Shown: positions 1-64,000 of the stretch, in pieces
Numbering within the stretch: the stretch's first letter is position 1
How the letters are laid out: every line of letters begins with the position of its first letter
Origin: Vibrio hyugaensis
GTDB lineage: Bacteria; Pseudomonadota; Gammaproteobacteria; Enterobacterales; Vibrionaceae
NCBI RefSeq assembly: GCF_002906655.1
Contig: NZ_CP025794.1
Coordinates: forward strand, 3,162,001-3,226,000
Length of the DNA: 64,000 nucleotides
Direction: 5' to 3'
Translations under genes and position numbers: made by a program
The notes under the pieces: generated by a model
What the model was told of the DNA's origin: nothing
The model's input: the letters and a program-made list of their open reading frames with translations, nothing else
Database searches by the model: none

Positions 1-10
1 ACAAGTTGAT

Positions 11-33
11 TACAATGCATGAGGTCAGACCTC
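11..33 (+). promoter_or_regulatory. fadI promoter -10 and FadR-like operator
   Basis: A -10-like TACAAT lies at 11-16. It is followed at 21-33 by the perfect palindrome GAGGTCAGACCTC, which contains the GGTC-N-GACC core of FadR operators. It ends 19 bases before the fadI start codon, where a bound repressor would block transcription. The outer bases differ from the classic CTGGTC/GACCAG flanks, so the assignment to FadR is inferred from the core and from fadIJ being a known FadR target. Confidence 0.55.
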
Positions 34-52
34 TTGTATTTAAGGAGAAACA

Positions 53-1360
53 ATGGGCAAGCAGGAAGTAAAAACACGCCATGGTGAACGTGTTGCTATT
101 GTCGCAGGGCTCCGAACTCCCTTTGCTCGTCAAAGCACTGAGTTCAGCCAGGTGCCAGCGGTCGATTTAGGTAAAATGGTAGTGAGCGAAATGCTTGCTC
201 GCACAGATATCGACCCTAAGTTAATTGAACAAGTGGTATTTGGACAAGTGGTTCAAATGCCAGAAGCACCAAACATCGCACGAGAAATCGTATTGGGGAC
301 GGGTATGCATATTCATACCGACGCTTACAGTGTGACTCGCGCATGTGCGACCAGCTTCCAAGCTGCTGTCAATGTTGCCGAAAGTATTATGGCTGGCAGC
401 ATTGATGTGGGGATTGCTGGTGGTGCGGACTCTTCTTCTGTGTTGCCTATTGGTGTATCAAAAACGTTGGCTGCTAATTTACTGGCGCTCAGCAAAACCA
501 AAACGCTGGGTCAAAAGCTCAACATTCTTAAAAAACTCAGCTTCAAAGATTTGATGCCAGTGCCGCCGGCAGTGGCTGAATACTCGACGGGTCTCTCAAT
601 GGGTCAGACTGCCGAGCAAATGGCGAAGTCATACGGAATTACTCGTGCAGAGCAAGATGCGTTGGCGCACCGTTCTCACTCTCTAGCTTCGCAAGCTTGG
701 AAAGACGGCAAAATCCAAGACGAAGTGATGACTGCTTTCCCAGAACCTTACAAAAAATGGATCTCGGAAGATAACAACATTCGTCATGACTCGACATTAG
801 AAGGTTACGCAAAATTGCGTCCGGCTTTTGACCGCCAATACGGCAGCGTAACAGCCGCAAACAGTACGCCATTAACCGATGGTGGTGCCGCTGTGATGCT
901 AATGCGTGAAGGTAAAGCGAAAGAGCTTGGGATGGAAATCCTTGGCTACATTCGCGGTTATGCATTCTCGGCTATTGGCGTGGAAATGGATATGTTGATG
1001 GGGCCAACTTACGCGACATCGAAAGTATTAGAAAATACCGGATTGGAACTCTCAGACCTCACGCTTATTGATATGCATGAAGCGTTTGCTGCTCAAGCAC
1101 TTGCGAATGTGAAGATGTTTGCTTCTGATAAATTTGCCCAAGAGAACCTAGGTCGTTCGAAAGCGATTGGCGAGATCGACATGGATAAGTTCAACGTCCT
1201 TGGCGGTTCAATTGCCTATGGCCACCCATTTGCTGCAACTGGCGCACGTATGATGACGCAAACGCTGCGTGAGCTGAAACGTCGTGGTGGTGGTCTTGCG
1301 TTGAATACTGCGTGTGCCGCAGGTGGTCTTGGTGCAGCAATGATTTTGGAGGTTGAGTAA
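53..1360 (+). CDS. fadI: 3-ketoacyl-CoA thiolase FadI
   Basis: Thiolase subunit of the FadIJ beta-oxidation complex. It cleaves 3-ketoacyl-CoA with CoA to give acetyl-CoA and a shortened acyl-CoA, and in enterobacteria serves anaerobic growth on fatty acids. At 435 residues it has the length of FadI rather than the shorter FadA. The nucleophilic Cys98 sits in VTRACATS, His391 in YGHPFAATG and Cys421 in NTACAAGG, so the catalytic set is complete. AAGGAG lies just upstream of the ATG. The stop codon overlaps the fadJ start (TAATG), indicating translational coupling. Confidence 0.97.
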
Positions 1361-3474
1361 TGAGCGAGCAAAAAGCATTTAGTCTAAAGATTGATGAGCA
1401 GAACATTGCTTGGCTAGCCATCGATGTGCCAAACGAGAAAATGAACACGCTGCAAGCGGCGTTTGCAGATGAGATGAAAGAGATTTTCGCTCAACTGAAA
1501 GACACCAACGGCGTAAAAGGGATGATCATCCATTCCTTAAAACCAGATAACTTTGTTGCGGGTGCCGACGTACGCATGCTCGAAGCGTGCACGACGGCAA
1601 GTGAAGCTGAAGCGTTAGCCAAGCAAGGCCAAGACTTGTTCCAGCAGCTGTCTGATCTGCCTTATCCGGTTGTCGCTGCGATTCATGGTCCATGTCTAGG
1701 TGGCGGTTTAGAGCTTGCTCTCGCGTGTGACTACCGCGTGTGTACTGATTCCGATAAAACGCGTCTTGGTTTGCCTGAAGTGCAACTTGGTTTGCTGCCT
1801 GGTTCTGGTGGTACTCAACGTCTTCCGCGTTTGATTGGTCTGTTGCCTTCGTTAGATTTAACCCTTACAGGTAAACAACTGCGTGCGAAGAAAGCGAAAA
1901 AGTTGGGTGTGGTTGACGCTTGTGTGCCAGAAACGATCTTGCTTGATGTTGCTAAGAAGCATATCGAAAAAGGCAAGAAGAAAGGTAAACAGAAGCAGTC
2001 TACGAAAGAAAAACTGATGTCAGGTAGCGGTCTAGGGCGCAAGTTTGTCTTTGAGCAAGCTGCGAAAAAAACCAATGAAAAGACGCGTGGCAATTACCCA
2101 GCAACCGTGGCTATTTTGGAAGTGATTCAACACGGTCTTGAGAAAGGTTTTGCTCAAGGCCAAGAACTTGAAGCAAAGCGCTTTGGCGAATTGGTGATGA
2201 GTACGGAATCTAAAGCATTGCGTTCTATCTTCTTTGCCACCACAGAAATGAAAAAAGAGAATGGTACAGACGCTGAGCCAGCATCAGTCGGTCGAGTCGG
2301 TGTACTTGGTGGTGGTTTGATGGGGGCGGGGATTAGCCACGTTTCCGTCGCCAAAGCAAAAGTGCCAGTGCGTATTAAAGATGTTAGTAACGACGGTGTG
2401 CTTAACGCATTGAACTACAACTACAAGTTGTTTGATAAGCAACGTAAGCGCCGCATTGTCTCGAAAGCGGGTTTGCAAGCGAAGATGCTGCAACTGTCTG
2501 GTGGTATTGACTTCACAAGCTTCAACCATATTGATGTGGTTATCGAAGCCGTTTTTGAAGATCTCGACCTGAAGCAAAAGATGGTTGCGGACATTGAAGT
2601 GAATGCGAAACCAGACACTATTTTTGCAACCAATACGTCTTCTTTGCCGATTCACAAAATTGCGGAAAAAGCAGAGCGTCCAGAAAACATCGTCGGTTTG
2701 CACTATTTCAGCCCGGTAGAAAAAATGCCGCTGGTGGAAGTGATTCCTCATGAGACGACGTCGGATGAAACCATTTCTACCGTGGTTGCGCTTGCTAAGA
2801 AACAAGGTAAGACCCCGATCGTAGTGAAAGATAAAGCAGGCTTTTACGTAAACCGTATTCTTGCACCTTACATGAATGAAGCCGCGCATATCTTGTTGGC
2901 AAATGAGCCAATCGAACAACTCGACAATGCACTACTCGATTTTGGTTTCCCGGTTGGCCCAATTACTTTGCTTGATGAAGTTGGTGTCGATATTGGCGCG
3001 AAGATCATGCCAATCTTGGTTAACGAATTAGGCGAGCGATTTAAAGGTCCAGACGTATTCGAAACACTACTGAACGACGGTCGTAAAGGTCGTAAGAGTG
3101 GTAAAGGTTTCTATACCTATAAAGGTAAGAAGAAGGAAGTCGATAAGTCAGTGTACAAACTGCTGAACCTAACGCCTGAATCAAAACTGAGCGACAACGA
3201 CATTGCTTTGCGCTGTGTGCTGCCAATGTTGAACGAAGCCGTTCGTTGTTTGGATGACGGTATCATCCGCTCGCCACGTGATGGTGATATCGGCGCGATC
3301 TTTGGTATTGGATTCCCACCATTCTTAGGTGGTCCATTCCGTTACATGGATCAATTTGGTTTGAAAGAACTGGTTGAGAAAATGAACGAGTTTGCATCGA
3401 AATACGGTGATCGTTACGCGCCATGCGATGGGCTACTGACTCGTGCTGGTGAAGGTCGTAACTTCTACGATTGA
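1360..3474 (+). CDS. fadJ: Fatty oxidation complex alpha subunit FadJ
   Basis: Multifunctional enoyl-CoA hydratase / 3-hydroxyacyl-CoA dehydrogenase partner of FadI. Residues 1-190 form the crotonase domain ([28 protein letters not shown]). A lysine-rich linker follows, then the NAD-binding Rossmann motif [11 protein letters not shown] near residue 315 and the dehydrogenase signature [15 protein letters not shown]. The C-terminal 3HCDH domain reaches residue 704, the usual FadJ length. It is the second gene of the fadIJ operon, overlaps fadI by one base and is followed by an intrinsic terminator. Confidence 0.97.
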
Positions 3475-3494
3475 TTGCTACCGCTAAAAAATAG

Positions 3495-3521
3495 AAAGGC
3501 TTGCGTGATGCAAGCCTTTTT
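3495..3521 (+). terminator. Intrinsic terminator of fadIJ
   Basis: A 10-bp stem AAAGGCTTGC/GCAAGCCTTT with a 5-base loop is followed by T residues, 21 bases after the fadJ stop. Confidence 0.9.
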
Positions 3522-3541
3522 GTGTTTGAGAATGTGAGACG

Positions 3542-3796
3542 TTATTTCTTCTTGTCTTTTTTGTCCTTGTCGTGACCTTTGCCAGGGTTGTTATCACCGT
3601 GGACACTAGAGTTACCCTTATGGTCTTTGTCATGCTTCCCTGATGAACAGTCATCAGATTTTATCGATACATTGTCACTATCAAGGCGCAAACAGTCGTC
3701 ACTTAGCTCGAAATCATCACCTTTAATGGTGATATCAGCGTAAGCAGCAGGTGCAAGTGGTATTAGTATGGCAGCAAGTAAAAGTAGCTTTTTCAT
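3542..3796 (-). CDS. Small secreted Lys/Asp-rich protein, unknown function
   Basis: An 84-residue protein I do not recognise. It has a clear Sec signal peptide (MKKLLLLAAILIPLAPAAYA, cleavage after AYA), then a short acidic segment with two cysteines (DDCLRLD, DDCSSG) that could form a disulfide. The tail is a highly charged low-complexity stretch of His, Lys, Asp and Gly ending in KDKKDKKK. The exported form would be about 64 residues. It is transcribed alone, converging on the fadJ terminator. The charged tail could bind metals or surfaces, but nothing in the sequence proves this. Confidence 0.7.
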   Translation of the reverse strand: MKKLLLLAAILIPLAPAAYADITIKGDDFELSDDCLRLDSDNVSIKSDDCSSGKHDKDHKGNSSVHGDNNPGKGHDKDKKDKKK

Positions 3797-3893
3797 GTAG
3801 TCCTCGTGTTTGCGTAATTATTGAGCAAGGTAATTACAGCATAAACGAAATGACTACTTTTACCATTTCATGCCATTTCTGCATTTGAGTCTC

Positions 3894-6671
3894 TTACCCG
3901 AGACCACAATCTTTTGGACGAAGTTGAAACTCTTCAATCGATCCAATTTCTAAACCAAGATTAACTCGCGAAGCATCTGCGTGCGCTATACCTTGCGAGT
4001 GCATGACCAAACGGTTTGCGGTGCGCGGTTTTAACTCGTTGACGACAAAGCGGATCATATCGGTACGAGTAAGCCCTTTGAGCTCTTCTAGTACTTTCTC
4101 ACGTTGGTTGAAATCCGTGTCTTTATTGCCAATTGCGACCCACAAGCGCTGAGCTCTACAACGCAATGTGGTGTCGGGCGTTGCGATTTGATTCCATAAA
4201 CCTCGCTTGCTGCTGTGCCACTGGTATTCATTAAGCTCTAGCAACACCATGTAGAAAGCGTTCAAGAACTCATCAATTGATGTGACCAATTCAGCTGGAG
4301 CTGCATTTGGAGACTGAACGTAAAGCACAATACCTGGATGGCGATTGAGAGGCATATTCCCCGTACCGACCATATAGCCAAGTTGCTGCTTGGTGCGGAT
4401 TTCATGGAAGAAGGTCGCCGACATCAAATGGTTAGCCAGTGTATACAAGGCGATATTGCGTGGCTCGATATCTTCACATTGGTGGTAAATCACCACCGCG
4501 GAATCTTGCTGGTTACAGTGGACTTCACGTTGGAAACTGCCATTTTCGCCAAGCATGACCAACGGGCGGAGTGCCTCTTCGTAGCGTTGTTCTTTTACTC
4601 TAAGGGCATCTTTCAACGTTGTTGCCATCTCTTGTGCGTGCTGACGCTGCCAGTCGCCGTAAACGAACATTTCTACATGTAACTCGGCCAAAATCGATTC
4701 AACAAACACCGACAGTTCATCCACTTCGATTTCTTCCAGCGCTTCAACGAGTGTTGCGAAAGGCGGATTGTTGGGTTGAAGAAGACCAGTTAGTGCATTA
4801 AATAGCTGCGAAATAGGACGGTCCTGAGATGAATTTCGCCAATTACGTAATAGTTGTTGTTTGATGGTTTCGAATCGAGCGGGGCTGAACTCACGTGCTG
4901 CGAAGCGATGCAGAATCATTTCTAGCAGCTGAGGTAATTTCTCGCTAAAACCTGACAGCGTCAGAGTAACACCACCTTGGTGAGCGTACATGTTGTAACC
5001 CATACCTGCGATTTCAGCTTGATAGGTCTCTTTCGCTAAAGAATCAAGGAACATCTCAACACATAGGCGTGTTTTCACGATGTTTTTCGGTGAAGCGACG
5101 GCGTGCGAGCTGTCGATAGCGACATACACGACGCCTTTTGGCACTCGGAATTCATCATCTTGCAAATGCCACAAACGGAAGCCTTCGACATCTTCCACTA
5201 ATTCTGGCAATGAGCCACCATTTTCAAACGGTTTTGGATCGAGCTCGTAGCAAATGTATGGGTTCTTTTCTGGGAGAACGAATTGCCAACTAGGGTCGAT
5301 TTGCTGATATAAACGACGTTGTTCATCGTTGAATGGATGCACTGAGTAGGGCGTGAAATACCATTCTGCGGTTTGGTTGTACTCTAATCCTTTGGCAATC
5401 AGAGTCACACGAACATTTTCGATGTTGAGGTAGTGCAATAAAGAGCATTGTAGCTCTTCATCATACCCTGTCATTTTGTAGTCACCGTAAACCGTGTCTT
5501 CCGGCTGATAGTGCTGCATGTTGATCACAAGGTGGCTGACCAAATCCATCGGACGAGATGGCTCTTGAAAGCGGAAGGCAGACTCTAGCACTGCTTGTTT
5601 TTCAAGGTAACGCCATTCATCCATCCCATCTTGTTTGATCATAGATAGGTACTGGAATACGGCTTGAATGATGTTATCGACATAACCCAAGCCATCTTGG
5701 GTCAATGTGCAGCTGACTGTGAAATCTCGGTAATTGCTGCCGCTTGCACCTCCACCGGCAGATAAGGATGTAATCCAACCTTTGTTTTTCAGCTCTAGCA
5801 TCAAGCTGCCTTCGCCTTCATAACCCAACAAATGCGCAAAGTAGGAGAGGGGTTTCGCGCCGTAATGCACATCCATCCCTGGCATCGGGAAGGTTAAGAT
5901 CAGTTTACGAAATTCTTTAATCGGTTCGACTTGAACCAAAATGCCGGTGCTGTCTTCGTTGCCTATAGGTACATCAATCGATTTTCCGTGTAATTGATGA
6001 TTTGGAATGTCAGCAAACATGGTTTCTACCCAAGCTTGCTGTTCATCAAGAGGTTGAGGACCAAACAAGGTCAATGTCATCAAATCAGCGGAATATTGCG
6101 AGTGGTGAAACTCAACAATCTCGTCGCGAATCGATCTGCCATCGCGATCGCCGAGGGTTTCCAAGTTGCCGACAGAGAACTTAGAAAACGGATGATCAGG
6201 GTTGATGACCTCTTTGTTTACTTGATACAGACGGCGAGAATCGTCGTTCAGTTTGAGCTTGTATTCGGAGTCGACAGCTTGGCGCTCTTTGTCTAACGCT
6301 TCTTCATTAAACAACGGTGCGGTGAAGAATTGGCTGAAACGGTCAAGCGCGGTTTCAAACGCTGTGGGGGTGACGTCAAAGAAGAAACAAGTATGCTCTG
6401 TTCCCGTCCAAGCGTTATTTGTGCCACCGTGTTGACTAATATAACTTTGAAACTCGCCAACTTTAGGGTATTTTTCCGTTCCCAAAAAAAGCATGTGTTC
6501 TAGGTAGTGTGCCAGACCTTGACGACCATTTGGGTCATCAAAGTGTCCAACATTTACTGCCAAGGCTGCTGCCGACTGTTGAGCGGTGTCGGAGTGGATC
6601 AGCAACACGCGCAGTGCATTACTCAAGGTAATGTAGCGGTATTGATTTGAATCGTTTGGACTTAAGTGCAC
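3894..6671 (-). CDS. M16 family (insulinase/pitrilysin-type) zinc peptidase
   Basis: A 925-residue protease III-like enzyme. The inverted zinc motif HYLEH lies at residues 55-59, with the usual following GTEKYP and the GGTNNAWTGTEHTCFFF substrate-cleft segment. Catalytic N-half, middle domains and inactive C-half are all present, giving full length for the insulysin/protease III branch. Unlike E. coli Ptr, which is periplasmic, the N-terminus (MHLSPNDSNQYRY) has no signal peptide, so a cytoplasmic peptide-degrading role is likely. It is monocistronic and faces sixA across a 376-base spacer. Confidence 0.92.
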   Translation of the reverse strand: MHLSPNDSNQYRYITLSNALRVLLIHSDTAQQSAAALAVNVGHFDDPNGRQGLAHYLEHMLFLGTEKYPKVGEFQSYISQHGGTNNAWTGTEHTCFFFDVTPTAFETALDRFSQFFTAPLFNEEALDKERQAVDSEYKLKLNDDSRRLYQVNKEVINPDHPFSKFSVGNLETLGDRDGRSIRDEIVEFHHSQYSADLMTLTLFGPQPLDEQQAWVETMFADIPNHQLHGKSIDVPIGNEDSTGILVQVEPIKEFRKLILTFPMPGMDVHYGAKPLSYFAHLLGYEGEGSLMLELKNKGWITSLSAGGGASGSNYRDFTVSCTLTQDGLGYVDNIIQAVFQYLSMIKQDGMDEWRYLEKQAVLESAFRFQEPSRPMDLVSHLVINMQHYQPEDTVYGDYKMTGYDEELQCSLLHYLNIENVRVTLIAKGLEYNQTAEWYFTPYSVHPFNDEQRRLYQQIDPSWQFVLPEKNPYICYELDPKPFENGGSLPELVEDVEGFRLWHLQDDEFRVPKGVVYVAIDSSHAVASPKNIVKTRLCVEMFLDSLAKETYQAEIAGMGYNMYAHQGGVTLTLSGFSEKLPQLLEMILHRFAAREFSPARFETIKQQLLRNWRNSSQDRPISQLFNALTGLLQPNNPPFATLVEALEEIEVDELSVFVESILAELHVEMFVYGDWQRQHAQEMATTLKDALRVKEQRYEEALRPLVMLGENGSFQREVHCNQQDSAVVIYHQCEDIEPRNIALYTLANHLMSATFFHEIRTKQQLGYMVGTGNMPLNRHPGIVLYVQSPNAAPAELVTSIDEFLNAFYMVLLELNEYQWHSSKRGLWNQIATPDTTLRCRAQRLWVAIGNKDTDFNQREKVLEELKGLTRTDMIRFVVNELKPRTANRLVMHSQGIAHADASRVNLGLEIGSIEEFQLRPKDCGLG

Positions 6672-7047
6672 GATGCGTCTCCAGATTTCGCATTACAGTA
6701 ATGATGAACCCCGAATGGGGCGGCGCAAAGTTTGCGCTTCGACAAATACTGCTTGCCGTATTTTTGTTATTCGTAAGAGTACTGCATAAGCCCAATAGCC
6801 AATGCTATGGGGTTCGAGCTATTTGAAGGAATGCACTGAGTTCATAACTTCATCGTAGAATGTGATGAACTGAGTCTATTCTTTTTAATAGATTGTTAAG
6901 AAAGTCGCTATCTTTAGCAAGCGAATTGGTATAATGAACCGATAATTATATCAGTATTTTTGTTTCGACATTATTAAAGTTAGCCCGCTATCCGTATAAA
7001 GATAGCAGTCAACCTTTTGGTAGCGTTAGCTATCCCTAGGAAATAAC
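6672..7047. other. 376-base intergenic region with several hairpins
   Basis: No supported gene. Several strong dyads are visible: CCCCGAATGGGG near 6708-6722, GCGCAAA/TTTGCGC near 6724-6738, AAATAC/GTATTT near 6746-6766, an 11-bp stem with one mismatch (ACTGAGTTCAT ... ATGAACTGAGT) near 6834-6874 followed by a T-rich run, and GCTATC/GATAGC at 6987-7006 in the sixA leader. It must hold both divergent promoters. The density of structure leaves room for a small RNA around 6790-6890, but I cannot prove one. Confidence 0.4.
6927..6935 (+). promoter_or_regulatory. Extended -10 promoter for sixA
   Basis: TGG followed by a perfect TATAAT (TGGTATAAT) is an extended -10 element. No good -35 is present, as is usual for this promoter type. 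It would give a leader of roughly 105 bases before sixA. Confidence 0.5.
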
Positions 7048-7512
7048 ATGAAAATATTTATCTTGCGTCACGGTGAAGCGGAACATTTCGCGGATACCGA
7101 TGCAGAAAGACAACTGACCCAAAGAGGCAGAACTGAATCGGAAGCAGTTGCCCGAGCATGTAAAGAGCAAGGTTTTGCTCAATTCGATAAAGTGCTAGTC
7201 AGTCCATACATCCGAGCGCAACAAACATGGCAAGAGATCAGCGTCCATTTCTCGGCGAAAAGTATTGAGACTTGTGAAGACATCACGCCATACGGTCAAT
7301 CGGACCATGTATTTGATTTTGCCAATGCATTGATTGAGGTTGAGAAGTTAGAATCACTTCTGTTTGTGTCGCACTTACCGCTGGTGGGGTATCTCACTTC
7401 TGAGTTTGTGAAAGGCATGACACCACCGATGTTCCCAACATCTGGCTTGGTGTGCATTGAATACGATCCGCAAACACAACGCGGTGAAGTGTTGTGGCAT
7501 ATCACGCCATAG
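7048..7512 (+). CDS. sixA: Phosphohistidine phosphatase SixA
   Basis: A 154-residue histidine phosphatase. The RHG motif lies at residues 7-9 (IFILRHGEAEH, His8 being the phosphate acceptor), with SPYIRAQQTW and the second catalytic His in FVSHLPLVGYL. In E. coli SixA dephosphorylates phosphohistidine on ArcB and the nitrogen PTS protein NPr. The length and the short, cap-free fold match SixA rather than phosphoglycerate mutase. It is preceded by TAGGAAATAAC as ribosome-binding site and followed by a bidirectional terminator shared with convergent smrB. Confidence 0.93.
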   Translation: MKIFILRHGEAEHFADTDAERQLTQRGRTESEAVARACKEQGFAQFDKVLVSPYIRAQQTWQEISVHFSAKSIETCEDITPYGQSDHVFDFANALIEVEKLESLLFVSHLPLVGYLTSEFVKGMTPPMFPTSGLVCIEYDPQTQRGEVLWHITP

Positions 7513-7547
7513 AACACTCGCTCTCGGGATAACGACTCGAGAAAAAC

Positions 7548-7573
7548 AAAAAGGCAGGGTTAACCTGCCTTTG
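7548..7573. terminator. Bidirectional terminator between sixA and smrB
   Basis: Stem AAAGGCAGG/CCTGCCTTT with a 5-base loop. It has an A-rich left flank and T residues on the right, so it can serve both convergent genes. Confidence 0.8.
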
Positions 7574-7614
7574 TCGTTCTTGTTCGTCAGCGAAACACTT
7601 TCGAAGTCGGTGGT

Positions 7615-8145
7615 TTATTTCTCTGGAATAGACAGTAATACCAGTAGCGCACCGTCTCCGCCAAACTCTAAAGGCGCTTGGTGGAATGCCATCACGTCTG
7701 GGTGTTGAGCAAGCCACAGCGGTGCTTTCTGCTTCAAGATGTGCTTACCAATGCCGTGTTGAACACACGCACAGTGGATTTCGTTTTTGACACAGTACGC
7801 GATCATCGCGCCGAGCTCTCGCTTAGCTTCCAGTTGGGTCATACCATGCATGTCTAGGAAGACATCAGGTACGTACACACCACGGCGCAGACGTTTTACT
7901 TCATAAGTCGAGACATCATCACGCGCGTAGCGAGTTGGTCCATCCGCATTTAAGAGCGGGACAAACTCATCGGAAAAGTAAAACTCAGAATCACTCGCTT
8001 CACGGTTTGAGCGTGTGATTTCTTTTTGCTTAGTATTTTTTTTTGGTTGCTGGATTATGGTATCCTGTCGCAACTTTTTTACGCCCTGTACTGCATCCTT
8101 AAACAAGGCGAAATCGTCATCGTGTTCGGTGTCTTTTTTGCTCAT
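7615..8145 (-). CDS. smrB: Ribosome rescue endonuclease SmrB
   Basis: A 176-residue Smr-domain protein (formerly YfcN). The C-terminal Smr domain carries the DMHGMTQLEA motif and the CVQHGIGKHILK GxG segment typical of the nuclease. The N-terminal half is a charged extension like that of E. coli SmrB. SmrB is known to cut mRNA at collided ribosomes, feeding trans-translation. The gene is divergent from prmB, which methylates ribosomal protein L3, the same neighbour pair as in E. coli. Confidence 0.93.
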   Translation of the reverse strand: MSKKDTEHDDDFALFKDAVQGVKKLRQDTIIQQPKKNTKQKEITRSNREASDSEFYFSDEFVPLLNADGPTRYARDDVSTYEVKRLRRGVYVPDVFLDMHGMTQLEAKRELGAMIAYCVKNEIHCACVQHGIGKHILKQKAPLWLAQHPDVMAFHQAPLEFGGDGALLVLLSIPEK

Positions 8146-8206
8146 TAGGTAAACAATTTCATTTTTACAATTTATGGCAGTATTGTAGCGCTTTTCGGAG
8201 GCAATT

Positions 8207-9139
8207 TTGGATAAGATTTTTGTAGAAGAGGCGGTATCGGAACTGCATACCCTTCAAGATATGATTCGTTGGACGGTCAGCCGCTTTAACGCCGCTAACT
8301 TGTTTTACGGTCATGGCACTGATAATGCGTGGGATGAAGCGGTTCAGCTTATCCTGCCGACATTATACTTGCCGATTGATGTGCCTCCGCATGTATTGAA
8401 CTCTCGCCTAACGACAAGCGAGCGTCTACGTATTGTTGAGCGCGTAGTAAAACGCATCAACGAGCGTACACCAACTGCATACCTAACGAACAAAGCATGG
8501 TTCTGCAGTCTTGAGTTCTTTGTTGATGAGCGTGTACTTGTGCCACGTTCTCCAATCGGTGAATTGATTCAAGCGGAATTCCAACCTTGGTTGGTGGAAG
8601 AGCCAACTCGTATCATGGACCTATGTACGGGTTCTGGCTGTATCGCGATTGCTTGTGCACACGCTTTCCCTGAAGCAGAAGTCGACGCGATCGACATCTC
8701 TACAGACGCTCTACAAGTGGCTGAGCAAAACGTACAAGATCACGGTATGGAGCAGCAAGTGTTCCCAATCCGTTCAGATTTGTTCCGTGATCTGCCAAAA
8801 GAGAAATACAACCTGATCGTCTCTAACCCACCTTACGTGGACGAAGAAGACATGAACAGCCTACCAGACGAGTTCACGCACGAGCCTGAGCTAGGTCTAG
8901 CTGCGGGTACTGACGGTCTAAAACTGGTTCGTCGTATTCTTGCTAACGCTCCAGACTACCTAACAGAAAACGGTATTCTTATTTGTGAAGTCGGTAACTC
9001 GATGGTTCACATGATGGAACAGTACCCTCAGATCCCATTTACTTGGGTCGAGTTCGAGAACGGCGGTCACGGCGTATTCATGCTAACACGTGATCAGTTA
9101 GTTGAATGTGCAGAAGAGTTCAAACTGTACAAAGACTAA
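8207..9139 (+). CDS. prmB: 50S ribosomal protein L3 glutamine methyltransferase PrmB
   Basis: SAM-dependent N5-glutamine methyltransferase acting on L3. The N-terminus ([12 protein letters not shown]) matches the E. coli protein from its first residues, so the start is the TTG at 8207, placed after the strong site GGAGG at 8197-8201. The SAM-binding motif [12 protein letters not shown] and the catalytic NPPY motif ([12 protein letters not shown]) are intact. Its 310 residues equal the E. coli length. It is followed by an intrinsic terminator before aroC. Confidence 0.96.
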
Positions 9140-9172
9140 GTCTGTCTAAGCAAACCAGTCGAACAAACAATG

Positions 9173-9205
9173 AAAACACCGAGCCTAGCGCTCGGTGTTT
9201 TTTTA
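9173..9205 (+). terminator. Intrinsic terminator of prmB
   Basis: Stem CACCGAGC/GCTCGGTG (9177-9184 with 9190-9197), followed by a run of seven T. Confidence 0.9.
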
Positions 9206-9363
9206 TCCGCTTCGCAGTGAGCTTGAAAATTCAGGCTGATTTGTTTTTTCCGCCAAAACGGGCTTTACATCAAAACGTAATACCGCCACTATGAATTCAC
9301 GAAGAATTGATAAGCAGTTGCGCTCCCACAGTTCGAGCGTGGCGACAATAATTTGAGGAAGTA

Positions 9364-10449
9364 ATGGCAGGAAACAGTATCGGACAACATTTCCGAGTGA
9401 CGACATTCGGGGAAAGTCACGGTATCGCACTAGGATGTATCGTAGACGGATGCCCTCCAGGTTTGGAAATCACTGAGGCAGATCTGCAAACGGATCTCGA
9501 CCGTCGCCGTCCTGGCACATCACGTTACACCACACAGCGTCGTGAACCGGACGAAGTAAAAATTCTTTCTGGCGTATTTGAAGGTCAAACTACAGGTACT
9601 TCAATTGGTTTGATGATTGAGAACACTGACCAGCGTTCTAAAGACTACTCAGACATTAAAGACAAGTTCCGTCCAGGACACGCTGATTACACTTACCACC
9701 AAAAATACGGTGTGCGCGATTATCGAGGTGGCGGCCGTTCGTCTGCTCGTGAAACGGCAATGCGTGTGGCGGCTGGTGCAATCGCTAAGAAATACCTGAA
9801 AGACGAGTTCGGTGTAGAAATCCGTGCTTACTTGTCGCAAATGGGTGACGTTTCAATCGATAAAGTGGATTGGAATGAAATCGAAAACAACGCGTTCTTC
9901 TGCCCAGATGTAGACAAAGTCGAAGCGTTTGATCAACTTATCCGTGATCTGAAAAAAGAAGGCGACTCCATTGGCGCAAAAATTCAGGTTGTGGCAACCA
10001 ACGTGCCTGTTGGTCTTGGTGAGCCTGTATTTGATCGTCTGGATGCAGACATCGCACACGCACTAATGAGCATCAATGCGGTGAAAGGCGTGGAAATCGG
10101 CGACGGTTTTGACGTGGTAAACCAAAAAGGCAGCGAGCATCGTGATACGCTTTCTCCAGAAGGCTTCGGCAGCAACCACGCAGGCGGCATTCTTGGCGGT
10201 ATCTCTACTGGTCAAGAGATCGTTGCAAACATCGCGCTTAAACCAACGTCAAGCATTACGGTTCCGGGTGAAACCATCACTAAAGAAGGTGAACCAACTC
10301 AGTTGATCACCAAAGGTCGTCATGACCCATGTGTGGGGATTCGCGCCGTGCCTATCGCAGAAGCGATGCTGGCCATTGTCGTGATGGATCACTTGCTACG
10401 ACACCGTGGTCAAAACCATGGCGTACAAACCGAGACTCCAAAGATTTAA
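9364..10449 (+). CDS. aroC: Chorismate synthase
   Basis: Last shikimate-pathway enzyme. It converts 5-enolpyruvylshikimate-3-phosphate to chorismate with reduced FMN. Family signatures are all present: [18 protein letters not shown] at residues 16-33, the RRPG segment, [13 protein letters not shown], and the C-terminal [17 protein letters not shown]. Its 361 residues equal the E. coli length. TTTGAGGAAG precedes the ATG. It sits alone between two terminators. Confidence 0.97.
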
Positions 10450-10476
10450 GTTTGAATCTTAACTCGATAGAAACGC

Positions 10477-10505
10477 AAAAGGCTGCTCACTGAGCAGCCT
10501 TTTTT
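10477..10505. terminator. Bidirectional terminator between aroC and the TRIC-type gene
   Basis: Stem AAAAGGCTGCTC/GAGCAGCCTTTT with a 3-base loop, symmetric A and T flanks, between convergent genes. Confidence 0.9.
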
Positions 10506-10534
10506 CATGTCTTTTCAATAGCTTTCAATTCGAA

Positions 10535-11158
10535 TCAGTGAATAGAACCTTCGGTTTCCAAGTGGAATGAAGGCAAGCGCCATTTAAAGCGTACTGCCGC
10601 CATACGTAGCATGTAACCAGTAATCAGAGTCACAATCGTCGCGGTTACGTCTGGTACGTTGAACTCAAGCAGCGCTAGGTACAAACCTGATGCGATAAGT
10701 GCTACCGAGGCATAAAGCTCTTCATGCAACACAAGCGGTGTTTGACGACAAATCAAATCACGTAGCAACCCCCCAAATACACCAGTGACTAGTGCAGACA
10801 CCATACAAATGCCAGGATGTAAGCCCATGCCAATTGCTACCTTGGTGCCGATGATGCTAAATACGATCAAGCCAAGCGCATCCAAACGGATAAATAGCCC
10901 TTTGAATTTAATCACCCATTTCGCTAAGCCAGTCGTCAGAACACCAGCTACACAAGTGATTGCCAAAAATTCTGGATTCTTTACCCAACCTAATGGGTAG
11001 TGACCTAAAAGAATGTCGCGCACCGTACCGCCGCCAATAGCCGTTGCACTAGCTACCAACATAACACCAAACCAATCCATTTTTCTTCGGCCGGCACTCA
11101 ATGCACCAGTCATGGCTTCAGCCGTGATACCAATGATGTACAACACACTTAGCAGCAT
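10535..11158 (-). CDS. TRIC/YicG-family membrane protein (UPF0126)
   Basis: A 207-residue inner-membrane protein with about seven hydrophobic segments in two similar halves. Each half carries a glycine-rich GGxxRDxL motif: GGGTVRDILLG in the first and GGLLRDLICR in the second. This is the signature of bacterial trimeric intracellular cation channel (TRIC) relatives such as YicG. I chose the start MLLSVLYIIG because it matches the family; a longer frame runs to 11233. The transported ion is presumably potassium by family analogy. It stands alone. Confidence 0.85.
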   Translation of the reverse strand: MLLSVLYIIGITAEAMTGALSAGRRKMDWFGVMLVASATAIGGGTVRDILLGHYPLGWVKNPEFLAITCVAGVLTTGLAKWVIKFKGLFIRLDALGLIVFSIIGTKVAIGMGLHPGICMVSALVTGVFGGLLRDLICRQTPLVLHEELYASVALIASGLYLALLEFNVPDVTATIVTLITGYMLRMAAVRFKWRLPSFHLETEGSIH

Positions 11159-11483
11159 AAGGGGACACTCAAATAAAAGGGCTCTGTCATGATCCTTGAG
11201 ATTAAGGAAAACAGCAGCAAAACTTACCAACAAGATTTAAACCTTGGGGAGAGGCTTAAACCCAAAAAGAATCTCGCTTCCAGTGGCGTTGAAGTCGCCA
11301 TCGTTAAGCGTAAAAATAAGGCGTGAGTGTAGTGGGAAATGTGATCTGTGACGAATGAGAAATTGTATGGAGAAAGCGACTTTCAGATTAATTCAGCTAA
11401 TAACCAAACATGTTGTGTGGCTTTACCTGTGTAAGAAAAACGGCGACAATGCGCACCGCATATCAATTTGACGTACAGAATCG
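11159..11483. other. Intergenic region, no gene seen
   Basis: 325 bases between the divergent TRIC-type gene and epmC. It must contain both promoters. I see no convincing -35/-10 pair, RNA gene or strong repeat. Confidence 0.5.
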
Positions 11484-12017
11484 ATGATGAACCACGAATA
11501 TCAAGACCTTATCGCTATTTTCAATGACACATTTCTTGAGCCTTTTAACACTGAGTTAGAGCTAGGCGGTGATGAGCCAATTTACTTACCAGCTGATGAA
11601 GAACATCCGCATCATCGGATTATTTTTGCTCGTGGCTTTTATGCGTCAGCTTTGCACGAGATTGCACATTGGTGCGTAGCAGGACCAGAGCGTCGTTTGC
11701 TGGAAGATTTTGGTTACTGGTACGAGCCAGATGGTCGTACAGCAGAGGTTCAAGCTGAGTTCGAAAAAGTTGAAATTCGCCCTCAAGCTTACGAGTGGAT
11801 TCTAGCGAAAAGTGCTGACTTCCCTTTTAACGTCAGTTGTGACAATCTACACGGCGATTTTGAACCAGATCGTCTTGGTTTTATGCACAAAGTGCACAAT
11901 GAAGTAATGGGTATTCTAGAAAACGGTCTTCCGCCTCGCGTGAAAATGCTATCGGATGCGTTGCGTGCCTTTTACCAAACCAAGCCGCTGGAAACGTCTG
12001 ACTTTATACCCAAGTAA
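11484..12017 (+). CDS. epmC: Elongation factor P hydroxylase EpmC
   Basis: A 177-residue protein (YfcM family) that hydroxylates the beta-lysyl-modified lysine of EF-P. Visible family features are ARGFYASALHEIAHWC, with the metal-binding HEIAHW motif, and YWYEPDGRTAEVQAEFE. Two ATG codons start the frame (11484, 11487) and either could be used. The last three codons (Ile-Pro-Lys) and the TAA stop lie inside the left end of a MITE-like repeat beginning at 12005, so insertion appears to have reset the C-terminus. Confidence 0.92.
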   Translation: MMNHEYQDLIAIFNDTFLEPFNTELELGGDEPIYLPADEEHPHHRIIFARGFYASALHEIAHWCVAGPERRLLEDFGYWYEPDGRTAEVQAEFEKVEIRPQAYEWILAKSADFPFNVSCDNLHGDFEPDRLGFMHKVHNEVMGILENGLPPRVKMLSDALRAFYQTKPLETSDFIPK

Positions 12018-12271
12018 TTTCAAGTTACGGGTTCAGAGCAATTTCACTGATTCGAGTTCAAGGAAAGCTTTGTCGTGTAATAGAGAGCCTATTACCAAAA
12101 AGCTTGACGTAGAAATCGTTTCAGTGAAATGTTCCCGAAGGGCGAGTTATCTTGGCTTGCAGACATTGTTAATGATTTTTGATTTAGAACCACTAGATCT
12201 TTAAATCATTGCCGCGCCTGCAAACCAAGTTATTCTCGCTGAACCCAGCCACTTGAAGTTTCTTGGGTATA
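12005..12271. repeat. MITE-like element with terminal inverted repeats
   Basis: A 267-base element. The left end TATACCCAAGTAATTTCAAG and the right end (reverse complement TATACCCAAGAAACTTCAAG) are imperfect inverted repeats, and the match continues inward to GGGTTCAG on both sides. An inner pair (GAGTTATCTTGGCTTGCAG and CTGCAAACCAAGTTATTCTC) also matches in inverted orientation, so much of the element can fold on itself. It encodes no transposase. The left end overlaps the 3' end of epmC and the right end stops 26 bases before yfcL. Confidence 0.8.
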
Positions 12272-12297
12272 CCATTAAATAACCTCAGAGAAGCTCC

Positions 12298-12561
12298 ATG
12301 ATTATTGAATTTGAAGAAAAACTACTAGAACTGATTGATGCTCGTATTGAAACAGCATCGGATGACGAACTGTTTGCTGGTGGTTATTTACGTGGTCACA
12401 TTTCTCTGTCTGCTGCAGCGTGTGAAGAAGAAGGCATTAACGATGTGACTGAGCTGAAATCTCGCATCGAAAACAGTCTTGAAGAAGCACGTTCAGAACT
12501 AACGCCAGCTGACCGCGTAATCGTGAGCGACCTATGGCAAGAGCTTCAAGCGCAAGCTTAA
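12298..12561 (+). CDS. yfcL: YfcL family protein
   Basis: An 87-residue soluble acidic protein of the YfcL family, whose function is not known. It begins MIIEFEEKLLELIDARIE and contains DELFAGGYLRGHISL, the most conserved part of the family. In enterobacteria yfcL also lies beside yfcM (epmC) and aroC, so the neighbourhood is conserved. Here the repeat element has been placed between epmC and yfcL and may have changed their co-transcription. Confidence 0.85.
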   Translation: MIIEFEEKLLELIDARIETASDDELFAGGYLRGHISLSAAACEEEGINDVTELKSRIENSLEEARSELTPADRVIVSDLWQELQAQA

Positions 12562-12737
12562 GTCTCATTCAGTTATATATGCTTCGATTGGCAGCTCTAA
12601 GCTTCTGGTTGAAGCAAAAAGAGTTGAAATAAACTCCTTCGAAATTTTCGAATCTCTCCTTAAAATTTTTGTGGTTGTAGCACATTCGTTCACCTTTTAC
12701 TCTTGTTAGTACAAAACGTGAACAAAGGATTACAACC

Positions 12738-13262
12738 ATGAAAATTGTCGCATTCGGCGCTTCTACTAGCTCTACCTCTATCAATAAAACCCTTGCAACT
12801 TACGCTGCTAACCTTGTCGAAGGTGCAGAAGTTCAAGTGTTAGACCTCAATAGTTACGATGTTCCTCTGTTCAGTGAAGACAAAGAGAAAGAAATCGGTC
12901 AGGCGGAAGGCGCAAAAGCGTTTCTTGCTGACATCGCAACGGCGGACGCTTTGGTGATTTCTTTTGCTGAGCACAACGGCTCTTACCCAGCGGCGTATAA
13001 GAATCTATTCGATTGGGCGACACGCATCGATCGCAACGTATTCCAAAATAAACCCGCGGTGTACTTAGCAACTTCACCTGGCCCTGGTGGCGCACAAACG
13101 GTACTCGCTGCGGCGACAGGCTCTGCGCCTTACTTTGGTGCGGAAGTGAAAGCATCGCAATCTATTCCAAGCTTTTACGATAACTTTGATTTGGAAACGG
13201 GCGAATTCCGTAATGCGGAAATTGCAGAACAAGTGAAAGCGGCCGTGGCGGCCTTGAACTAA
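12738..13262 (+). CDS. NAD(P)H-dependent FMN reductase family protein
   Basis: A 174-residue flavodoxin-like reductase. It starts with a beta strand and phosphate-binding loop (MKIVAFGASTSSTSIN) that would hold FMN phosphate. The middle segment LVISFAEHNGSYPAAYKNLFDW is the family signature, which contacts the flavin ring. SPGPGGAQ follows. The physiological acceptor (quinone, azo dye or another flavoenzyme) cannot be deduced. Upstream an inverted pair GTTCAC (12688-12693) / GTGAAC (12718-12723) overlaps the expected promoter and could be an operator. Confidence 0.85.
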   Translation: MKIVAFGASTSSTSINKTLATYAANLVEGAEVQVLDLNSYDVPLFSEDKEKEIGQAEGAKAFLADIATADALVISFAEHNGSYPAAYKNLFDWATRIDRNVFQNKPAVYLATSPGPGGAQTVLAAATGSAPYFGAEVKASQSIPSFYDNFDLETGEFRNAEIAEQVKAAVAALN

Positions 13263-13270
13263 AAACTTGT

Positions 13271-13406
13271 AACCCCCTCTAACTCCCCCTTCGAAAAGGG
13301 GAGGACGAATGCGGAGCTCATAACTTACTCCTTCTGAAAAGATGGATGGACTAAAGCGGGTTAAGAACTTGTTCCTCCCCTTTTTAAGGGGAGGCTAGGA
13401 GGGGTT
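13271..13406. repeat. GC-rich inverted-repeat intergenic element
   Basis: The left arm (13271-13304, beginning AACCCCCTCTAAC) and right arm (13374-13406, ending CTAGGAGGGGTT) are inverted copies of one another with a few differences. Each arm contains its own hairpin of CCCC/GGGG type; the right one is a perfect 9-bp stem CCTCCCCTT/AAGGGGAGG. Some 69 unrelated bases separate the arms. It lies between the convergent FMN reductase and mnmC genes, so it may also act as a terminator for both. Confidence 0.75.
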
Positions 13407-13447
13407 CTTTGCGCCAATGGTAGGACGGAAAGAGTAATTGAGTCGAG

Positions 13448-15466
13448 TTACAGCTCAGTAATCGCCTTACCTTTACGTAGCTTTCTTACCCACATACGGC
13501 TTGGGTGCAGCTCAGCTAGCACATCAACAGGCAGTGGTAACGGGTCGCCACAGATTTGTGATGCCAACACTTCTGCCATTAGAGGCGCTGAGCTCAAACC
13601 ACGAGAACCTAGACCAAGGAAGCAGAATAGGTTAGGGAACTGGTGAATCACTTCAACGTCTTGTTCTTGTTGATTTTGCAGATCCGCATATTGCGTTTTG
13701 ATGGTTTCAAAGTCGCCTACGTTACCTACAAACGGCAGGTGGTCACGGCTAACACAGCGAATACCTTGGCGTGATAAATTACCAGAGGTATCCACTTCTT
13801 TCGTCCACGCTTGATTCGGTAGGCACTTCACCAATTTCTCTGCATTATCTTTTTGTGCTTCTTCGTCAAACTCGTAATCGAGGTGGCTGCGGTCGTAGCT
13901 TGCACCGATACATAGGTGCTGATTATTCGGGTTAACAGGCGTCATGTAACCGTCATAGCAAAGTACCGTTTTCAGCTTAGACAGTGTTTCTGTCGCTGGG
14001 GCGTGGCTAACTTGACCTTTTACCTGACCCATTGGTAGATCAGCGGTTTGGCTTAGTGTTTGGAATTCACTGCCGTTAGCAACCACTACAGTGGAGTGTT
14101 CAAAGCTTTGACCGTTTGCTTTCAATGTCCATAGTTGGCGCGCTTCATCCCAAGTTAGCGACTCGACTTGATGCTCGAACTTCACTTCAAAAAGTTCTGT
14201 TTTCTCCAGTTGAGCAATCAAACCTCGGGTTAGTTCAGCAGGGCATAACCAACCGCCAAGAGGGTAATGAACCGATGCCATATCAATCGGCACGCCAATC
14301 TTCTCTGCCGTCTCTTCAGCAGATAGCTTGTGAATCAACTCTGGCGTGAAATTGCCAGCGAGCATTTTCTCTAACTTGTCTGCGGATTTGTCATCCCACA
14401 TCAGCTGAGTAATGCCACACCAATCGTGATCAAATTGGATATCTTGTGCTGCTTGGTCAACAAACTGACGGGCAAACAAAAAGCCCGGAGCGAATACACG
14501 AGAAACGCCTTTGTGTGGACCATTTAATAATGGGTACACTGCGCCTTGGCGGTTGCCCGACGCGCCTTCTGCAGGTTGATCGTCTTTGCAGTAAAGCGTG
14601 ACATTTTGACCGCGGCGAGCCAGCGTTTTAGCCAGAGCCGCACTGGCAATGCCGCCACCAATAATCGCAATGGAATCATGATTGGTCGATGTTGTGCGGT
14701 TGAACCAAGGTAGGTGGTTTGAATGCGCTTCACGTTGCGCCATTGAACCTGCGATCATTTCACGCTTGGTGCCGAAGCCTTTGACTTTCTTCATTGCAAA
14801 GCCCGCTTCGTTTAAGCCGCGACGCACAAAGCCCGCTGCCGTGAAGGTTGCGACCGTACAATCCTGTTTCGCCAATTTTGCCATGCCGTTGAATAGGTTT
14901 TGGTTCCACATTTCTGGGTTTTTGCTTGGTGCAAACCCGTCTAAGAACCAAGCATCAATCAAGCCTTGCTCAGCATAAGGAACAAGCGGCATGCAGTCTT
15001 TGATATCGCCAAACCAAAGATCGAGTGTGATAGCGCCGTCTTCTAAAACAATGCGATGACACTCAGGCACTGCGGCTGGATAGTGCTGTTGCAGTTTTTC
15101 GGCAAACTCTGCCAATTCTGGCCATGATTGATGCGCTTTTTCTAAATCAGCTTTGCATAGTGGGTACTTCTCAAAGCTAACAAAATGCAATTCTTTTAGG
15201 GCTGCCTCTGGATATTCGCGACGAAATTCGGTAAACCATTGCCACACGGCTAAGAAGTTCAACCCCGTGCCAAATCCGGTTTCGCCAATAACAAAGCGTC
15301 TTTGGTCAAATTCCTGCCATCTTTCTGGTAGATGATTTTGTTTGAGGAACACGTAACGCGTCTCTTCGAGACCGTTTACGTTGGAGAAATAAACATCATC
15401 AAATTGGTCAGAAACCGGTGTACCAGCTTCGTTCCAACCAAGTTCTGCGTTTTTAATCGAAGTCAT
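13448..15466 (-). CDS. mnmC: Bifunctional tRNA mnm5s2U biosynthesis protein MnmC
   Basis: Catalyses the last two steps of mnm5s2U34 formation in tRNA wobble positions. The N-terminal SAM methyltransferase (to about residue 245) has [19 protein letters not shown] and the [15 protein letters not shown] loop, plus [15 protein letters not shown]. The C-terminal FAD oxidoreductase has the dinucleotide motif [21 protein letters not shown], cut here by convention into [15 protein letters not shown]. The start at 15466 ([20 protein letters not shown]) aligns with E. coli MnmC; the frame also runs upstream to 15508. 672 residues, full length. Confidence 0.95.
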
Positions 15467-15594
15467 AATGGTGCAAATATGTGATTTGGCGCGGTTAGAA
15501 TTCGGCAATTGTACGAATTTCTGGGAAAGCTGACCACTTTTGTTGACTATCTTAGTTATTATCTAGCGGATTTTTGAATTATAGGAATGTCATA

Positions 15595-16806
15595 ATGAAA
15601 CGAGTCGTAATCACCGGTATGGGTATTGTTTCAAGTATCGGTAACAACGTCGAAGAAGTTCTAGCGTCTCTTAAAGCGGGCAAATCTGGCATCACTGCGT
15701 CTGAGCAGTTTAAAGAAAACGGTCTGCGTTCGCAGGTATGGGGTGATCTGAAAATCAACCCAGCAGAATTTATTGACCGTAAGCAGATGCGCTTTATGGG
15801 TGATGCGGCTGCTTATGCATACCTATCAATGCAGCAGGCGATTGAAGACGCTGGTCTATCTGAAGAACAAGTTTCAAACGATCGTACAGGTATCGTTGCT
15901 GGTTCTGGTGGTGCTTCTGCATTAAACCAAACAGTGGCAACTGATACGATGCGTGCAAAAGGCGTAAAACGCGTAGGTCCATACATGGTGCCGCGTACTA
16001 TGTCTTCAACAGTATCAGCGTGTCTTGCAACACCATTTAAGATTCGTGGTGTGAACTACTCAATGAGCTCAGCTTGTGCAACATCTGCACACTGTATCGG
16101 TCACGCGATGGAGCTTATTCAACTTGGCAAACAAGACATCGTATTTGCAGGTGGTGGTGAAGAGCTAGATTGGTCTCAAACGATGATGTTTGATGCAATG
16201 GGCGCACTATCTACCAAGTACAACGAAACACCAGAAAAAGCATCTCGTACTTACGATGCTGATCGTGATGGTTTCGTTATCTCTGGTGGCGGCGGCATGC
16301 TAGTTATCGAAGAACTAGAGCACGCACTAGCTCGTGGCGCGAAAATCTACGGTGAGATCGTAGGTTACGGTGCGACTTCTGATGGCTACGACATGGTAGC
16401 ACCATCAGGCGAAGGCGCAATCCGTTGTATGAAGATGGCAATGCAAGACGTTGATAGCATCGATTACATCAACACGCACGGTACTTCTACTCCAGTAGGT
16501 GACGTGAAAGAGCTAGGCGCTATCCAAGAGCTATTCGGCAACAACAGCCCAGCAATCTCTGCGACAAAAGCGATGACTGGCCACGCACTAGGTGCAGCTG
16601 GTGTTCACGAAGCAATTTACTCAACGCTAATGCTAGACAATGGCTTCATTGCTCCAAGTGTGAATATCTCTAACTTGGATGAAGCAGCACAAGGTCTAGA
16701 CATCGTGATGGAAGCTCGTGACGCTGAACTGACGACAGTTATGTCAAACAGCTTTGGTTTTGGTGGTACAAACGCGACATTGGTAATCAAAAAGTACCAA
16801 GCATAA
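15595..16806 (+). CDS. fabB: 3-oxoacyl-ACP synthase I FabB
   Basis: Elongating condensing enzyme of fatty acid synthesis, required for unsaturated fatty acids. The Cys-His-His triad is visible as [24 protein letters not shown] and [14 protein letters not shown]. The start at 15595 ([16 protein letters not shown]) follows AGGAATGTCATA and matches the family; length is 403 residues. Upstream, near 15532-15540, GACCACTT resembles half of a FadR site; FadR activates fabB in gammaproteobacteria, but this half-site alone is weak. A 150-base structured 3' UTR follows. Confidence 0.96.
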
Positions 16807-16879
16807 GCGACCCAAAGCTAACTGAATTTGTTGGGCTGTGATTCTCTTCGTGGAGTGAACCGACCAACAAACCAGTTTC

Positions 16880-16991
16880 CAGAGCTTGATCAGGTTAACT
16901 GATCGAACAGACGCAGACTTTATCCCAAGGAGAGCGGGATAGGATCCTTTTGTTCTGGAACTTTGCCCGGCTAATTTAGCCGGGCTTTTTC
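16880..16991 (+). ncRNA. farS: Probable FarS sRNA from the fabB 3' UTR
   Basis: Between the fabB stop and its terminator are 150 bases with three ordered hairpins: GATCAG/CTGATC (16888-16904), TATCCC/GGGATA (16921-16941) and the terminator GCCCGGCT/AGCCGGGC ending in a T run (about 16964-16989). In Vibrio cholerae the sRNA FarS is released from the fabB 3' UTR by RNase E and represses fadE-type genes. Position and architecture agree. The exact 5' end and the seed are not determinable here; coordinates are approximate. Confidence 0.6.
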
Positions 16992-17123
16992 TTTTCTGAA
17001 ACCTGCTTTTGAAAGTCACTTAGGTATAGTTGTTGAGATTTTTCAAGAAAAGGGCACAATCGCTTTAGCTTCGCATCTTGCGAATAAACGAACTCATACA
17101 AATGGATGTTAAACGCTGGCGCT

Positions 17124-18257
17124 ATGAAAATTATTGTTGATGAAAATATGCCGTACGCTGAAGAGCTATTCAGCCAACTCGGTGAAGTGATTCTAAAACC
17201 CGGTCGTACACTGACAGCCGATGATTTAGTGGATGTAGATGCGCTAATGATTCGCTCAGTCACCAAAGTAAACGCAGAACTGATCAGCAAAGCAAATAAG
17301 CTGAAGTTCGTTGGCACGGCGACGGCGGGCATGGATCATGTTGACCAAGCGCTTCTAAAAGAGAAAGGTATTTTCTTCACCGCAGCACCAGGCTGTAACA
17401 AAGTCGGCGTTGCTGAGTATGCGTTCAGCGTCATGATGGTACTTTCCCAACAGCAAGGCTTCTCTGTTTTCGATAAAACTGTTGGCATCATCGGTGCGGG
17501 TCAAGTGGGTAGCTACCTTGAGAAATGTTTGAAAGGTATGGGCATTAACGTGCTCATCAACGACCCATTCAAGCAAGAAGAGGGAGATTCTCGCAGTTTT
17601 ACTCCGCTAGCAGAGTTGATCGAACGTTCTGACGTCATCACGCTGCACACACCTATTACCAAAGATGGCCTACACCCAACGCATCATTTGATTGATGATA
17701 AGGTGTTAAATGGTCTTCGTTGCGATCAAATTCTTATCAATGCGGCACGCGGTCCTGTTGTGGACAACCAAGCATTGAAGCAACGTTTAATGAAAAACGA
17801 TGGCTTCACGGCGGCATTAGATGTATTTGAATTTGAACCAGAGGTTGATATGGAGCTTCTGCCTCTGCTAGCATTCGCAACCCCTCACGTTGCAGGCTAT
17901 GGTCTGGAGGGGAAAGCTCGCGGTACGACGATGATTTTCAACAGCTACTGTGAGTTCTTAAATAACGAATTACGTGCGCATGCCAGCGATTTACTGCCGA
18001 CCGCGCCTGTTCCTACAATGGTATTGGACAGAGCATGGGATGAAGCAACGCTGCACAACATCACGCAGTTAATCTATGATGTGCGTAAAGATGACGCTCT
18101 TTTCCGCCGCGAAATCAGTAAGCCAGGCTCTTTTGACCTGATGCGTAAAAACTACTGGGATCGCCGCGAATACAGCGCTGTCACGCTAGTGGGTAACGAA
18201 ACATGCAATCTTGCACCATTAGCAGAACTAGGTTTTCAGGTTGAGGTAAGTCAATGA
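17124..18257 (+). CDS. pdxB: Erythronate-4-phosphate dehydrogenase PdxB
   Basis: Second step of the DXP-dependent pyridoxal phosphate pathway: oxidises 4-phosphoerythronate with NAD. It is a D-2-hydroxyacid dehydrogenase with [13 protein letters not shown], the Rossmann loop [13 protein letters not shown], the catalytic [10 protein letters not shown] region and the [16 protein letters not shown] histidine segment. A C-terminal dimerisation domain completes it. The start at 17124 ([16 protein letters not shown]) fits homologues; an in-frame ATG lies at 17106. Length 377 residues. It overlaps asd by four bases (ATGA). Confidence 0.95.
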
Positions 18258-19267
18258 GCCAGCAATACAATGTTGCCGTATTAGGTGCGACCGGCGCGGT
18301 CGGTGAAACAATTTTGGAAGTGCTTCAAGAGCGCAAATTCCCAGTAGGCGAAATCTTCCTGTTGGCAAGTGAACGCAGTGAAGGTAAGACTTACCGCTTC
18401 AACGGTAAAACAATCCGCGTTCAAAACGTAGAAGAGTTTGATTGGTCTCAAGCGCATATTGCGTTGTTTTCAGCTGGTGGCGAGTTGTCTGCTAAATGGG
18501 CGTCAGTTGCCGCAGACGAAGGCGTTATCGTGATCGACAACACGTCTCATTTCCGCTACGAATACGACATTCCTTTGGTGGTGCCAGAAGTTAACCCAGA
18601 AGCAATTGCTGAGTTCCGTAACCGTAACATCATTGCGAACCCGAACTGTTCAACCATCCAGATGCTAGTGGCACTAAAGCCTATTCACGATGCTGTTGGT
18701 ATTGAGCGTATCAACGTTTCAACTTACCAATCAGTGTCTGGTGCAGGTAAAGCTGGTATTGATGAGCTTGCAGGTCAGACTGCGAAACTACTGAATGGTC
18801 TTCCTGCGGACAAGAAAGAATTTTCTCAACAGATCGCGTTTAACTGTATTCCACAAATCGACCAGATGATGGAAAACGGCTACACCAAAGAAGAAATGAA
18901 AATGGTGTGGGAGACGCAAAAGATCTTTAACGACCCATCAATCACTGTAAACCCAACGTGTGTACGCGTTCCGGTATTTTACGGTCATGCAGAAGCATTA
19001 CATGTTGAAACTCGTTCACCAATCGATGCACAAGAAGTGGTTAACCTGCTTGAGCAAACGGATGGCATCGAAGTGTTCCACGGTGAAGATTTCCCAACAC
19101 AAGTGCGTGATGCAGGCGGCAAAGACCACGTAATGGTTGGTCGTATTCGCAATGATATTAGTCATCACAGTGGTGTAAACCTATGGGTAGTTGCTGATAA
19201 CGTACGCAAAGGTGCAGCGACAAACGCCGTACAAATTGCTGAAGTTTTGATTCGCGATTACTACTAA
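18254..19267 (+). CDS. asd: Aspartate-semialdehyde dehydrogenase
   Basis: Reduces aspartyl phosphate to aspartate semialdehyde, the branch point to lysine/diaminopimelate, methionine and threonine. NADP loop [11 protein letters not shown] is at residues 10-20. The catalytic cysteine (Cys132) sits in ANPNCSTIQ, and the substrate-binding stretch [14 protein letters not shown] follows. In E. coli the gene at this position is usg, which is not the main Asd. The intact cysteine argues that this copy is active. The 4-base overlap with pdxB implies coupling. A terminator follows. Confidence 0.93.
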
Positions 19268-19288
19268 GCCACGCTGACGAATGAATCC

Positions 19289-19317
19289 AAAGCCTCGCAC
19301 ACTGCGAGGCTTTTTTG
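19289..19317 (+). terminator. Intrinsic terminator of pdxB-asd
   Basis: Stem AAAGCCTCGC/GCGAGGCTTT with a 5-base loop and a following T run. Confidence 0.9.
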
Positions 19318-19466
19318 TTCGAACGGCGTAAATTTGTGTGAGATTAGTACGAATATGGTGAGAGCCACACATTTTTTGCCCTCAAAGCTATAGTTTTGCG
19401 TGTGTTATCCGATATATTTAACCGATCACCATTTCAAATTGTTTCTAGCACCAAACTGAGCCTTCT

Positions 19467-22400
19467 ATGCGTCAAAATTATAAGCGTTTGTTAGCAGCCC
19501 TTGTGTTGATGAGCGCGACTCAGACATCGTCAGTGGTTCAAGCCGAAGGAATTCGACTTGTAGGACCCTCTGGTGAAGTGCAAACGTCTCCTAGCTACGC
19601 TGAGGAGATTGAGCGAGCGTTACCTGCTCCGCCTGAAAATAACCAACCGTCGCGCTTTTATGGTCCGACGAATAAAAACGAGACTTTGTGGTCGATTGCT
19701 TCTCAATTGCGACCTTCTCGTAATGTTTCTGTTCAACAGACGCTTCTCGCCATTTACCGAATCAACCCTCAAGCGTTTGATAACCAGAATATTCATGAAT
19801 TGATCCCGGGCAGCCGACTTCGCGTGCCTTCATTAGAGCAAGTTCAGAGTGCTACCACGCCTCAGGCGATTGCCGTGATGAATGCTCATGAAGTTCGATT
19901 AGCTCAACAAAAACCAGCAAAAACATCGCCTGTTAAGCCAAAACCGGAAACACCAAAGCCTACGGCTGAAGTTACGAAACCTCAACCTAAGCCAGAAGTT
20001 GCTCGAATTGAACCGTCTAAACCGGAATTGGCAAAGCCAGAACCAATCAAGCCGGTTGAGTCTACGACCCCCGTACCTGAAGTCGTGACTTCACCGGAAG
20101 GTGAGAAACAAGTAACAGCACTTAAAGATAAACTGCAAGGCTCACAAAGTGAGTTGGACTCTCTCGAAGAGAAGAACCATCGTTTACGTTTGATGCTGTC
20201 TGAAGTGCAGAGCGAGGTCGCAACGCTTAAAACTTCGCTCAACGATGAAGAACGAATTCGCTCTGAAGTTGAAAAACTGCTAGCGGAAGAACGTCAGCGT
20301 CTTGCAGAGCAGCAACGAATGCAGCCAAGTACGATGGACAAAGTTCTGTCTAACGGTTGGCTAGTAGGCCTTGCAGCACTTATTCCAGGTGCATTGATTG
20401 CCATGTTAATCGTCATGTTGCTTGGTCGTCGCTCTAAAGTGAAAGAGGAAGAAGCTGCTGCGCAAGAACAGCAAAGTGTTGATCCACTTGCTGCGCCAAT
20501 CGGATTGGCAGCGGCAGATGAGTTGGATGAAGAATTAAGTCTAGACGACGATTTGTTTGGTGACGATGACGACACGGAACAACTATTCGGCCAAGAAGAA
20601 GCGCAGCCAGAAGAAGAGGATGTCTTTGCTAATCTGGATGACGACGATCTCGACTTCAACCTCGAAGGGGATGATGGCGAAGACCCATTCGCGGGGATTG
20701 GGGATGATGGCGATCTCGACGTTGGCTTCGATGAATTTGACTCTTCAAGCAATGGCATAAAAGTAAACGGCGAAGAAAAAGCGCTCGGTCTTGAAGAGAT
20801 GGAGCGTGCACTTGATGAAGTCTCTCCAGAGCTTGAAGTTTTGGATGATGACGATGAAGTCGGTTTCGATCTTTCTGATGAAGATAACGCTGATGTGATG
20901 TCGGATGATGCGTTTGCCGAGTTACTCTCGGCTGACGACCCATCTGAAGAGTTACAAAGTGACGCGGTTGATCAAGCCATGCTTGATGACCTATTTGCTG
21001 ACTTTGATGGTGACGACCTCAATCTTGATGTTGAGGACGAGAAGCCATCTCAAGTGTCAGAGAGTGCTTTCTCCGCTGGTGAAGCAACCGACGATGACAT
21101 CGATAAACTGCTTGCTCAGTATGAACAGCCAGCAAGTGCGGATGCCGATGACTCACTACTTGATGAACTAGAATCATTGTCTGGTCTGTCTGATTCAGAT
21201 TTAGAGCAGGATGATGCATCAGAACTCCTCGATGAGTTGATGGGTGACGACGAAGGTGAATCAATCAATGAGCGAGATCCTCTTGACGATCTAGAAGACA
21301 TTGCAGGCTTGAGTGAAGAACCTCCCATTGATGAAGACAGCACAGATTTGCTTGACGAGTTGATTGGTTTTGATGATGAGGATGCATCTGACGATGATTT
21401 TGATCCACTTGATGAACTAGAGAAACTGTCTGGTTTTGAGGGCGATGACGCATTAGAAGATCTCGATGAAAACAGCGTCGATTTGTTGGATGAGCTACTT
21501 GATGACAGCGACGATGAAACAATAGACGAACAAGAGCCTGCGGACGTTGACCCGTTCGATGATTTGATTCGTGAAGATGATGAGCCAGAAATCGCGAGTG
21601 CACAGCAGAGTGACGATGACTTATTGGCCTCGTTAGGTTTTGATGATCTTGAGCCAGAAGCGACTCAACCTGCTGAAACTCAACAACAGGTTAAATCTGC
21701 TTCTGAATTAGAAGATGAAAAGGCGCTTGGTCTGGATTCAGGCTTAGATATCGATGCATTACTGAATGAGAACCAACCAGAGGTTGAGCCGAAAGTAGAT
21801 GCGTTGAGCCGCGAATCAGAGGCTGAATCAGCACTAGAACAAACCGTTGAAGATTTTGACAGAGAGGATTTCTTTGGTGATTTAGAAGATTCAATCCCAG
21901 AGCATGATCCTTTGATGTCGGAATTGGATGAGTTGTTTGAATCTAATGAAGACGATCTGAAACAAGCAGAGCAAGAGCGCGCCGATTTCGCTGCGGAACT
22001 GGATGCGCTTATTAGTGAGCAAGCGACAGAAGAAGATGAGTTAGATTTTGAACCTGAGTTGATTCAAGAACCTTCTATCGAATCAGAACCGCAAGATGCG
22101 ATCTTAGAAAAAGCGGACTCAGACGTTGAAACACCACTCAGCAAAGCAGAAGAAGAGCCCGCGTTCACTCCGACGCCAAACACCGTCGAAAATGAATTTG
22201 GTATTCCGCAAGAAGAAGACTGGCTTGTTGATGACATAGAGCCTGAGACGAAGACGGAACAAGAACCTGTAGCGGCAAGTTCAACTAAGACAGCTACCGA
22301 AGACGAAGAGTTCAACTTCGATGATCTGGATCTTCCGGAGTTCAACGAAGAAGATGCACTAACATCAATGGCACAAGAGCCAGAGTTAGCTGAATCTGAA

Positions 22401-23960
22401 ACCGCTGACCCAGAAACTGCGGCGAATGAGCCAACGGCTGAAGAAGAAGAGTTCAATTTTGATGATTTAGAGCTTCCGGAGTTCAGTGAAGAAGATGCAC
22501 TAACGTCAATGGCGCAAGAGCCAGAGTTAGCTGAATCTGAAACCGCTGAATCAGAAACTGCGGCGATTGAGCCGACGGCCGAAGACGAAGAATTCAACTT
22601 CGATGATCTAGACCTTCCGGAGTTCGACGAAGAAGATGCACTAGCGTCAATGGCGCAAGAGCCAGAGTTAGCTGAATCTGAAACTGCTGAACCAGAAACT
22701 GCGGCGAATGAGCCAACGGCTAAAGAGGAAGAGTTCAACTTCGATGATCTAGAGCTTCCTGAGTTCAGCGAAGAAGATGCACTAACGTCAATGGCGCAAG
22801 AGCCAGAGTTAGCTGAATCTGAAACTACTGACCCAGAAACTGCGGCGAATGAGCCAACGGCTGAAGAGGAAGAGTTCAATTTTGATGATTTAGAGCTTCC
22901 GGAGTTCAACGAAGAAGATGCACTAACGTCAATGGTGCAAGAGCCAGAGTTAGCTGAATCTGAAACCGCTGAACCAGAAACTGCGGCGATTGAGCCAGCG
23001 GCTGAAGATGAAGAGTTCGACTTTCCGGAGTTCAGCGAAGAAGATGCTCTTGCATCAATGGCTGACGAGCCAAGATTGTCAGAAGCAGAAACTTCACAGC
23101 CAGCCGCCGGCATGGCGAGCGATGAGGAGTTCAACTTTGATGATCTGGACTTGCCAGAGTTCAATGAAGAAGATGCATTGGCTTCAATGGGCGATGCAGA
23201 ACTAGAAACGCCTGTAAAGCACCCTGAAGCGTCTCAAACTGTTATTCAATCAGATAATGACCATGATGCTTTGTTTGATGTATTCGCGCAGCCAGAGGCT
23301 TTCAGTGTCGAGCCCGAGCCTGAGCCCGAAGCACAAGCAGACTTAGAGTCTGAACTCAATGATTTTGAAGAATCTGCAATGGCGAACCTGTTGTCAGAAA
23401 ACGCAGACTCAGAAGTGTTTGATGGAAAATTGGACAATGACACCATCGCAAGTGCGGGTATGGATTTCGAAACCATGCTGGATGTGGGTGATGACTGGGA
23501 TGGTTTTAAACTGTCACCAGACAGCGCGGCGTCAACAACGGAAGTCCCAGAAGATCAAAGAGACGTTTGGAGCTCGACAGAAGCACTTGCGCAACCAGAA
23601 ATCGCTCAGGAAAACTGGGGTGAGCAGGATGATCTGACCGATTTCGACCCGAAGAAAAATCAATTCATGACGATTGATGAGTTGATGGCTCAAGTGGATA
23701 AAAATGGCGGTGACTTCGAAGAGCAAGAATTAAAGCTCGATGTTGGTTTGAATGAGTTCCCTGATGTGATTGGTGACATCGGTGATGTGGATGTAGATAC
23801 CAACGCAGAAGCCGCAGGTAAGCTTGATTTAGCAAAAATCTATCTAGAAATGAACGATCCTCAAGGGGCGATCAAATTGCTAGAAGAGGCCATCGTCTAC
23901 GGTGAAGATGATATTCGCCGTGAAGCGAAAGGGCTTATCGACGCCATTAACGGTCGATAA
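19467..23960 (+). CDS. fimV: FimV/HubP family polar hub protein
   Basis: A 1497-residue polar organiser; in Vibrio the homologue is HubP, which positions chromosome and chemotaxis machinery at the pole. A signal peptide (to about residue 26) is followed by a periplasmic LysM-like domain (ETLWSIASQL ... IHELIPGSRLRVPS), a Pro/Lys-rich stretch, a coiled coil near 215-275, and one transmembrane helix near 297-316 (GWLVGLAALIPGALIAMLIV). About 1000 strongly acidic cytoplasmic residues follow, including near-identical 47-residue repeats. The C-terminal FimV domain ends LDLAKIYLEMNDPQGAIKLL. It lies between asd and truA as in other Vibrio. Confidence 0.93.
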   Translation: MRQNYKRLLAALVLMSATQTSSVVQAEGIRLVGPSGEVQTSPSYAEEIERALPAPPENNQPSRFYGPTNKNETLWSIASQLRPSRNVSVQQTLLAIYRINPQAFDNQNIHELIPGSRLRVPSLEQVQSATTPQAIAVMNAHEVRLAQQKPAKTSPVKPKPETPKPTAEVTKPQPKPEVARIEPSKPELAKPEPIKPVESTTPVPEVVTSPEGEKQVTALKDKLQGSQSELDSLEEKNHRLRLMLSEVQSEVATLKTSLNDEERIRSEVEKLLAEERQRLAEQQRMQPSTMDKVLSNGWLVGLAALIPGALIAMLIVMLLGRRSKVKEEEAAAQEQQSVDPLAAPIGLAAADELDEELSLDDDLFGDDDDTEQLFGQEEAQPEEEDVFANLDDDDLDFNLEGDDGEDPFAGIGDDGDLDVGFDEFDSSSNGIKVNGEEKALGLEEMERALDEVSPELEVLDDDDEVGFDLSDEDNADVMSDDAFAELLSADDPSEELQSDAVDQAMLDDLFADFDGDDLNLDVEDEKPSQVSESAFSAGEATDDDIDKLLAQYEQPASADADDSLLDELESLSGLSDSDLEQDDASELLDELMGDDEGESINERDPLDDLEDIAGLSEEPPIDEDSTDLLDELIGFDDEDASDDDFDPLDELEKLSGFEGDDALEDLDENSVDLLDELLDDSDDETIDEQEPADVDPFDDLIREDDEPEIASAQQSDDDLLASLGFDDLEPEATQPAETQQQVKSASELEDEKALGLDSGLDIDALLNENQPEVEPKVDALSRESEAESALEQTVEDFDREDFFGDLEDSIPEHDPLMSELDELFESNEDDLKQAEQERADFAAELDALISEQATEEDELDFEPELIQEPSIESEPQDAILEKADSDVETPLSKAEEEPAFTPTPNTVENEFGIPQEEDWLVDDIEPETKTEQEPVAASSTKTATEDEEFNFDDLDLPEFNEEDALTSMAQEPELAESETADPETAANEPTAEEEEFNFDDLELPEFSEEDALTSMAQEPELAESETAESETAAIEPTAEDEEFNFDDLDLPEFDEEDALASMAQEPELAESETAEPETAANEPTAKEEEFNFDDLELPEFSEEDALTSMAQEPELAESETTDPETAANEPTAEEEEFNFDDLELPEFNEEDALTSMVQEPELAESETAEPETAAIEPAAEDEEFDFPEFSEEDALASMADEPRLSEAETSQPAAGMASDEEFNFDDLDLPEFNEEDALASMGDAELETPVKHPEASQTVIQSDNDHDALFDVFAQPEAFSVEPEPEPEAQADLESELNDFEESAMANLLSENADSEVFDGKLDNDTIASAGMDFETMLDVGDDWDGFKLSPDSAASTTEVPEDQRDVWSSTEALAQPEIAQENWGEQDDLTDFDPKKNQFMTIDELMAQVDKNGGDFEEQELKLDVGLNEFPDVIGDIGDVDVDTNAEAAGKLDLAKIYLEMNDPQGAIKLLEEAIVYGEDDIRREAKGLIDAINGR
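22305..23009 (+). repeat. Five 141-bp tandem repeats within fimV
   Basis: Units begin at 22305, 22446, 22587, 22728 and 22869, each exactly 141 bp (47 codons), starting EEFNFDDL and containing SMAQEPELAESE (VQEPELAESE in one). A sixth copy from 23010 lacks five codons and has diverged, and a further partial copy starts at 23124. Earlier DLLDEL-type acidic motifs are related but looser. Units differ only at a few positions, so expansion is recent or homogenised. Confidence 0.92.
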
Positions 23961-23963
23961 AGA

Positions 23964-23992
23964 AAAATGGGTAGCAAATGCTGCCCATTTTT
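23964..23992 (+). terminator. Intrinsic terminator of fimV
   Basis: Stem AAAATGGGTAGC/GCTGCCCATTTT with one T-G pair, a 4-base loop and trailing T residues, directly after the stop codon. Confidence 0.85.
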
Positions 23993-24050
23993 GTATCTGG
24001 AAGGACTTACGTATATACTTCCCGCCCCATTTTAGAGTTCGAAGGTTAAA

Positions 24051-24845
24051 ATGAGAATCGCATTAGGTATCGAGTATAACGGTACAAATTACTTTGGTTG
24101 GCAACGCCAAAGAGAAGTGAAAAGTGTCCAAGAAGCGCTGGAAAAAGCACTTTCTGTAGTAGCAAATCACCCTGTAGAAGTTCAGTGCGCTGGTCGTACC
24201 GATGCTGGTGTACACGGCACAGGACAAGTTGTTCACTTCGACACCAACGTAAATCGAAAAATGGTTGCTTGGACAATGGGCGCAAATGCGAACATGCCAA
24301 GTGATATCGCTGTCCGCTGGGCGGTAGAAGTACCTGATGACTTCCATGCACGATTCTCAGCGACGGCGCGTCGTTACCGCTACATTATCTTCAATCACGC
24401 ATTGCGTCCAGGCATCTTAAATTCCGGTGTGAGCCATTATCACGGTGACTTGGATGAAAAGAAAATGCACGAAGCAGGGCAATACTTGCTTGGTGAGAAT
24501 GACTTCAGTTCATTTCGTGCAGCACATTGCCAATCGTTGAGCCCATGTCGAAATATGATGCACTTGAACGTGACTCGACATGGTGATTACGTCATTATCG
24601 ATATTAAAGCGAACGCTTTTGTTCACCACATGGTGCGTAACATTACAGGCAGTTTGATTAAAGTGGGTCGTGGCGAAGAAACGCCTGAATGGATCAAGTC
24701 ACTTTTAGAAGCAAAAGACCGTAAATTAGCGGGTGCAACGGCCAAGGCTGAAGGTTTGTATTTGGTTGATGTGGACTACCCAGAAGCGTTTGGATTACCA
24801 CAAGTGCCGATCGGCCCGCTATTTTTACCGGATAATTTGAACTAA
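24051..24845 (+). CDS. truA: tRNA pseudouridine(38-40) synthase TruA
   Basis: Modifies uridines 38-40 of the tRNA anticodon arm. The catalytic Asp51 is in the motif [11 protein letters not shown]. The family segments [18 protein letters not shown] at the start and [18 protein letters not shown] near the C-terminus are intact. 264 residues, normal length. The gene follows the fimV terminator and has its own short leader (TTCGAAGGTTAAA before the ATG). Confidence 0.97.
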
Positions 24846-25040
24846 ATTTGCGAATTTGTTTCAAATTATCGGTAGTTTAGACTGGAAATGCGCAGAAACT
24901 ATGCGTTATTAATGATATCAAAAATAGGTACAACCAGTTTTTTATCTACAGTCGCGGCAAGATATGTTTTAATCCATCCGCAATATTCCGAATTTATATC
25001 TTTCGCAATGAAGCGGAAGAATTGAGAGAAAAGGTCTTCC

Positions 25041-25967
25041 ATGAGTTGGCTTGAAAAGATTTTAGAAAAAAGCAACCTAGTAAGTTCACGCAAAGCTTCT
25101 ATCCCTGAAGGCGTGTGGACGAAATGTACCTCTTGTGAGCAGGTTCTTTACCATGCTGAACTTGAGCGTAACCTAGAAGTTTGTCCTAAGTGTAATCACC
25201 ACATGCGCATGAAAGCGCGTCGTCGTCTAGAAACATTCTTAGATGAAGGTGAGCGCGTAGAGCTAGGCACAGAGCTTGAGCCACAGGACAAACTGAAATT
25301 TAAAGATTCTAAGCGCTACAAAGAGCGTATCTCTGCTGCTCAAAAGAACAGTGGCGAGAAAGACGCATTGGTGGTTATGCAGGGTGAACTGCTTGGTATG
25401 CCATTGGTAGCGTGTGCGTTTGAATTCTCTTTCATGGGTGGTTCAATGGGTTCCGTTGTTGGTGCTCGTTTCGTGAAAGCAGTTGACGCCGCAATTGAAA
25501 ACAATTGTGCACTGGTGTGTTTCTCTGCAAGTGGTGGTGCGCGTATGCAAGAGGCGTTAATGTCTCTAATGCAAATGGCGAAAACCAGTGCAGCGCTTGA
25601 GCGTTTGTCAGAAAAAGGTCTACCATTCATTTCGGTACTGACTGACCCAACAATGGGTGGTGTATCGGCAAGTTTGGCGATGCTAGGTGACATCAACATT
25701 GGTGAACCTAAAGCATTGATCGGTTTCGCTGGCCGTCGTGTAATCGAGCAAACAGTACGCGAAGATCTTCCTGAAGGCTTCCAGCGTAGTGAGTTCCTGC
25801 TAGAGCACGGTGCGATTGACATGATCGTTGACCGTCGTGAAATGCGTCAACGTGTGGGTGGTCTGATCGCTAAGATGACTAACCACAAGTCTCCGATGGT
25901 GGTTTCCGTTAACGAATCTCCAAATGAAGAGCCATATTCTGTACCAGAAGTGGACGAAAAAGGGTAA
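25041..25967 (+). CDS. accD: Acetyl-CoA carboxylase carboxyltransferase subunit beta
   Basis: Beta subunit of the carboxyltransferase that makes malonyl-CoA. The zinc ribbon is complete with Cys29, Cys32, Cys48 and Cys51 (CTSC ... CPKC). The crotonase-like core includes [19 protein letters not shown] and [11 protein letters not shown]. 308 residues, full length. It leads the accD-folC-dedD group, with only 46 bases before folC, the same order as in E. coli. Confidence 0.97.
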
Positions 25968-26013
25968 AGTATCAACTAACATAAAAACCAAAGAAATTAA
26001 TGGTTAAAGTTAG

Positions 26014-27276
26014 ATGACACAAAACGCAATTCCTCAAGCCACATCCACTCTAACGATGTGGCTTGATTATTTAACAAATCTCCACACATCAGCTATCGAC
26101 CTCGGCTTAGACCGCGTTCAAGCGGTAGCGAAAAAAGCCAACCTCACCAAACCAGCCCCTACTGTGATTACTGTTGCCGGCACCAATGGCAAGGGTTCGA
26201 CGTGCGCGTTGATGGAAGCGATTCTATTAGATGCCGGCTACTCAGTCGGAGTTTACAGTTCACCTCACCTTATTCGCTACAACGAGCGTGTTCGTATTAA
26301 CGGCGTAGATGCAGAAGATCGTACACACTGCGAAGCATTCGATTATATCGAGCAACAACGTGGTGATATTAGCCTAAGCTTGTTTGAATTCGGTACGTTG
26401 GCTGCACTTCGTATTTTCCAAGTTGAAAAAGTGGACGTGGTGTTGTTAGAAGTTGGCCTTGGTGGTCGATTAGATGCAACAAATGTCGTAGATCATGATG
26501 TCTCTGTTATTACCAGCTTGGCTATCGACCATGTGGATTGGCTAGGTGATGACATCAATGTAATTGGCTTTGAGAAAGCGGGTATCTACCGTACTGGTAA
26601 ACCTGCGATTTGTGGCCAACCGACGCCGCCAGCAACCGTTGCTGCGCACGCTGATGACATTCAAGCTGAGTTCTTCCAAGTTGGCATCCAGTTCGATTAC
26701 CAATTGACTGAGAAAGGTTGGAAGTGGACCAGTGGAGCGTTTGGCCTAGACGACCTTCCATTGCCTTCTCTGCCCTTACCGAATGCAGCAACTGCTCTGA
26801 TGGCACTTGGCGCTTCAGAATTGCAAATCACTGACATTAATATCGTTAATGGCTTGAATAATGCTCGCCTAGCTGGCCGAATGCAGGTTTTGCAAACGGA
26901 ACCAGACATTGTGCTTGATGTGGCGCACAATCCTCACTCTGCAGAATACTTGGTAGAGAAGGTGAAGCACCAATACGTGAATAAAAACATCCATGTCGTG
27001 GTGGCAATGCTGCACGATAAAGACATCAAGGCAACAATTGAAGTATTAGCGCCAATTGCAACCCAATGGTACCCAGCATCACTGACTGGCCCTCGCGCGG
27101 CAACTGCCGACGAGTTATGTCAATATTTACCCGAAGGGCAGATTCAGTTCCAAACTCCAGTAGAGGCATTTGAGAGCGCGAAAACTCATGCGGCTCATGA
27201 TGATGTCATTTTGGTGGTGGGTTCATTCCACACAGTGGGTGAAGTGTTGGAGTATTGGCAATCAAATAATGAGTAA
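26014..27276 (+). CDS. folC: Dihydrofolate/folylpolyglutamate synthase FolC
   Basis: Adds glutamate to dihydropteroate and extends folate polyglutamates. A Mur-ligase fold is visible: ATP loop TVAGTNGKGSTCALM near residue 50, YSSPHLIRYNERVRING, LLEVGLGGRLDATN, and the C-terminal DVAHNPHSAEYL. 420 residues matches the family. It lies between accD and dedD in one transcription unit, with 14 bases to the dedD start. Confidence 0.96.
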   Translation: MTQNAIPQATSTLTMWLDYLTNLHTSAIDLGLDRVQAVAKKANLTKPAPTVITVAGTNGKGSTCALMEAILLDAGYSVGVYSSPHLIRYNERVRINGVDAEDRTHCEAFDYIEQQRGDISLSLFEFGTLAALRIFQVEKVDVVLLEVGLGGRLDATNVVDHDVSVITSLAIDHVDWLGDDINVIGFEKAGIYRTGKPAICGQPTPPATVAAHADDIQAEFFQVGIQFDYQLTEKGWKWTSGAFGLDDLPLPSLPLPNAATALMALGASELQITDINIVNGLNNARLAGRMQVLQTEPDIVLDVAHNPHSAEYLVEKVKHQYVNKNIHVVVAMLHDKDIKATIEVLAPIATQWYPASLTGPRAATADELCQYLPEGQIQFQTPVEAFESAKTHAAHDDVILVVGSFHTVGEVLEYWQSNNE

Positions 27277-27290
27277 TCAAAGGTAATTTG

Positions 27291-27884
27291 ATGGCAAGTA
27301 AATTTCAAAGTCGTTTAGTCGGCACCATCATTCTAGTGGCGGTGGGGGTCATCGTACTTCCAGACGTACTGGATGGTAAGAAACTGCACTATAAAGAAGA
27401 GTTTGCCAGTATTCCTATCAAACCTGAACTTGATAGCGATGTGGAGAACTTCGAAATACTAGAGCCTGTTGAAGACGACGTTTCATTACCGGAATCTCCG
27501 GTAACTGCAACAGTGAATGAATCTCAAGAGCCTCAAGTCGCGGTTTCTCAGCCAGAACCAGAGTCAGTTTCTCAGCCAGAAGAAGTCAAACAACCTGAAC
27601 AGGTTGAAGTTGCCGTTCGTCCGGTTGAAGAAAAAAATCAATATGAAGATTCAGCCTGGATCATTCAGTTGATGGCACTAAAAAATCATGAAAATGCGGT
27701 TGCACTTGTAGAGGATCTTCAGAAGCGTGGCTACCAAGCTCATGTAAAAAAAGAGACAGCCTTTACTCGAGTGATTGTTGGCCCTGATGTGTCAAAAAGT
27801 AAACTTGAACGACAGGTCAAGGAATTACAAAAAATTACAGGCTCAAAAGGTCAATTGCTTAAATTTAAGCCATTAAATCCATAA
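27291..27884 (+). CDS. dedD: SPOR domain cell-division protein DedD
   Basis: Septal-ring protein that binds denuded peptidoglycan. One N-terminal transmembrane helix (LVGTIILVAVGVIVLPDVL, about residues 8-26) anchors it, a Pro/Glu/Val-rich periplasmic linker follows, and the C-terminal SPOR domain (WIIQLMALKNHENAVALVEDL onward, cited here in part as WIIQLMALKN) covers about 120-195. I start at the ATG at 27291 (MASKFQSRLVG), not the in-frame TTG three bases earlier. Its stop codon overlaps the first bases of the PurR operator for cvpA. Confidence 0.92.
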   Translation: MASKFQSRLVGTIILVAVGVIVLPDVLDGKKLHYKEEFASIPIKPELDSDVENFEILEPVEDDVSLPESPVTATVNESQEPQVAVSQPEPESVSQPEEVKQPEQVEVAVRPVEEKNQYEDSAWIIQLMALKNHENAVALVEDLQKRGYQAHVKKETAFTRVIVGPDVSKSKLERQVKELQKITGSKGQLLKFKPLNP

Positions 27885-27898
27885 GAAAACGTTTGCGT
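27883..27898 (+). promoter_or_regulatory. PurR operator upstream of cvpA-purF
   Basis: The 16-mer AAGAAAACGTTTGCGT matches the PurR palindrome ACGCAAACGTTTGCGT at 14 of 16 positions. It overlaps a likely -35 (TTGCGT/TTTGCG), with TAAAAT about 15-16 bases downstream as -10. It therefore sits where a repressor would block cvpA-purF, as known in E. coli. Confidence 0.85.
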
Positions 27899-27945
27899 CA
27901 GCATTTTTTCTGTTAAAATGCGCGCCAACTTAAGATGAAGAAAAC

Positions 27946-28437
27946 ATGAATTGGTTAGATTTTGTCATTTTAGGTGTGATCGGATTTTCAGCTCTGATCA
28001 GTTTAGTTCGCGGTTTTGCTAAAGAAGCTTTGTCTTTGGTGATTTGGTTTGGAGCATTTTTTATCTCCAGTAATTACTACGCCAAATTGGCGGTGTATTT
28101 CACCAACATCGAAGATGAAATGTTTCGTAACGGAGCCGCAATAGCGGCGTTATTCGTCGCTACCTTAGTGGTTGGTGCAGTGGTGAATTACGTCATTGGT
28201 CAACTGGTACAAAAAACAGGGCTATCAGGAACCGATCGAATTCTCGGTGTGGTGTTTGGTGGTTTACGCGGAGTACTGATTGTTTCTGCGGTGCTGTTTT
28301 TTATGGATGCGTTTACTGCATTCCCAAGCTCGGATTGGTGGAAAGAGTCACAGTTGGTCCCAGAGTTCAGCCGTATCATCGCCCCATTCTTCGAGCACTT
28401 AAAAGCAACATCAAGTTTTCTGTCTGGCACTATCTAG
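27946..28437 (+). CDS. cvpA: CvpA family membrane protein
   Basis: A 163-residue inner-membrane protein with four predicted helices, beginning MNWLDFVILGVIGFSALISL. The family motif LVRGFAKEAL follows the first helix, and GLSGTDRILGVVFGGLRG lies in the conserved loop. CvpA is linked to colicin V export and to envelope tolerance of stress, with the molecular role unsettled. It shares the PurR-controlled promoter with purF, 36 bases downstream. Confidence 0.94.
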   Translation: MNWLDFVILGVIGFSALISLVRGFAKEALSLVIWFGAFFISSNYYAKLAVYFTNIEDEMFRNGAAIAALFVATLVVGAVVNYVIGQLVQKTGLSGTDRILGVVFGGLRGVLIVSAVLFFMDAFTAFPSSDWWKESQLVPEFSRIIAPFFEHLKATSSFLSGTI

Positions 28438-28473
28438 TAGTGCCAGCTACTGTCGCAAATCGAGGATTAGGAC

Positions 28474-29988
28474 ATGTGTGGTATTGTTGGAATCGTGGGC
28501 ACAACGCCTGTAAACCAGTCTATTTATGACGCGTTAACGGTGTTACAGCATCGTGGCCAAGATGCCGCTGGTATTTGTACCATAGAAAGCAATCGTTTTC
28601 GTCTGCGTAAGGCGAACGGTTTAGTGAAGGATGTGTTCGAAGCAAGACACATGCAACGCTTACAAGGTGAGGTTGGTATCGGTCATGTTCGTTACCCAAC
28701 CGCAGGCAGTTCAAGTGCCTCTGAAGCTCAACCTTTCTACGTAAACTCTCCTTTCGGTATTACACTTGCCCACAATGGTAATTTGACTAACGCTCATGAA
28801 GTTCGTCAAAAACTGTTTGAAAAAGACCGCCGTCATATCAATACGACTTCAGATTCTGAAGTGCTTCTGAATGTACTCGCTCACGAAATCGATACAGTAA
28901 AAGGCAATGTGACAGCTGACGATGTCTTCCGTGCGGTTACGAATGTTCACCGTACGATCCGTGGTGCTTATGCTGTTGCTGCGATGATTATTGGCCACGG
29001 TATGATTGCATTTCGCGATCCACATGGTATCCGCCCTTTATGCTTAGGTAAGCGTGAAGTGAACGGAAGAACAGAATACATGGTGGCGTCAGAGTCAGTG
29101 GCGTTAGATGCCGTTGGTTTTGATTTTGTTCGCGATGTAGCGCCTGGTGAAGCGATTTACGCAACGTTTGATGGTGAACTATTTACCAAACAATGTGGCG
29201 ACAATCCAAAACTGAATCCGTGTATCTTTGAATTCGTTTACTTTGCACGTCCGGACTCTTTCATCGACAAGATTTCTGTTTACAGTGCTCGTGTTGAGAT
29301 GGGTAAAAAGCTTGGTGAGCGTATTCGTGAAGATTACGCAGAATTGGATATCGACGTGGTTATTCCAATTCCTGAAACGTCTTGCGATATTGCTCTACAA
29401 ATTGCCCAAGCTATTGATAAACCTTACCGTCAAGGCTTTGTGAAAAACCGTTACGTAGGTCGTACTTTCATTATGCCGGGTCAACAACAGCGTAAGAAAT
29501 CGGTGCGCCGCAAACTAAACGCGATTCGTTCTGAGTTCAAAGGTAAGAATGTTCTGCTTGTGGATGACTCTATTGTTCGCGGTACAACATCAGAGCAGAT
29601 CATTGAGATGGCTCGTGACTCGGGTGCGAACAAGGTGTTCATGGTTTCAGCTGCACCAGAGGTACGTTTCCCGAACGTTTACGGTATCGATATGCCAAGT
29701 GCAACAGAGCTGATTGCTCATGGCCGTGATAACGAAACCATCTGTAAGCAAATTGGTGCTGACGCGCTTATTTACCAACGCTTGGATGATTTGGTTGAAG
29801 CAGTTGGTTTAGGCAATCAAGACATCACTCAGTTCGATACATCAGTATTTAACGGTGAATATGTGACGGGTGATATCGACCAACAATACCTCGATTTCCT
29901 TGATGGTTTACGCAACGATGATGCGAAGACACAAGCAGAAATTCAGCAAGATCTTGCTAATCTAGAACTGCATAACGAAGGCGCTTAA
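28474..29988 (+). CDS. purF: Amidophosphoribosyltransferase PurF
   Basis: First committed enzyme of purine synthesis: PRPP plus glutamine to phosphoribosylamine. The N-terminal nucleophile Cys2 is in MCGIVGIVG, exposed after Met removal. The glutaminase domain shows HRGQDAAGI and [12 protein letters not shown]; the phosphoribosyl domain shows [17 protein letters not shown]. 504 residues, as in E. coli. Start has GAGGATTAGGAC upstream. Confidence 0.98.
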
Positions 29989-30011
29989 TCTGCCCGGAAA
30001 TCCAAGACATA

Positions 30012-30041
30012 AAAAAACCAGAGCTCACGCTCTGGTTTTTT
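30012..30041. terminator. Bidirectional terminator between purF and aphB
   Basis: Stem AAAACCAGAGC/GCTCTGGTTTT with a 4-base loop and flanking A and T runs between convergent genes. Confidence 0.9.
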
Positions 30042-30057
30042 GTATCTGCTATCGAGT

Positions 30058-30933
30058 TTAGTGAATGTTGTAAGCGATCACGAAGTCGATAAAAAGGCGC
30101 ACTTTCTCAGGGAGATGGTCTTTGTGGTTGTAAAGCATGTAGATGTCGCGCGGGTTAGCACTCCAATCTGGCAGTACGCGCAGTAAATCGCCACTTTCAA
30201 TATATTCTTTGATCATCACGTCAGGCATTAAAGTAATCCCCAAACCTTCCGAGCAAGAGCTACGCACTACGTTCAGTGCATTTGCTTGAAAACGACCGCG
30301 GTCTACGTTCACAACAGACTCACCTTTGCTGTTAATTAGCGTCCACTTGATCAGTGGGTAGCCCTTTAGCAGAGAGTGGTTAGAAAGCTCTTCAGCGTGG
30401 TTTGGTGCTGGGTTAGCCGCTAGATAGTCAGGGCTTGCGACCAGAATATCTTTTACTTCACCAATTTTACGTGCGATTAAACTTGAATCACGCTGTGGTC
30501 CAACACGGAAGATGACATCCCACTCGGTAGGATCAAGTTGATCGGCGTTGCTTTCCGTCGTTAGCTCGATGTTAATGTCAGGGTACTGTTTCATGAACCC
30601 ATTGAACATTGGCATCATCATGCGCTTTGTCAGGTTGTACGGTGCAGAGATTTTGATCTTGCCCGATGCGCCGCGACAGTCATCTGTAATCTCCTCAGCT
30701 GTCGATGTTAGGCGTTGCAGAAGAGGTGAGCACTCATGGTAAAAACGTTCTCCGGCCTCGGTCAGAGAAAGCTTACGCGCGTGACGGTTCAGCAATCGAA
30801 GATTGACAGAGTCTTCTAGCGCTTGAATGCGTCGGGTGATGGTTGCCACCGGAATCATGGTTTTTCGCGAAGTTGCGGTATAGCTCCCATTTTCGACAAC
30901 CAATCGAAACAGGTTTAGATCATCTAATTTCAT
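30058..30933 (-). CDS. aphB: LysR-family virulence/pH/redox regulator AphB
   Basis: A LysR-type regulator closely matching my recollection of V. cholerae AphB, which activates tcpPH and, in other vibrios, toxR and acid-response genes. The winged helix at residues 1-60 includes GSYTATSRKTMIPVATITRR. The effector domain has NLTKRMMMPMFNGF and DVIFRVGPQRDSSLIARK. Cys227 (RSSCSEGLG) lies in the effector domain, a candidate for the thiol switch described for AphB. Start chosen at MKLDDLNLF (30933). The next gene upstream, divergent, is the rssB-like one. Confidence 0.88.
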   Translation of the reverse strand: MKLDDLNLFRLVVENGSYTATSRKTMIPVATITRRIQALEDSVNLRLLNRHARKLSLTEAGERFYHECSPLLQRLTSTAEEITDDCRGASGKIKISAPYNLTKRMMMPMFNGFMKQYPDINIELTTESNADQLDPTEWDVIFRVGPQRDSSLIARKIGEVKDILVASPDYLAANPAPNHAEELSNHSLLKGYPLIKWTLINSKGESVVNVDRGRFQANALNVVRSSCSEGLGITLMPDVMIKEYIESGDLLRVLPDWSANPRDIYMLYNHKDHLPEKVRLFIDFVIAYNIH

Positions 30934-31217
30934 ATTTCCAGACACATTAAACTACCGTTTATGGCTAATTTATAATTAACTTTGTGATCAAAGCTTGCTT
31001 TAAGTCAACATGTTGCGTCATTTGAACACAGCAAGGCTCCCCGAGTAAATACTGATAGACCATGGAATATTTGTATAAACGTCAATTTCAGGCTACGGTT
31101 TATAACAAGGTGAAAGGGCCTGATGTCTTGCTGCATAACGTTTCGTAAGATGTGAATACAACAAAAATAATAACTTATAAATTTGTTTTTTGACTGAGCT
31201 TTGTGAGGTGCAAAGGT

Positions 31218-32324
31218 ATGTTTAAGACTCACAGTCAAACGGCAATGGTCTCGGCGCAGGAAGTGGTCAATCAAAAACTCATCATGTTGGTGGACGATGA
31301 CCCAATATTTCGTCGAATAACTAATGCCTATTTGGAAAGTCAGGGTTTTAAGGTAGTCGAAGCTGAAAATGGTCTAGAGGCGCTTCAACAACTGAGGGAA
31401 TCCCAACCTGACTTGGTCTTATGTGATTTATCCATGCCCGTGTTAGACGGGATAGAATTTGTCGAGGAAGTCAGTTTAGAGTATCCGTCGATGCCATTGA
31501 TTGTTGTGTCTGGAACGGATGAAATGTCGGACGTCGCGAAGGCGCTTCGTTTTGGGATTAAAGACTTCCTACCTAAACCGATAGGAAATTATCAACATCT
31601 ATCTCAAGCAATTGATAACACGCTTGAGGAATCAGACTGCCATTATTCCGACAATAGAGACTTTACGAGCCAATGGTTTAGGGTTGATGACGGAGGGGAA
31701 ATGCCAGACGACCAAGAGTTGCATTGGCATTTGGAGTACCTGCAAAAACATCCAAGTGCAGCAAGAGACTTGCTTCACGCCTTATTACCAGAAAAAGACG
31801 CATCACAAGGCGATTGGAAATGTTCTTATCGTTTATTGCAATCGACCGATGTTATGCCTTTGGTATTTGATTACCGATGGTTAATGAATGGACAATTTGC
31901 ATTTTACTTGGTCGATTCGGCGTCGTTAGAGCATGACGGTGTAGCAACAACGCTGCTTGTACGCGCATTGTTTGATGATTACTTACGTAACTTAAAGAGC
32001 TTTAGCGCAGATCTTAAGGATATGATCGAAATTATTGAGAAAGGTATTCAATGCTCTGATAGCACGGGAGCAGTAAACGCTGTCTTTGGTGTCGCTGATC
32101 TTGCTTCGTCTTGTGTCTCTATATTACCAGCAGGTCTAGATAGCCAGTGGTCAGATGGACACTCAAATCAACACATAGCTGCGGGTAACTCGTTGGGTGA
32201 TGGTAGTATGAAAAACTTCATCACTCGAGATTTACCTATCAGTACTAACGGGCAGCTTTCAATTGCCTGTCTTGGTACATCTAGCTTCAGTCTAAATATG
32301 GTTCGTTTGAATCGATTGATATAA
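31218..32324 (+). CDS. rssB: RssB-like response regulator
   Basis: N-terminal receiver domain (about residues 20-135) with the acidic pair in LMLVDDDPIFRR, the phospho-acceptor in PDLVLCDLSMPVLDG and the Lys in DFLPKPIG. The remaining 230 residues lack a DNA-binding motif and resemble the degenerate PP2C-like half of RssB, the adaptor that hands sigma-S to ClpXP. The start at 31218 follows GAGGTGCAAAGGT; an in-frame ATG at 31203 is also possible. It is divergent from aphB. The family call is better supported than the sigma-S function. Confidence 0.7.
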   Translation: MFKTHSQTAMVSAQEVVNQKLIMLVDDDPIFRRITNAYLESQGFKVVEAENGLEALQQLRESQPDLVLCDLSMPVLDGIEFVEEVSLEYPSMPLIVVSGTDEMSDVAKALRFGIKDFLPKPIGNYQHLSQAIDNTLEESDCHYSDNRDFTSQWFRVDDGGEMPDDQELHWHLEYLQKHPSAARDLLHALLPEKDASQGDWKCSYRLLQSTDVMPLVFDYRWLMNGQFAFYLVDSASLEHDGVATTLLVRALFDDYLRNLKSFSADLKDMIEIIEKGIQCSDSTGAVNAVFGVADLASSCVSILPAGLDSQWSDGHSNQHIAAGNSLGDGSMKNFITRDLPISTNGQLSIACLGTSSFSLNMVRLNRLI

Positions 32325-32356
32325 CGACTGGCAGATATAAACGTAAACACATCAAC

Positions 32357-32385
32357 AAAAGCAGCGTCCGTTACGCTACTTTTTT
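32357..32385 (+). terminator. Terminator after the rssB-like gene
   Basis: Imperfect stem AAAAGCAGCG/CGCTACTTTT with one C-A mismatch, followed by T residues. Confidence 0.7.
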
Positions 32386-32577
32386 ATTTCTAGCTGCCTG
32401 CTTGGTTTCGAACTAATGATACTTCGCTTTATAACCCTACTTTTTGTTGGTGTTTAGCACTAATTGTTTAAGGTATAGTCATCGCTTAAAACAATAATGA
32501 CCCATTTATGCAACGATAATTTAACGATGTAAGGTGGGGGAAGCGAAGTCAACTCAACTCTAGTGAGAAGAAACATC

Positions 32578-32709
32578 ATGGCAGACAAAGATTTTAAAGA
32601 GCCTTATAATATTTTTTACTTTTTAGGTTTCATTGCAGTCCTTTTGATCCCAACTTTACCTGCAACGTTAACCTGGCTTCGTGTAATGAATGGTTACGCG
32701 GGCTTTTAA
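32578..32709 (+). CDS. 43-residue single-helix membrane protein
   Basis: ATG at 32578 opens a 43-residue frame ending TAA at 32709. It starts MADKDFKEPYNIFYF and has one hydrophobic segment (FLGFIAVLLIPTLPATLTW, about residues 15-33), ending NGYAGF. GAGAAGAAACATC precedes the ATG as a plausible ribosome site. It sits just before ybaN in the same direction. I do not recognise a family. Codon choice and amphipathic design look genuine rather than accidental. It may be a small regulator of a membrane partner, but that is speculation. Confidence 0.65.
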   Translation: MADKDFKEPYNIFYFLGFIAVLLIPTLPATLTWLRVMNGYAGF

Positions 32710-32736
32710 TTTAGCGTTAGTTTATTGGAGTCCACC

Positions 32737-33129
32737 ATTCGTATTAAGCGTTACCTTTTCAATATAGCTGGTGGACTCTGCATGCTGCTTGGCATTGCCG
32801 GCATCGTTCTTCCTCTTCTTCCTACCACGCCTTTTATTCTTTTAGCGAGTGCCTGTTTCATGCGAGGCAGCCCTGCGTTTCATCGTTGGCTACATGAACA
32901 TAAAACGTTTGGACCTTTACTCGAAAACTGGCATAAACACCGAGCAGTCACACGCAAAGTGAAACAACGTGGCGCGGTCTTCATCGTACTCAGTTTTACT
33001 TTCTCCATCATTGTCGCTCCAATGGTTTGGGTAAAAATTGCGCTTTTAGTGATGCTAATCATTTTACTGAGTTGGTTTATGCGTCTCCCTGTGACTGAGT
33101 TGGTTGCTGACCGAGAAGAAAATCACTAA
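32737..33129 (+). CDS. ybaN: YbaN family (DUF454) membrane protein
   Basis: An inner-membrane protein of about 130 residues with the DUF454 signature LGIAGIVLPLLPTTPFIL and FMRGSPAFHRWL, then two C-terminal helices. The function of the family is unknown. No ATG or GTG lies near the expected N-terminus. The best ribosome site, GGAG at 32727-32730, is six bases before an ATT codon at 32737, which also matches the start of E. coli YbaN by length. The alternative TTG at 32725 overlaps that GGAG. A rare AUU start is therefore proposed; the next ATG (about residue 16) would cut the first helix. Confidence 0.82.
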   Translation: MRIKRYLFNIAGGLCMLLGIAGIVLPLLPTTPFILLASACFMRGSPAFHRWLHEHKTFGPLLENWHKHRAVTRKVKQRGAVFIVLSFTFSIIVAPMVWVKIALLVMLIILLSWFMRLPVTELVADREENH

Positions 33130-33146
33130 GATTGTAGAGAATAGTG

Positions 33147-33175
33147 TGCCCGCTCTTCGAGTGGGCGTTTGTATT
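33147..33175 (+). terminator. Intrinsic terminator after ybaN
   Basis: Stem GCCCGCTC/GAGTGGGC with one wobble pair and a 3-base loop, followed by GTTTGTATTTT. Confidence 0.7.
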
Positions 33176-33295
33176 TTCAGCGCTTGTGACTTTTACGAAA
33201 GTAAGCACATAGTGATGAAAACCTATTGTTTGTTGCCCTCATATATACTGCGATTAGAACAGAGGGTGATGAGCCAATCTAAGTAAATCGGTATT

Positions 33296-33841
33296 ATGAC
33301 TACAGAAACAATCTCACTGATCAAATCTAGCATCAAAAGCATCGAAGATTACCCGAAACCAGGCATTCTTTTCCGCGACGTAACCAGCCTTCTTGAAGAC
33401 GCGAAAGCGTATCAAGCGACAATCAATCTTTTGGTTGAGCGCTACAAAGATATGGGTTTCACGAAAGTTGTGGGTACAGAAGCTCGTGGTTTCTTGTTTG
33501 GTGCACCACTAGCACTAGAACTGGGTGTTGGTTTTGTCCCTGTGCGTAAGCCAGGTAAACTGCCTCGTCCTACTGTGGCTCAATCATACGAGCTTGAATA
33601 TGGTGTTGATACGCTAGAAATTCATACTGATGCGATCGTAGAAGGCGATAAAGTATTGGTTGTAGATGATCTACTTGCGACGGGCGGTACGATCGAAGCA
33701 ACAACAAAGCTTATCCGTCAACTAGGCGGTGAAGTAGAGCACGCTGCATTCGTTATCAACCTACCAGAAATTGGTGGTGATAAGCGCCTAGAAGGTCTAG
33801 GTCTGAACGTATACAGCATTTGCGAGTTTGAAGGACACTAA
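33296..33841 (+). CDS. apt: Adenine phosphoribosyltransferase
   Basis: Salvages adenine to AMP using PRPP. The PRPP-binding loop [16 protein letters not shown] is intact, as are the N-terminal [18 protein letters not shown] and the flexible-loop segment [10 protein letters not shown]. 181 residues, standard. It is the first gene of apt-dnaX-ybaB-recR, with eight bases to dnaX, the same order as in E. coli. The ribosome site before the ATG is weak. Confidence 0.97.
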
Positions 33842-33849
33842 TACATTCA

Positions 33850-36021
33850 ATGAGTTATTTAGCTTTAGCGCGAAAATGGCGTCCGAATAAGTTTGACCAA
33901 GTCGTAGGGCAAAGCCATGTCCTTACGGCTCTGGAAAACGCGTTGGCGCAAAATCGCTTACACCATGCGTACCTCTTCAGCGGCACGCGAGGCGTTGGTA
34001 AAACATCGATTGGCCGACTGTTTGCTAAGGGCCTGAACTGTGAAACAGGTATTACCGCTAACCCTTGTGGTGAGTGTGATACTTGTCGTGAGATTGATGA
34101 AGGTCGCTTTGTTGACCTACTAGAGATCGACGCGGCTTCTCGTACTAAAGTTGAAGACACTCGTGAACTATTAGACAACGTTCAATACAAGCCCGCTCGC
34201 GGGCGTTTTAAAGTGTACCTCATTGATGAGGTACACATGCTTTCGCGTCACTCTTTCAATGCGCTGTTAAAAACGCTGGAAGAGCCGCCAGAGTATGTGA
34301 AGTTCTTGTTGGCTACGACGGATCCACAAAAACTGCCAGTGACGATTCTGTCGCGCTGTTTACAGTTCCACCTTAAGCCAATCAGTGTTGATGACATTCA
34401 TCAGCAACTTGACCATATTCTGGAAAAAGAACAAGTCTCCGCAGAAGCAAGAGCACTTGGCATGATCTCGCACGCTGCAGATGGCAGTATGCGTGATGCA
34501 CTGAGCTTAACTGACCAAGCTATCGCCCTAGGCAGCGGCACGATTCAAACCGATATCGTTAGCCACATGCTTGGAACGATTGATACTGACCAAGCGATTC
34601 ATTTGCTGGAATCAGTCAGCAGTAAGCAGCCGCAACAGGCGATGGACAAAATCCAACAACTTGCATCAAACGGTGTAGAGTGGGATGGATTGCTACAGCA
34701 ATTGGCATCGCAGCTTCATCGTGTTGCGATGTACCAAGCTCTGCCATCGACCTTGGATCAGACTCAACCTGATGCTGAAAAAATCGAATTATTGAGTAAA
34801 GCGCTTACGCCTCAAGACGTGCAGCTTTATTATCAAATTGCTTTAAAAGGCCGTGAGGACCTAACGCTGTCACCAAACGGACGCGTTGGGATGGAAATGA
34901 TTGTTTTGCGCATGATGGCATTTCGTCCATCGGCAAGTAATAGCGCAAGCGTGATTTCAACCTCATCGCAGCCACAAGGCTTGCCAGCGCAAAGTGCAAT
35001 GCAAACACAAGCAGCATCGGTGGCAAAACCGCAAGCGCCAGTTCAGCAAGCACCTGTACAGCAAACGCAAAGTCAGCCTAGACCAAGCCAGTTAGCGCCG
35101 AATATGGCGTCACAACCGCTGTCTCAGGCAGCGCAGCAGCCGACAAATGAAGCACCATCATACCAACCTGAGTATCAAGGTGGTTATGATATGGCTCCGC
35201 CACAGTATGACATGGCACCACCAATGAGTGAGAATCCTGCGCCTACACAGCAGGTTCCTCAACAAGCTCAACCTATGCCAGAGAACGCGCCAGCGCCTGC
35301 TCGAGGTAATTTGAGTGGTCTTCGTCATCAATTGCGTTCGCAACGCCAGGGTCAGCAACAGGCGACGACGCAAAATGGTGGCCCAAAAAAGCCTAACGCG
35401 ACATCTGCTCAAAAAGAGTCGGTCATTGACCGTCTAGCGCAATTGCATGGCAATTCCGCGCAGGTGTCGCTACCATCCTCTTCTCAAGCGGAACAAGCTG
35501 CCGTTGAGGATGAAGCATATCGTTGGCGTCCAACCAAGCAACCGGTTGAAACAAAAACGAATACGCAACTGACACCTACGCAGCTCAAGAAAGCACTTGA
35601 GCACGAAAAGACGCCAGAAATGGCGCAAAAGCTTGTCGATGAATCATTGGAAAGCAGTGAGTGGGCAAAGCTGATCAGCTTAATGAATACGCCAAAGCTG
35701 GTGGAGCAACTTGCACTAAATTCGCATTACAGCAAAGAAGGCTCGACAGTTTCGCTACAATTAAGAGGCAGTCAGGCACACTTGAATACCGACAGAGCGC
35801 AAAGCGAGCTGTTGAACGCTTTAAATGGCGTGTTAGAACAAGAGTGCCATCTTAGTATTGATGTGGGCGAAAACGGTGAGACACCCCTTGAGCTTAGAGA
35901 CAGGCTGTATCAAGAAAAATTGCAACAAGCTCTGAACAGTTTAGAAAACGATCCGCATGTTCAGTTCATCGAACGTCGATTCGCTGCAGAGCTCGATAAA
36001 GATAGTGTAAGACCTATCTAA
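33850..36021 (+). CDS. dnaX: DNA polymerase III subunits tau and gamma
   Basis: Clamp-loader ATPase. Walker A is GTRGVGKTS (about residue 45), the zinc module is CETGITANPCGECDTC, and Walker B/DEAH-like LIDEVHMLS with the sensor SRC motif (ILSRCLQFHLK) follow. A Gln/Pro-rich linker (about residues 370-500) is longer than in E. coli, giving tau 723 residues. The C-terminal domain V binds the polymerase alpha subunit. A programmed -1 frameshift signal at codons 512-514 would give gamma of 515 residues. AphB-like regulation is not evident; the gene is translated next to apt. Confidence 0.97.
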   Translation: MSYLALARKWRPNKFDQVVGQSHVLTALENALAQNRLHHAYLFSGTRGVGKTSIGRLFAKGLNCETGITANPCGECDTCREIDEGRFVDLLEIDAASRTKVEDTRELLDNVQYKPARGRFKVYLIDEVHMLSRHSFNALLKTLEEPPEYVKFLLATTDPQKLPVTILSRCLQFHLKPISVDDIHQQLDHILEKEQVSAEARALGMISHAADGSMRDALSLTDQAIALGSGTIQTDIVSHMLGTIDTDQAIHLLESVSSKQPQQAMDKIQQLASNGVEWDGLLQQLASQLHRVAMYQALPSTLDQTQPDAEKIELLSKALTPQDVQLYYQIALKGREDLTLSPNGRVGMEMIVLRMMAFRPSASNSASVISTSSQPQGLPAQSAMQTQAASVAKPQAPVQQAPVQQTQSQPRPSQLAPNMASQPLSQAAQQPTNEAPSYQPEYQGGYDMAPPQYDMAPPMSENPAPTQQVPQQAQPMPENAPAPARGNLSGLRHQLRSQRQGQQQATTQNGGPKKPNATSAQKESVIDRLAQLHGNSAQVSLPSSSQAEQAAVEDEAYRWRPTKQPVETKTNTQLTPTQLKKALEHEKTPEMAQKLVDESLESSEWAKLISLMNTPKLVEQLALNSHYSKEGSTVSLQLRGSQAHLNTDRAQSELLNALNGVLEQECHLSIDVGENGETPLELRDRLYQEKLQQALNSLENDPHVQFIERRFAAELDKDSVRPI
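35385..35470 (+). promoter_or_regulatory. Programmed -1 frameshift cassette in dnaX
   Basis: The slippery heptamer A AAA AAG (35385-35391) is in the correct frame (CCA AAA AAG). After slipping, the next codons are GCC then TAA (35394-35396), so gamma ends ...Pro-Lys-Lys-Ala. Six bases past the heptamer begins an 11-bp stem, GCGACATCTGC (35398-35408) with GCAGGTGTCGC (35460-35470), with one wobble pair. Its 51-base loop contains two perfect hairpins, CGGTC/GACCG (35420-35432) and AATTGC/GCAATT (35441-35455). I see no clear upstream Shine-Dalgarno-like enhancer. Confidence 0.88.
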
Positions 36022-36103
36022 ATTTTGAACGGAATGGGGTTGAAAACGTTCAGTGAAAACCCCATTAACAGATGCAACACCTAATTAAACCAGAGAGATA
36101 AAC

Positions 36104-36433
36104 ATGTTTGGTAAAGGCGGTATGGGCAACCTAATGAAGCAAGCCCAGCAAATGCAAGATCGCATGCAAAAGCTTCAAGAAGAAATCGCGAATATGGAAG
36201 TAACTGGCGAGTCTGGTGCTGGTCTAGTTAAAGTTACAATCACTGGTAGTCACAGTGTGCGTCGTGTTGATATTGACGAGAGTCTAATGGAAGACGACAA
36301 AGAGATGCTAGAAGATCTTATCGCTGCGGCATTCAACGATGCAGCACGTCGCGTTGAAGAAACTCAAAAAGAGAAAATGGCTTCAGTAACTGGCGGTATG
36401 CAACTACCACCAGGTATGAAAATGCCATTCTAA
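36104..36433 (+). CDS. ybaB: YbaB/EbfC nucleoid-associated protein
   Basis: A 109-residue DNA-binding protein of the YbaB/EbfC family. It starts [21 protein letters not shown], with a helical N-terminus, a central segment [18 protein letters not shown] typical of the family, and ends PPGMKMPF. It forms a tweezer-like dimer in relatives and coats the nucleoid. Position between dnaX and recR is nearly universal. CCAGAGAGATAAAC gives the ribosome site. Confidence 0.96.
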
Positions 36434-36463
36434 TCTGCTGAATTCTAACTAAGCGGATTTTCA

Positions 36464-37063
36464 ATGCGTACCAGTCATATGCTGGAACAATTGATGGAGG
36501 CCTTACGTTGTCTACCTGGGGTTGGCCCCAAGTCGGCGCAGCGTATGGCCTTTCATTTGTTACAGCGTGATAGAAAAGGCGGTCTGCAACTGGCAGATGC
36601 GCTGAGTCAGTCAATGACAGAAATTGGTCATTGCACCGAGTGCCGTACCTTCACTGAAGAAGATGTTTGCCACATTTGTACGAACCCAAAGCGCCAAGAA
36701 AATGGCCAAATTTGTGTAGTAGAAAGTCCAGCAGACATCGCGGCAGTGGAAGCGACAGGTCAATACTCGGGTCGATACTTTGTACTAATGGGGCACTTAT
36801 CACCATTGGACGGAATTGGTCCAAGTGATATTGGTCTTGATGTACTGGACTACCGCCTGCGTCGCGGTGATGTTTCTGAAGTGATTCTTGCAACCAATCC
36901 AACGGTTGAAGGGGAAGCAACAGCGCATTACATCGCGGAGCTGTGTAAAGAACACCAAGTGGATGCAAGCCGTATCGCGCACGGTGTACCAGTGGGTGGC
37001 GAGCTTGAGCTCGTCGATGGGACAACTTTGTCACACTCGCTTTTAGGTCGACACAAGATTTAA
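36464..37063 (+). CDS. recR: Recombination protein RecR
   Basis: Works with RecF and RecO to load RecA at gaps. The helix-hairpin-helix [17 protein letters not shown], the zinc finger [16 protein letters not shown], the Toprim domain ([14 protein letters not shown]) and the C-terminal Walker-like [11 protein letters not shown] are in order. 199 residues, normal. Last gene of the apt-dnaX-ybaB-recR unit, with a terminator eight bases after the stop. Confidence 0.97.
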
Positions 37064-37064
37064 T

Positions 37065-37094
37065 AAAAAAGCCGCTAAAATTAGCGGCTTTTTT
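37065..37094. terminator. Bidirectional terminator between recR and aqpZ
   Basis: Stem GCCGCTAA/TTAGCGGC (37071-37088) with A6 on the left and T6 on the right, between convergent genes. Confidence 0.92.
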
Positions 37095-37116
37095 GATCTT
37101 GAGGTTCGAGAAACGA

Positions 37117-37815
37117 TTAATCGTTTGATTCTTTACCAAGAAGATTCTTGTAGATAAGTGCACCTAGAATACCACCAACGATTGGTGCTACCCAGAATAG
37201 CCAAAGCTGAGAAACCGCCCAGTCGCCAACAAATACCGCAACACCAGTACTACGCGCTGGGTTAACCGATGTGTTTGTCACAGGGATGCTGATTAGGTGG
37301 ATAAGAGTCAAACATAGACCGATCGCGATAGGTGCAAAACCTTGTGGTGCGCGTTTGTCTGTCGCACCCATGATCACGATTAGGAACATCATTGTCATCA
37401 CAACTTCAGTCACTAAAGCAGCAACCATAGAGTATTGGCCTGGAGAATGCGCGCCGTAACCGTTCGCGGCAAAGCCAGAACCAACAACGTCAAATCCTGC
37501 CTGACCTGTTGCGATTACGTAAAGTACACCACCCGCAATCACACCACCGATAACTTGCGCGATGATGTAAGGCACAACGTCTTTAGTCTCGAAACGACCA
37601 CCGGCCCATAGACCGATAGTTACTGCTGGGTTTAGGTGACAACCTGAGATATGGCCAATAGCAAATGCCATTGTAAGTACGGTAAGACCGAACGCCAAAG
37701 AAACGCCCAACAAGCCAATGCCGACATCAGGGAAGCCAGCCGCTAACACTGCACTACCACAGCCACCAAGCACTAACCAAAAAGTACCAAAAACCTCTGC
37801 CATGTATTTATTCAT
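37117..37815 (-). CDS. aqpZ: Aquaporin Z
   Basis: Water channel with six transmembrane helices and both NPA half-helices: [16 protein letters not shown] and [13 protein letters not shown]. The selectivity filter residues fit a water-specific rather than glycerol channel: the NPARS arginine and the histidine in [11 protein letters not shown]. 232 residues, like E. coli AqpZ (231). GGAAAC precedes the ATG on the minus strand. It is monocistronic. Confidence 0.95.
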
Positions 37816-37982
37816 ATTGTTTCCTATTGCGGATTTAGATTACCCGCTGAACATAGTAGAGAATTGTCAGAAAAGTGTGAGCTTAAGCACGGAAATTAAC
37901 CAAAATGCCAGATATGCGCGTTTCTGTCTCATATATGAAACGAAATGGGTAGGGAGAGGGTAGGTGGATGAGTTCAAAGGAA

Positions 37983-38019
37983 AACCTCGGCTATCGTTAT
38001 AGATATTGATAACCGAGGC
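37983..38019 (-). terminator. Terminator of the cyuP-like gene
   Basis: Read on the minus strand, CCTCGGTTATC pairs with GATAGCCGAGG across a 12-base loop and is followed by TTTTCC. It lies just past the stop codon at 38031. Confidence 0.75.
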
Positions 38020-38030
38020 GAGAAGAAGCG

Positions 38031-39356
38031 TTAGCTAAAAGCAATAAATGGTGAGATACACAACAAGATACCTGTAGCGATGATTAGGTATAGTGAAGCA
38101 CCTTTATATTTATGTAGAGAAGGCACTTGATACACCAAGTAGGCAGGAATCAAACAGCCAATCAAACCAAAGATAGGGCTACAAACCGAAGTGAAGCTCA
38201 GAACCGGTAGATTGAGTACGATAGCGCCCCACGCCATCAAAACCGCGAATAGAATGATGCCCTTCGTCACGAGATCTTTGTTGATTTGCTCTTCAGGCAT
38301 CACTTTTTTCAATGCCAACATCGCAAGACCTTGGCAAGAATCACGGAAGCCAAGGTAAACACCAAAGAAGGCTGTCATTACAGAAAAGATGTTCAACATC
38401 AGGCTAAGCAGTTTAAGCGTCGTGCCGTCCATGCCTTGTGCTACCATCGCAAGCGCAGATATGTTCTCGTTTGCTGCACGGACTGCTTGTTCATGAGACA
38501 TCGCCAACGTGAAAGAAATCGCGTAGAAAAACACGGTCACAAATAAAATGCCAAAAGCGATATTCATGGCGCGCATCGCTTTAAAACGGGCAACTTCAAT
38601 AGACTTCTCTTTCGAACGGTAAGAGATCACCATCGGACTCAAGCTTTGAATAAACAAAATAGAAGTGAGGGTGAACGGCAGCAGCTCAATCGCGTCTTTT
38701 AGGCCAGCACCCGCTGTTGGGACGCTACCTACATTCGCCAGATCCCATTTTTCAATCATCATGAAGCCTAGCAGTGCTACGGTACAAAGTTTTACCAATA
38801 CTAATCCGGTGCTGACCTTAAATAGGACCTTCTCACCACGCGAAGCGATTGCCACCAAAGCGCAAACCAATGCTAGACCATACAACGGGTTTTCCGACAA
38901 CAGCCCCTCAGTGATACCAAAGCTGTGTAGGAAAGAGGCTGAGTCATTATTGATTGCTGTCGAGTATACGAATACCCAAATTACCAACATGATGAAGTAG
39001 AGCACTCCTAACAATGCGCCCCATTTATTGCCAAGGTAGCCAGAAATAACCCCCGCATAGTCTTGACACTTCGGAGAGGTGGAAAGCGTGTTAATAAATA
39101 GGCGTTGGAACAAGTACATCGCTGGGTAGCCAATCACCGCGGAGGCAAGAAATACCCATATGCCAAGTACGCCCACCTTTACTGGAAGAAAAACAATACC
39201 AGCACCGATTGCCATGCCGATGCTCATGATTACCCAGCCCCAGTCAGTGCTATCAAATTTAGTCGCCGCTTTCCATTCTGTGGCTGTCATTCCGGCTTTA
39301 ACGTGAGGTGGTTCTTTAGTTATTGGAAGAGTTTGTGTAGGTACAGTAACGCTCAT
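38031..39356 (-). CDS. cyuP: CyuP/DlsT-like serine/cysteine transporter (HAAAP family)
   Basis: A 441-residue inner-membrane permease with about eleven helices. It belongs to the hydroxy/aromatic amino acid permease group, with WVIMSIGMAIGAGIVFLPV in the first helix and FLPVKVG loop typical of SdaC/YhaO. The closest E. coli relatives by context are YhaO (DlsT/CyuP) beside YhaM (CyuA). The start is placed at 39356 (MSVTVPTQTLP), after AAAGAGAAAACGACA; the frame is open to 39392. It is divergent from ridA-cyuA, so its substrate is probably cysteine or serine. Confidence 0.85.
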   Translation of the reverse strand: MSVTVPTQTLPITKEPPHVKAGMTATEWKAATKFDSTDWGWVIMSIGMAIGAGIVFLPVKVGVLGIWVFLASAVIGYPAMYLFQRLFINTLSTSPKCQDYAGVISGYLGNKWGALLGVLYFIMLVIWVFVYSTAINNDSASFLHSFGITEGLLSENPLYGLALVCALVAIASRGEKVLFKVSTGLVLVKLCTVALLGFMMIEKWDLANVGSVPTAGAGLKDAIELLPFTLTSILFIQSLSPMVISYRSKEKSIEVARFKAMRAMNIAFGILFVTVFFYAISFTLAMSHEQAVRAANENISALAMVAQGMDGTTLKLLSLMLNIFSVMTAFFGVYLGFRDSCQGLAMLALKKVMPEEQINKDLVTKGIILFAVLMAWGAIVLNLPVLSFTSVCSPIFGLIGCLIPAYLVYQVPSLHKYKGASLYLIIATGILLCISPFIAFS

Positions 39357-39382
39357 TGTCGTTTTCTCTTTGTTGGTATGAA

Positions 39383-39408
39383 TTTTTCTCAAATCTATTT
39401 GAGAAAAA
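39383..39408. promoter_or_regulatory. Perfect 26-bp dyad, probable operator of the cysteine cluster
   Basis: TTTTTCTCAAAT (39383-39394), two bases, then ATTTGAGAAAAA (39397-39408): two perfect 12-base inverted halves. The half-site core ATTTGAGA recurs at 39445-39452 as a direct copy. The dyad lies 27 bases upstream of the transporter start and about 200 upstream of ridA, in the shared divergent promoter region. The binding protein is not known; the local YheO-type regulator is the simplest candidate. Confidence 0.6.
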
Positions 39409-39604
39409 GATTAACAACAATTTTTTTGTGGAATATTCAGATAAATTTGAGATCTCGACAAAAATACTCAATAAAATCTGAAAAAAGATCGATTTGTGTG
39501 ATCTGGTGTGGTTGTTTTGCTCATATTTTGTTGAAAGAATAGCTTTGAAACGAAATCTCAAGTTGAGTTTTCTGATTAAAACTAAAGATTATGTGAGGAT
39601 TAAC

Positions 39605-39985
39605 ATGAAAGAATTGATCGCTTCAGAGCACGCACCAGCCGCAATTGGTCCATATTCACACGGTACGACTTACGGGGATTTGATTTTTACTTCGGGCCAA
39701 CTGCCCGTTGACAGTTCGACAGGTAAAGTTGTTGAGGGCGGTATTACGGCTCAAAGTCATCAATCTTTGACAAACTTAAAGCATGTTCTGGAGGCTGGCC
39801 ACGGGAGTCTAGACACGGTTCTGAAAACGACATGCTATTTAGCAAACATCAGTGACTTTGCGGAGTTTAACAAAGTCTATGCAGAGTTTTTCCAGAAAGA
39901 TTGTCCTGCACGTAGCTGCTTCGCGGTAAAAGATCTTCCGCTCGGTGTTTTGATTGAAGTTGAAGCGATTGCTAGTAAGAAGTAA
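39605..39985 (+). CDS. ridA: RidA family enamine/imine deaminase
   Basis: A 126-residue YjgF/RidA protein. Signature FTSGQLPVDSSTGKVVEGGI, the GDLIFTSGQ strand, and the catalytic arginine in DCPARSCFAVKDLPLG with the following IEVEAIA are intact, so it should hydrolyse 2-aminoacrylate-type enamines to ketoacids and ammonia. Start at 39605 follows GTGAGGATTAAC. Fifteen bases separate it from the cysteine desulfidase gene, whose reaction is expected to release that enamine, giving a clear reason for the pairing. Confidence 0.93.
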   Translation: MKELIASEHAPAAIGPYSHGTTYGDLIFTSGQLPVDSSTGKVVEGGITAQSHQSLTNLKHVLEAGHGSLDTVLKTTCYLANISDFAEFNKVYAEFFQKDCPARSCFAVKDLPLGVLIEVEAIASKK

Positions 39986-40000
39986 CTTGGAGAAAAAAGT

Positions 40001-41278
40001 ATGAAACAGCAATGGAACCAATATATCCAAATTATTAAGCAAGTGGTGAAACCTGCACTTGGATGTACCGAACCCATTGCTGCTGCATATGCGGCAGCAG
40101 TTGCACAGCGTGAACTAGGAAACCAAACTCCGGAGATGATAGAAGTACGCGTGTCGGACAACCTATTCAAAAATTCCATGGGTGTTTTTGTTCCTGGAAC
40201 GGGGAAAATTGGCCTCAAGATTGCCGCGTCTGTTGGTGCCTTGGCGGGTGACCCTAATGCGGAGCTCGAAGTATTAGCTAAGATTAATTACGACGATGTC
40301 ACTGCTGCCCAGCAACTTATTGATGAAGAGCGAGTCAGTGTTGCTCGTATTGATACACAAGAATTTATCTTCTGTAGCGTCATGATGACGGCAGGGCAAG
40401 ATACCGTGTCTGTTACGATCAGTGGTGGACATACCAACATTATTCAGATTACCCGCAATGGTGAAGTGACCTTTGATGCTCCGCCACAGCAGCGTGTTGC
40501 AACCGGTTCGGTTTGCGAAGGGGTTGATATCTCCATCAAGCAAATTTATGACTTTGCACTTCAAGCGCCATTTGATGATATCAAATTTATCCTACAAGCT
40601 GCGGAGCTCAACAGTTCATTAGCGCAAGAGGGTATCGACCGAGGCTATGGATTAGAAATCGGTCGAACCTTAAAAGGCAATATCGAACAAGGTTTATTGG
40701 GTAATGATCTGATGAGTCGAATCCAAATGATGACCTCTGCAGCATCCGATGCTCGAATGGGCGGTGCGACGCTGCCAGCGATGAGTAACTTTGGCAGCGG
40801 TAACCAAGGTATTGCCGCGACGATTCCGGTTGTTATCGCCGCAGAAGCGTTTCAAAGTAACGAAGAACAACTCGCTCGCGCACTAATCATGAGTCACTTG
40901 GGGGCGATCTACATTAAGTCATACTACCCACCTTTATCTGCATTCTGTGGTAACACTGTCACTAGTGCAGCCGCATCCATGGCACTAGTGTATTTATCAG
41001 GTGGCTCGTTTGAGCAATCTTGCTCCGCAATTCAAAACGTCATTAGTGACAGTTCAGGCATGGTGTGTGATGGTGCGAAGTCATCTTGTGCAATGAAAGT
41101 TTGCACCTCATCAACGACGGCAGTGCGCTCATATTTGATGGCGATGGGTAACCACAGTGTGAAGAATCAAGGTATAGTAGGCGATGAAGTCGAACAAACA
41201 ATAAGAAACGTAGGCTCAATGGTTCGACTTGGAATGCCATATACTGATAAATCTATTATCGATATCATGTCCGCCTAG
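40001..41278 (+). CDS. cyuA: CyuA-like L-cysteine desulfidase (UPF0597)
   Basis: A 425-residue member of the YhaM/UPF0597 family. The first conserved cysteine lies in [17 protein letters not shown] near residue 24, and the distal cluster [16 protein letters not shown] (from about residue 350) supplies the further cysteines that hold an iron-sulfur cluster in this family. [17 protein letters not shown] is the other hallmark. The characterised reaction is L-cysteine to pyruvate, ammonia and hydrogen sulfide; E. coli CyuA serves anaerobic cysteine use. Serine could be an alternative substrate. GGAGAAAAAAGT precedes the ATG. Confidence 0.88.
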
Positions 41279-41306
41279 CCTCAAGTTTTTGCTAAGGGAA
41301 GTAACA

Positions 41307-41966
41307 TTGCAGCTTAAAAAACTCACCAAAAGTGATTTAGATATTTTGAATTCAATGAAGAACGTCGTCGATGGCATCGCGCGCATGTACGGCAAGCATA
41401 CCGAGGTCGTTCTTCACAGTCTTGATGCAGAAGCGCCGGAAATCATCAAAATTGCCAATGGCCATGTAACTGAACGTGGAGAAGGTGCTCCGATTACCAA
41501 CTTAGCAAGAATGAAGCTGCTTGAAGGCAACGACGTTTCAGATTCGTATGTGACGAAAACCGTAAGCGGTAAAACCTTGCATTCCATTACGACCATTGTC
41601 CGTAATCCAAAGAACAAACCTATTGGGTTATTGTGTATCAACGTCGACATGGATGTACCGATGCAGGATTTTTTGAGATCGATTATGCCAACTCAGCAAA
41701 ATGACTGCTGTGCGGGCGCACGTTCACCAGAAACCTTCGCTCGTAACATCGATGAAACCATCATCAGTACCATTGAGACCGTACAAGCAGAAGTGTGGGC
41801 GAACGAGGCGATTTCCCCTTCAAAACGCAACCGTGAACTGGTCACACGTTTACAAGGTTTGGGGATTTTTAAATACAAAGATGCGGTATTGATGGTGGCA
41901 AATCATCTCGGTATTTCACGTGATACTATTTACCTTTACTTAAGAGAATTAGGTAGCAACGACTAG
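41307..41966 (+). CDS. YheO-type PAS/HTH transcriptional regulator
   Basis: A 219-residue regulator with an N-terminal PAS-like YheO domain (MYGKHTEVVLHSLDAEAPEIIKI in part: GKHTEVVLHSL; later PIGLLCINVDMD) and a C-terminal helix-turn-helix (FKYKDAVLMVANHLGISRDT, ending TIYLYLREL). In E. coli the relative DauR controls D-arginine use. No ATG fits; TTG at 41307 follows AAGGGAAG with about six bases spacing, so a TTG start is chosen. The next ATG is at 41355. It is 28 bases past cyuA, presumably co-transcribed, making it the likely controller of this cluster. Confidence 0.82.
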   Translation: MQLKKLTKSDLDILNSMKNVVDGIARMYGKHTEVVLHSLDAEAPEIIKIANGHVTERGEGAPITNLARMKLLEGNDVSDSYVTKTVSGKTLHSITTIVRNPKNKPIGLLCINVDMDVPMQDFLRSIMPTQQNDCCAGARSPETFARNIDETIISTIETVQAEVWANEAISPSKRNRELVTRLQGLGIFKYKDAVLMVANHLGISRDTIYLYLRELGSND

Positions 41967-42211
41967 GTCAGTTGTTCAAGTTCGGTGATGTTATTTATCG
42001 CTTCTTGATTCGTTTTGCCACACACAACTGGGCAAGGTTTGAAGTCGTGGCAAACTTTTGGGCGTTCAGGCATTCCGAAAAGCTTACATAAGTTGTCGTC
42101 ATTTAATTGAATGCAACGCTCTCCGGCAGGTTTGCCTTTTGGCATGCCCGGAATCGGAGAAGAGATACTTGGTGAGATACAACACGCCCCACAACCTAAT
42201 CGGCAATCCAT
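41963..42211 (-). CDS. YkgJ family cysteine-cluster protein
   Basis: An 82-residue protein with seven cysteines. It starts MDCRLGCGACC, giving the CxxxCxxCC motif of the putative zinc- or iron-chelating YkgJ family, with later Cys in GERCIQLNDDNLCKLF, KVCHDFKPCPVVCG. The family is thought to bind metal; no reaction is known. Its end overlaps the end of the convergent regulator gene by four bases. A second, longer cysteine-cluster protein (YcgN) lies 600 bases away. Confidence 0.85.
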   Translation of the reverse strand: MDCRLGCGACCISPSISSPIPGMPKGKPAGERCIQLNDDNLCKLFGMPERPKVCHDFKPCPVVCGKTNQEAINNITELEQLT

Positions 42212-42243
42212 CTAAAAGCCCTCGTAAAAATGAAGGGGGCATT

Positions 42244-42321
42244 ATGGACATTTCTCGTCAGATTGGAAGAGGCGTGCGTGAATTCACACCAACAAAGTTA
42301 GCCCTTTCTACTCGTCATTAA
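42244..42321 (+). CDS. Possible 25-residue peptide
   Basis: ATG at 42244 is preceded by AAGGGGG at a good spacing and opens a 25-codon frame (MDISRQIGRGVREFTPTK... ending TAA). It has four arginines and no hydrophobic helix. There is no family evidence and no conserved partner; the good ribosome site is the only support. Confidence 0.25.
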   Translation: MDISRQIGRGVREFTPTKLALSTRH

Positions 42322-42328
42322 GTCCTTT

Positions 42329-42586
42329 TTACTCATCATTAAGTAAAGCAGCGACTTCAAAATTCTGGTCGCGTTTAGCCTGTTGGATATAACGGTTGCA
42401 CTCTTGCATGCTTAAACCCCAGGTTCCAGCCTCGGTGCGAGAGGACATTTCCGTTAGGAACGTTGCTTGACCTTCTTGAACATTAGACGCCAGATCCTTT
42501 CCGTATTGCTGACAGAGTTCAGCATCGCTGCTTGCCACCGCCCCAAATGAAACAAGAGAGATAATTGTGATCATTGCGAGCTTCAT
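42329..42586 (-). CDS. Small exported protein, unknown function
   Basis: An 85-residue protein with a signal peptide (MKLAMITIISLVSFGAVAS) and a mature part of about 65 residues. Two cysteines (ELCQQYG and MQECNRYIQQ) could make one disulfide that ties two helices. The family is not recognised. It has its own ATG with GGAATCGATATT upstream on the minus strand, and lies downstream of nothing obvious, between ycgN (divergent) and the possible small peptide frame. Confidence 0.7.
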   Translation of the reverse strand: MKLAMITIISLVSFGAVASSDAELCQQYGKDLASNVQEGQATFLTEMSSRTEAGTWGLSMQECNRYIQQAKRDQNFEVAALLNDE

Positions 42587-42809
42587 AATATCGATTCCTT
42601 ATTCATACCATGAGCTAAAACCATAGGATAGGAATCGGTATTAGTAAAAATATCAATGAGGGGGAGTTTCCACTGGTGGAGTAGGATAAAAGAGATGTTG
42701 ATAATAGTTCGTATTACGATGCGGAATTCGGCAAAACTTGAACTTTTGCTGCCAGAGGGGTATAAAACGCACCCAATTCATTCCCATTCGAGAAATAAGT
42801 AGTAAGCGT

Positions 42810-43247
42810 ATGAGCACTCCATTTTGGCAAAGTAAATCGTTAGAGAACATGACAGAAGAAGAATGGGAATCTCTCTGTGATGGGTGTGGCAAATGTTGTC
42901 TACACAAGCTAATGGATGAAGATACGGATGAAATTTACTACACCAACGTTGCGTGTAGTTGGCTGAACAGCAAAACTTGTTCGTGCAAAGACTACCCGAA
43001 CCGTTTTACTTCAGGCGAAGAGTGCACCAAGCTAACGCGCGAAGATATTGATGACTTCACATGGTTACCACATACCTGCGCGTACCGTTTGTTGGCAGAG
43101 AACCAACCACTGCCTGAGTGGCACCCATTGATCACTGGATCGAAGTCTGCAATGCATGCAGCAGGAGAAAGTGTACGAAACAAAGTGGTGTATGAGATCG
43201 ATGTGGTGGACTGGGAAGACCATATTTTGAATCACCCAAATCGTTAA
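42810..43247 (+). CDS. ycgN: YcgN family cysteine-cluster protein (UPF0260)
   Basis: A 145-residue protein with CDGCGKCC at about residues 29-36 and further cysteines in [25 protein letters not shown] and HTCAYRLL, the UPF0260 pattern. It probably binds metal; function unknown. Start at 42810 ([14 protein letters not shown]) matches the family; the frame is open further upstream to 42738. It is followed by a hairpin terminator. Confidence 0.88.
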
Positions 43248-43260
43248 TCACCGAATTTAT

Positions 43261-43296
43261 ACAAGCCTTTCATTATGAAAGGCTTGTTTGTTTTTG
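43261..43296. terminator. Terminator after ycgN
   Basis: Stem ACAAGCCTTTC/GAAAGGCTTGT with a 5-base loop, then TTGTTTTTG. Convergent with the next gene, so it may serve the plus strand only. Confidence 0.85.
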
Positions 43297-43312
43297 GGTG
43301 AGGCAAAAGAGC

Positions 43313-43564
43313 CTAACCTTTTAAGAAACGGTTATAGACAAACAATATAACGAAAGCACCTAAAGTCGCAGTGACGATACTGCCGATGTTTACGCCGTCT
43401 GCACCGCCTAGGCCGACAAAGCTTCCTAAAAAACCGCCAACGAAAGCGCCTACGATACCTAGCACCATAGTGGCTATCCAGCCGCCGCCATCGTTACCAG
43501 GCATCAGCCACTTAGCCAATGCTCCTGCGATTAGACCAAGAATAATCCAAGATATAAACCCCAT
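43313..43564 (-). CDS. GlsB/YeaQ/YmgE family membrane protein
   Basis: An 83-residue inner-membrane protein of the transglycosylase-associated (GlsB/YeaQ/YmgE) family, often induced by stress. Three helices separated by glycine-rich turns: SWIILGLIAGALAKWLMPG, MVLGIVGAFVGGFLGSF, and IVTATLGAFVILFVYNRFL. The KWLMPGNDGGGWIATM junction is typical. Function is not established. Monocistronic, ATG preceded by AAGGAGAAATT on the minus strand. Confidence 0.9.
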   Translation of the reverse strand: MGFISWIILGLIAGALAKWLMPGNDGGGWIATMVLGIVGAFVGGFLGSFVGLGGADGVNIGSIVTATLGAFVILFVYNRFLKG

Positions 43565-43660
43565 AATTTCTCCTTACTCATTATTGTGTTAGGTACGTGT
43601 CGTTACGCATTCATGGTTACGTTTCAATCATAGACCATTCACCCAAAAGCGCAGATTTAA

Positions 43661-45388
43661 CTAACTGATGACCATTGCGATGTAACCTAATATCAGGACT
43701 AAAACTGAAGTTAATGCGTATGGCACGGGGTAGCCAATAGCCGGCATATCACTGTGGCTTGCATCTTGGGCCCCTTTCATTGCTGGGGTACTATTTCTCC
43801 CTCCGGCACAGGCTCCCGCTAAAATCGCAGGGTTCATCTTGCGGAAGTACAATCCGTATAACCAAGCTAGCAGAGGTGGTACGAGTGCTGCAGTCACACC
43901 CAGTAACGCTATCTTGATGACAATGATGCCTTGGAAAGATGCCAATATTTTGGGGCCGACCGTTGCGGCTAATACAGCAACAAACAGGTTTAGACCGATG
44001 TCTTGTAGAAAGCTTCTTGCCCCTTCACTCATGGGGCCGCCAAAGCTTGGGTTACGAGTTCGTAGGAATGAGAAAACGATCCCGGTTAACATGCAACCCG
44101 CCGATGTGCCTAGGGCAAAAGGGATACCTGCAACGGTGACACTCAAATGTCCAAAGACATAGCCAATAAGAAGGGAGAGGGCGAGGTAGAAGGTTTCGGT
44201 GACCGTGCTCTCTACAATCGGAACACTATTGAGTTTGGATGCGGTTTGCTCTACGCACCATTGGGAGCCTGCAATACGCACAACATCGCCCACTTCGACC
44301 TTAGTTTGTGGCAATAAAGGTTGCTGGTGGCCTTGCCTGAAAATTGCTTTGAAGTAGACACCAAAGCCGACTTCTGCATGCAATTGTGCCATGGTTTTCC
44401 CTGCATGCTCAGATTTACCAACGTGAATATCAGCCACTTCAATGTCGACATTTCTTGCGCGTGGCTCATCGACTTCATTGCCGATATCGGCTTCACCTTC
44501 CGCAATCAAGACGCGATATTCTCCGCGAATGCCAATAACGTCATTTAACTCAAGCGTTGGGTTATCAGAAGCATCAATGACTTGCTCACCTCGAACCACT
44601 TTAAGCACGGCCGCATCAGGGAACTTCTGATACAACTCTTGCACTGAACGGCCAACTAACTCTTGGTGTGTGACTTTATAGGCACGAACATCAATCGGTA
44701 GGACACCCACATCTGAAAACCCAAAGGTGCTTGGGAGTTTTTCATTATCGTCCCCTGTGGAGAATTCCGCCTCTGCCTCTTTACCTGCTTTGACGGGGTC
44801 AATACCAAAGAGAGAAGGGAGGTACTTAATGAACAAGATGATGAGGACGGTCGAAAGGACATAACTTATCGCGTAGCCCGCCGCAATATTGGCACTGACG
44901 TGATCAATGCTCATCCCTTCAGGTGGTGTAAATGCGCCTGAGCTAATTGCTGACTGCGCTACGCCCATTACTGCGGTCACTGTGTAACTGCCAGAAATGA
45001 TGCCAGCGGCGTAGCCGGGCTCAAGACCCATTAGCTTGGCGCCGATGACAACAATCGCAAAATTGCTGAACACGACAATCAAACCAATGACGACGAAGTC
45101 GATCCCTCCTCTGGCAAGGCCGGAGAAAAATTGTGGCCCCACTTTCATCCCAATCGCGTACATGAACATCATTAAGAAGATATCTGAGACCAGACCCGGC
45201 TCTTCAATTTTTAGCCCATAAACCGAAAAGGAGGTAAGAGCTAAAGCAACACCAACAACTAAAGTGCCAGCTGTTGTTCCTAGGCTCACTCCTTTGAATG
45301 TGAGTCGACCAAGCGGGTACCCAATAGCGAGAGATAGAAAGAGAAAAACGAACGGGTTTTCTGACAAGTAACTAAATAGAAAGGACAT
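43661..45388 (-). CDS. AspT/AAE-family amino acid antiporter
   Basis: A 575-residue inner-membrane exchanger of the aspartate:alanine exchanger family. Two membrane halves, each of about five or six helices, flank two cytoplasmic TrkA-C (RCK_C) modules (VTHQELVGRSVQELYQKFP and IEVADIHVGKSEHAGKTMAQ, about residues 230-400). The motif GGRNSTPAMKGAQDA and the matching GSYTVTAVMG in the first half are the family repeat. Start chosen at 45388 (MSFLFSYLSENP), after AGGTGACACT. It lies 74 bases downstream of gadB in the same direction, so glutamate/GABA is the likely exchange. Confidence 0.87.
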   Translation of the reverse strand: MSFLFSYLSENPFVFLFLSLAIGYPLGRLTFKGVSLGTTAGTLVVGVALALTSFSVYGLKIEEPGLVSDIFLMMFMYAIGMKVGPQFFSGLARGGIDFVVIGLIVVFSNFAIVVIGAKLMGLEPGYAAGIISGSYTVTAVMGVAQSAISSGAFTPPEGMSIDHVSANIAAGYAISYVLSTVLIILFIKYLPSLFGIDPVKAGKEAEAEFSTGDDNEKLPSTFGFSDVGVLPIDVRAYKVTHQELVGRSVQELYQKFPDAAVLKVVRGEQVIDASDNPTLELNDVIGIRGEYRVLIAEGEADIGNEVDEPRARNVDIEVADIHVGKSEHAGKTMAQLHAEVGFGVYFKAIFRQGHQQPLLPQTKVEVGDVVRIAGSQWCVEQTASKLNSVPIVESTVTETFYLALSLLIGYVFGHLSVTVAGIPFALGTSAGCMLTGIVFSFLRTRNPSFGGPMSEGARSFLQDIGLNLFVAVLAATVGPKILASFQGIIVIKIALLGVTAALVPPLLAWLYGLYFRKMNPAILAGACAGGRNSTPAMKGAQDASHSDMPAIGYPVPYALTSVLVLILGYIAMVIS

Positions 45389-45462
45389 AGTGTCACCTGT
45401 GAATTTGTTGATATAAGAGCAAGGAACCATGAGAGTTCCTTACTTTAAGTGGAAGGGGACAA

Positions 45463-46857
45463 TTAGCCGTGGTTAAAGTTACTCGACTCATCAGCGTTGC
45501 TACCGTTGACGACAGGATGCTTGTCGAAGAAGTCCACGCAGTGTTGTAAATCGGAAATCAAAAGATCCGCCATGTCTCGGCTAAATCCATGTCGAACTAA
45601 AATACGCATGATCACTAGATCTTCGCGTTCGGCAGGCATAGCATAAGCCGCGATTTGCCAGCCACGAGATCGAATGCGATCAGAAAGATCGTAGAGATTG
45701 AAGCCTGGGTTTGCGCCGTCTTTTATTGACCAACTCAGTGCAGGGATACCACCATGTCCATCGTAGATGATGTGGAACATACCCATCTTTTCGACTTCTT
45801 TGGCAAGGTAACGAGCTGTGTCATAACAAGCATCGTGGATCTTACGATAGCCCTCTTTGCCAAGACGCAAGAAGTTATAATATTGAGCAACGATTTGACC
45901 ACCAGGGCGAGAGAAATTGAGTGCAAAGGTGGGCATGTTGCCACCGAGATAGTTGACGTTGAAAATCAAGTCTTCGTGGAGAGCATCGGCATCGCGCCAA
46001 ACGACCCAACCAACGCCAAGTGGGGAAAGGCCAAACTTATGTCCAGAGGCATTGATGGACTTTACTCTTGGTAAACGGAAATCCCACACTAAATCTGGAT
46101 CGCAGAATGGGGCAAGAAAGGCACCACTCGCGCCGTCGACATGGATTGGGATGTCCAACCCCGTCTCCGCTTGGAGTCGATCTAGAGCCTCATGCACGGC
46201 TTTCACAGGTTCGTACTGGCATGTAAAAGTCACCCCAAGAGTTGGAACGACACCAATGGTGTTTTCATCACAACGTTTAATCACTTCTTCTGGCGTCATG
46301 ATAAGGCGATCACCTTGCATCGGAATTTCACGAAGTTCAATGTCCCAATAACGCGCAAACTTATGCCAACAAACTTGAACTGGGCCACAGATAAGATTCG
46401 GGCGATCAGTTGGTTTGCCTTGCTTCTTCATTTTTTCGCGCCAAGTCCATTTGAGTGCCATACCACCGAGCATTGCTGCTTCACTAGAGCCTGTTGTTGA
46501 ACACCCCATTGGATTTTCAGCGTCTGGAGCATGCCAGAGGTCTGCAAGCATATGTACACATCGAGATTCGATTTCCGCCGTTTGTGGATATTCATCCTTA
46601 TCGATCATGTTCTTGTCGATACATTCGTCCATTAGCTTGTGTACTTCGTCCTCAACCCATGTTTGGCAGAATGTCGCGAGGTTCTGACGTGAATTTCCAT
46701 CTAGCATGAGTTCATCATGTACAACTTGGTATGCATGATCGGGCGCGTGCTCTTGCTCAGGAATTCGATACTTTGGCATAACAACAGAGAGATCTTTAGA
46801 TGAATAAACATCATCTAAGATTGATCCACGGACAGTCGATTTTTTATGAAGAGCCAT
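45463..46857 (-). CDS. gadB: Glutamate decarboxylase
   Basis: PLP enzyme that turns glutamate plus a proton into GABA and CO2, used in acid resistance. 464 residues, closely parallel to E. coli GadB along its length. PLP-binding Lys274 lies in [15 protein letters not shown]. Other conserved parts are [24 protein letters not shown] and [11 protein letters not shown]. The penultimate His463 (NFNHG) corresponds to the histidine that closes the E. coli active site at neutral pH, so pH control is probably kept. The N-terminal segment differs more and has an Arg/Lys-rich start. AAAGGATTTCAT precedes the ATG. Confidence 0.94.
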
Positions 46858-47217
46858 ATGAAATCCTTTATCTTATTGAATTTGTTTTATTTATTACCAT
46901 TTAGATGGGCGTAAATGGCAATCGCAGCAGCCAAATAAACATAGCAGGATTTTATAGAACTTCAGGTTTAATGGGTGTGTAGTTGCTTATTTCATGTTGT
47001 TTTATCTTGTTTTGTGCTCGGTAAAGCAAATATTAGAAAAGTACACTGTATGGTGTATAACCTGAGTTGCCATAGTAAGTTAATATGAACTTAGGTGCTC
47101 ATTTATTATTAGTGAGTGTTTTTTATTTCGTGTTGTAAACTTAGGACATATAATTTCAAAGCTTTATATTCCTGTTCTTGATCGTTCCGATCGGGATTTG
47201 TCTCTTACGAGGTAATA
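46858..47217. other. 360-base AT-rich intergenic region
   Basis: Divergent promoter region of gadB and the MscS-type gene. TATAAT at 47149-47154 is a -10 candidate for the channel gene, with a poor -35. TACAC-N6-GTGTA (47042-47057) is a small dyad. GATC-GTTCC-GATC near 47179-47191 can form a hairpin in the leader. No gene or RNA can be supported. Confidence 0.4.
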
Positions 47218-48897
47218 ATGACGTTACTATCCCCCCTTAAAGTGCGTTTTGCTCCATTAACTGCATTATTGACGGTGTTTGCACTGACAATGAGTTCTTT
47301 CATTGTTCATGCGACAGAAAATAATGAAGTGCCAACCATCTCTCCAGCAGCTCAAGCTATAGAGAACATAAATACAGATATTCTTGATTTGTCTGAAACC
47401 TTAAAGCTGGCAAGTGGTGATGAGCGTGATGCGCTTCAGCTACAGCTTTTCCAAAAGAATGAAGAACTTAGAAGCCGTCTAGCTACGGCTGTTAATAACA
47501 AGTCGATCTCACATGAGAAACTGATTCAGCTAGTTCAAACTCAAGAAAAATATTCAGAAGGCGCGATTGTTTATCTTGATGACAAAATCAAAGTTTTGAA
47601 TGAAGAAATCAACAAAGCAAAAGATGCCGATAAACTGTCGTTAGTGAATGAGTATCGTGAACTGCAGCAATACTTAGACGTTAGCTATGAATCAAGCTGG
47701 CAAAACCTTAACTGGCTGAAAACGCTAGATGTGCAAGATGAAGATGCAGAAGCGGCATTCAAAGACAACGTCGATAAGCGCATGCGTTTGCTGTCTGCGT
47801 CGATTGAATACTTGAACCAACAAAGCGAAATCATCGGCTCGCAAATTTCTTCTAGCCCAGAGTCAGAAAAAGCGTCTCTACAGTTAAGCCAACTGATTCT
47901 GAAGCAAAGACTTAACATCGCGACAGAGAGCCTACGTAATCTGATCACCATCGGTGATAAAGTCGGCCTAGAAACGTCTGAATACAAACGTCAGATCTTT
48001 GAGGTAACTGGCAGCATCACGCATGATTTGCTGAACACCAAAGTGATTCTGTCTATCCTGAGCCATTGGTCAAACTCAATGGTGGATTGGTTTGCTGAAA
48101 ACGCACCACAGCATATCTTCCAGCTGTTCGTGTTTGCTCTTATCTTATTGATTGCCCGTGCACTGGCCAAGGTGACGCGTAAAGTGGTGAGTAAGACGGT
48201 TGCGTCGAAAAACCTCAAACTGTCACACTTGATGCAAGATTTCTTTATCTCGATGTCAGGCAAAGCGGTTTGGATCATCGGTATCATGGTGGGCCTTTCT
48301 CAAATTGGTCTTAACCTCGCGCCAATCCTAACCGGTTTCGGTATTGCCGGTGTGATCATCGGTTTTGCATTGCAAGATACGCTATCAAACTTCGCCGCGG
48401 GTATGATGCTACTTATCTACCGTCCGTTTGATGTGGGTGATTTCGTTTACGCAGGTGGTGTAGACGGTAAAGTAAGCCACATGAGCTTGGTGAATACCAC
48501 AATCCGTACTTTCGATAACCAAATCATCATCGTGCCAAACAGCAAGATATGGGGTGATGTGATTAAGAACGTGACACACGAGCGTATTCGTCGTGTCGAT
48601 ATGGTCTTTGGTATTGGTTACTCAGATGACGTGTTAAAAGCAGAAGAAGTATTGGCAGATATCGTGACGTCTCACCCTTCAGTACTTCGTTCTCCAGAGC
48701 CAATGATCAAGCTTCATACACTGAACACTTCTTCAGTTGACTTCATTGTTCGTCCTTGGGTTAAAACGGATGACTACTGGGATGTTTACTGGGATGTAAC
48801 CCGAGAAGTGAAACTGCGCTTCGACCGTGAAGGCATTTCGATTCCATTCCCACAACAAGATGTGCATTTGCACATGGTGGAAAAGAAAGAAGCATAA
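47218..48897 (+). CDS. Mechanosensitive channel of the MscS family
   Basis: A 559-residue MscS-type protein. A signal-like N-terminus (to about residue 32) leads to a 200-residue periplasmic helical, coiled-coil domain, then membrane helices (HIFQLFVFALILLIARALA and a WIIGIMVGLSQIGLN helix). The pore helix and beta domain follow: FALQDTLSNFAAGMMLLIYRPFDVGDFV and IIVPNSKIWGDVIKNVT. The C-terminal alpha-beta domain is complete. Larger than E. coli MscS (286) owing to the periplasmic part, resembling YbdG/MscK-like variants. It likely relieves turgor on osmotic downshift. Confidence 0.9.
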   Translation: MTLLSPLKVRFAPLTALLTVFALTMSSFIVHATENNEVPTISPAAQAIENINTDILDLSETLKLASGDERDALQLQLFQKNEELRSRLATAVNNKSISHEKLIQLVQTQEKYSEGAIVYLDDKIKVLNEEINKAKDADKLSLVNEYRELQQYLDVSYESSWQNLNWLKTLDVQDEDAEAAFKDNVDKRMRLLSASIEYLNQQSEIIGSQISSSPESEKASLQLSQLILKQRLNIATESLRNLITIGDKVGLETSEYKRQIFEVTGSITHDLLNTKVILSILSHWSNSMVDWFAENAPQHIFQLFVFALILLIARALAKVTRKVVSKTVASKNLKLSHLMQDFFISMSGKAVWIIGIMVGLSQIGLNLAPILTGFGIAGVIIGFALQDTLSNFAAGMMLLIYRPFDVGDFVYAGGVDGKVSHMSLVNTTIRTFDNQIIIVPNSKIWGDVIKNVTHERIRRVDMVFGIGYSDDVLKAEEVLADIVTSHPSVLRSPEPMIKLHTLNTSSVDFIVRPWVKTDDYWDVYWDVTREVKLRFDREGISIPFPQQDVHLHMVEKKEA

Positions 48898-48925
48898 ATT
48901 TCTTTTACTTGAATCCAAAATCAAC

Positions 48926-48955
48926 AAAAAGGCGCTCAATTAGAGCGCCTTTTTT
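48926..48955. terminator. Bidirectional terminator after the MscS gene
   Basis: Stem AAAAAGGCGCTC/GAGCGCCTTTTT with a 5-base loop between convergent genes. Confidence 0.92.
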
Positions 48956-48974
48956 ATCGGTTTAGCAGTAAAGA

Positions 48975-49259
48975 TTACAGCTCATCCAAGAACGTGATTT
49001 TTGGCTCACTGGCAAGTAAACCATCAATCTCACTCAGTAGAGTCTGGAAATGCGTTGTTTTGCAGTGTTCGTCAAACGCGGCTTGGTCTGCAAACTGCTC
49101 TTGGAATAAGAATTGGCTTGGGTCATTTTTGTCTTGGAACAAGTGATAACGCACGCAGCCCGTCTCATTTCGAGTCGGCTCTAGCATCGCTTCTAATGCT
49201 TGTTTTAGTTGAGATACGCAGTCAGGTTTTGCGTGAAATGCAGCAGTTAAATGAATCAT
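48975..49259 (-). CDS. Antibiotic biosynthesis monooxygenase (ABM/YgiN-like) protein
   Basis: A 94-residue ferredoxin-like ABM-domain protein, beginning MIHLTAAFHAKPD. The family core RYHLFQDKNDPSQFLFQEQFADQAAFDEHCKT is intact (motif F-x-E-x-[WF]). Relatives such as YgiN act on quinols or small carbonyl compounds as dimers; the substrate cannot be predicted. It lies 68 bases upstream (in genome order) of the gloA-like gene on the same strand, so the two may be co-transcribed. Confidence 0.85.
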   Translation of the reverse strand: MIHLTAAFHAKPDCVSQLKQALEAMLEPTRNETGCVRYHLFQDKNDPSQFLFQEQFADQAAFDEHCKTTHFQTLLSEIDGLLASEPKITFLDEL

Positions 49260-49327
49260 AGTTGTGTTTGCTTCTTTGTTTTTATTAAAGGGGATAGTGG
49301 CAGTTTCTGTTAGGACAGAACTTACTA

Positions 49328-49723
49328 TCAGAGATAGCGACCTTGGCGCTGCAAGAATTCGATCTTGTAGCCATCTGGGTCGGTAATGAAGAAAAATGTC
49401 GCTAAGTGTTTTTCCTGATGGTCAAAGACTTTGATGTCGCTCGCTTCGATATCCAGCGAGTTTAAGCGTCGATAAGTCGCCGCAATGTCTTCTACGCTTA
49501 CCGCAAGGTGCCCGTAAGCCGTACCATGTGTGTATGGCTCACTTTGGTCGTGATTGTGAGTGAGTTCTAACTCGAATCCCGTTTCAGGGTTTGCTAAGTA
49601 GGTAAGAGAAAAGCCGTCGAATACGTATTGGTCTTTGATTTCTAGCTCAAGTGCGTCGCGATAAAACTTAAGAGAACGCTCCAGATCGCTTACGCGGATC
49701 ATGGTATGAATCATTTTTGTCAT
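49328..49723 (-). CDS. gloA: Lactoylglutathione lyase (glyoxalase I)-like VOC protein
   Basis: A 131-residue vicinal-oxygen-chelate enzyme. The four expected metal ligands are present: His6 (MIHTMIRVSD), Glu53 (ELELTHN), His72 (YGHLAVSV) and Glu122 (YKIEFLQR), as in nickel-dependent E. coli GloA. The role is conversion of the methylglyoxal-glutathione adduct to lactoylglutathione. Vibrio also carry a second, closer GloA, so this may be a paralogue with a shifted substrate; the family call is firmer than the symbol. Confidence 0.85.
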   Translation of the reverse strand: MTKMIHTMIRVSDLERSLKFYRDALELEIKDQYVFDGFSLTYLANPETGFELELTHNHDQSEPYTHGTAYGHLAVSVEDIAATYRRLNSLDIEASDIKVFDHQEKHLATFFFITDPDGYKIEFLQRQGRYL

Positions 49724-49805
49724 GAGTACTCCTTAATACTGCGCCTAGACTAGTCAGTTTTAGCGCGAGTTTGGTAGTACTCAGGTACGACAATAATGTG
49801 AGTGG

Positions 49806-50102
49806 TTAGTTTTGCTCACTCAGTGCTTGAGCTAGCGTCGCTTGTGGTTGTCTGGCGTAGGTAAGGCAGGCGCAGCGAAGCAGAGAGGCGAAGTTATTGA
49901 CCTCCCCGTTGTGTTCTAACGCTTCTTGGTAAACGGTCGTGATGAACTTAGGTACGGTCATGTCTTGGGCAGAGGCAATTTCTTCTAGAATCAACCAAAA
50001 ACTCGATTCCAACTTTACGCTGGTGGCATGGCCATCAATGCGGATGGAGCGGGTAACAAACTGATAGTTTTCTTGTGGTTGTTTAGCAAATATTTCGCAC
50101 AT
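49806..50102 (-). CDS. Ribbon-helix-helix domain protein
   Basis: A 98-residue protein (start MCEIFAKQPQENYQF, 50102; the frame extends to 50174). Central segment TRSIRIDGHATSVKLESSFW then FWLILEEIASAQDMTVPKFIT fits the RHH_4 domain, a small beta-helix-helix fold that in relatives binds DNA or regulates aldehyde metabolism. Three cysteines occur near the start and in LLRCACLTYA. It lies between the gloA-like gene and phoA; its target is unknown. Confidence 0.8.
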   Translation of the reverse strand: MCEIFAKQPQENYQFVTRSIRIDGHATSVKLESSFWLILEEIASAQDMTVPKFITTVYQEALEHNGEVNNFASLLRCACLTYARQPQATLAQALSEQN

Positions 50103-50172
50103 AAGGTTATTCGTTTTTATAAAAGAGCCGCAATTATTGAAGGGAGGGAGTAAGCCGTCAACCGTTTCTATC

Positions 50173-50204
50173 ACAAAAAAAACGCTCCCAGAAGAGAGCG
50201 TTTG
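50173..50204 (-). terminator. Terminator of phoA
   Basis: On the minus strand AAACGCTC/GAGCGTTT with a short loop is followed by eight T residues, 46 bases past the phoA stop. Confidence 0.85.
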
Positions 50205-50249
50205 AGTATCACCACGAAAGTGGCGTGAGTGTGGTTATGCGTTGACGAG

Positions 50250-51827
50250 TTAGTTAATTTGCTTGATGAGGTATTGACCTAGCTCAGAGTGATGCATGAT
50301 CTTGGAGATAGGCAAAATCGTGCCAGCAGGCCCCCAAGCAAATACGTTTACAGGGGTGTGCGTGTGTGTGCCAGTTCCCCAGACTGTATTCTGTTTCGTC
50401 CCTTGTTCGCGAGCGAGTAGGTTACCTCTATCGTTGTAAGGAAAAAACGCATCAAAATCGTTAATTGCTGGGACGTTTTCTTCACTTAAATATTTGTGGC
50501 TTGCTAAGCGATAAGAGTTTGGTTTACTTGCTAAGACGCGCTCTGCCTGTTCTGGTGTGATAGAAAAGTCACTATTTGCGTTTACGATTTCGGCCAACTT
50601 GGCTGGTGTTTGTTTTGTTTTATCAAGCTTTTGAAACTCGCTGATCATGCCGTAGTAGCTTTGTTTTTGATTATAAAGTCCATCAAGAATATCGAACTTG
50701 CCAAAGTTAAAGTTGGGAGCATAATCGCGATTCGTAAAAGCCTCACCATTGCGCTTTTGTGGTTTGGGTAAATCAGCGGAAGAATAACTGAAGCCAAATG
50801 AACCGGTTTCATGATCGGCAGTGACTATCACCAACGTGTCTTCACGGCCTTTTGCCCATTCGTATACAGAGTTCACTGCTTCATCAAACTTAATCAGCTC
50901 GTGCAACATGGTTCCGGCGTCATTGCTGTGACCCGCCCAGTCGATTTGACCTCCTTCGACCATTAAGAAGAAGCCATCTTTATCCTTAGATAGGATATCG
51001 AGCGCTTTTACGGTCATTTCTTCAAGTGACGGTTGCGTGCGTTTTGGATCATTTTTACTTTTGCTGTAAGCGATGCCATCGTCCATGCCTGAATAGGCAA
51101 ATAAACCCAGTAGCTTATCGCCTTTGGAGGCTTCAAGCATATCGCGGTTAAACGCCAAACTGTAACCTTGCTGCTGTGCTTCTGTCAGTAAGTTACGCTC
51201 GTCTTTGCGTTTCGATTTTAGGTAAACGTCACCTTGGGTCAGCTTCTCAAGTTGTTTGTATGTGTCGCCTTTCTCGTTGGTTGATTTAGGAATCCAGTGG
51301 CGTAAACCGCCAGACAGTAGAACATCGACTCCCGTCTCTAGCATATCAACCGCGATACTGTTTTCGAGAGAACGATGCGGTTGATGAGAAGCAAAAGCCG
51401 CTGGTGTGGCGTGTGTCATTCGCGTATCCGACACCAAGCCCGTTGCTTTGCCCTTTGCTTTGGCTTTTTCCAGAATGGTTTCCACGTGATTACCTTGGCT
51501 ATCAATACCGATCACTTCTGATGCCGTCGGGGTGCCAGTAGCGAGCATTGTGGCAGAGCAAGCAGAATCGACGACAATCGCATCCTCAGGGTTGGTCAAG
51601 GATGAACCAATAACGCCTTCTTGTGCGAGCTTGTAAATGGCGGTCGTTTCGCCTTTGTAAATCGAGTTTGGTGCGTGATTCGCGTAAGTCTCTAACAAGC
51701 CAACTTGCTGAGGACCCATGCCATCACCAATCATTAGGATAACGTTTTTGATTTCTGCTGATAGCGCATTGAAAGAGAGCGTGGATGCCGCTACTGCGGT
51801 CACAATTGGGGTCAATAAGTGCTTCAT
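50250..51827 (-). CDS. phoA: Alkaline phosphatase, Vibrio type
   Basis: A 525-residue periplasmic metallophosphatase. Signal peptide (MKHLLTPIVTAVAASTLSFN-ALSA) gives cleavage after ALSA. Metal site residues: Asp in ILMIGDGMG near residue 35, the nucleophile Ser88 in VVDSACSATMLATG, TADHETGSFGF, and the histidine in HTHTPVNVFAWGP. It resembles the known cold-active Vibrio enzyme in having extra segments relative to E. coli PhoA. The start is 51827. A weak Pho box-like sequence (TTGTCATAAAT) lies 40-50 bases upstream. Phosphate-starvation control is expected by family. Confidence 0.92.
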   Translation of the reverse strand: MKHLLTPIVTAVAASTLSFNALSAEIKNVILMIGDGMGPQQVGLLETYANHAPNSIYKGETTAIYKLAQEGVIGSSLTNPEDAIVVDSACSATMLATGTPTASEVIGIDSQGNHVETILEKAKAKGKATGLVSDTRMTHATPAAFASHQPHRSLENSIAVDMLETGVDVLLSGGLRHWIPKSTNEKGDTYKQLEKLTQGDVYLKSKRKDERNLLTEAQQQGYSLAFNRDMLEASKGDKLLGLFAYSGMDDGIAYSKSKNDPKRTQPSLEEMTVKALDILSKDKDGFFLMVEGGQIDWAGHSNDAGTMLHELIKFDEAVNSVYEWAKGREDTLVIVTADHETGSFGFSYSSADLPKPQKRNGEAFTNRDYAPNFNFGKFDILDGLYNQKQSYYGMISEFQKLDKTKQTPAKLAEIVNANSDFSITPEQAERVLASKPNSYRLASHKYLSEENVPAINDFDAFFPYNDRGNLLAREQGTKQNTVWGTGTHTHTPVNVFAWGPAGTILPISKIMHHSELGQYLIKQIN

Positions 51828-51940
51828 TGTATATTCCTTATTTATAAAAGCGTGCAAATTAAAACAAGGATTTATGACAAAATTGCTACCGTCACAAAAG
51901 GTTCATGTGTACTTCATTTCTTTTTACTAGGGCAGAAATA

Positions 51941-51966
51941 AGAAAGCCCACAGAAGTGGGCTTGAA
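51941..51966 (-). terminator. Terminator of the BCCT gene
   Basis: Stem AAGCCCAC/GTGGGCTT (51944-51951 with 51956-51963), 4-base loop; T-rich (TTTCTTATTTC) on the minus strand. Confidence 0.7.
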
Positions 51967-51999
51967 TTAGGTTTAGGAGTGGAAAGTCATGAGCTAAAG

Positions 52000-53898
52000 C
52001 TACACCGCGTAAGCAGGGCTTTGGGCCACGATTTGATTAAACTCGACTCTTGATTGCTGGGCCGCATCAGATAGCTCGAGTTTTCTCTCTTTTGCTTTCA
52101 TTACATTATCCAATAGGGTCTGCAACTCATCCTGCATCTCCTGAGGTAAGTGATGATCAGCAAAATCATTGTCGTCGCTGTGCTCCAGAGCAAAAGCGCG
52201 AATTCGTTTACGTAGTTTCATGAGCTCGGCTAACGCTTCACGTTCTTCTTCTGCCGCATCTTGAGCTGCATCACGCGCACGCTCAAACTTCGCCATTGCC
52301 ATGCCTTCTGTTGACCACGGATCAAATTCTGGTAGCTCTTCAATGTTGATGGTTGGCTCGATGTAATCTTCTTGATGACGAATATCCAGCGTGGTTGCAC
52401 GCACCGCAGAGACCATCAGCATGATTGAGATACCCAACAAAGGTAAACCACCCACGATAGCCGCGGTCTGTAGTGTGCTTAACCCACCCATAAACATCAG
52501 AACCGTTGGAAGGAAGGATAAGGTGAATGCCCAGAACATTCGGTTCCAACGCATTGGCTCTTCCGTGACGTTGTTTTGTACAACAGACGCAAGAATGTAG
52601 GAAATCGAGTCAAAGGTCGTGGCAGTGAAAATAATACAAAGCACAGTAAACACGGCGATGACTAACGTACTCATTGGCAGTGCACCTAACATCGAGAAGA
52701 TCGCCGCGGTTGCGCCTTCTGCATTTAGGATAGCAACAACGTCTAGTTCTCCTGATAACTGTAGTGACAAGCCGTAGTTACCTAGAATCATAAAGAATAA
52801 GAAGCAGCCTAGAGAACCAAAGAAAATCGAGCCAGATACCATTTGTTTGATAGTGCGACCGCGCGAGATACGCGCCACAAACAGACCCATACTTGGCGCG
52901 AACACTAGCCACCATGCCCAGTAGAAAATGGTCCAATCCTGTGGGAAGTGGGTGTTGTCGAACGTACCGTATCCGCCGAACGGTTCAGCCCATGTTGCCA
53001 TCACAAAGAAATTAGACAGCATTCGGCCAATCGAGTCTAAGCCCGTTTCCAGCATGAAGATGGTTGGTCCAACCGCTAAGATGAAGGCCAGTAAGCCCAT
53101 CGCTCCCCAGAAGTTAATGTTGCTTAAAACTTTAATGCCTTTCTCCATACCTGCGTAAGAAGAGTAAGCAAAAATGGCCGTACAGATCAGCAGTACTAAC
53201 ACTTGGCTATATGTGTTTTTAGGCATACCGAAAAGATAATGCAGACCTTCGCCGATCAACGGAGCGGCTAAACCTAAGCTCGTTGCTGCACCGCCAAGCA
53301 GGCCGAAGATAAACAGTACATCAACGATTTTACCGGCAGCGCCTTTACTACGTTCTTCGCCAAGCACTGGCATCAATGCACTGGATACTTTCAAAACGGG
53401 TTGTTTACGTACGTAGAAGAAGTACGCAATTGGTAGGGCAGGGATAAGGTAGATAGACCATGCGATTGGGCCCCAGTGGAAGAGGCCATAGGTCGCCGCC
53501 CAACGCACCGCTTCTTCACTGCCTGGTTCTAGTTGAAAAGGTGGTGATTGGTAGTAATATGCCCATTCGATACAGCCCCAGTAAAGAATGCTGGCACCGA
53601 TACCGCCACAGAACAGCATCGCCGCCCATGACGCGGTGGTAAATTCTGGTTTCTCGTCAGGATCACCAAGTTTGATTTGTCCCATGTCACTGAAGACAAC
53701 GTAAATCATGAAAATAAAGGCCGCAAGACCAAGGGCAAGGTACAAGAACCCCAATTTATCCGTCATGAAGGTTTTTGCGATCGCAATCCATTCTGCGCCC
53801 TCAGTCGGGAACATAATTAATGGAAAGACAATAGAAAGTAACAGCGCGATAGCGCCAAAGAAGGTAGGTTTGTCTATGAGAGAAAATGCATTTTTCAC
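52000..53898 (-). CDS. BCCT family osmolyte transporter
   Basis: A 632-residue transporter of the betaine/carnitine/choline family with twelve helices. Signature GCIEWAYYYQSPPFQLEPGS, the tryptophan-rich WTIFYWAWWLVFAPSMGLFVARISRGRTIKQMV, and GIHWGPIAWSIY-type helix three (here LFHWGPIAWSIYLIPALPIAY). The C-terminal cytoplasmic tail (about 100 residues, Glu/Lys/Arg-rich coiled coil) is longer than usual, and such tails sense osmolarity in relatives. Substrate (glycine betaine, choline, ectoine, DMSP) is not decidable. Terminator follows. Confidence 0.88.
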   Translation of the reverse strand: MKNAFSLIDKPTFFGAIALLLSIVFPLIMFPTEGAEWIAIAKTFMTDKLGFLYLALGLAAFIFMIYVVFSDMGQIKLGDPDEKPEFTTASWAAMLFCGGIGASILYWGCIEWAYYYQSPPFQLEPGSEEAVRWAATYGLFHWGPIAWSIYLIPALPIAYFFYVRKQPVLKVSSALMPVLGEERSKGAAGKIVDVLFIFGLLGGAATSLGLAAPLIGEGLHYLFGMPKNTYSQVLVLLICTAIFAYSSYAGMEKGIKVLSNINFWGAMGLLAFILAVGPTIFMLETGLDSIGRMLSNFFVMATWAEPFGGYGTFDNTHFPQDWTIFYWAWWLVFAPSMGLFVARISRGRTIKQMVSGSIFFGSLGCFLFFMILGNYGLSLQLSGELDVVAILNAEGATAAIFSMLGALPMSTLVIAVFTVLCIIFTATTFDSISYILASVVQNNVTEEPMRWNRMFWAFTLSFLPTVLMFMGGLSTLQTAAIVGGLPLLGISIMLMVSAVRATTLDIRHQEDYIEPTINIEELPEFDPWSTEGMAMAKFERARDAAQDAAEEEREALAELMKLRKRIRAFALEHSDDNDFADHHLPQEMQDELQTLLDNVMKAKERKLELSDAAQQSRVEFNQIVAQSPAYAV

Positions 53899-54018
53899 AG
53901 TTCATCGTCCGTTAATGAATAGTTATCCATTATGGACTTGGGTAAAAACAGTGTTCAAATGAGGATGGTTGTCGTAACGGAAAAAACTCTTTTTTAACCA
54001 ATAATTTAAGGCGATATT

Positions 54019-54393
54019 TTAAACAAGAGCGAGAATAATACCACCAACGGTCAATGCCGCAGACAAATATTGACCAGCAGAGTATGAGCCATCATCCTCT
54101 TCTTCAATCGTATCTGGGTGATCCATCCCGAGTGCGCCATGAGCGAAAGATTCGATTTTGTCACCAACGGTCTTATTTTCGGCTTCCACCTTTTTGCTCT
54201 CGTGATCAATCTGTTGTAATGCGACGAGTAAGGCTTTCCCTTCAGAGGACAGCGTGACTGTATTTTGGTCGACCTTTAATGGTGCGGCATTGGCACTTTG
54301 TTCAGCCACTTTCGCTTGGTCTCGGTTATTTTGCTGTGCTGCATTGCTATAAACCGATTGACGGTTGACTGAATTGCTTCCTACTGGATTCAT
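54019..54393 (-). CDS. Predicted tail-anchored protein, unknown function
   Basis: A 124-residue protein with a Ser/Gln/Asn-rich N-terminus (MNPVGSNSVNRQSVYSNAAQ), a helical central part with heptad-like spacing (VALQQIDHESKKVEAENKTV), an acidic loop (HPDTIEEEDDGS) and a single hydrophobic segment at the very C-terminus (YLSAALTVGGIILALV). No signal peptide. This layout predicts a cytoplasmic protein inserted by its tail. The family is not recognised. It follows the chaN terminator hairpin on the same strand. Confidence 0.7.
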   Translation of the reverse strand: MNPVGSNSVNRQSVYSNAAQQNNRDQAKVAEQSANAAPLKVDQNTVTLSSEGKALLVALQQIDHESKKVEAENKTVGDKIESFAHGALGMDHPDTIEEEDDGSYSAGQYLSAALTVGGIILALV

Positions 54394-54493
54394 CTGTTAC
54401 CCCTTCGAACAACGACACTCCTTCATGAGTGCTGGTAAAAAGCAGTTATCCCTATATCGACGGCAAAGGCTATTTCTTGAATCAATCAAATAC

Positions 54494-54562
54494 AAAAATA
54501 GGTCTGTTTTTGCCGCTTTCTATGTATATCTAGAATAGCTAGCAAAAAGCAGACCTATTTAT
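54494..54562 (-). terminator. Unusually long hairpin terminator after chaN
   Basis: Arms AAATAGGTCTGTTTTTGC (54496-54513) and GCAAAAAGCAGACCTATTT (54542-54560) pair almost fully (one bulged base), enclosing 28 bases that can also fold. On the minus strand the distal arm ends in TATTTTTG, as a terminator needs. It lies between chaN and the tail-anchored gene. Confidence 0.7.
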
Positions 54563-54588
54563 CTTAAGTCGTGGTCGGATTTTTCCGA

Positions 54589-55536
54589 TTACTTACATTG
54601 AAGATCGCTGTTGCGCTTAGCTAGATGCTTGTACGCGGCCATGCGGTTTGCGTCTTGTACATAACGCACAGGTGGCGCAAGGACTTCTAATTGGTAATCC
54701 GAGCCGTCAGAAGTGACTTCCGCAGTTGGTGTAATCACAACGACGTTTAAATCTGGGTTTCTGTTCAAAATAGAAGCCGCCGTTCCCAAACCACCTTCAG
54801 TGTGGAACTTACCTGCCACGTGAACCACTTGAGTGCCTGGGTGTTGCTCTAGGTATTTGACGATTGACTCTGCCATGGTTTCATCCCAAGTGACTTGAGC
54901 GGCAAACTGCTTCTCAGTTTGTTCTGGCTTGCCGTGGTGCATAGACGCCATGAACTTTTCTTTATAAGGGCTATCCCCTGTGTTTACATCGGCCGCGACA
55001 AAAGCACGCTCATCACTGTCTAGTTTCTCTAGGTAATCTGCGCCTTGGCGACCGATGCAACGCACAATGTTCTTTGGTGCGTTTGCTGCAATAACAGGGA
55101 TATCTGCTTGCTTAGCGAACTCAACCAATGGACGGTAATCACTTTCGTAATTTGGCCATGAGTTGCTTTGTTTCATAAAGTATTGTTCGCCAATTTCACC
55201 TTTAAGGTAAGCATCAAGAACGGCTTGTTTGTCGCGAGTGACTTGTTCCATTGAAAGAGCAAGAGGACGGCTAGCAGAAGAAAGCTGTTTCAGCATGTCA
55301 GTCTGGAAACGGTGAATACCTGCGTGCGTGTGCCATTCGCCAATCAAAATTACATCGGCTTGTTGCAGCTCTGGCGTAAGAAGATTAACGGCAATGGCCT
55401 CACCAGAAGGTGCGTGCAGTTGGTAATCGTAAAAACTCGTTACGTCGGAAGAAGTGACGTCTGTGGTGGTTGGTGCGTTAGAAGCACAACCTGTAAGCAA
55501 GCCGGCAAATACCAGACTTAGGGTAGAAAAGCGCAT
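54589..55536 (-). CDS. ChaN family iron-regulated lipoprotein
   Basis: A 315-residue lipoprotein with the lipobox LLTGCAS (Cys17), so outer-membrane attached. The DUF399/ChaN domain includes ADVILIGEWHTHAGIH and LALSMEQVTRDKQAVLD, ending HVAGKFHTEGGLGTAASIL. ChaN of Campylobacter binds haem as a dimer and is iron-regulated. A Fur box at 55594-55612 lies about 60 bases upstream, supporting the same control here. GCATTGAAAAG precedes the ATG. Confidence 0.88.
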   Translation of the reverse strand: MRFSTLSLVFAGLLTGCASNAPTTTDVTSSDVTSFYDYQLHAPSGEAIAVNLLTPELQQADVILIGEWHTHAGIHRFQTDMLKQLSSASRPLALSMEQVTRDKQAVLDAYLKGEIGEQYFMKQSNSWPNYESDYRPLVEFAKQADIPVIAANAPKNIVRCIGRQGADYLEKLDSDERAFVAADVNTGDSPYKEKFMASMHHGKPEQTEKQFAAQVTWDETMAESIVKYLEQHPGTQVVHVAGKFHTEGGLGTAASILNRNPDLNVVVITPTAEVTSDGSDYQLEVLAPPVRYVQDANRMAAYKHLAKRNSDLQCK

Positions 55537-55593
55537 TGAAAAGCCTCCAAAAATGTCCGAATGATATTAATGGAGGCTGATAAATGAATCAAT

Positions 55594-55612
55594 GATAATG
55601 AGAATAATTAGC
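55594..55612 (-). promoter_or_regulatory. Fur box upstream of chaN
   Basis: GATAATGAGAATAATTAGC matches the 19-base Fur consensus GATAATGATAATCATTATC at 16 positions. It falls between the rlmA stop codon and the chaN start, so chaN has its own iron-repressed promoter separate from rlmA. Confidence 0.75.
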
Positions 55613-55623
55613 GTTATATTCTG

Positions 55624-56463
55624 TTATTCATTGTCAGATTGTTCAGTTTTTTTACGGTAAACGCGTAGCATAAAGTCAGCCTCACATTGGAAAAGTGTAG
55701 ATGACTTTAGTTCTTCACGAAGTTCGTCAGTGGCTTTCCATGCAAATGGTGTCATTTGGAGCAAATCGAATGCAACCCCATCTTTTAAATCCATGGTGTA
55801 GTTAAGCTTTTGTTGATGCTCTAACTCGAAGCCTTCAATGTTTTCTGGCTCTTCATTATGCAAGCGCACTTCTTGGTAGATACGCTCGCGGAATTGGTAT
55901 AGGTGGCGACCTGCTGGCGTCACAGTAATAACAACACCATTGTCTTTAATCACACGTTGTAGCTCTTCTGCTTTACACGGAGCGTAGATACGTAAGATCG
56001 CGTCTAGAGATTGTTCTGCAAACGGCAAGCGATGGCTTGATGCCACGCTGAAATCACAATTTGGGTAGCGCTTAGACGCGAAACGAATGGCGACTTTAGA
56101 AATATCTAGACCATACACCGTCGTGTCTTCATTTTGTGAGTGCAGAGACTGCTGAACTTGGTCTGTGTAGTAGCCTTCGCCGCAACCAATATCCAACAAT
56201 TGATGGCTTGTGCCTTCTGTGTATTTGGCACATAGGCTTGCGACTTCTTGGCGCATCGGATCGTAATGATTCCCTTCTAAAAAGCGACGACGTGCTTGCA
56301 TCATCTCTTTGTTATCACCTGGATCTTTTGAGCGTTTGTGGTGCGCTGGCATCAAGTTGACGTAGCCTTCTTTTGCTAAATCAAACTGATGGTTGTTTTC
56401 ACACTTAAACGTCTTTGCTGTTAGCTCAAGAGGTTGGTGACATAGAGGACATTGATAGTTCAT
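55624..56463 (-). CDS. rlmA: 23S rRNA (guanine-745-N1) methyltransferase RlmA
   Basis: A 279-residue SAM methyltransferase. N-terminal zinc ribbon CPLCHQPLEL and FKCENNHQFDLAKEGYVNL (four metal ligands, Cys and His). SAM-binding LLDIGCGEGYYTDQV and the DAILRIYAPCKAEEL segment are intact. Start at 56463 (MNYQCPLCHQP) matches E. coli. Family members methylate G745 of 23S rRNA; in some strains the paralogue confers tylosin tolerance. Follows the MCP terminator on the same strand. Confidence 0.93.
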   Translation of the reverse strand: MNYQCPLCHQPLELTAKTFKCENNHQFDLAKEGYVNLMPAHHKRSKDPGDNKEMMQARRRFLEGNHYDPMRQEVASLCAKYTEGTSHQLLDIGCGEGYYTDQVQQSLHSQNEDTTVYGLDISKVAIRFASKRYPNCDFSVASSHRLPFAEQSLDAILRIYAPCKAEELQRVIKDNGVVITVTPAGRHLYQFRERIYQEVRLHNEEPENIEGFELEHQQKLNYTMDLKDGVAFDLLQMTPFAWKATDELREELKSSTLFQCEADFMLRVYRKKTEQSDNE

Positions 56464-56525
56464 GACGATCTCTGGACAGGAAGTAGGGCGGCAAATTCTA
56501 TCAAAAAGGGATGCTGCAAGCGAAA

Positions 56526-56553
56526 CAAAAAAGAGCCGAATTATCGGCTCTTT
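56526..56553 (-). terminator. Terminator of the chemoreceptor gene
   Basis: On the minus strand GAAAGAGCCGA/TCGGCTCTTTT with a 4-base loop and six T residues. Confidence 0.88.
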
Positions 56554-56572
56554 CATCGGTTTTATTGGAGGG

Positions 56573-58609
56573 TTAGTGGAAGAAATCCACTTGCTGTTTC
56601 AAGTTTTGTGCTTGGTGCTGTAGCTCGGTTGCGCTTTGCGATGTTTTAGCGCTGGTATCGCGGCTTTCGCGGTTAAGTTCGCTAATAGAGTGCGCGTTTG
56701 CGGCAATCTCTTGAGAAACTTGCGCTTGTTCTTCGGATGTTGCAGCAATGGCATCGGCTTGAGACGCAATGGACTGAACTTGTCCTGCGATGGCTTCCAG
56801 CGCTGTGCCTGCCTCCTGCGCCTTATCAAGTACCTTGTTTGCGTTCTGCTGGCTTTCCGTCATCATGCTTACGGCATTGCTGGTGGAGCCTTTAAGTTTC
56901 TCGATGATCTCTACGACATCTTTCACTGAGGTCTGAGTACGATGAGCAAGCGTTCGAACTTCGTCTGCCACTACGGCAAAGCCACGGCCTTGTTCACCCG
57001 CTCGCGCAGCCTCAATTGCCGCGTTAAGCGCAAGTAGGTTGGTTTGCTCTGCGATCTCATCAATCATTTTCGTCACGGTTTGGATGCTTTCGCTATCACG
57101 GTTCACTTGTTCGATGGCCGCAGCCGATTGGTCGATCTGGTCGTTTAGCTGAGCCACATCAATACAAACGCCTTCAACGACTTCGAGACCTGATTGGCTA
57201 TCAGTGTTTGCAGAGCGAACATTTTCGGCAATTTGCTCAACTTGCTGAGCGACAGATTGAGCAGACGAAGCCATCTCCTCAATTGCAGTCACCACTTGCT
57301 CTACCTGCTCTTGCTGGAGAGCGGATTGCGTTAGGTTGCGGTTTGCATCATCCACAACACTGGTCGAGTTGCTTTCAACTTGGTCGCTGGTCGCGCGAAT
57401 TTGACCAACTAACTCGTTCAGTTGTCCCGCCATATTGGCAACGCCGTTGTTCAAGTTAATGATTTCGTTTTTCGATGCTTTACCTGAAGCAGGAATATCG
57501 ATACTCACTTCACCTTTTGCCAAACGGTTCATGTAGCCATTCAAAATGGTGAGTGGATTTAACGTTCGGTTAAGAACAAGCGTAAGCACCACAAAAGTGG
57601 CCGCTGCCACAATTAGAGAAATCGTCGCAATCAGTTGAAGCAAAGCTTGGCTGCCTTTGGTGACTTCATTGATGAAAGTGCCACCTAAGAGTTTCCAATT
57701 CCAACCTGGTACTTGAGTGTAAACTAAGTACTTTTCACCCACGGTGCCTTGGTATTCAAATGGGTAGCGAATCAAACCACTGTTTTGCTTAAATAGCTGA
57801 TAGAAAGGTTTGTTGCCGTTGTAGTCAGACACTTCTTGAATCGGTGGATCGCTCTCTTCGTGTTTTGGGTGAAGAAGGTAGTGACCTTGGTTGTCTTTTT
57901 CGTTATCCAGAATGATGGTGTAACCAGTTTCGCCCCATTTTACGCTTTGTAGCGAGCTGAATAGATCTTGGGTCGCGCGCTCAACAGGTAAACCAATGAA
58001 TGAGATACCGTTGACCTTACCATTTGCGTCTTTTAAAGGTGCGTAGTAGGTGATGTAGCGCTCACCATAAAGTTTGATTTGCGCATAGTAAGGTTGCCCG
58101 TTCTTAAGCTTTTGGTAACCCGGGTGGTTAAGCCCCAATGTAGTGCCAAGTGCTCTTTTACCTTGAGGATCTTTTAGTGAAGTAGCGACGCGAATGAAGT
58201 CGTTGCCCATTGGAGCAAACAGGGTTGCAACAGCGCCAGTGTCACGAGTGAAGCTATCAACTAACTTAGTGTCACCAATCAAGCTTTCGCTGTATTGGGT
58301 GATGTTTGGTACTTGGTGACCTTGAAAGTCGACGTTGTAACTCTCTACATAGACGCCCGCCAAATAACCATTGCGGAAGGTTGATTCCAAAACTTCTGCC
58401 GTGTGCAGATAAGCATTGAACTGGCCTGCAATGGTTTTTGCCATCGATTCCACTTTAGATTGATGTTCTTTCAACGTGTTTTCTAAAAGTACGTTTGAAG
58501 CGTTTTGATAAACAAGCGCAGCAATGCTTGAAAATGCAATAAGCAGACACAGTGTGATGACCAGCTTGAGCTGAAAACCGACACTTTGATTCCGATATTT
58601 GTCTAGCAT
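56573..58609 (-). CDS. Methyl-accepting chemotaxis protein
   Basis: A 678-residue transmembrane chemoreceptor. First helix about residues 15-36, a large periplasmic Cache-type sensor (to about 318, with [24 protein letters not shown] end, here [14 protein letters not shown]), second helix about 325-347, HAMP ([24 protein letters not shown]), and a cytoplasmic signalling domain with the hairpin tip [34 protein letters not shown] (shown in part: [16 protein letters not shown]). Ligand unknown. Ligand-binding motif for amino acids could not be confirmed. Confidence 0.93.
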
Positions 58610-58973
58610 GTAGTGTCTTTCCTGATTATTGATAGATGTTATAAATGTTGTATCGGCATGCTAGCGATTTATATGACGAGTTTTTTTGATATTTATTAAG
58701 TTAATTGTCAAAAAATAAGAGCAACCAATAGCTTAGATAGCAAATGACCGCTGACTGGGTGATTTTATTGCAGAAATGGAATGATCAAATAAGGTTGAGT
58801 GAGTAGAGCCACCAATGAATTGGATGCTAGTGGGCGAAAGTTTCATTTGTTTGGTTGAAGCAATAGTAAGGAGCTGCGACTAAAAGAAAGCTCATACCTT
58901 CGGCTTTGGTCACGTTTATCCTTGTTTTTTATAGGTATTGTTGGGGCTTTCCAAGCGTTTAATAGAAGCTGTT
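58610..58973. other. 364-base intergenic region
   Basis: Between divergent chemoreceptor and nucleoside hydrolase genes. On the minus strand a sequence GCCGATAC (58650-58657), about 41 bases before the chemoreceptor, resembles the sigma-28 -10 GCCGATAA, but the expected TAAA upstream is not at the proper spacing. No RNA gene or repeat is evident. Confidence 0.35.
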
Positions 58974-59942
58974 ATGACAAAGAAAATCATCCTAGACACA
59001 GATCCTGGCATCGATGATGCGATGGCCATTCTTTTTGCGGAAGCGCATCCTGATATCGACCTTATGGCTATTACAACCGTTTATGGTAATGCGACGATAG
59101 ACAACGCGACGCAAAACGCTCTTTACCTAAAACAGAAGTTTGGTATGAAAGCGGTGGTTGCGAAAGGCGCGGATAAGCCTTTAGTAAAAGCGCCGGTTGG
59201 AGCAACAGTTGTCGTGCATGGTGAAGCTGGCTTTGGTGATGTGAAAGCGCCGAGTGCACTGGATGTGAGTGCCATTGATACGCCTGCCTATCAGTTCATC
59301 ATTGACAGTGTTAGAGCGGAGCCTGGAGAAATCACCTTGGTGGCCGTGGGGCCTTTAACTAACCTTGCGCTTGCTTTGGAAGCAGACCCGGAAATCGTTA
59401 ACTTGGTTAAAGAAGTGGTTGTGATGGGCGGTGCTTTTGGTGAGAACGACCATCGAGGCAATGTCACGCCATTTGCGGAAGCAAACATCCATGATGACCC
59501 TCATGCTGCCGACAAAGTATTCACGGCTTCGTGGCCGGTCGTCATCATCGGTTTAGATGTTACGGAAGAGAGTTTCTTTACGGGGCAATACCTAGACCAA
59601 CTTCGAAAAGATGCAGGAGAAGTAGGGCAGTTTATTTGGGATGTGAGTCGCTACTATTTGAAGTTTTACTCCGAGAAGGTTGGAATGGATGGTTGCCATG
59701 TTCATGATCCTTCCGCGATTGCGTATGTCATTGATCCTGAGCTGTTTACTTTGCGCAGTGGTGCCGTCAGGGTAGTTACAGATGGACCTGCAGAAGGGAT
59801 GACGATTCAGAAAACGGATCAACGCAAATACATGCACGATGAGTGGGGGACTTTCTCCGCGCAATACGTTGGTGTCGGTGTGAAAAGCGATAGAGTGCTT
59901 TCACTTTATCGAGAGTCGATTATTCGTTATTCCGAACGATAA
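58974..59942 (+). CDS. Ribonucleoside hydrolase (IunH family)
   Basis: A 322-residue nucleoside N-ribohydrolase. The calcium-binding aspartates are in ILDTDPGIDDAMAIL at the start, with the ITTVYGNATIDNATQNAL motif and the histidine in CHVHDPSAIAYVIDP. Family members split ribonucleosides into base and ribose. The pyrimidine or purine preference (RihA, RihB or RihC type) cannot be settled. Start at 58974 (MTKKIILDTDPG) is chosen; the frame runs 12 codons upstream. Confidence 0.9.
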   Translation: MTKKIILDTDPGIDDAMAILFAEAHPDIDLMAITTVYGNATIDNATQNALYLKQKFGMKAVVAKGADKPLVKAPVGATVVVHGEAGFGDVKAPSALDVSAIDTPAYQFIIDSVRAEPGEITLVAVGPLTNLALALEADPEIVNLVKEVVVMGGAFGENDHRGNVTPFAEANIHDDPHAADKVFTASWPVVIIGLDVTEESFFTGQYLDQLRKDAGEVGQFIWDVSRYYLKFYSEKVGMDGCHVHDPSAIAYVIDPELFTLRSGAVRVVTDGPAEGMTIQKTDQRKYMHDEWGTFSAQYVGVGVKSDRVLSLYRESIIRYSER

Positions 59943-59952
59943 CAGAGTGGGG

Positions 59953-60300
59953 TTATCTGTAATAGTCGATGACTTGTACAGATATTCTCTCGTTGTCTGA
60001 CGCTACGGGAAGAGTAAAAACATTCGACGTCGGATATTGATTTTGATTGTCGTAGGCCAACCCCTCAATCTTCTTGAACGGTTTATTCTCGGCATAGAAC
60101 ATCTCAATGCTTACTGCCGTTTTTTGGTTCGCTGAAACTTGGAAGCGGCAGATTCCGGTGGGGCAATAGACTTGATATCGTGTTGGAGACAATTGCTTGT
60201 ATTCGGCGACGTTCTTTTCGGCTTGTAACGAGACCTCAGTGTTGGCACAGCCAAACAATAAGCCCGTAAGAAGCGATATTGAATAAATGCGGTATTTCAT
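59953..60300 (-). CDS. Hypothetical lipoprotein
   Basis: A 115-residue protein with a lipobox (LLFGCANTE, Cys18), then a short mature part with YQVYCPTGICRFQVSAN (two cysteines) and a segment KTAVSIEMFYAENKPFKKIEGL. No family recognised. Convergent with the nucleoside hydrolase; the stop codons are ten bases apart. Confidence 0.75.
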   Translation of the reverse strand: MKYRIYSISLLTGLLFGCANTEVSLQAEKNVAEYKQLSPTRYQVYCPTGICRFQVSANQKTAVSIEMFYAENKPFKKIEGLAYDNQNQYPTSNVFTLPVASDNERISVQVIDYYR

Positions 60301-60378
60301 CGTTACACCATCATCTCAACTCGTTTAGGTTGTCCTTAGTATGGCATGAGTGGCAAGTGTGTTGTGCTTTGGAAATGT

Positions 60379-60406
60379 AAAAAAAGGCCGGGTGAACCGG
60401 CCTTTA
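60379..60406 (-). terminator. Terminator of yeaD
   Basis: Stem AAAGGCCGG/CCGGCCTTT with a 5-base loop; seven T residues on the minus strand. Confidence 0.88.
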
Positions 60407-60413
60407 AACTGGA

Positions 60414-61298
60414 TTACTGCGCTGAAATCACAGTGATAAGTTCATGTGTCTCGCCTGGCTGTAGTGTTTTGCCTTGCTCGATACTCGGCGCATGAACGGT
60501 CGATTCCACACACATCATGGTTTCGTAGCCATTGTCCGCCATGTCACCCATGCCTTGTGCGCCTTGTGCCCAAGGATTCCACAACACTGCTGAGTTATGG
60601 CCTTGGTTTTCAACGCTCAATGTGCGATCTAACACAGGGTCTTTCACCAAAATTTGCGCTTCTGGTTGGGTGTAAACACGGTCGATAGTATCGGTCAGCT
60701 GAAGAACTTCGCCACCCTGGCAGACTTCGCCTGCTTTTAGACTGTCGATGTATTCAGGGCCCATGCCCGTTGTTTGTGCTTGTTTGATGTCGCCTACGTA
60801 TAGATACGTGTGCAGTGCACCTGAGAATATCCACTCTGCATCATCAATGTTCGTGACTTTCAATGTCACTTTTAGCTCGTCGCTGATTTCAACAACAAGA
60901 CGAGCATCAAACATATGTGGCCAGATGTCGTGAGTTTCTTCGGTTGGGAAGAGAGCAAGTTCGACGATCACACCGTTGTCGTTCTCACGGTGTTCAACTA
61001 GTTCCCATTCTGCTGTGCGCGCAAAACCATGAGCTGGCGCTGCGATGCGGCCAAACCAAGGCCAACAAACAGGAATACCACCACGAAGTGCCGCTTTGCC
61101 ATCAAAGATTGCTTTCTCGCTCATCCAGATTAGGTCTTCTTGGCCTGCTGGTGTGAACGACACGACATGACCACCGTGTAGCGCGATACCTGCCGTTGCT
61201 TTCTCATGAATAACGCGAACGACTTTAACCTGATCAACTTCGACGATAGTGACGTTATCAGATAGCACGGTTAGAGCTGGGAGAGTTTTTAAATCCAT
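60414..61298 (-). CDS. yeaD: D-hexose-6-phosphate mutarotase
   Basis: A 294-residue galactose-mutarotase-like enzyme that interconverts the anomers of glucose-6-phosphate. The substrate segment GGHVVSFTPAGQEDLIWMS, the GGIPVCWPWFGR motif, the catalytic histidine in HGFARTAEWEL and TYLYVGDI are intact. Position next to gapA is the same as in E. coli, linking it to glycolysis. It follows the gapA terminator, so it probably has some read-through or a separate promoter. Confidence 0.93.
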   Translation of the reverse strand: MDLKTLPALTVLSDNVTIVEVDQVKVVRVIHEKATAGIALHGGHVVSFTPAGQEDLIWMSEKAIFDGKAALRGGIPVCWPWFGRIAAPAHGFARTAEWELVEHRENDNGVIVELALFPTEETHDIWPHMFDARLVVEISDELKVTLKVTNIDDAEWIFSGALHTYLYVGDIKQAQTTGMGPEYIDSLKAGEVCQGGEVLQLTDTIDRVYTQPEAQILVKDPVLDRTLSVENQGHNSAVLWNPWAQGAQGMGDMADNGYETMMCVESTVHAPSIEQGKTLQPGETHELITVISAQ

Positions 61299-61392
61299 GT
61301 GTTGCTTCCTATCGCTGGGAGGGAGAGCTTTTTAGACGCGCTTCGCACATTGAGTGCAACTCCGAGTCTTTATTCTCTCAAATTCCAGATAC

Positions 61393-61420
61393 AAAAAAGG
61401 CGACTCTAGAGCCGCCTTTT
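61393..61420 (-). terminator. Terminator of gapA
   Basis: Near-palindromic AAAAGGCGACTC/GAGCCGCCTTTT (one mismatch), followed on the minus strand by T residues; 60 bases past the gapA stop. Confidence 0.82.
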
Positions 61421-61478
61421 ATTCAAATCTTATGTTTCAAACACAAGCTTCGCTAATTGCTTTTCAGCTAAGTAATAA

Positions 61479-62811
<1,333 letters not shown>

Positions 62812-63222
62812 GTGGAACAAAGCGGAAGAAAAGTAACGAAGTCCGATGAACAGTGGCGTGAGCAGCTCTCTGAGGAAGAGTTTCGCGTCTGTCGCGAGCA
62901 AGGAACAGAAGCTCCGTTCTCCGGTAAACTGCTTCACAATAAAGATACAGGCGTCTATGCCTGTACTTGTTGTGATGCCCCTCTATTTGTCTCTGATAAT
63001 AAGTACGACTCAGGGTGTGGCTGGCCAAGTTTTGATGCGCCAATTAATGACACCGCGGTCCGTTATTTAGAAGATCTGAGTCACGGAATGGTTCGCACAG
63101 AGATTCGATGTGGCGCTTGTGACAGTCATTTAGGTCATGTTTTTGAAGATGGGCCGCAAACAACAGGCGAACGCTATTGTGTAAACTCGGTGTCGTTAAT
63201 TTTCAACAAATCTGACCAATAA
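62812..63222 (+). CDS. msrB: Peptide-methionine (R)-S-oxide reductase MsrB
   Basis: Repairs methionine-R-sulfoxide. Zinc cysteines in [11 protein letters not shown] and [12 protein letters not shown], substrate motif [10 protein letters not shown], and the catalytic cysteine in [11 protein letters not shown]. The start is GTG at 62812, giving 136 residues as in E. coli (137); TTG at 62809 has slightly better spacing from AAGGAA (62797-62802). A longer GTG-started frame from 62722 adds a basic N-terminal extension not usual for the family. Adjacent to gapA, divergent. Confidence 0.93.
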
Positions 63223-63305
63223 GCCGGATAATGGTTGAAAGAATGTTTCATCCTTTCAATTAATAAAATAGTAATTGTCCACTCAAGATAAGCCGAGAGA
63301 CAAAT

Positions 63306-63335
63306 AAAAAACTCCCAATATGAATGGGAGTTTTT
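63306..63335. terminator. Bidirectional terminator after msrB
   Basis: Stem AAAAACTCCCA/TGGGAGTTTTT with a 7-base loop between convergent genes. Confidence 0.9.
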
Positions 63336-63339
63336 TATT

Positions 63340-64000
63340 TTATAAATTGCTTGGGATCATCCTTGGCGAATAATTCCCTTTCTCTATCGACTTCGAAATA
63401 GATTTAGCCAAATCGTCTAGTTGTTCATATTTCTCTGTCTTTGAAAAATTGAACATACGCTTTAATTGTTGCTCATTGGCGAGCGGAACATCAAAGCGTT
63501 TGGCTACCATCGCCCATAAATAGGCCTGCTCTTTGTTACCTAACCCTTGATTGATGCTCGCGAGCGACTTGAGGATGGCTGGATTGAGGTTGTTCTTGTC
63601 AGACATTGAAAGCGAATTATGAAGCAATGTTAACGTTTTTTGCTGGTCTCTATTGGTATAGAAGGTCGCTAAGGCATATTGCATCTCAGAATTGTTAAGT
63701 TGAGGGGAGCCTTCCATTTGCAAGAATTGACGCCTCGCTTGATCGTCTCCCGTTTGAGACCATAAAAAGTATAGGGTCGCAGGATCGTCAGAACCTTTTA
63801 GTGTCGCGACGATACGTTCTAATTCGTCAATGCTATGCACTAAGGCATCGAAACGTTTTCTTTTTAACGCGCTTTGATCGATAGGGGTAATTTGAGAGGC
63901 AAGCTCAAGGCATTTCCTGTACTCAGCAACCAAAGCGTATTCGGTGATTTGGTTCGCTTCTGTTGGGCTTTTGAGTAACTCAAATCGATGCCAGACTAAA
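63340..64000 (-). CDS. DUF2989 family protein (N-terminus beyond window)
   Basis: At least 219 residues; the frame is open to the right edge, so the start lies outside. A TTG at 63933 is only an internal candidate, since the frame continues with LVWHRFELLKSPTEANQITEYA before it. The text (VAEYRKCLELASQI, TLYFLWSQTGDDQARRQFLQ, YLWAMVAKRFDVPLA) is what I recall as the Vibrio DUF2989 family: helical, TPR-like repeats, function unknown. Probably a lipoprotein, though its N-terminus is not visible. Confidence 0.72.
   Translation of the reverse strand, partial: LVWHRFELLKSPTEANQITEYALVAEYRKCLELASQITPIDQSALKRKRFDALVHSIDELERIVATLKGSDDPATLYFLWSQTGDDQARRQFLQMEGSPQLNNSEMQYALATFYTNRDQQKTLTLLHNSLSMSDKNNLNPAILKSLASINQGLGNKEQAYLWAMVAKRFDVPLANEQQLKRMFNFSKTEKYEQLDDLAKSISKSIEKGNYSPRMIPSNL

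What the first reader, a model, noticed from the sequence alone, without database searches (positions are those of the whole stretch)
35385..35470. dnaX frameshift cassette with a branched downstream RNA structure
Seen: A AAA AAG in the correct frame, a TAA two codons on in the -1 frame, and six bases later an 11-bp stem (35398-35408 with 35460-35470) whose loop holds two perfect hairpins. Known: E. coli dnaX uses the same heptamer with a simple hairpin and an upstream Shine-Dalgarno enhancer. Inference: this Vibrio dnaX makes gamma (515 aa) by -1 frameshifting, with a three-way-junction-like stimulator and no evident upstream enhancer. All parts line up, so chance is unlikely.
Basis: partly seen in the sequence, partly recalled or inferred. 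Interest (0 to 1): 0.72.

Follow-up and report, generated by a model that had tools for sequence, protein, structure and literature searches.

The report
Vibrio dnaX frameshift signal, long-loop helix
This is the signal in a Vibrio replication gene that probably makes some ribosomes slip back one base and produce a shorter second protein; the process is already known, but here the RNA brake is a conserved 11-base-pair helix that closes a large, freely changing loop instead of the compact hairpin known from E. coli.

Summary
None of 2000 random synonymous recodings folds as well.

Of 130 dnaX loci fetched from the genus, 127 keep A AAA AAG with a near -1 stop. In 110 of 124 distinct sequences the arm at this position pairs at 10 or more of 11 bases. 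Pairs not used to find the helix form in 87%, against 40-45% at control positions. Synonymous choice is nearly frozen in heptamer and arms, not in the loop. The helix has sharp ends.

Two corrections. Branching belongs to the window's close relatives: two inner hairpins in 34 of 110 loci, one in 73. An upstream Shine-Dalgarno-like element exists in the genus (GGTGG in this window), weaker than in Enterobacterales.

Vibrio dnaX is already in Recode-2, according to PMC3711429. What appears new is the stimulator: a helix of about 11 bp closing a loop of mostly 48-78 nt, where 26 of 27 Enterobacterales loci have 5-15 nt. No protein or reporter data were available, so frameshifting here is inferred.

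The parts
33850..36021 (+). dnaX, full-length (tau) reading frame, 723 aa
   Evidence: dnaX match in 148 of 148 genus genomes; same neighbours (DUF454-type ORF, apt, ybaB, recR) as annotated around E. coli dnaX (the window's gene names are by my comparison)
33850..35396 (+). predicted gamma product, 515 aa, reached by a -1 slip at 35385-35391
   Evidence: read; inferred, not measured
35377..35381 (+). GGTGG, Shine-Dalgarno-like element at -8 to -4 from the heptamer
   Evidence: anti-SD duplex -6.0 kcal/mol; GGTGG at -8 in 22 of 124 loci against 0.1% at 1488 in-phase upstream positions
35385..35391 (+). slippery heptamer A AAA AAG
   Evidence: in frame with a near -1 stop in 127 of 130 loci
35394..35396 (+). 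-1 frame stop codon TAA
   Evidence: -1 stop one codon on in 120 of 127 loci
35398..35408 (+). 5' arm of the basal 11-bp helix
35460..35470 (+). 3' arm of the basal 11-bp helix
35417..35435 (+). inner hairpin 1 (core 35420-35424/35428-35432)
   Evidence: 92.9% of cells paired in the 15 closest sequences, 76.7% in 49; overlaps a conserved protein stretch
35437..35459 (+). inner hairpin 2 (core 35441-35446/35450-35455)
   Evidence: 83.3% and 52.1% of cells paired; not returned by RNAalifold on 49 sequences

Best explanation
This is the programmed -1 ribosomal frameshift signal of Vibrio dnaX. An 11-bp helix six bases beyond the heptamer meets the ribosome while AAA and AAG are decoded and makes it pause. 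tRNALys (UUU), the only lysine tRNA found, re-pairs one base back and translation ends one codon later, giving gamma (515 aa); the other ribosomes make tau (723 aa). Selection keeps the heptamer, the -1 stop and a helix of fixed position and length. The segment that the helix closes (51 nt here), with its hairpins, varies and probably only helps the helix to form. A weak Shine-Dalgarno-like element upstream probably adds to the effect. Shown: anatomy, conservation, compensation, sharp helix ends, lysine tRNA. Inferred: that slippage occurs, its efficiency, and the roles of inner hairpins and upstream element.
For: 127 of 130 loci keep in-frame A AAA AAG and a near -1 stop. The arm at offset 13 pairs at 10 or more of 11 in 110 of 124, with a sharp peak at that offset. 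Held-out pairs 0.87 against 0.40-0.45. The two sides co-change on the tree. Synonymous constraint in heptamer and arms. Pairing stops at both ends. Only tRNALys-UUU found. E. coli's element has the same heptamer, a near-equal spacer and 11 bp (PMC5009743 and PMC8861025 passages). Vibrio dnaX listed in Recode-2 (PMC3711429 passages).
Against: No measurement of gamma, of pausing or of frameshift efficiency. 14 of 124 loci have only 8 or 9 pairs. In 7 of 127 the -1 stop is 2-6 codons on. L129 (reduced genome) has no such site. Experiments on loop length went only to 10 nt for dnaX and 8 nt for HIV, where the longer loop doubled the A-site binding rate (PMC8861025 section 7). The window's GGTGG sits closer to the heptamer than the E. 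coli element.
Confidence: 0.9

Rival explanations
1. The full three-way junction (basal helix plus both hairpins) is the stimulator, as described for IS911, and the branching is needed in this clade.
For: Branched MFE structure in the window; 92.9% and 83.3% of hairpin cells paired in the 15 closest sequences, against 28-41% for slid versions of the whole structure. IS911 uses a three-way junction (PMC5009743 passage).
Against: Two inner hairpins in only 34 of 110 loci; 52% pairing of hairpin 2 in 49 sequences; synonymous ratios in the loop stay under the gene's 95th percentile; hairpin 1 overlaps a conserved protein stretch; the covariation measures do not clearly beat shuffles (for example 137 of 500 reach the score).
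Confidence: 0.12
2. The A run makes RNA polymerase slip, and gamma comes from altered mRNAs, as in Thermus.
For: An A run at the site; Thermus dnaX works this way on nine A (PMC5009743 and PMC3711429 passages). One genus locus has seven A (L058).
Against: The run is only six A and is ended by G in 127 of 130 loci although AAA would also encode lysine; polymerase slippage does not explain the conserved helix and spacer.
Confidence: 0.03
3. The helix is a by-product of a conserved protein sequence and no frameshift signal is selected.
For: The region is coding, and residues around SV(I/L)DR are conserved.
Against: 0 of 2000 synonymous recodings reproduce it; codons are frozen where alternatives exist; held-out pairs form at about twice the control rate.
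Confidence: 0.01

Closest known systems
E. coli dnaX frameshift element (Rfam RF00382)
   Same: Same gene and heptamer, -1 stop one codon on, 11-bp stem beginning 5 nt (here 6 nt) after the heptamer (stem length from PMC8861025 and PMC5009743 passages)
   Different: E. coli: compact hairpin with a 5-nt loop and a strong AGGGAG 10 nt upstream. Here: loop of 51 nt, perfect stem, weak or displaced upstream element. RF00382 does not recognise it
Vibrio dnaX entry in Recode-2 and the nine-genus dnaX logo of PMC3711429
   Same: Same gene in the same genus, same heptamer; the legend names an upstream Shine-Dalgarno-like and a downstream hairpin stimulator (passages)
   Different: The passages give no Vibrio-specific structure; the database itself was not seen
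IS911 -1 frameshift stimulator
   Same: Three-way junction downstream of the slip site (PMC5009743 passage)
   Different: Transposable element; here branching is limited to a clade and the basal helix alone is conserved
Thermus thermophilus dnaX
   Same: Two products from one dnaX
   Different: Transcriptional slippage on nine A (PMC5009743 and PMC3711429 passages)

Membership tests
dnaX-type -1 programmed frameshift signal | Slippery heptamer in frame within dnaX | tested here: met
   127 of 130 genus loci
dnaX-type -1 programmed frameshift signal | -1 stop close behind the heptamer | tested here: met
   TAA one codon on; one codon on in 120 of 127
dnaX-type -1 programmed frameshift signal | Downstream RNA helix at a fixed short distance | tested here: met
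dnaX-type -1 programmed frameshift signal | Upstream Shine-Dalgarno-like stimulator | tested here: inconclusive
   present in the genus as a position-specific signal; in the window GGTGG lies nearer the heptamer
dnaX-type -1 programmed frameshift signal | Gamma product made in the cell | not testable with these tools
   no proteomic, ribosome-profiling or reporter data
Rfam RF00382 (DnaX element) | Match to the covariance model | tested here: not met
   no match in window 30000-42000 at E up to 1 nor in L001, L016, L094 at E up to 10, while L225, L190 and L182 match
IS911-type three-way-junction stimulator | Branched structure predicted in the window | tested here: met
IS911-type three-way-junction stimulator | Branched structure conserved | tested here: not met
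   two inner hairpins in 34 of 110 loci; RNAalifold on 49 sequences returns the basal helix only
Transcriptional-slippage dnaX (Thermus type) | Long A run | tested here: not met
   six A followed by G in 127 of 130 loci, seven A in L058

The most novel reading that the evidence does not exclude
Vibrionaceae dnaX uses a distinct stimulator: a helix whose length (about 11 bp) and distance from the heptamer are under selection while the 48-78-nt segment it closes is not, with a weak upstream Shine-Dalgarno. Enterobacterales meet the same need with a compact hairpin and a strong Shine-Dalgarno. If so, the helix-length rule found in vitro is one that evolution obeys, and the loop is free space in which branching comes and goes.
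Probability: 0.55. Interest if true: 0.52.

Novelty: new variant of a known kind. Interest (0 to 1): 0.44.

Why it matters
dnaX is a textbook bacterial -1 frameshift, and the mechanistic papers seen here use the compact E. coli hairpin. The Vibrio elements offer more than a hundred natural variants with the same heptamer and spacing, a nearly constant helix and a loop roughly ten times longer. They can be used directly to test whether helix length, stability or loop decides pausing and frameshifting. They also allow a covariance model (R1) for annotating elements that RF00382 missed in the loci tested.

Tried and rejected
RF00382 in the window: no match at E up to 1; the other weak Rfam matches there lie elsewhere. 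A conserved inner fold was sought by RNAalifold in 49 sequences and not found. A second copy of the element in the genome: R1 finds only dnaX, with 150 of 1590 first-look candidates scored. Protein structure prediction was not used, since the question concerns RNA. Larsen et al. 1997 (PMC7126992) is not held and was not read. Seven literature searches listed no title on a Vibrio dnaX stimulator; only the listed rows were seen, most subscription papers are not held, and Recode-2 itself was not seen.

Selection to bear in mind. Of 127 loci with a site, L130 is too short and two are duplicates, leaving 124. Alignment A1 (49 sequences) holds only loci with 10 or more pairs and a 51-nt loop, so it leans towards the helix. 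One search uses partner arms chosen by complementarity and at least 9 pairs (119 rows), and its output was cut, so positions 5-8 of the helix were not read in full; removes that choice but drops 18 of 124 loci. In one search the other-genera table takes the best of five offsets and is loose: a compact Enterobacteriaceae-type locus (L190) also showed a spurious 75-nt-loop partner.

Full report
WHAT IS THERE. The window's dnaX runs from 33850 to 36021 (723 aa). At 35385-35391 it carries A AAA AAG in the frame needed for a -1 slip; the -1 frame then reads GCC TAA, so the shifted product has 515 residues ending Pro-Lys-Lys-Ala. Six bases on, 35398-35408 pair completely with 35460-35470, and the 51 bases between form two hairpins. 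RNAfold returns that branched structure (-39.8 kcal/mol, z -5.49). Because this is coding sequence, a stricter null was used: 2000 random synonymous recodings with dnaX codon usage. None was as stable, and none gave the arm a full partner.

IS IT CONSERVED. dnaX was matched in 148 of 148 genomes sampled from the genus; 130 loci were fetched. 127 of 130 have in-frame A AAA AAG with a -1 stop within seven codons: 120 one codon on, 1 two, 4 five and 2 six codons on. Of the other three, L058 has A AAA AAA at the same place with a -1 stop one codon on (by my reading), L119 has a disrupted frame near the site, and L129, from a 1.1-Mb genome, has no such site. Elsewhere in these dnaX genes in-frame A AAA AAG occurs 6 times in 90,581 codons.

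THE HELIX. Among 124 distinct sequences, an 11-base arm starting 13 bases after the first base of the heptamer finds a downstream partner with 11 pairs in 56, 10 in 54, 9 in 10 and 8 in 4. The share with 10 or more peaks at that offset: 89%, with 60% and 66% one base either side, 17% and 20% two bases away, and 8% or less at the other offsets between 7 and 27. As a test free of the choice of partner, the partner was fixed by five middle pairs alone (106 of 124 loci) and the other six pairs were then scored. They form in 87% on average, against 40%, 41% and 45% at three control offsets (27, 56 and 25 loci). Compensatory changes occur: G-C to A-T in the first and third pairs, A-T to G-C in the fourth, several types in the last three. 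On a tree from the first 1080 bases of dnaX, the two sides go the same way in independent comparisons at the seven positions I could read (5.0, 1.0, 2.0, 3.1, 4.9, 4.9 and 5.8 pairs, against 0 to 0.1 the other way). At the fourth pair most comparisons show no change on the 3' side (15.9 of 19), as expected from A-U and G-U exchange, and only the last position reaches a median p under 0.05 (0.031). The helix has sharp ends: pairing is 0.92-1.00 over the first eight pairs, 0.68, 0.91 and 0.79 over the last three, 0.10 just below and 0.38 just above (the five anchor pairs are 1.00 by construction). The unbroken run is 11 in 42 of 106, 8 in 27, 10 in 10, 12 in 10 and other lengths in 17.

WHAT SELECTION SEES. 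Codon choice at a fixed amino acid was compared with dnaX usage in the 110 loci with 10 or more pairs. Chance of an identical codon, observed against expected: heptamer codons 1.00 against 0.53; next codon 0.88 against 0.26; 5' arm codons 0.89, 0.94, 0.62 against 0.27, 0.26, 0.20, and 0.42 against 0.27 at its end; 3' arm (103 loci in phase) 0.85, 0.99, 1.00, 1.00 against 0.37, 0.47, 0.28, 0.19. Inside the loop the ratios run from about 1.1 to 1.8, above the N-terminal median (1.17) at most codons but under its 95th percentile (1.95). The interior is mildly more stable than shuffled (mean z -1.43, 30% below -2); with the basal helix imposed it has one hairpin in 73, two in 34 and three in 3 of 110. 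In the 15 closest sequences the window's two hairpins pair in 93% and 83% of cells; in 49 sequences with the same loop length in 77% and 52%, while the basal helix holds at 97% (those 49 were chosen for pairing). RNAalifold on the 49 returns the basal helix alone. The three-way junction is a sound prediction for this window and its clade, but it is not the conserved part.

UPSTREAM. Anti-Shine-Dalgarno affinity over 124 loci peaks just before the heptamer (mean -3.6 kcal/mol for bases -14 to -7) against means of about -1.5 to +0.9 further up. AGG at -12 occurs in 47 of 124 (in-phase background 5.7%) and GGTGG at -8 in 22 of 124 (background 0.1%). The window has GGTGG at 35377-35381, with a duplex energy of -6.0. 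Enterobacterales are stronger (27 loci, median -6.9) than the genus (124 loci, median -4.3); the controls 15-45 nt further up are -1.7 in both. The window's GGTGG sits nearer the heptamer than the E. coli element (-16 to -11, read), so its effect cannot be assumed.

tRNA. A AAA AAG is very shift-prone in E. coli, where one lysine tRNA reads both codons (PMC5009743 passages). ARAGORN on the fetched tRNA stretches of this genome finds Lys-UUU only; by my reading one of the 128 listed tRNA places, 88 nt long, lay outside them, and only 150 of 374 candidates had been scored. A pattern open to either anticodon finds four UUU sites and no CUU.

HOW IT MOST LIKELY WORKS. The ribosome reaches the heptamer with the helix at its mRNA entry, pauses, and the lysine tRNAs slip to the -1 frame; one codon later it terminates and releases gamma. 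In E. coli gamma lacks the part of tau that contacts the polymerase (PMC3290774 passage). Work on the E. coli dnaX and HIV elements found that a stem of about 11-12 bp and the presence of a loop matter more than stability; a 10-nt loop in place of 5 did not weaken the dnaX block of A-site binding, while a longer HIV loop doubled the binding rate and a six-pair longer HIV stem removed the block (PMC8861025: abstract, sections 7 and 10, passages of the Discussion). The Vibrio data fit: about 11 bp, sharp ends, free interior. That fit is an inference.

OTHER GROUPS. In other genera of the family, helices of 9 or more pairs with loops of 60-66 nt appear in all 12 loci of group g11 and in the single loci of g4, g5, g9 and g13; g3 (6 loci) and g8 (3 loci) are mixed; g2, g6 and g7 show none (a loose measure). 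Model R1 on 68 loci finds the two g11 loci given, and g5, g9, g4, g10 (4 of 4) and two of three g8, at E 1.9e-10 to 2.8e-4; g3, g13 and the third g8 locus at 0.006 or worse; E. coli at 0.19. One locus outside the family (L210) scores 9.4e-4. Among named records, 7 of 8 Vibrio have 10 or 11 pairs with loops of 51-69 nt (L282 has none); Aliivibrio sp. 10 pairs, 65 nt; three Photobacterium 8-9 pairs, 75-78 nt; Veronia and Ca. Enterovibrio none. Of the 27 Enterobacterales-type loci used (one bears a Chryseobacterium title; L304, L313, L318 and L323 were not used), 26 have loops of 5-15 nt and one 21. RF00382 recognises L225 (E. coli), L190 and L182 but not L001, L016 or L094.

KNOWN OR NEW. The frameshift in Vibrio dnaX is already recorded: PMC3711429 states that Recode-2 contains dnaX of Vibrio, and its dnaX logo includes Vibrio and names an upstream and a downstream stimulator (passages). 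A 2012 review says that similar frameshift sequences occur in dnaX of all enterobacteria and that most other bacteria do not maintain them (PMC3290774 passage). I found no description of the Vibrio stimulator in the listings. I call it a new variant of a known kind. The taxon is inferred: the nearest named record listed is V. rotiferianus (88% in the best segment), and records very near the window may be left out of that list.

Noticed in passing
L174 (G158), about 585-730, minus strand: In this dnaX (the only genome of its genus held) the zero frame stops four codons after a run of seven A, while the -1 frame stays open to the tau end. A GGGGAG lies upstream and an 8-bp helix downstream. If the sequence is right, the roles of the frames are swapped: gamma by normal reading, tau by a shift. 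A sequencing error is not excluded.
   Followed up: partly
L165, L168, L169, L170: Group g10 keeps A AAA AAG and a helix that R1 recognises, but in the three read the -1 stop comes 8 codons on, so gamma would carry a longer tail.
   Followed up: partly
L119 (G101): dnaX reading frame disrupted near the slip site (547-codon frame), although R1 still matches the element; real or a sequencing error.
   Followed up: no
L129 (G125, 1.1 Mb genome): A reduced genome of the genus has lost the in-frame heptamer, while another reduced genome (G026) was not fetched; loss of gamma in such lineages could be tested.
   Followed up: no
L188, L191, L193, L194, L196, L198, L199 (family f2): Seven loci share a nearly identical A AAA AAG context with AGGT upstream but the -1 stop six codons on and no long-loop helix; possibly another version of the signal.
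   Followed up: no
window 37062-37097: A terminator-like hairpin after recR draws weak Rfam leader and sRNA matches on both strands, all below their gathering scores.
   Followed up: no
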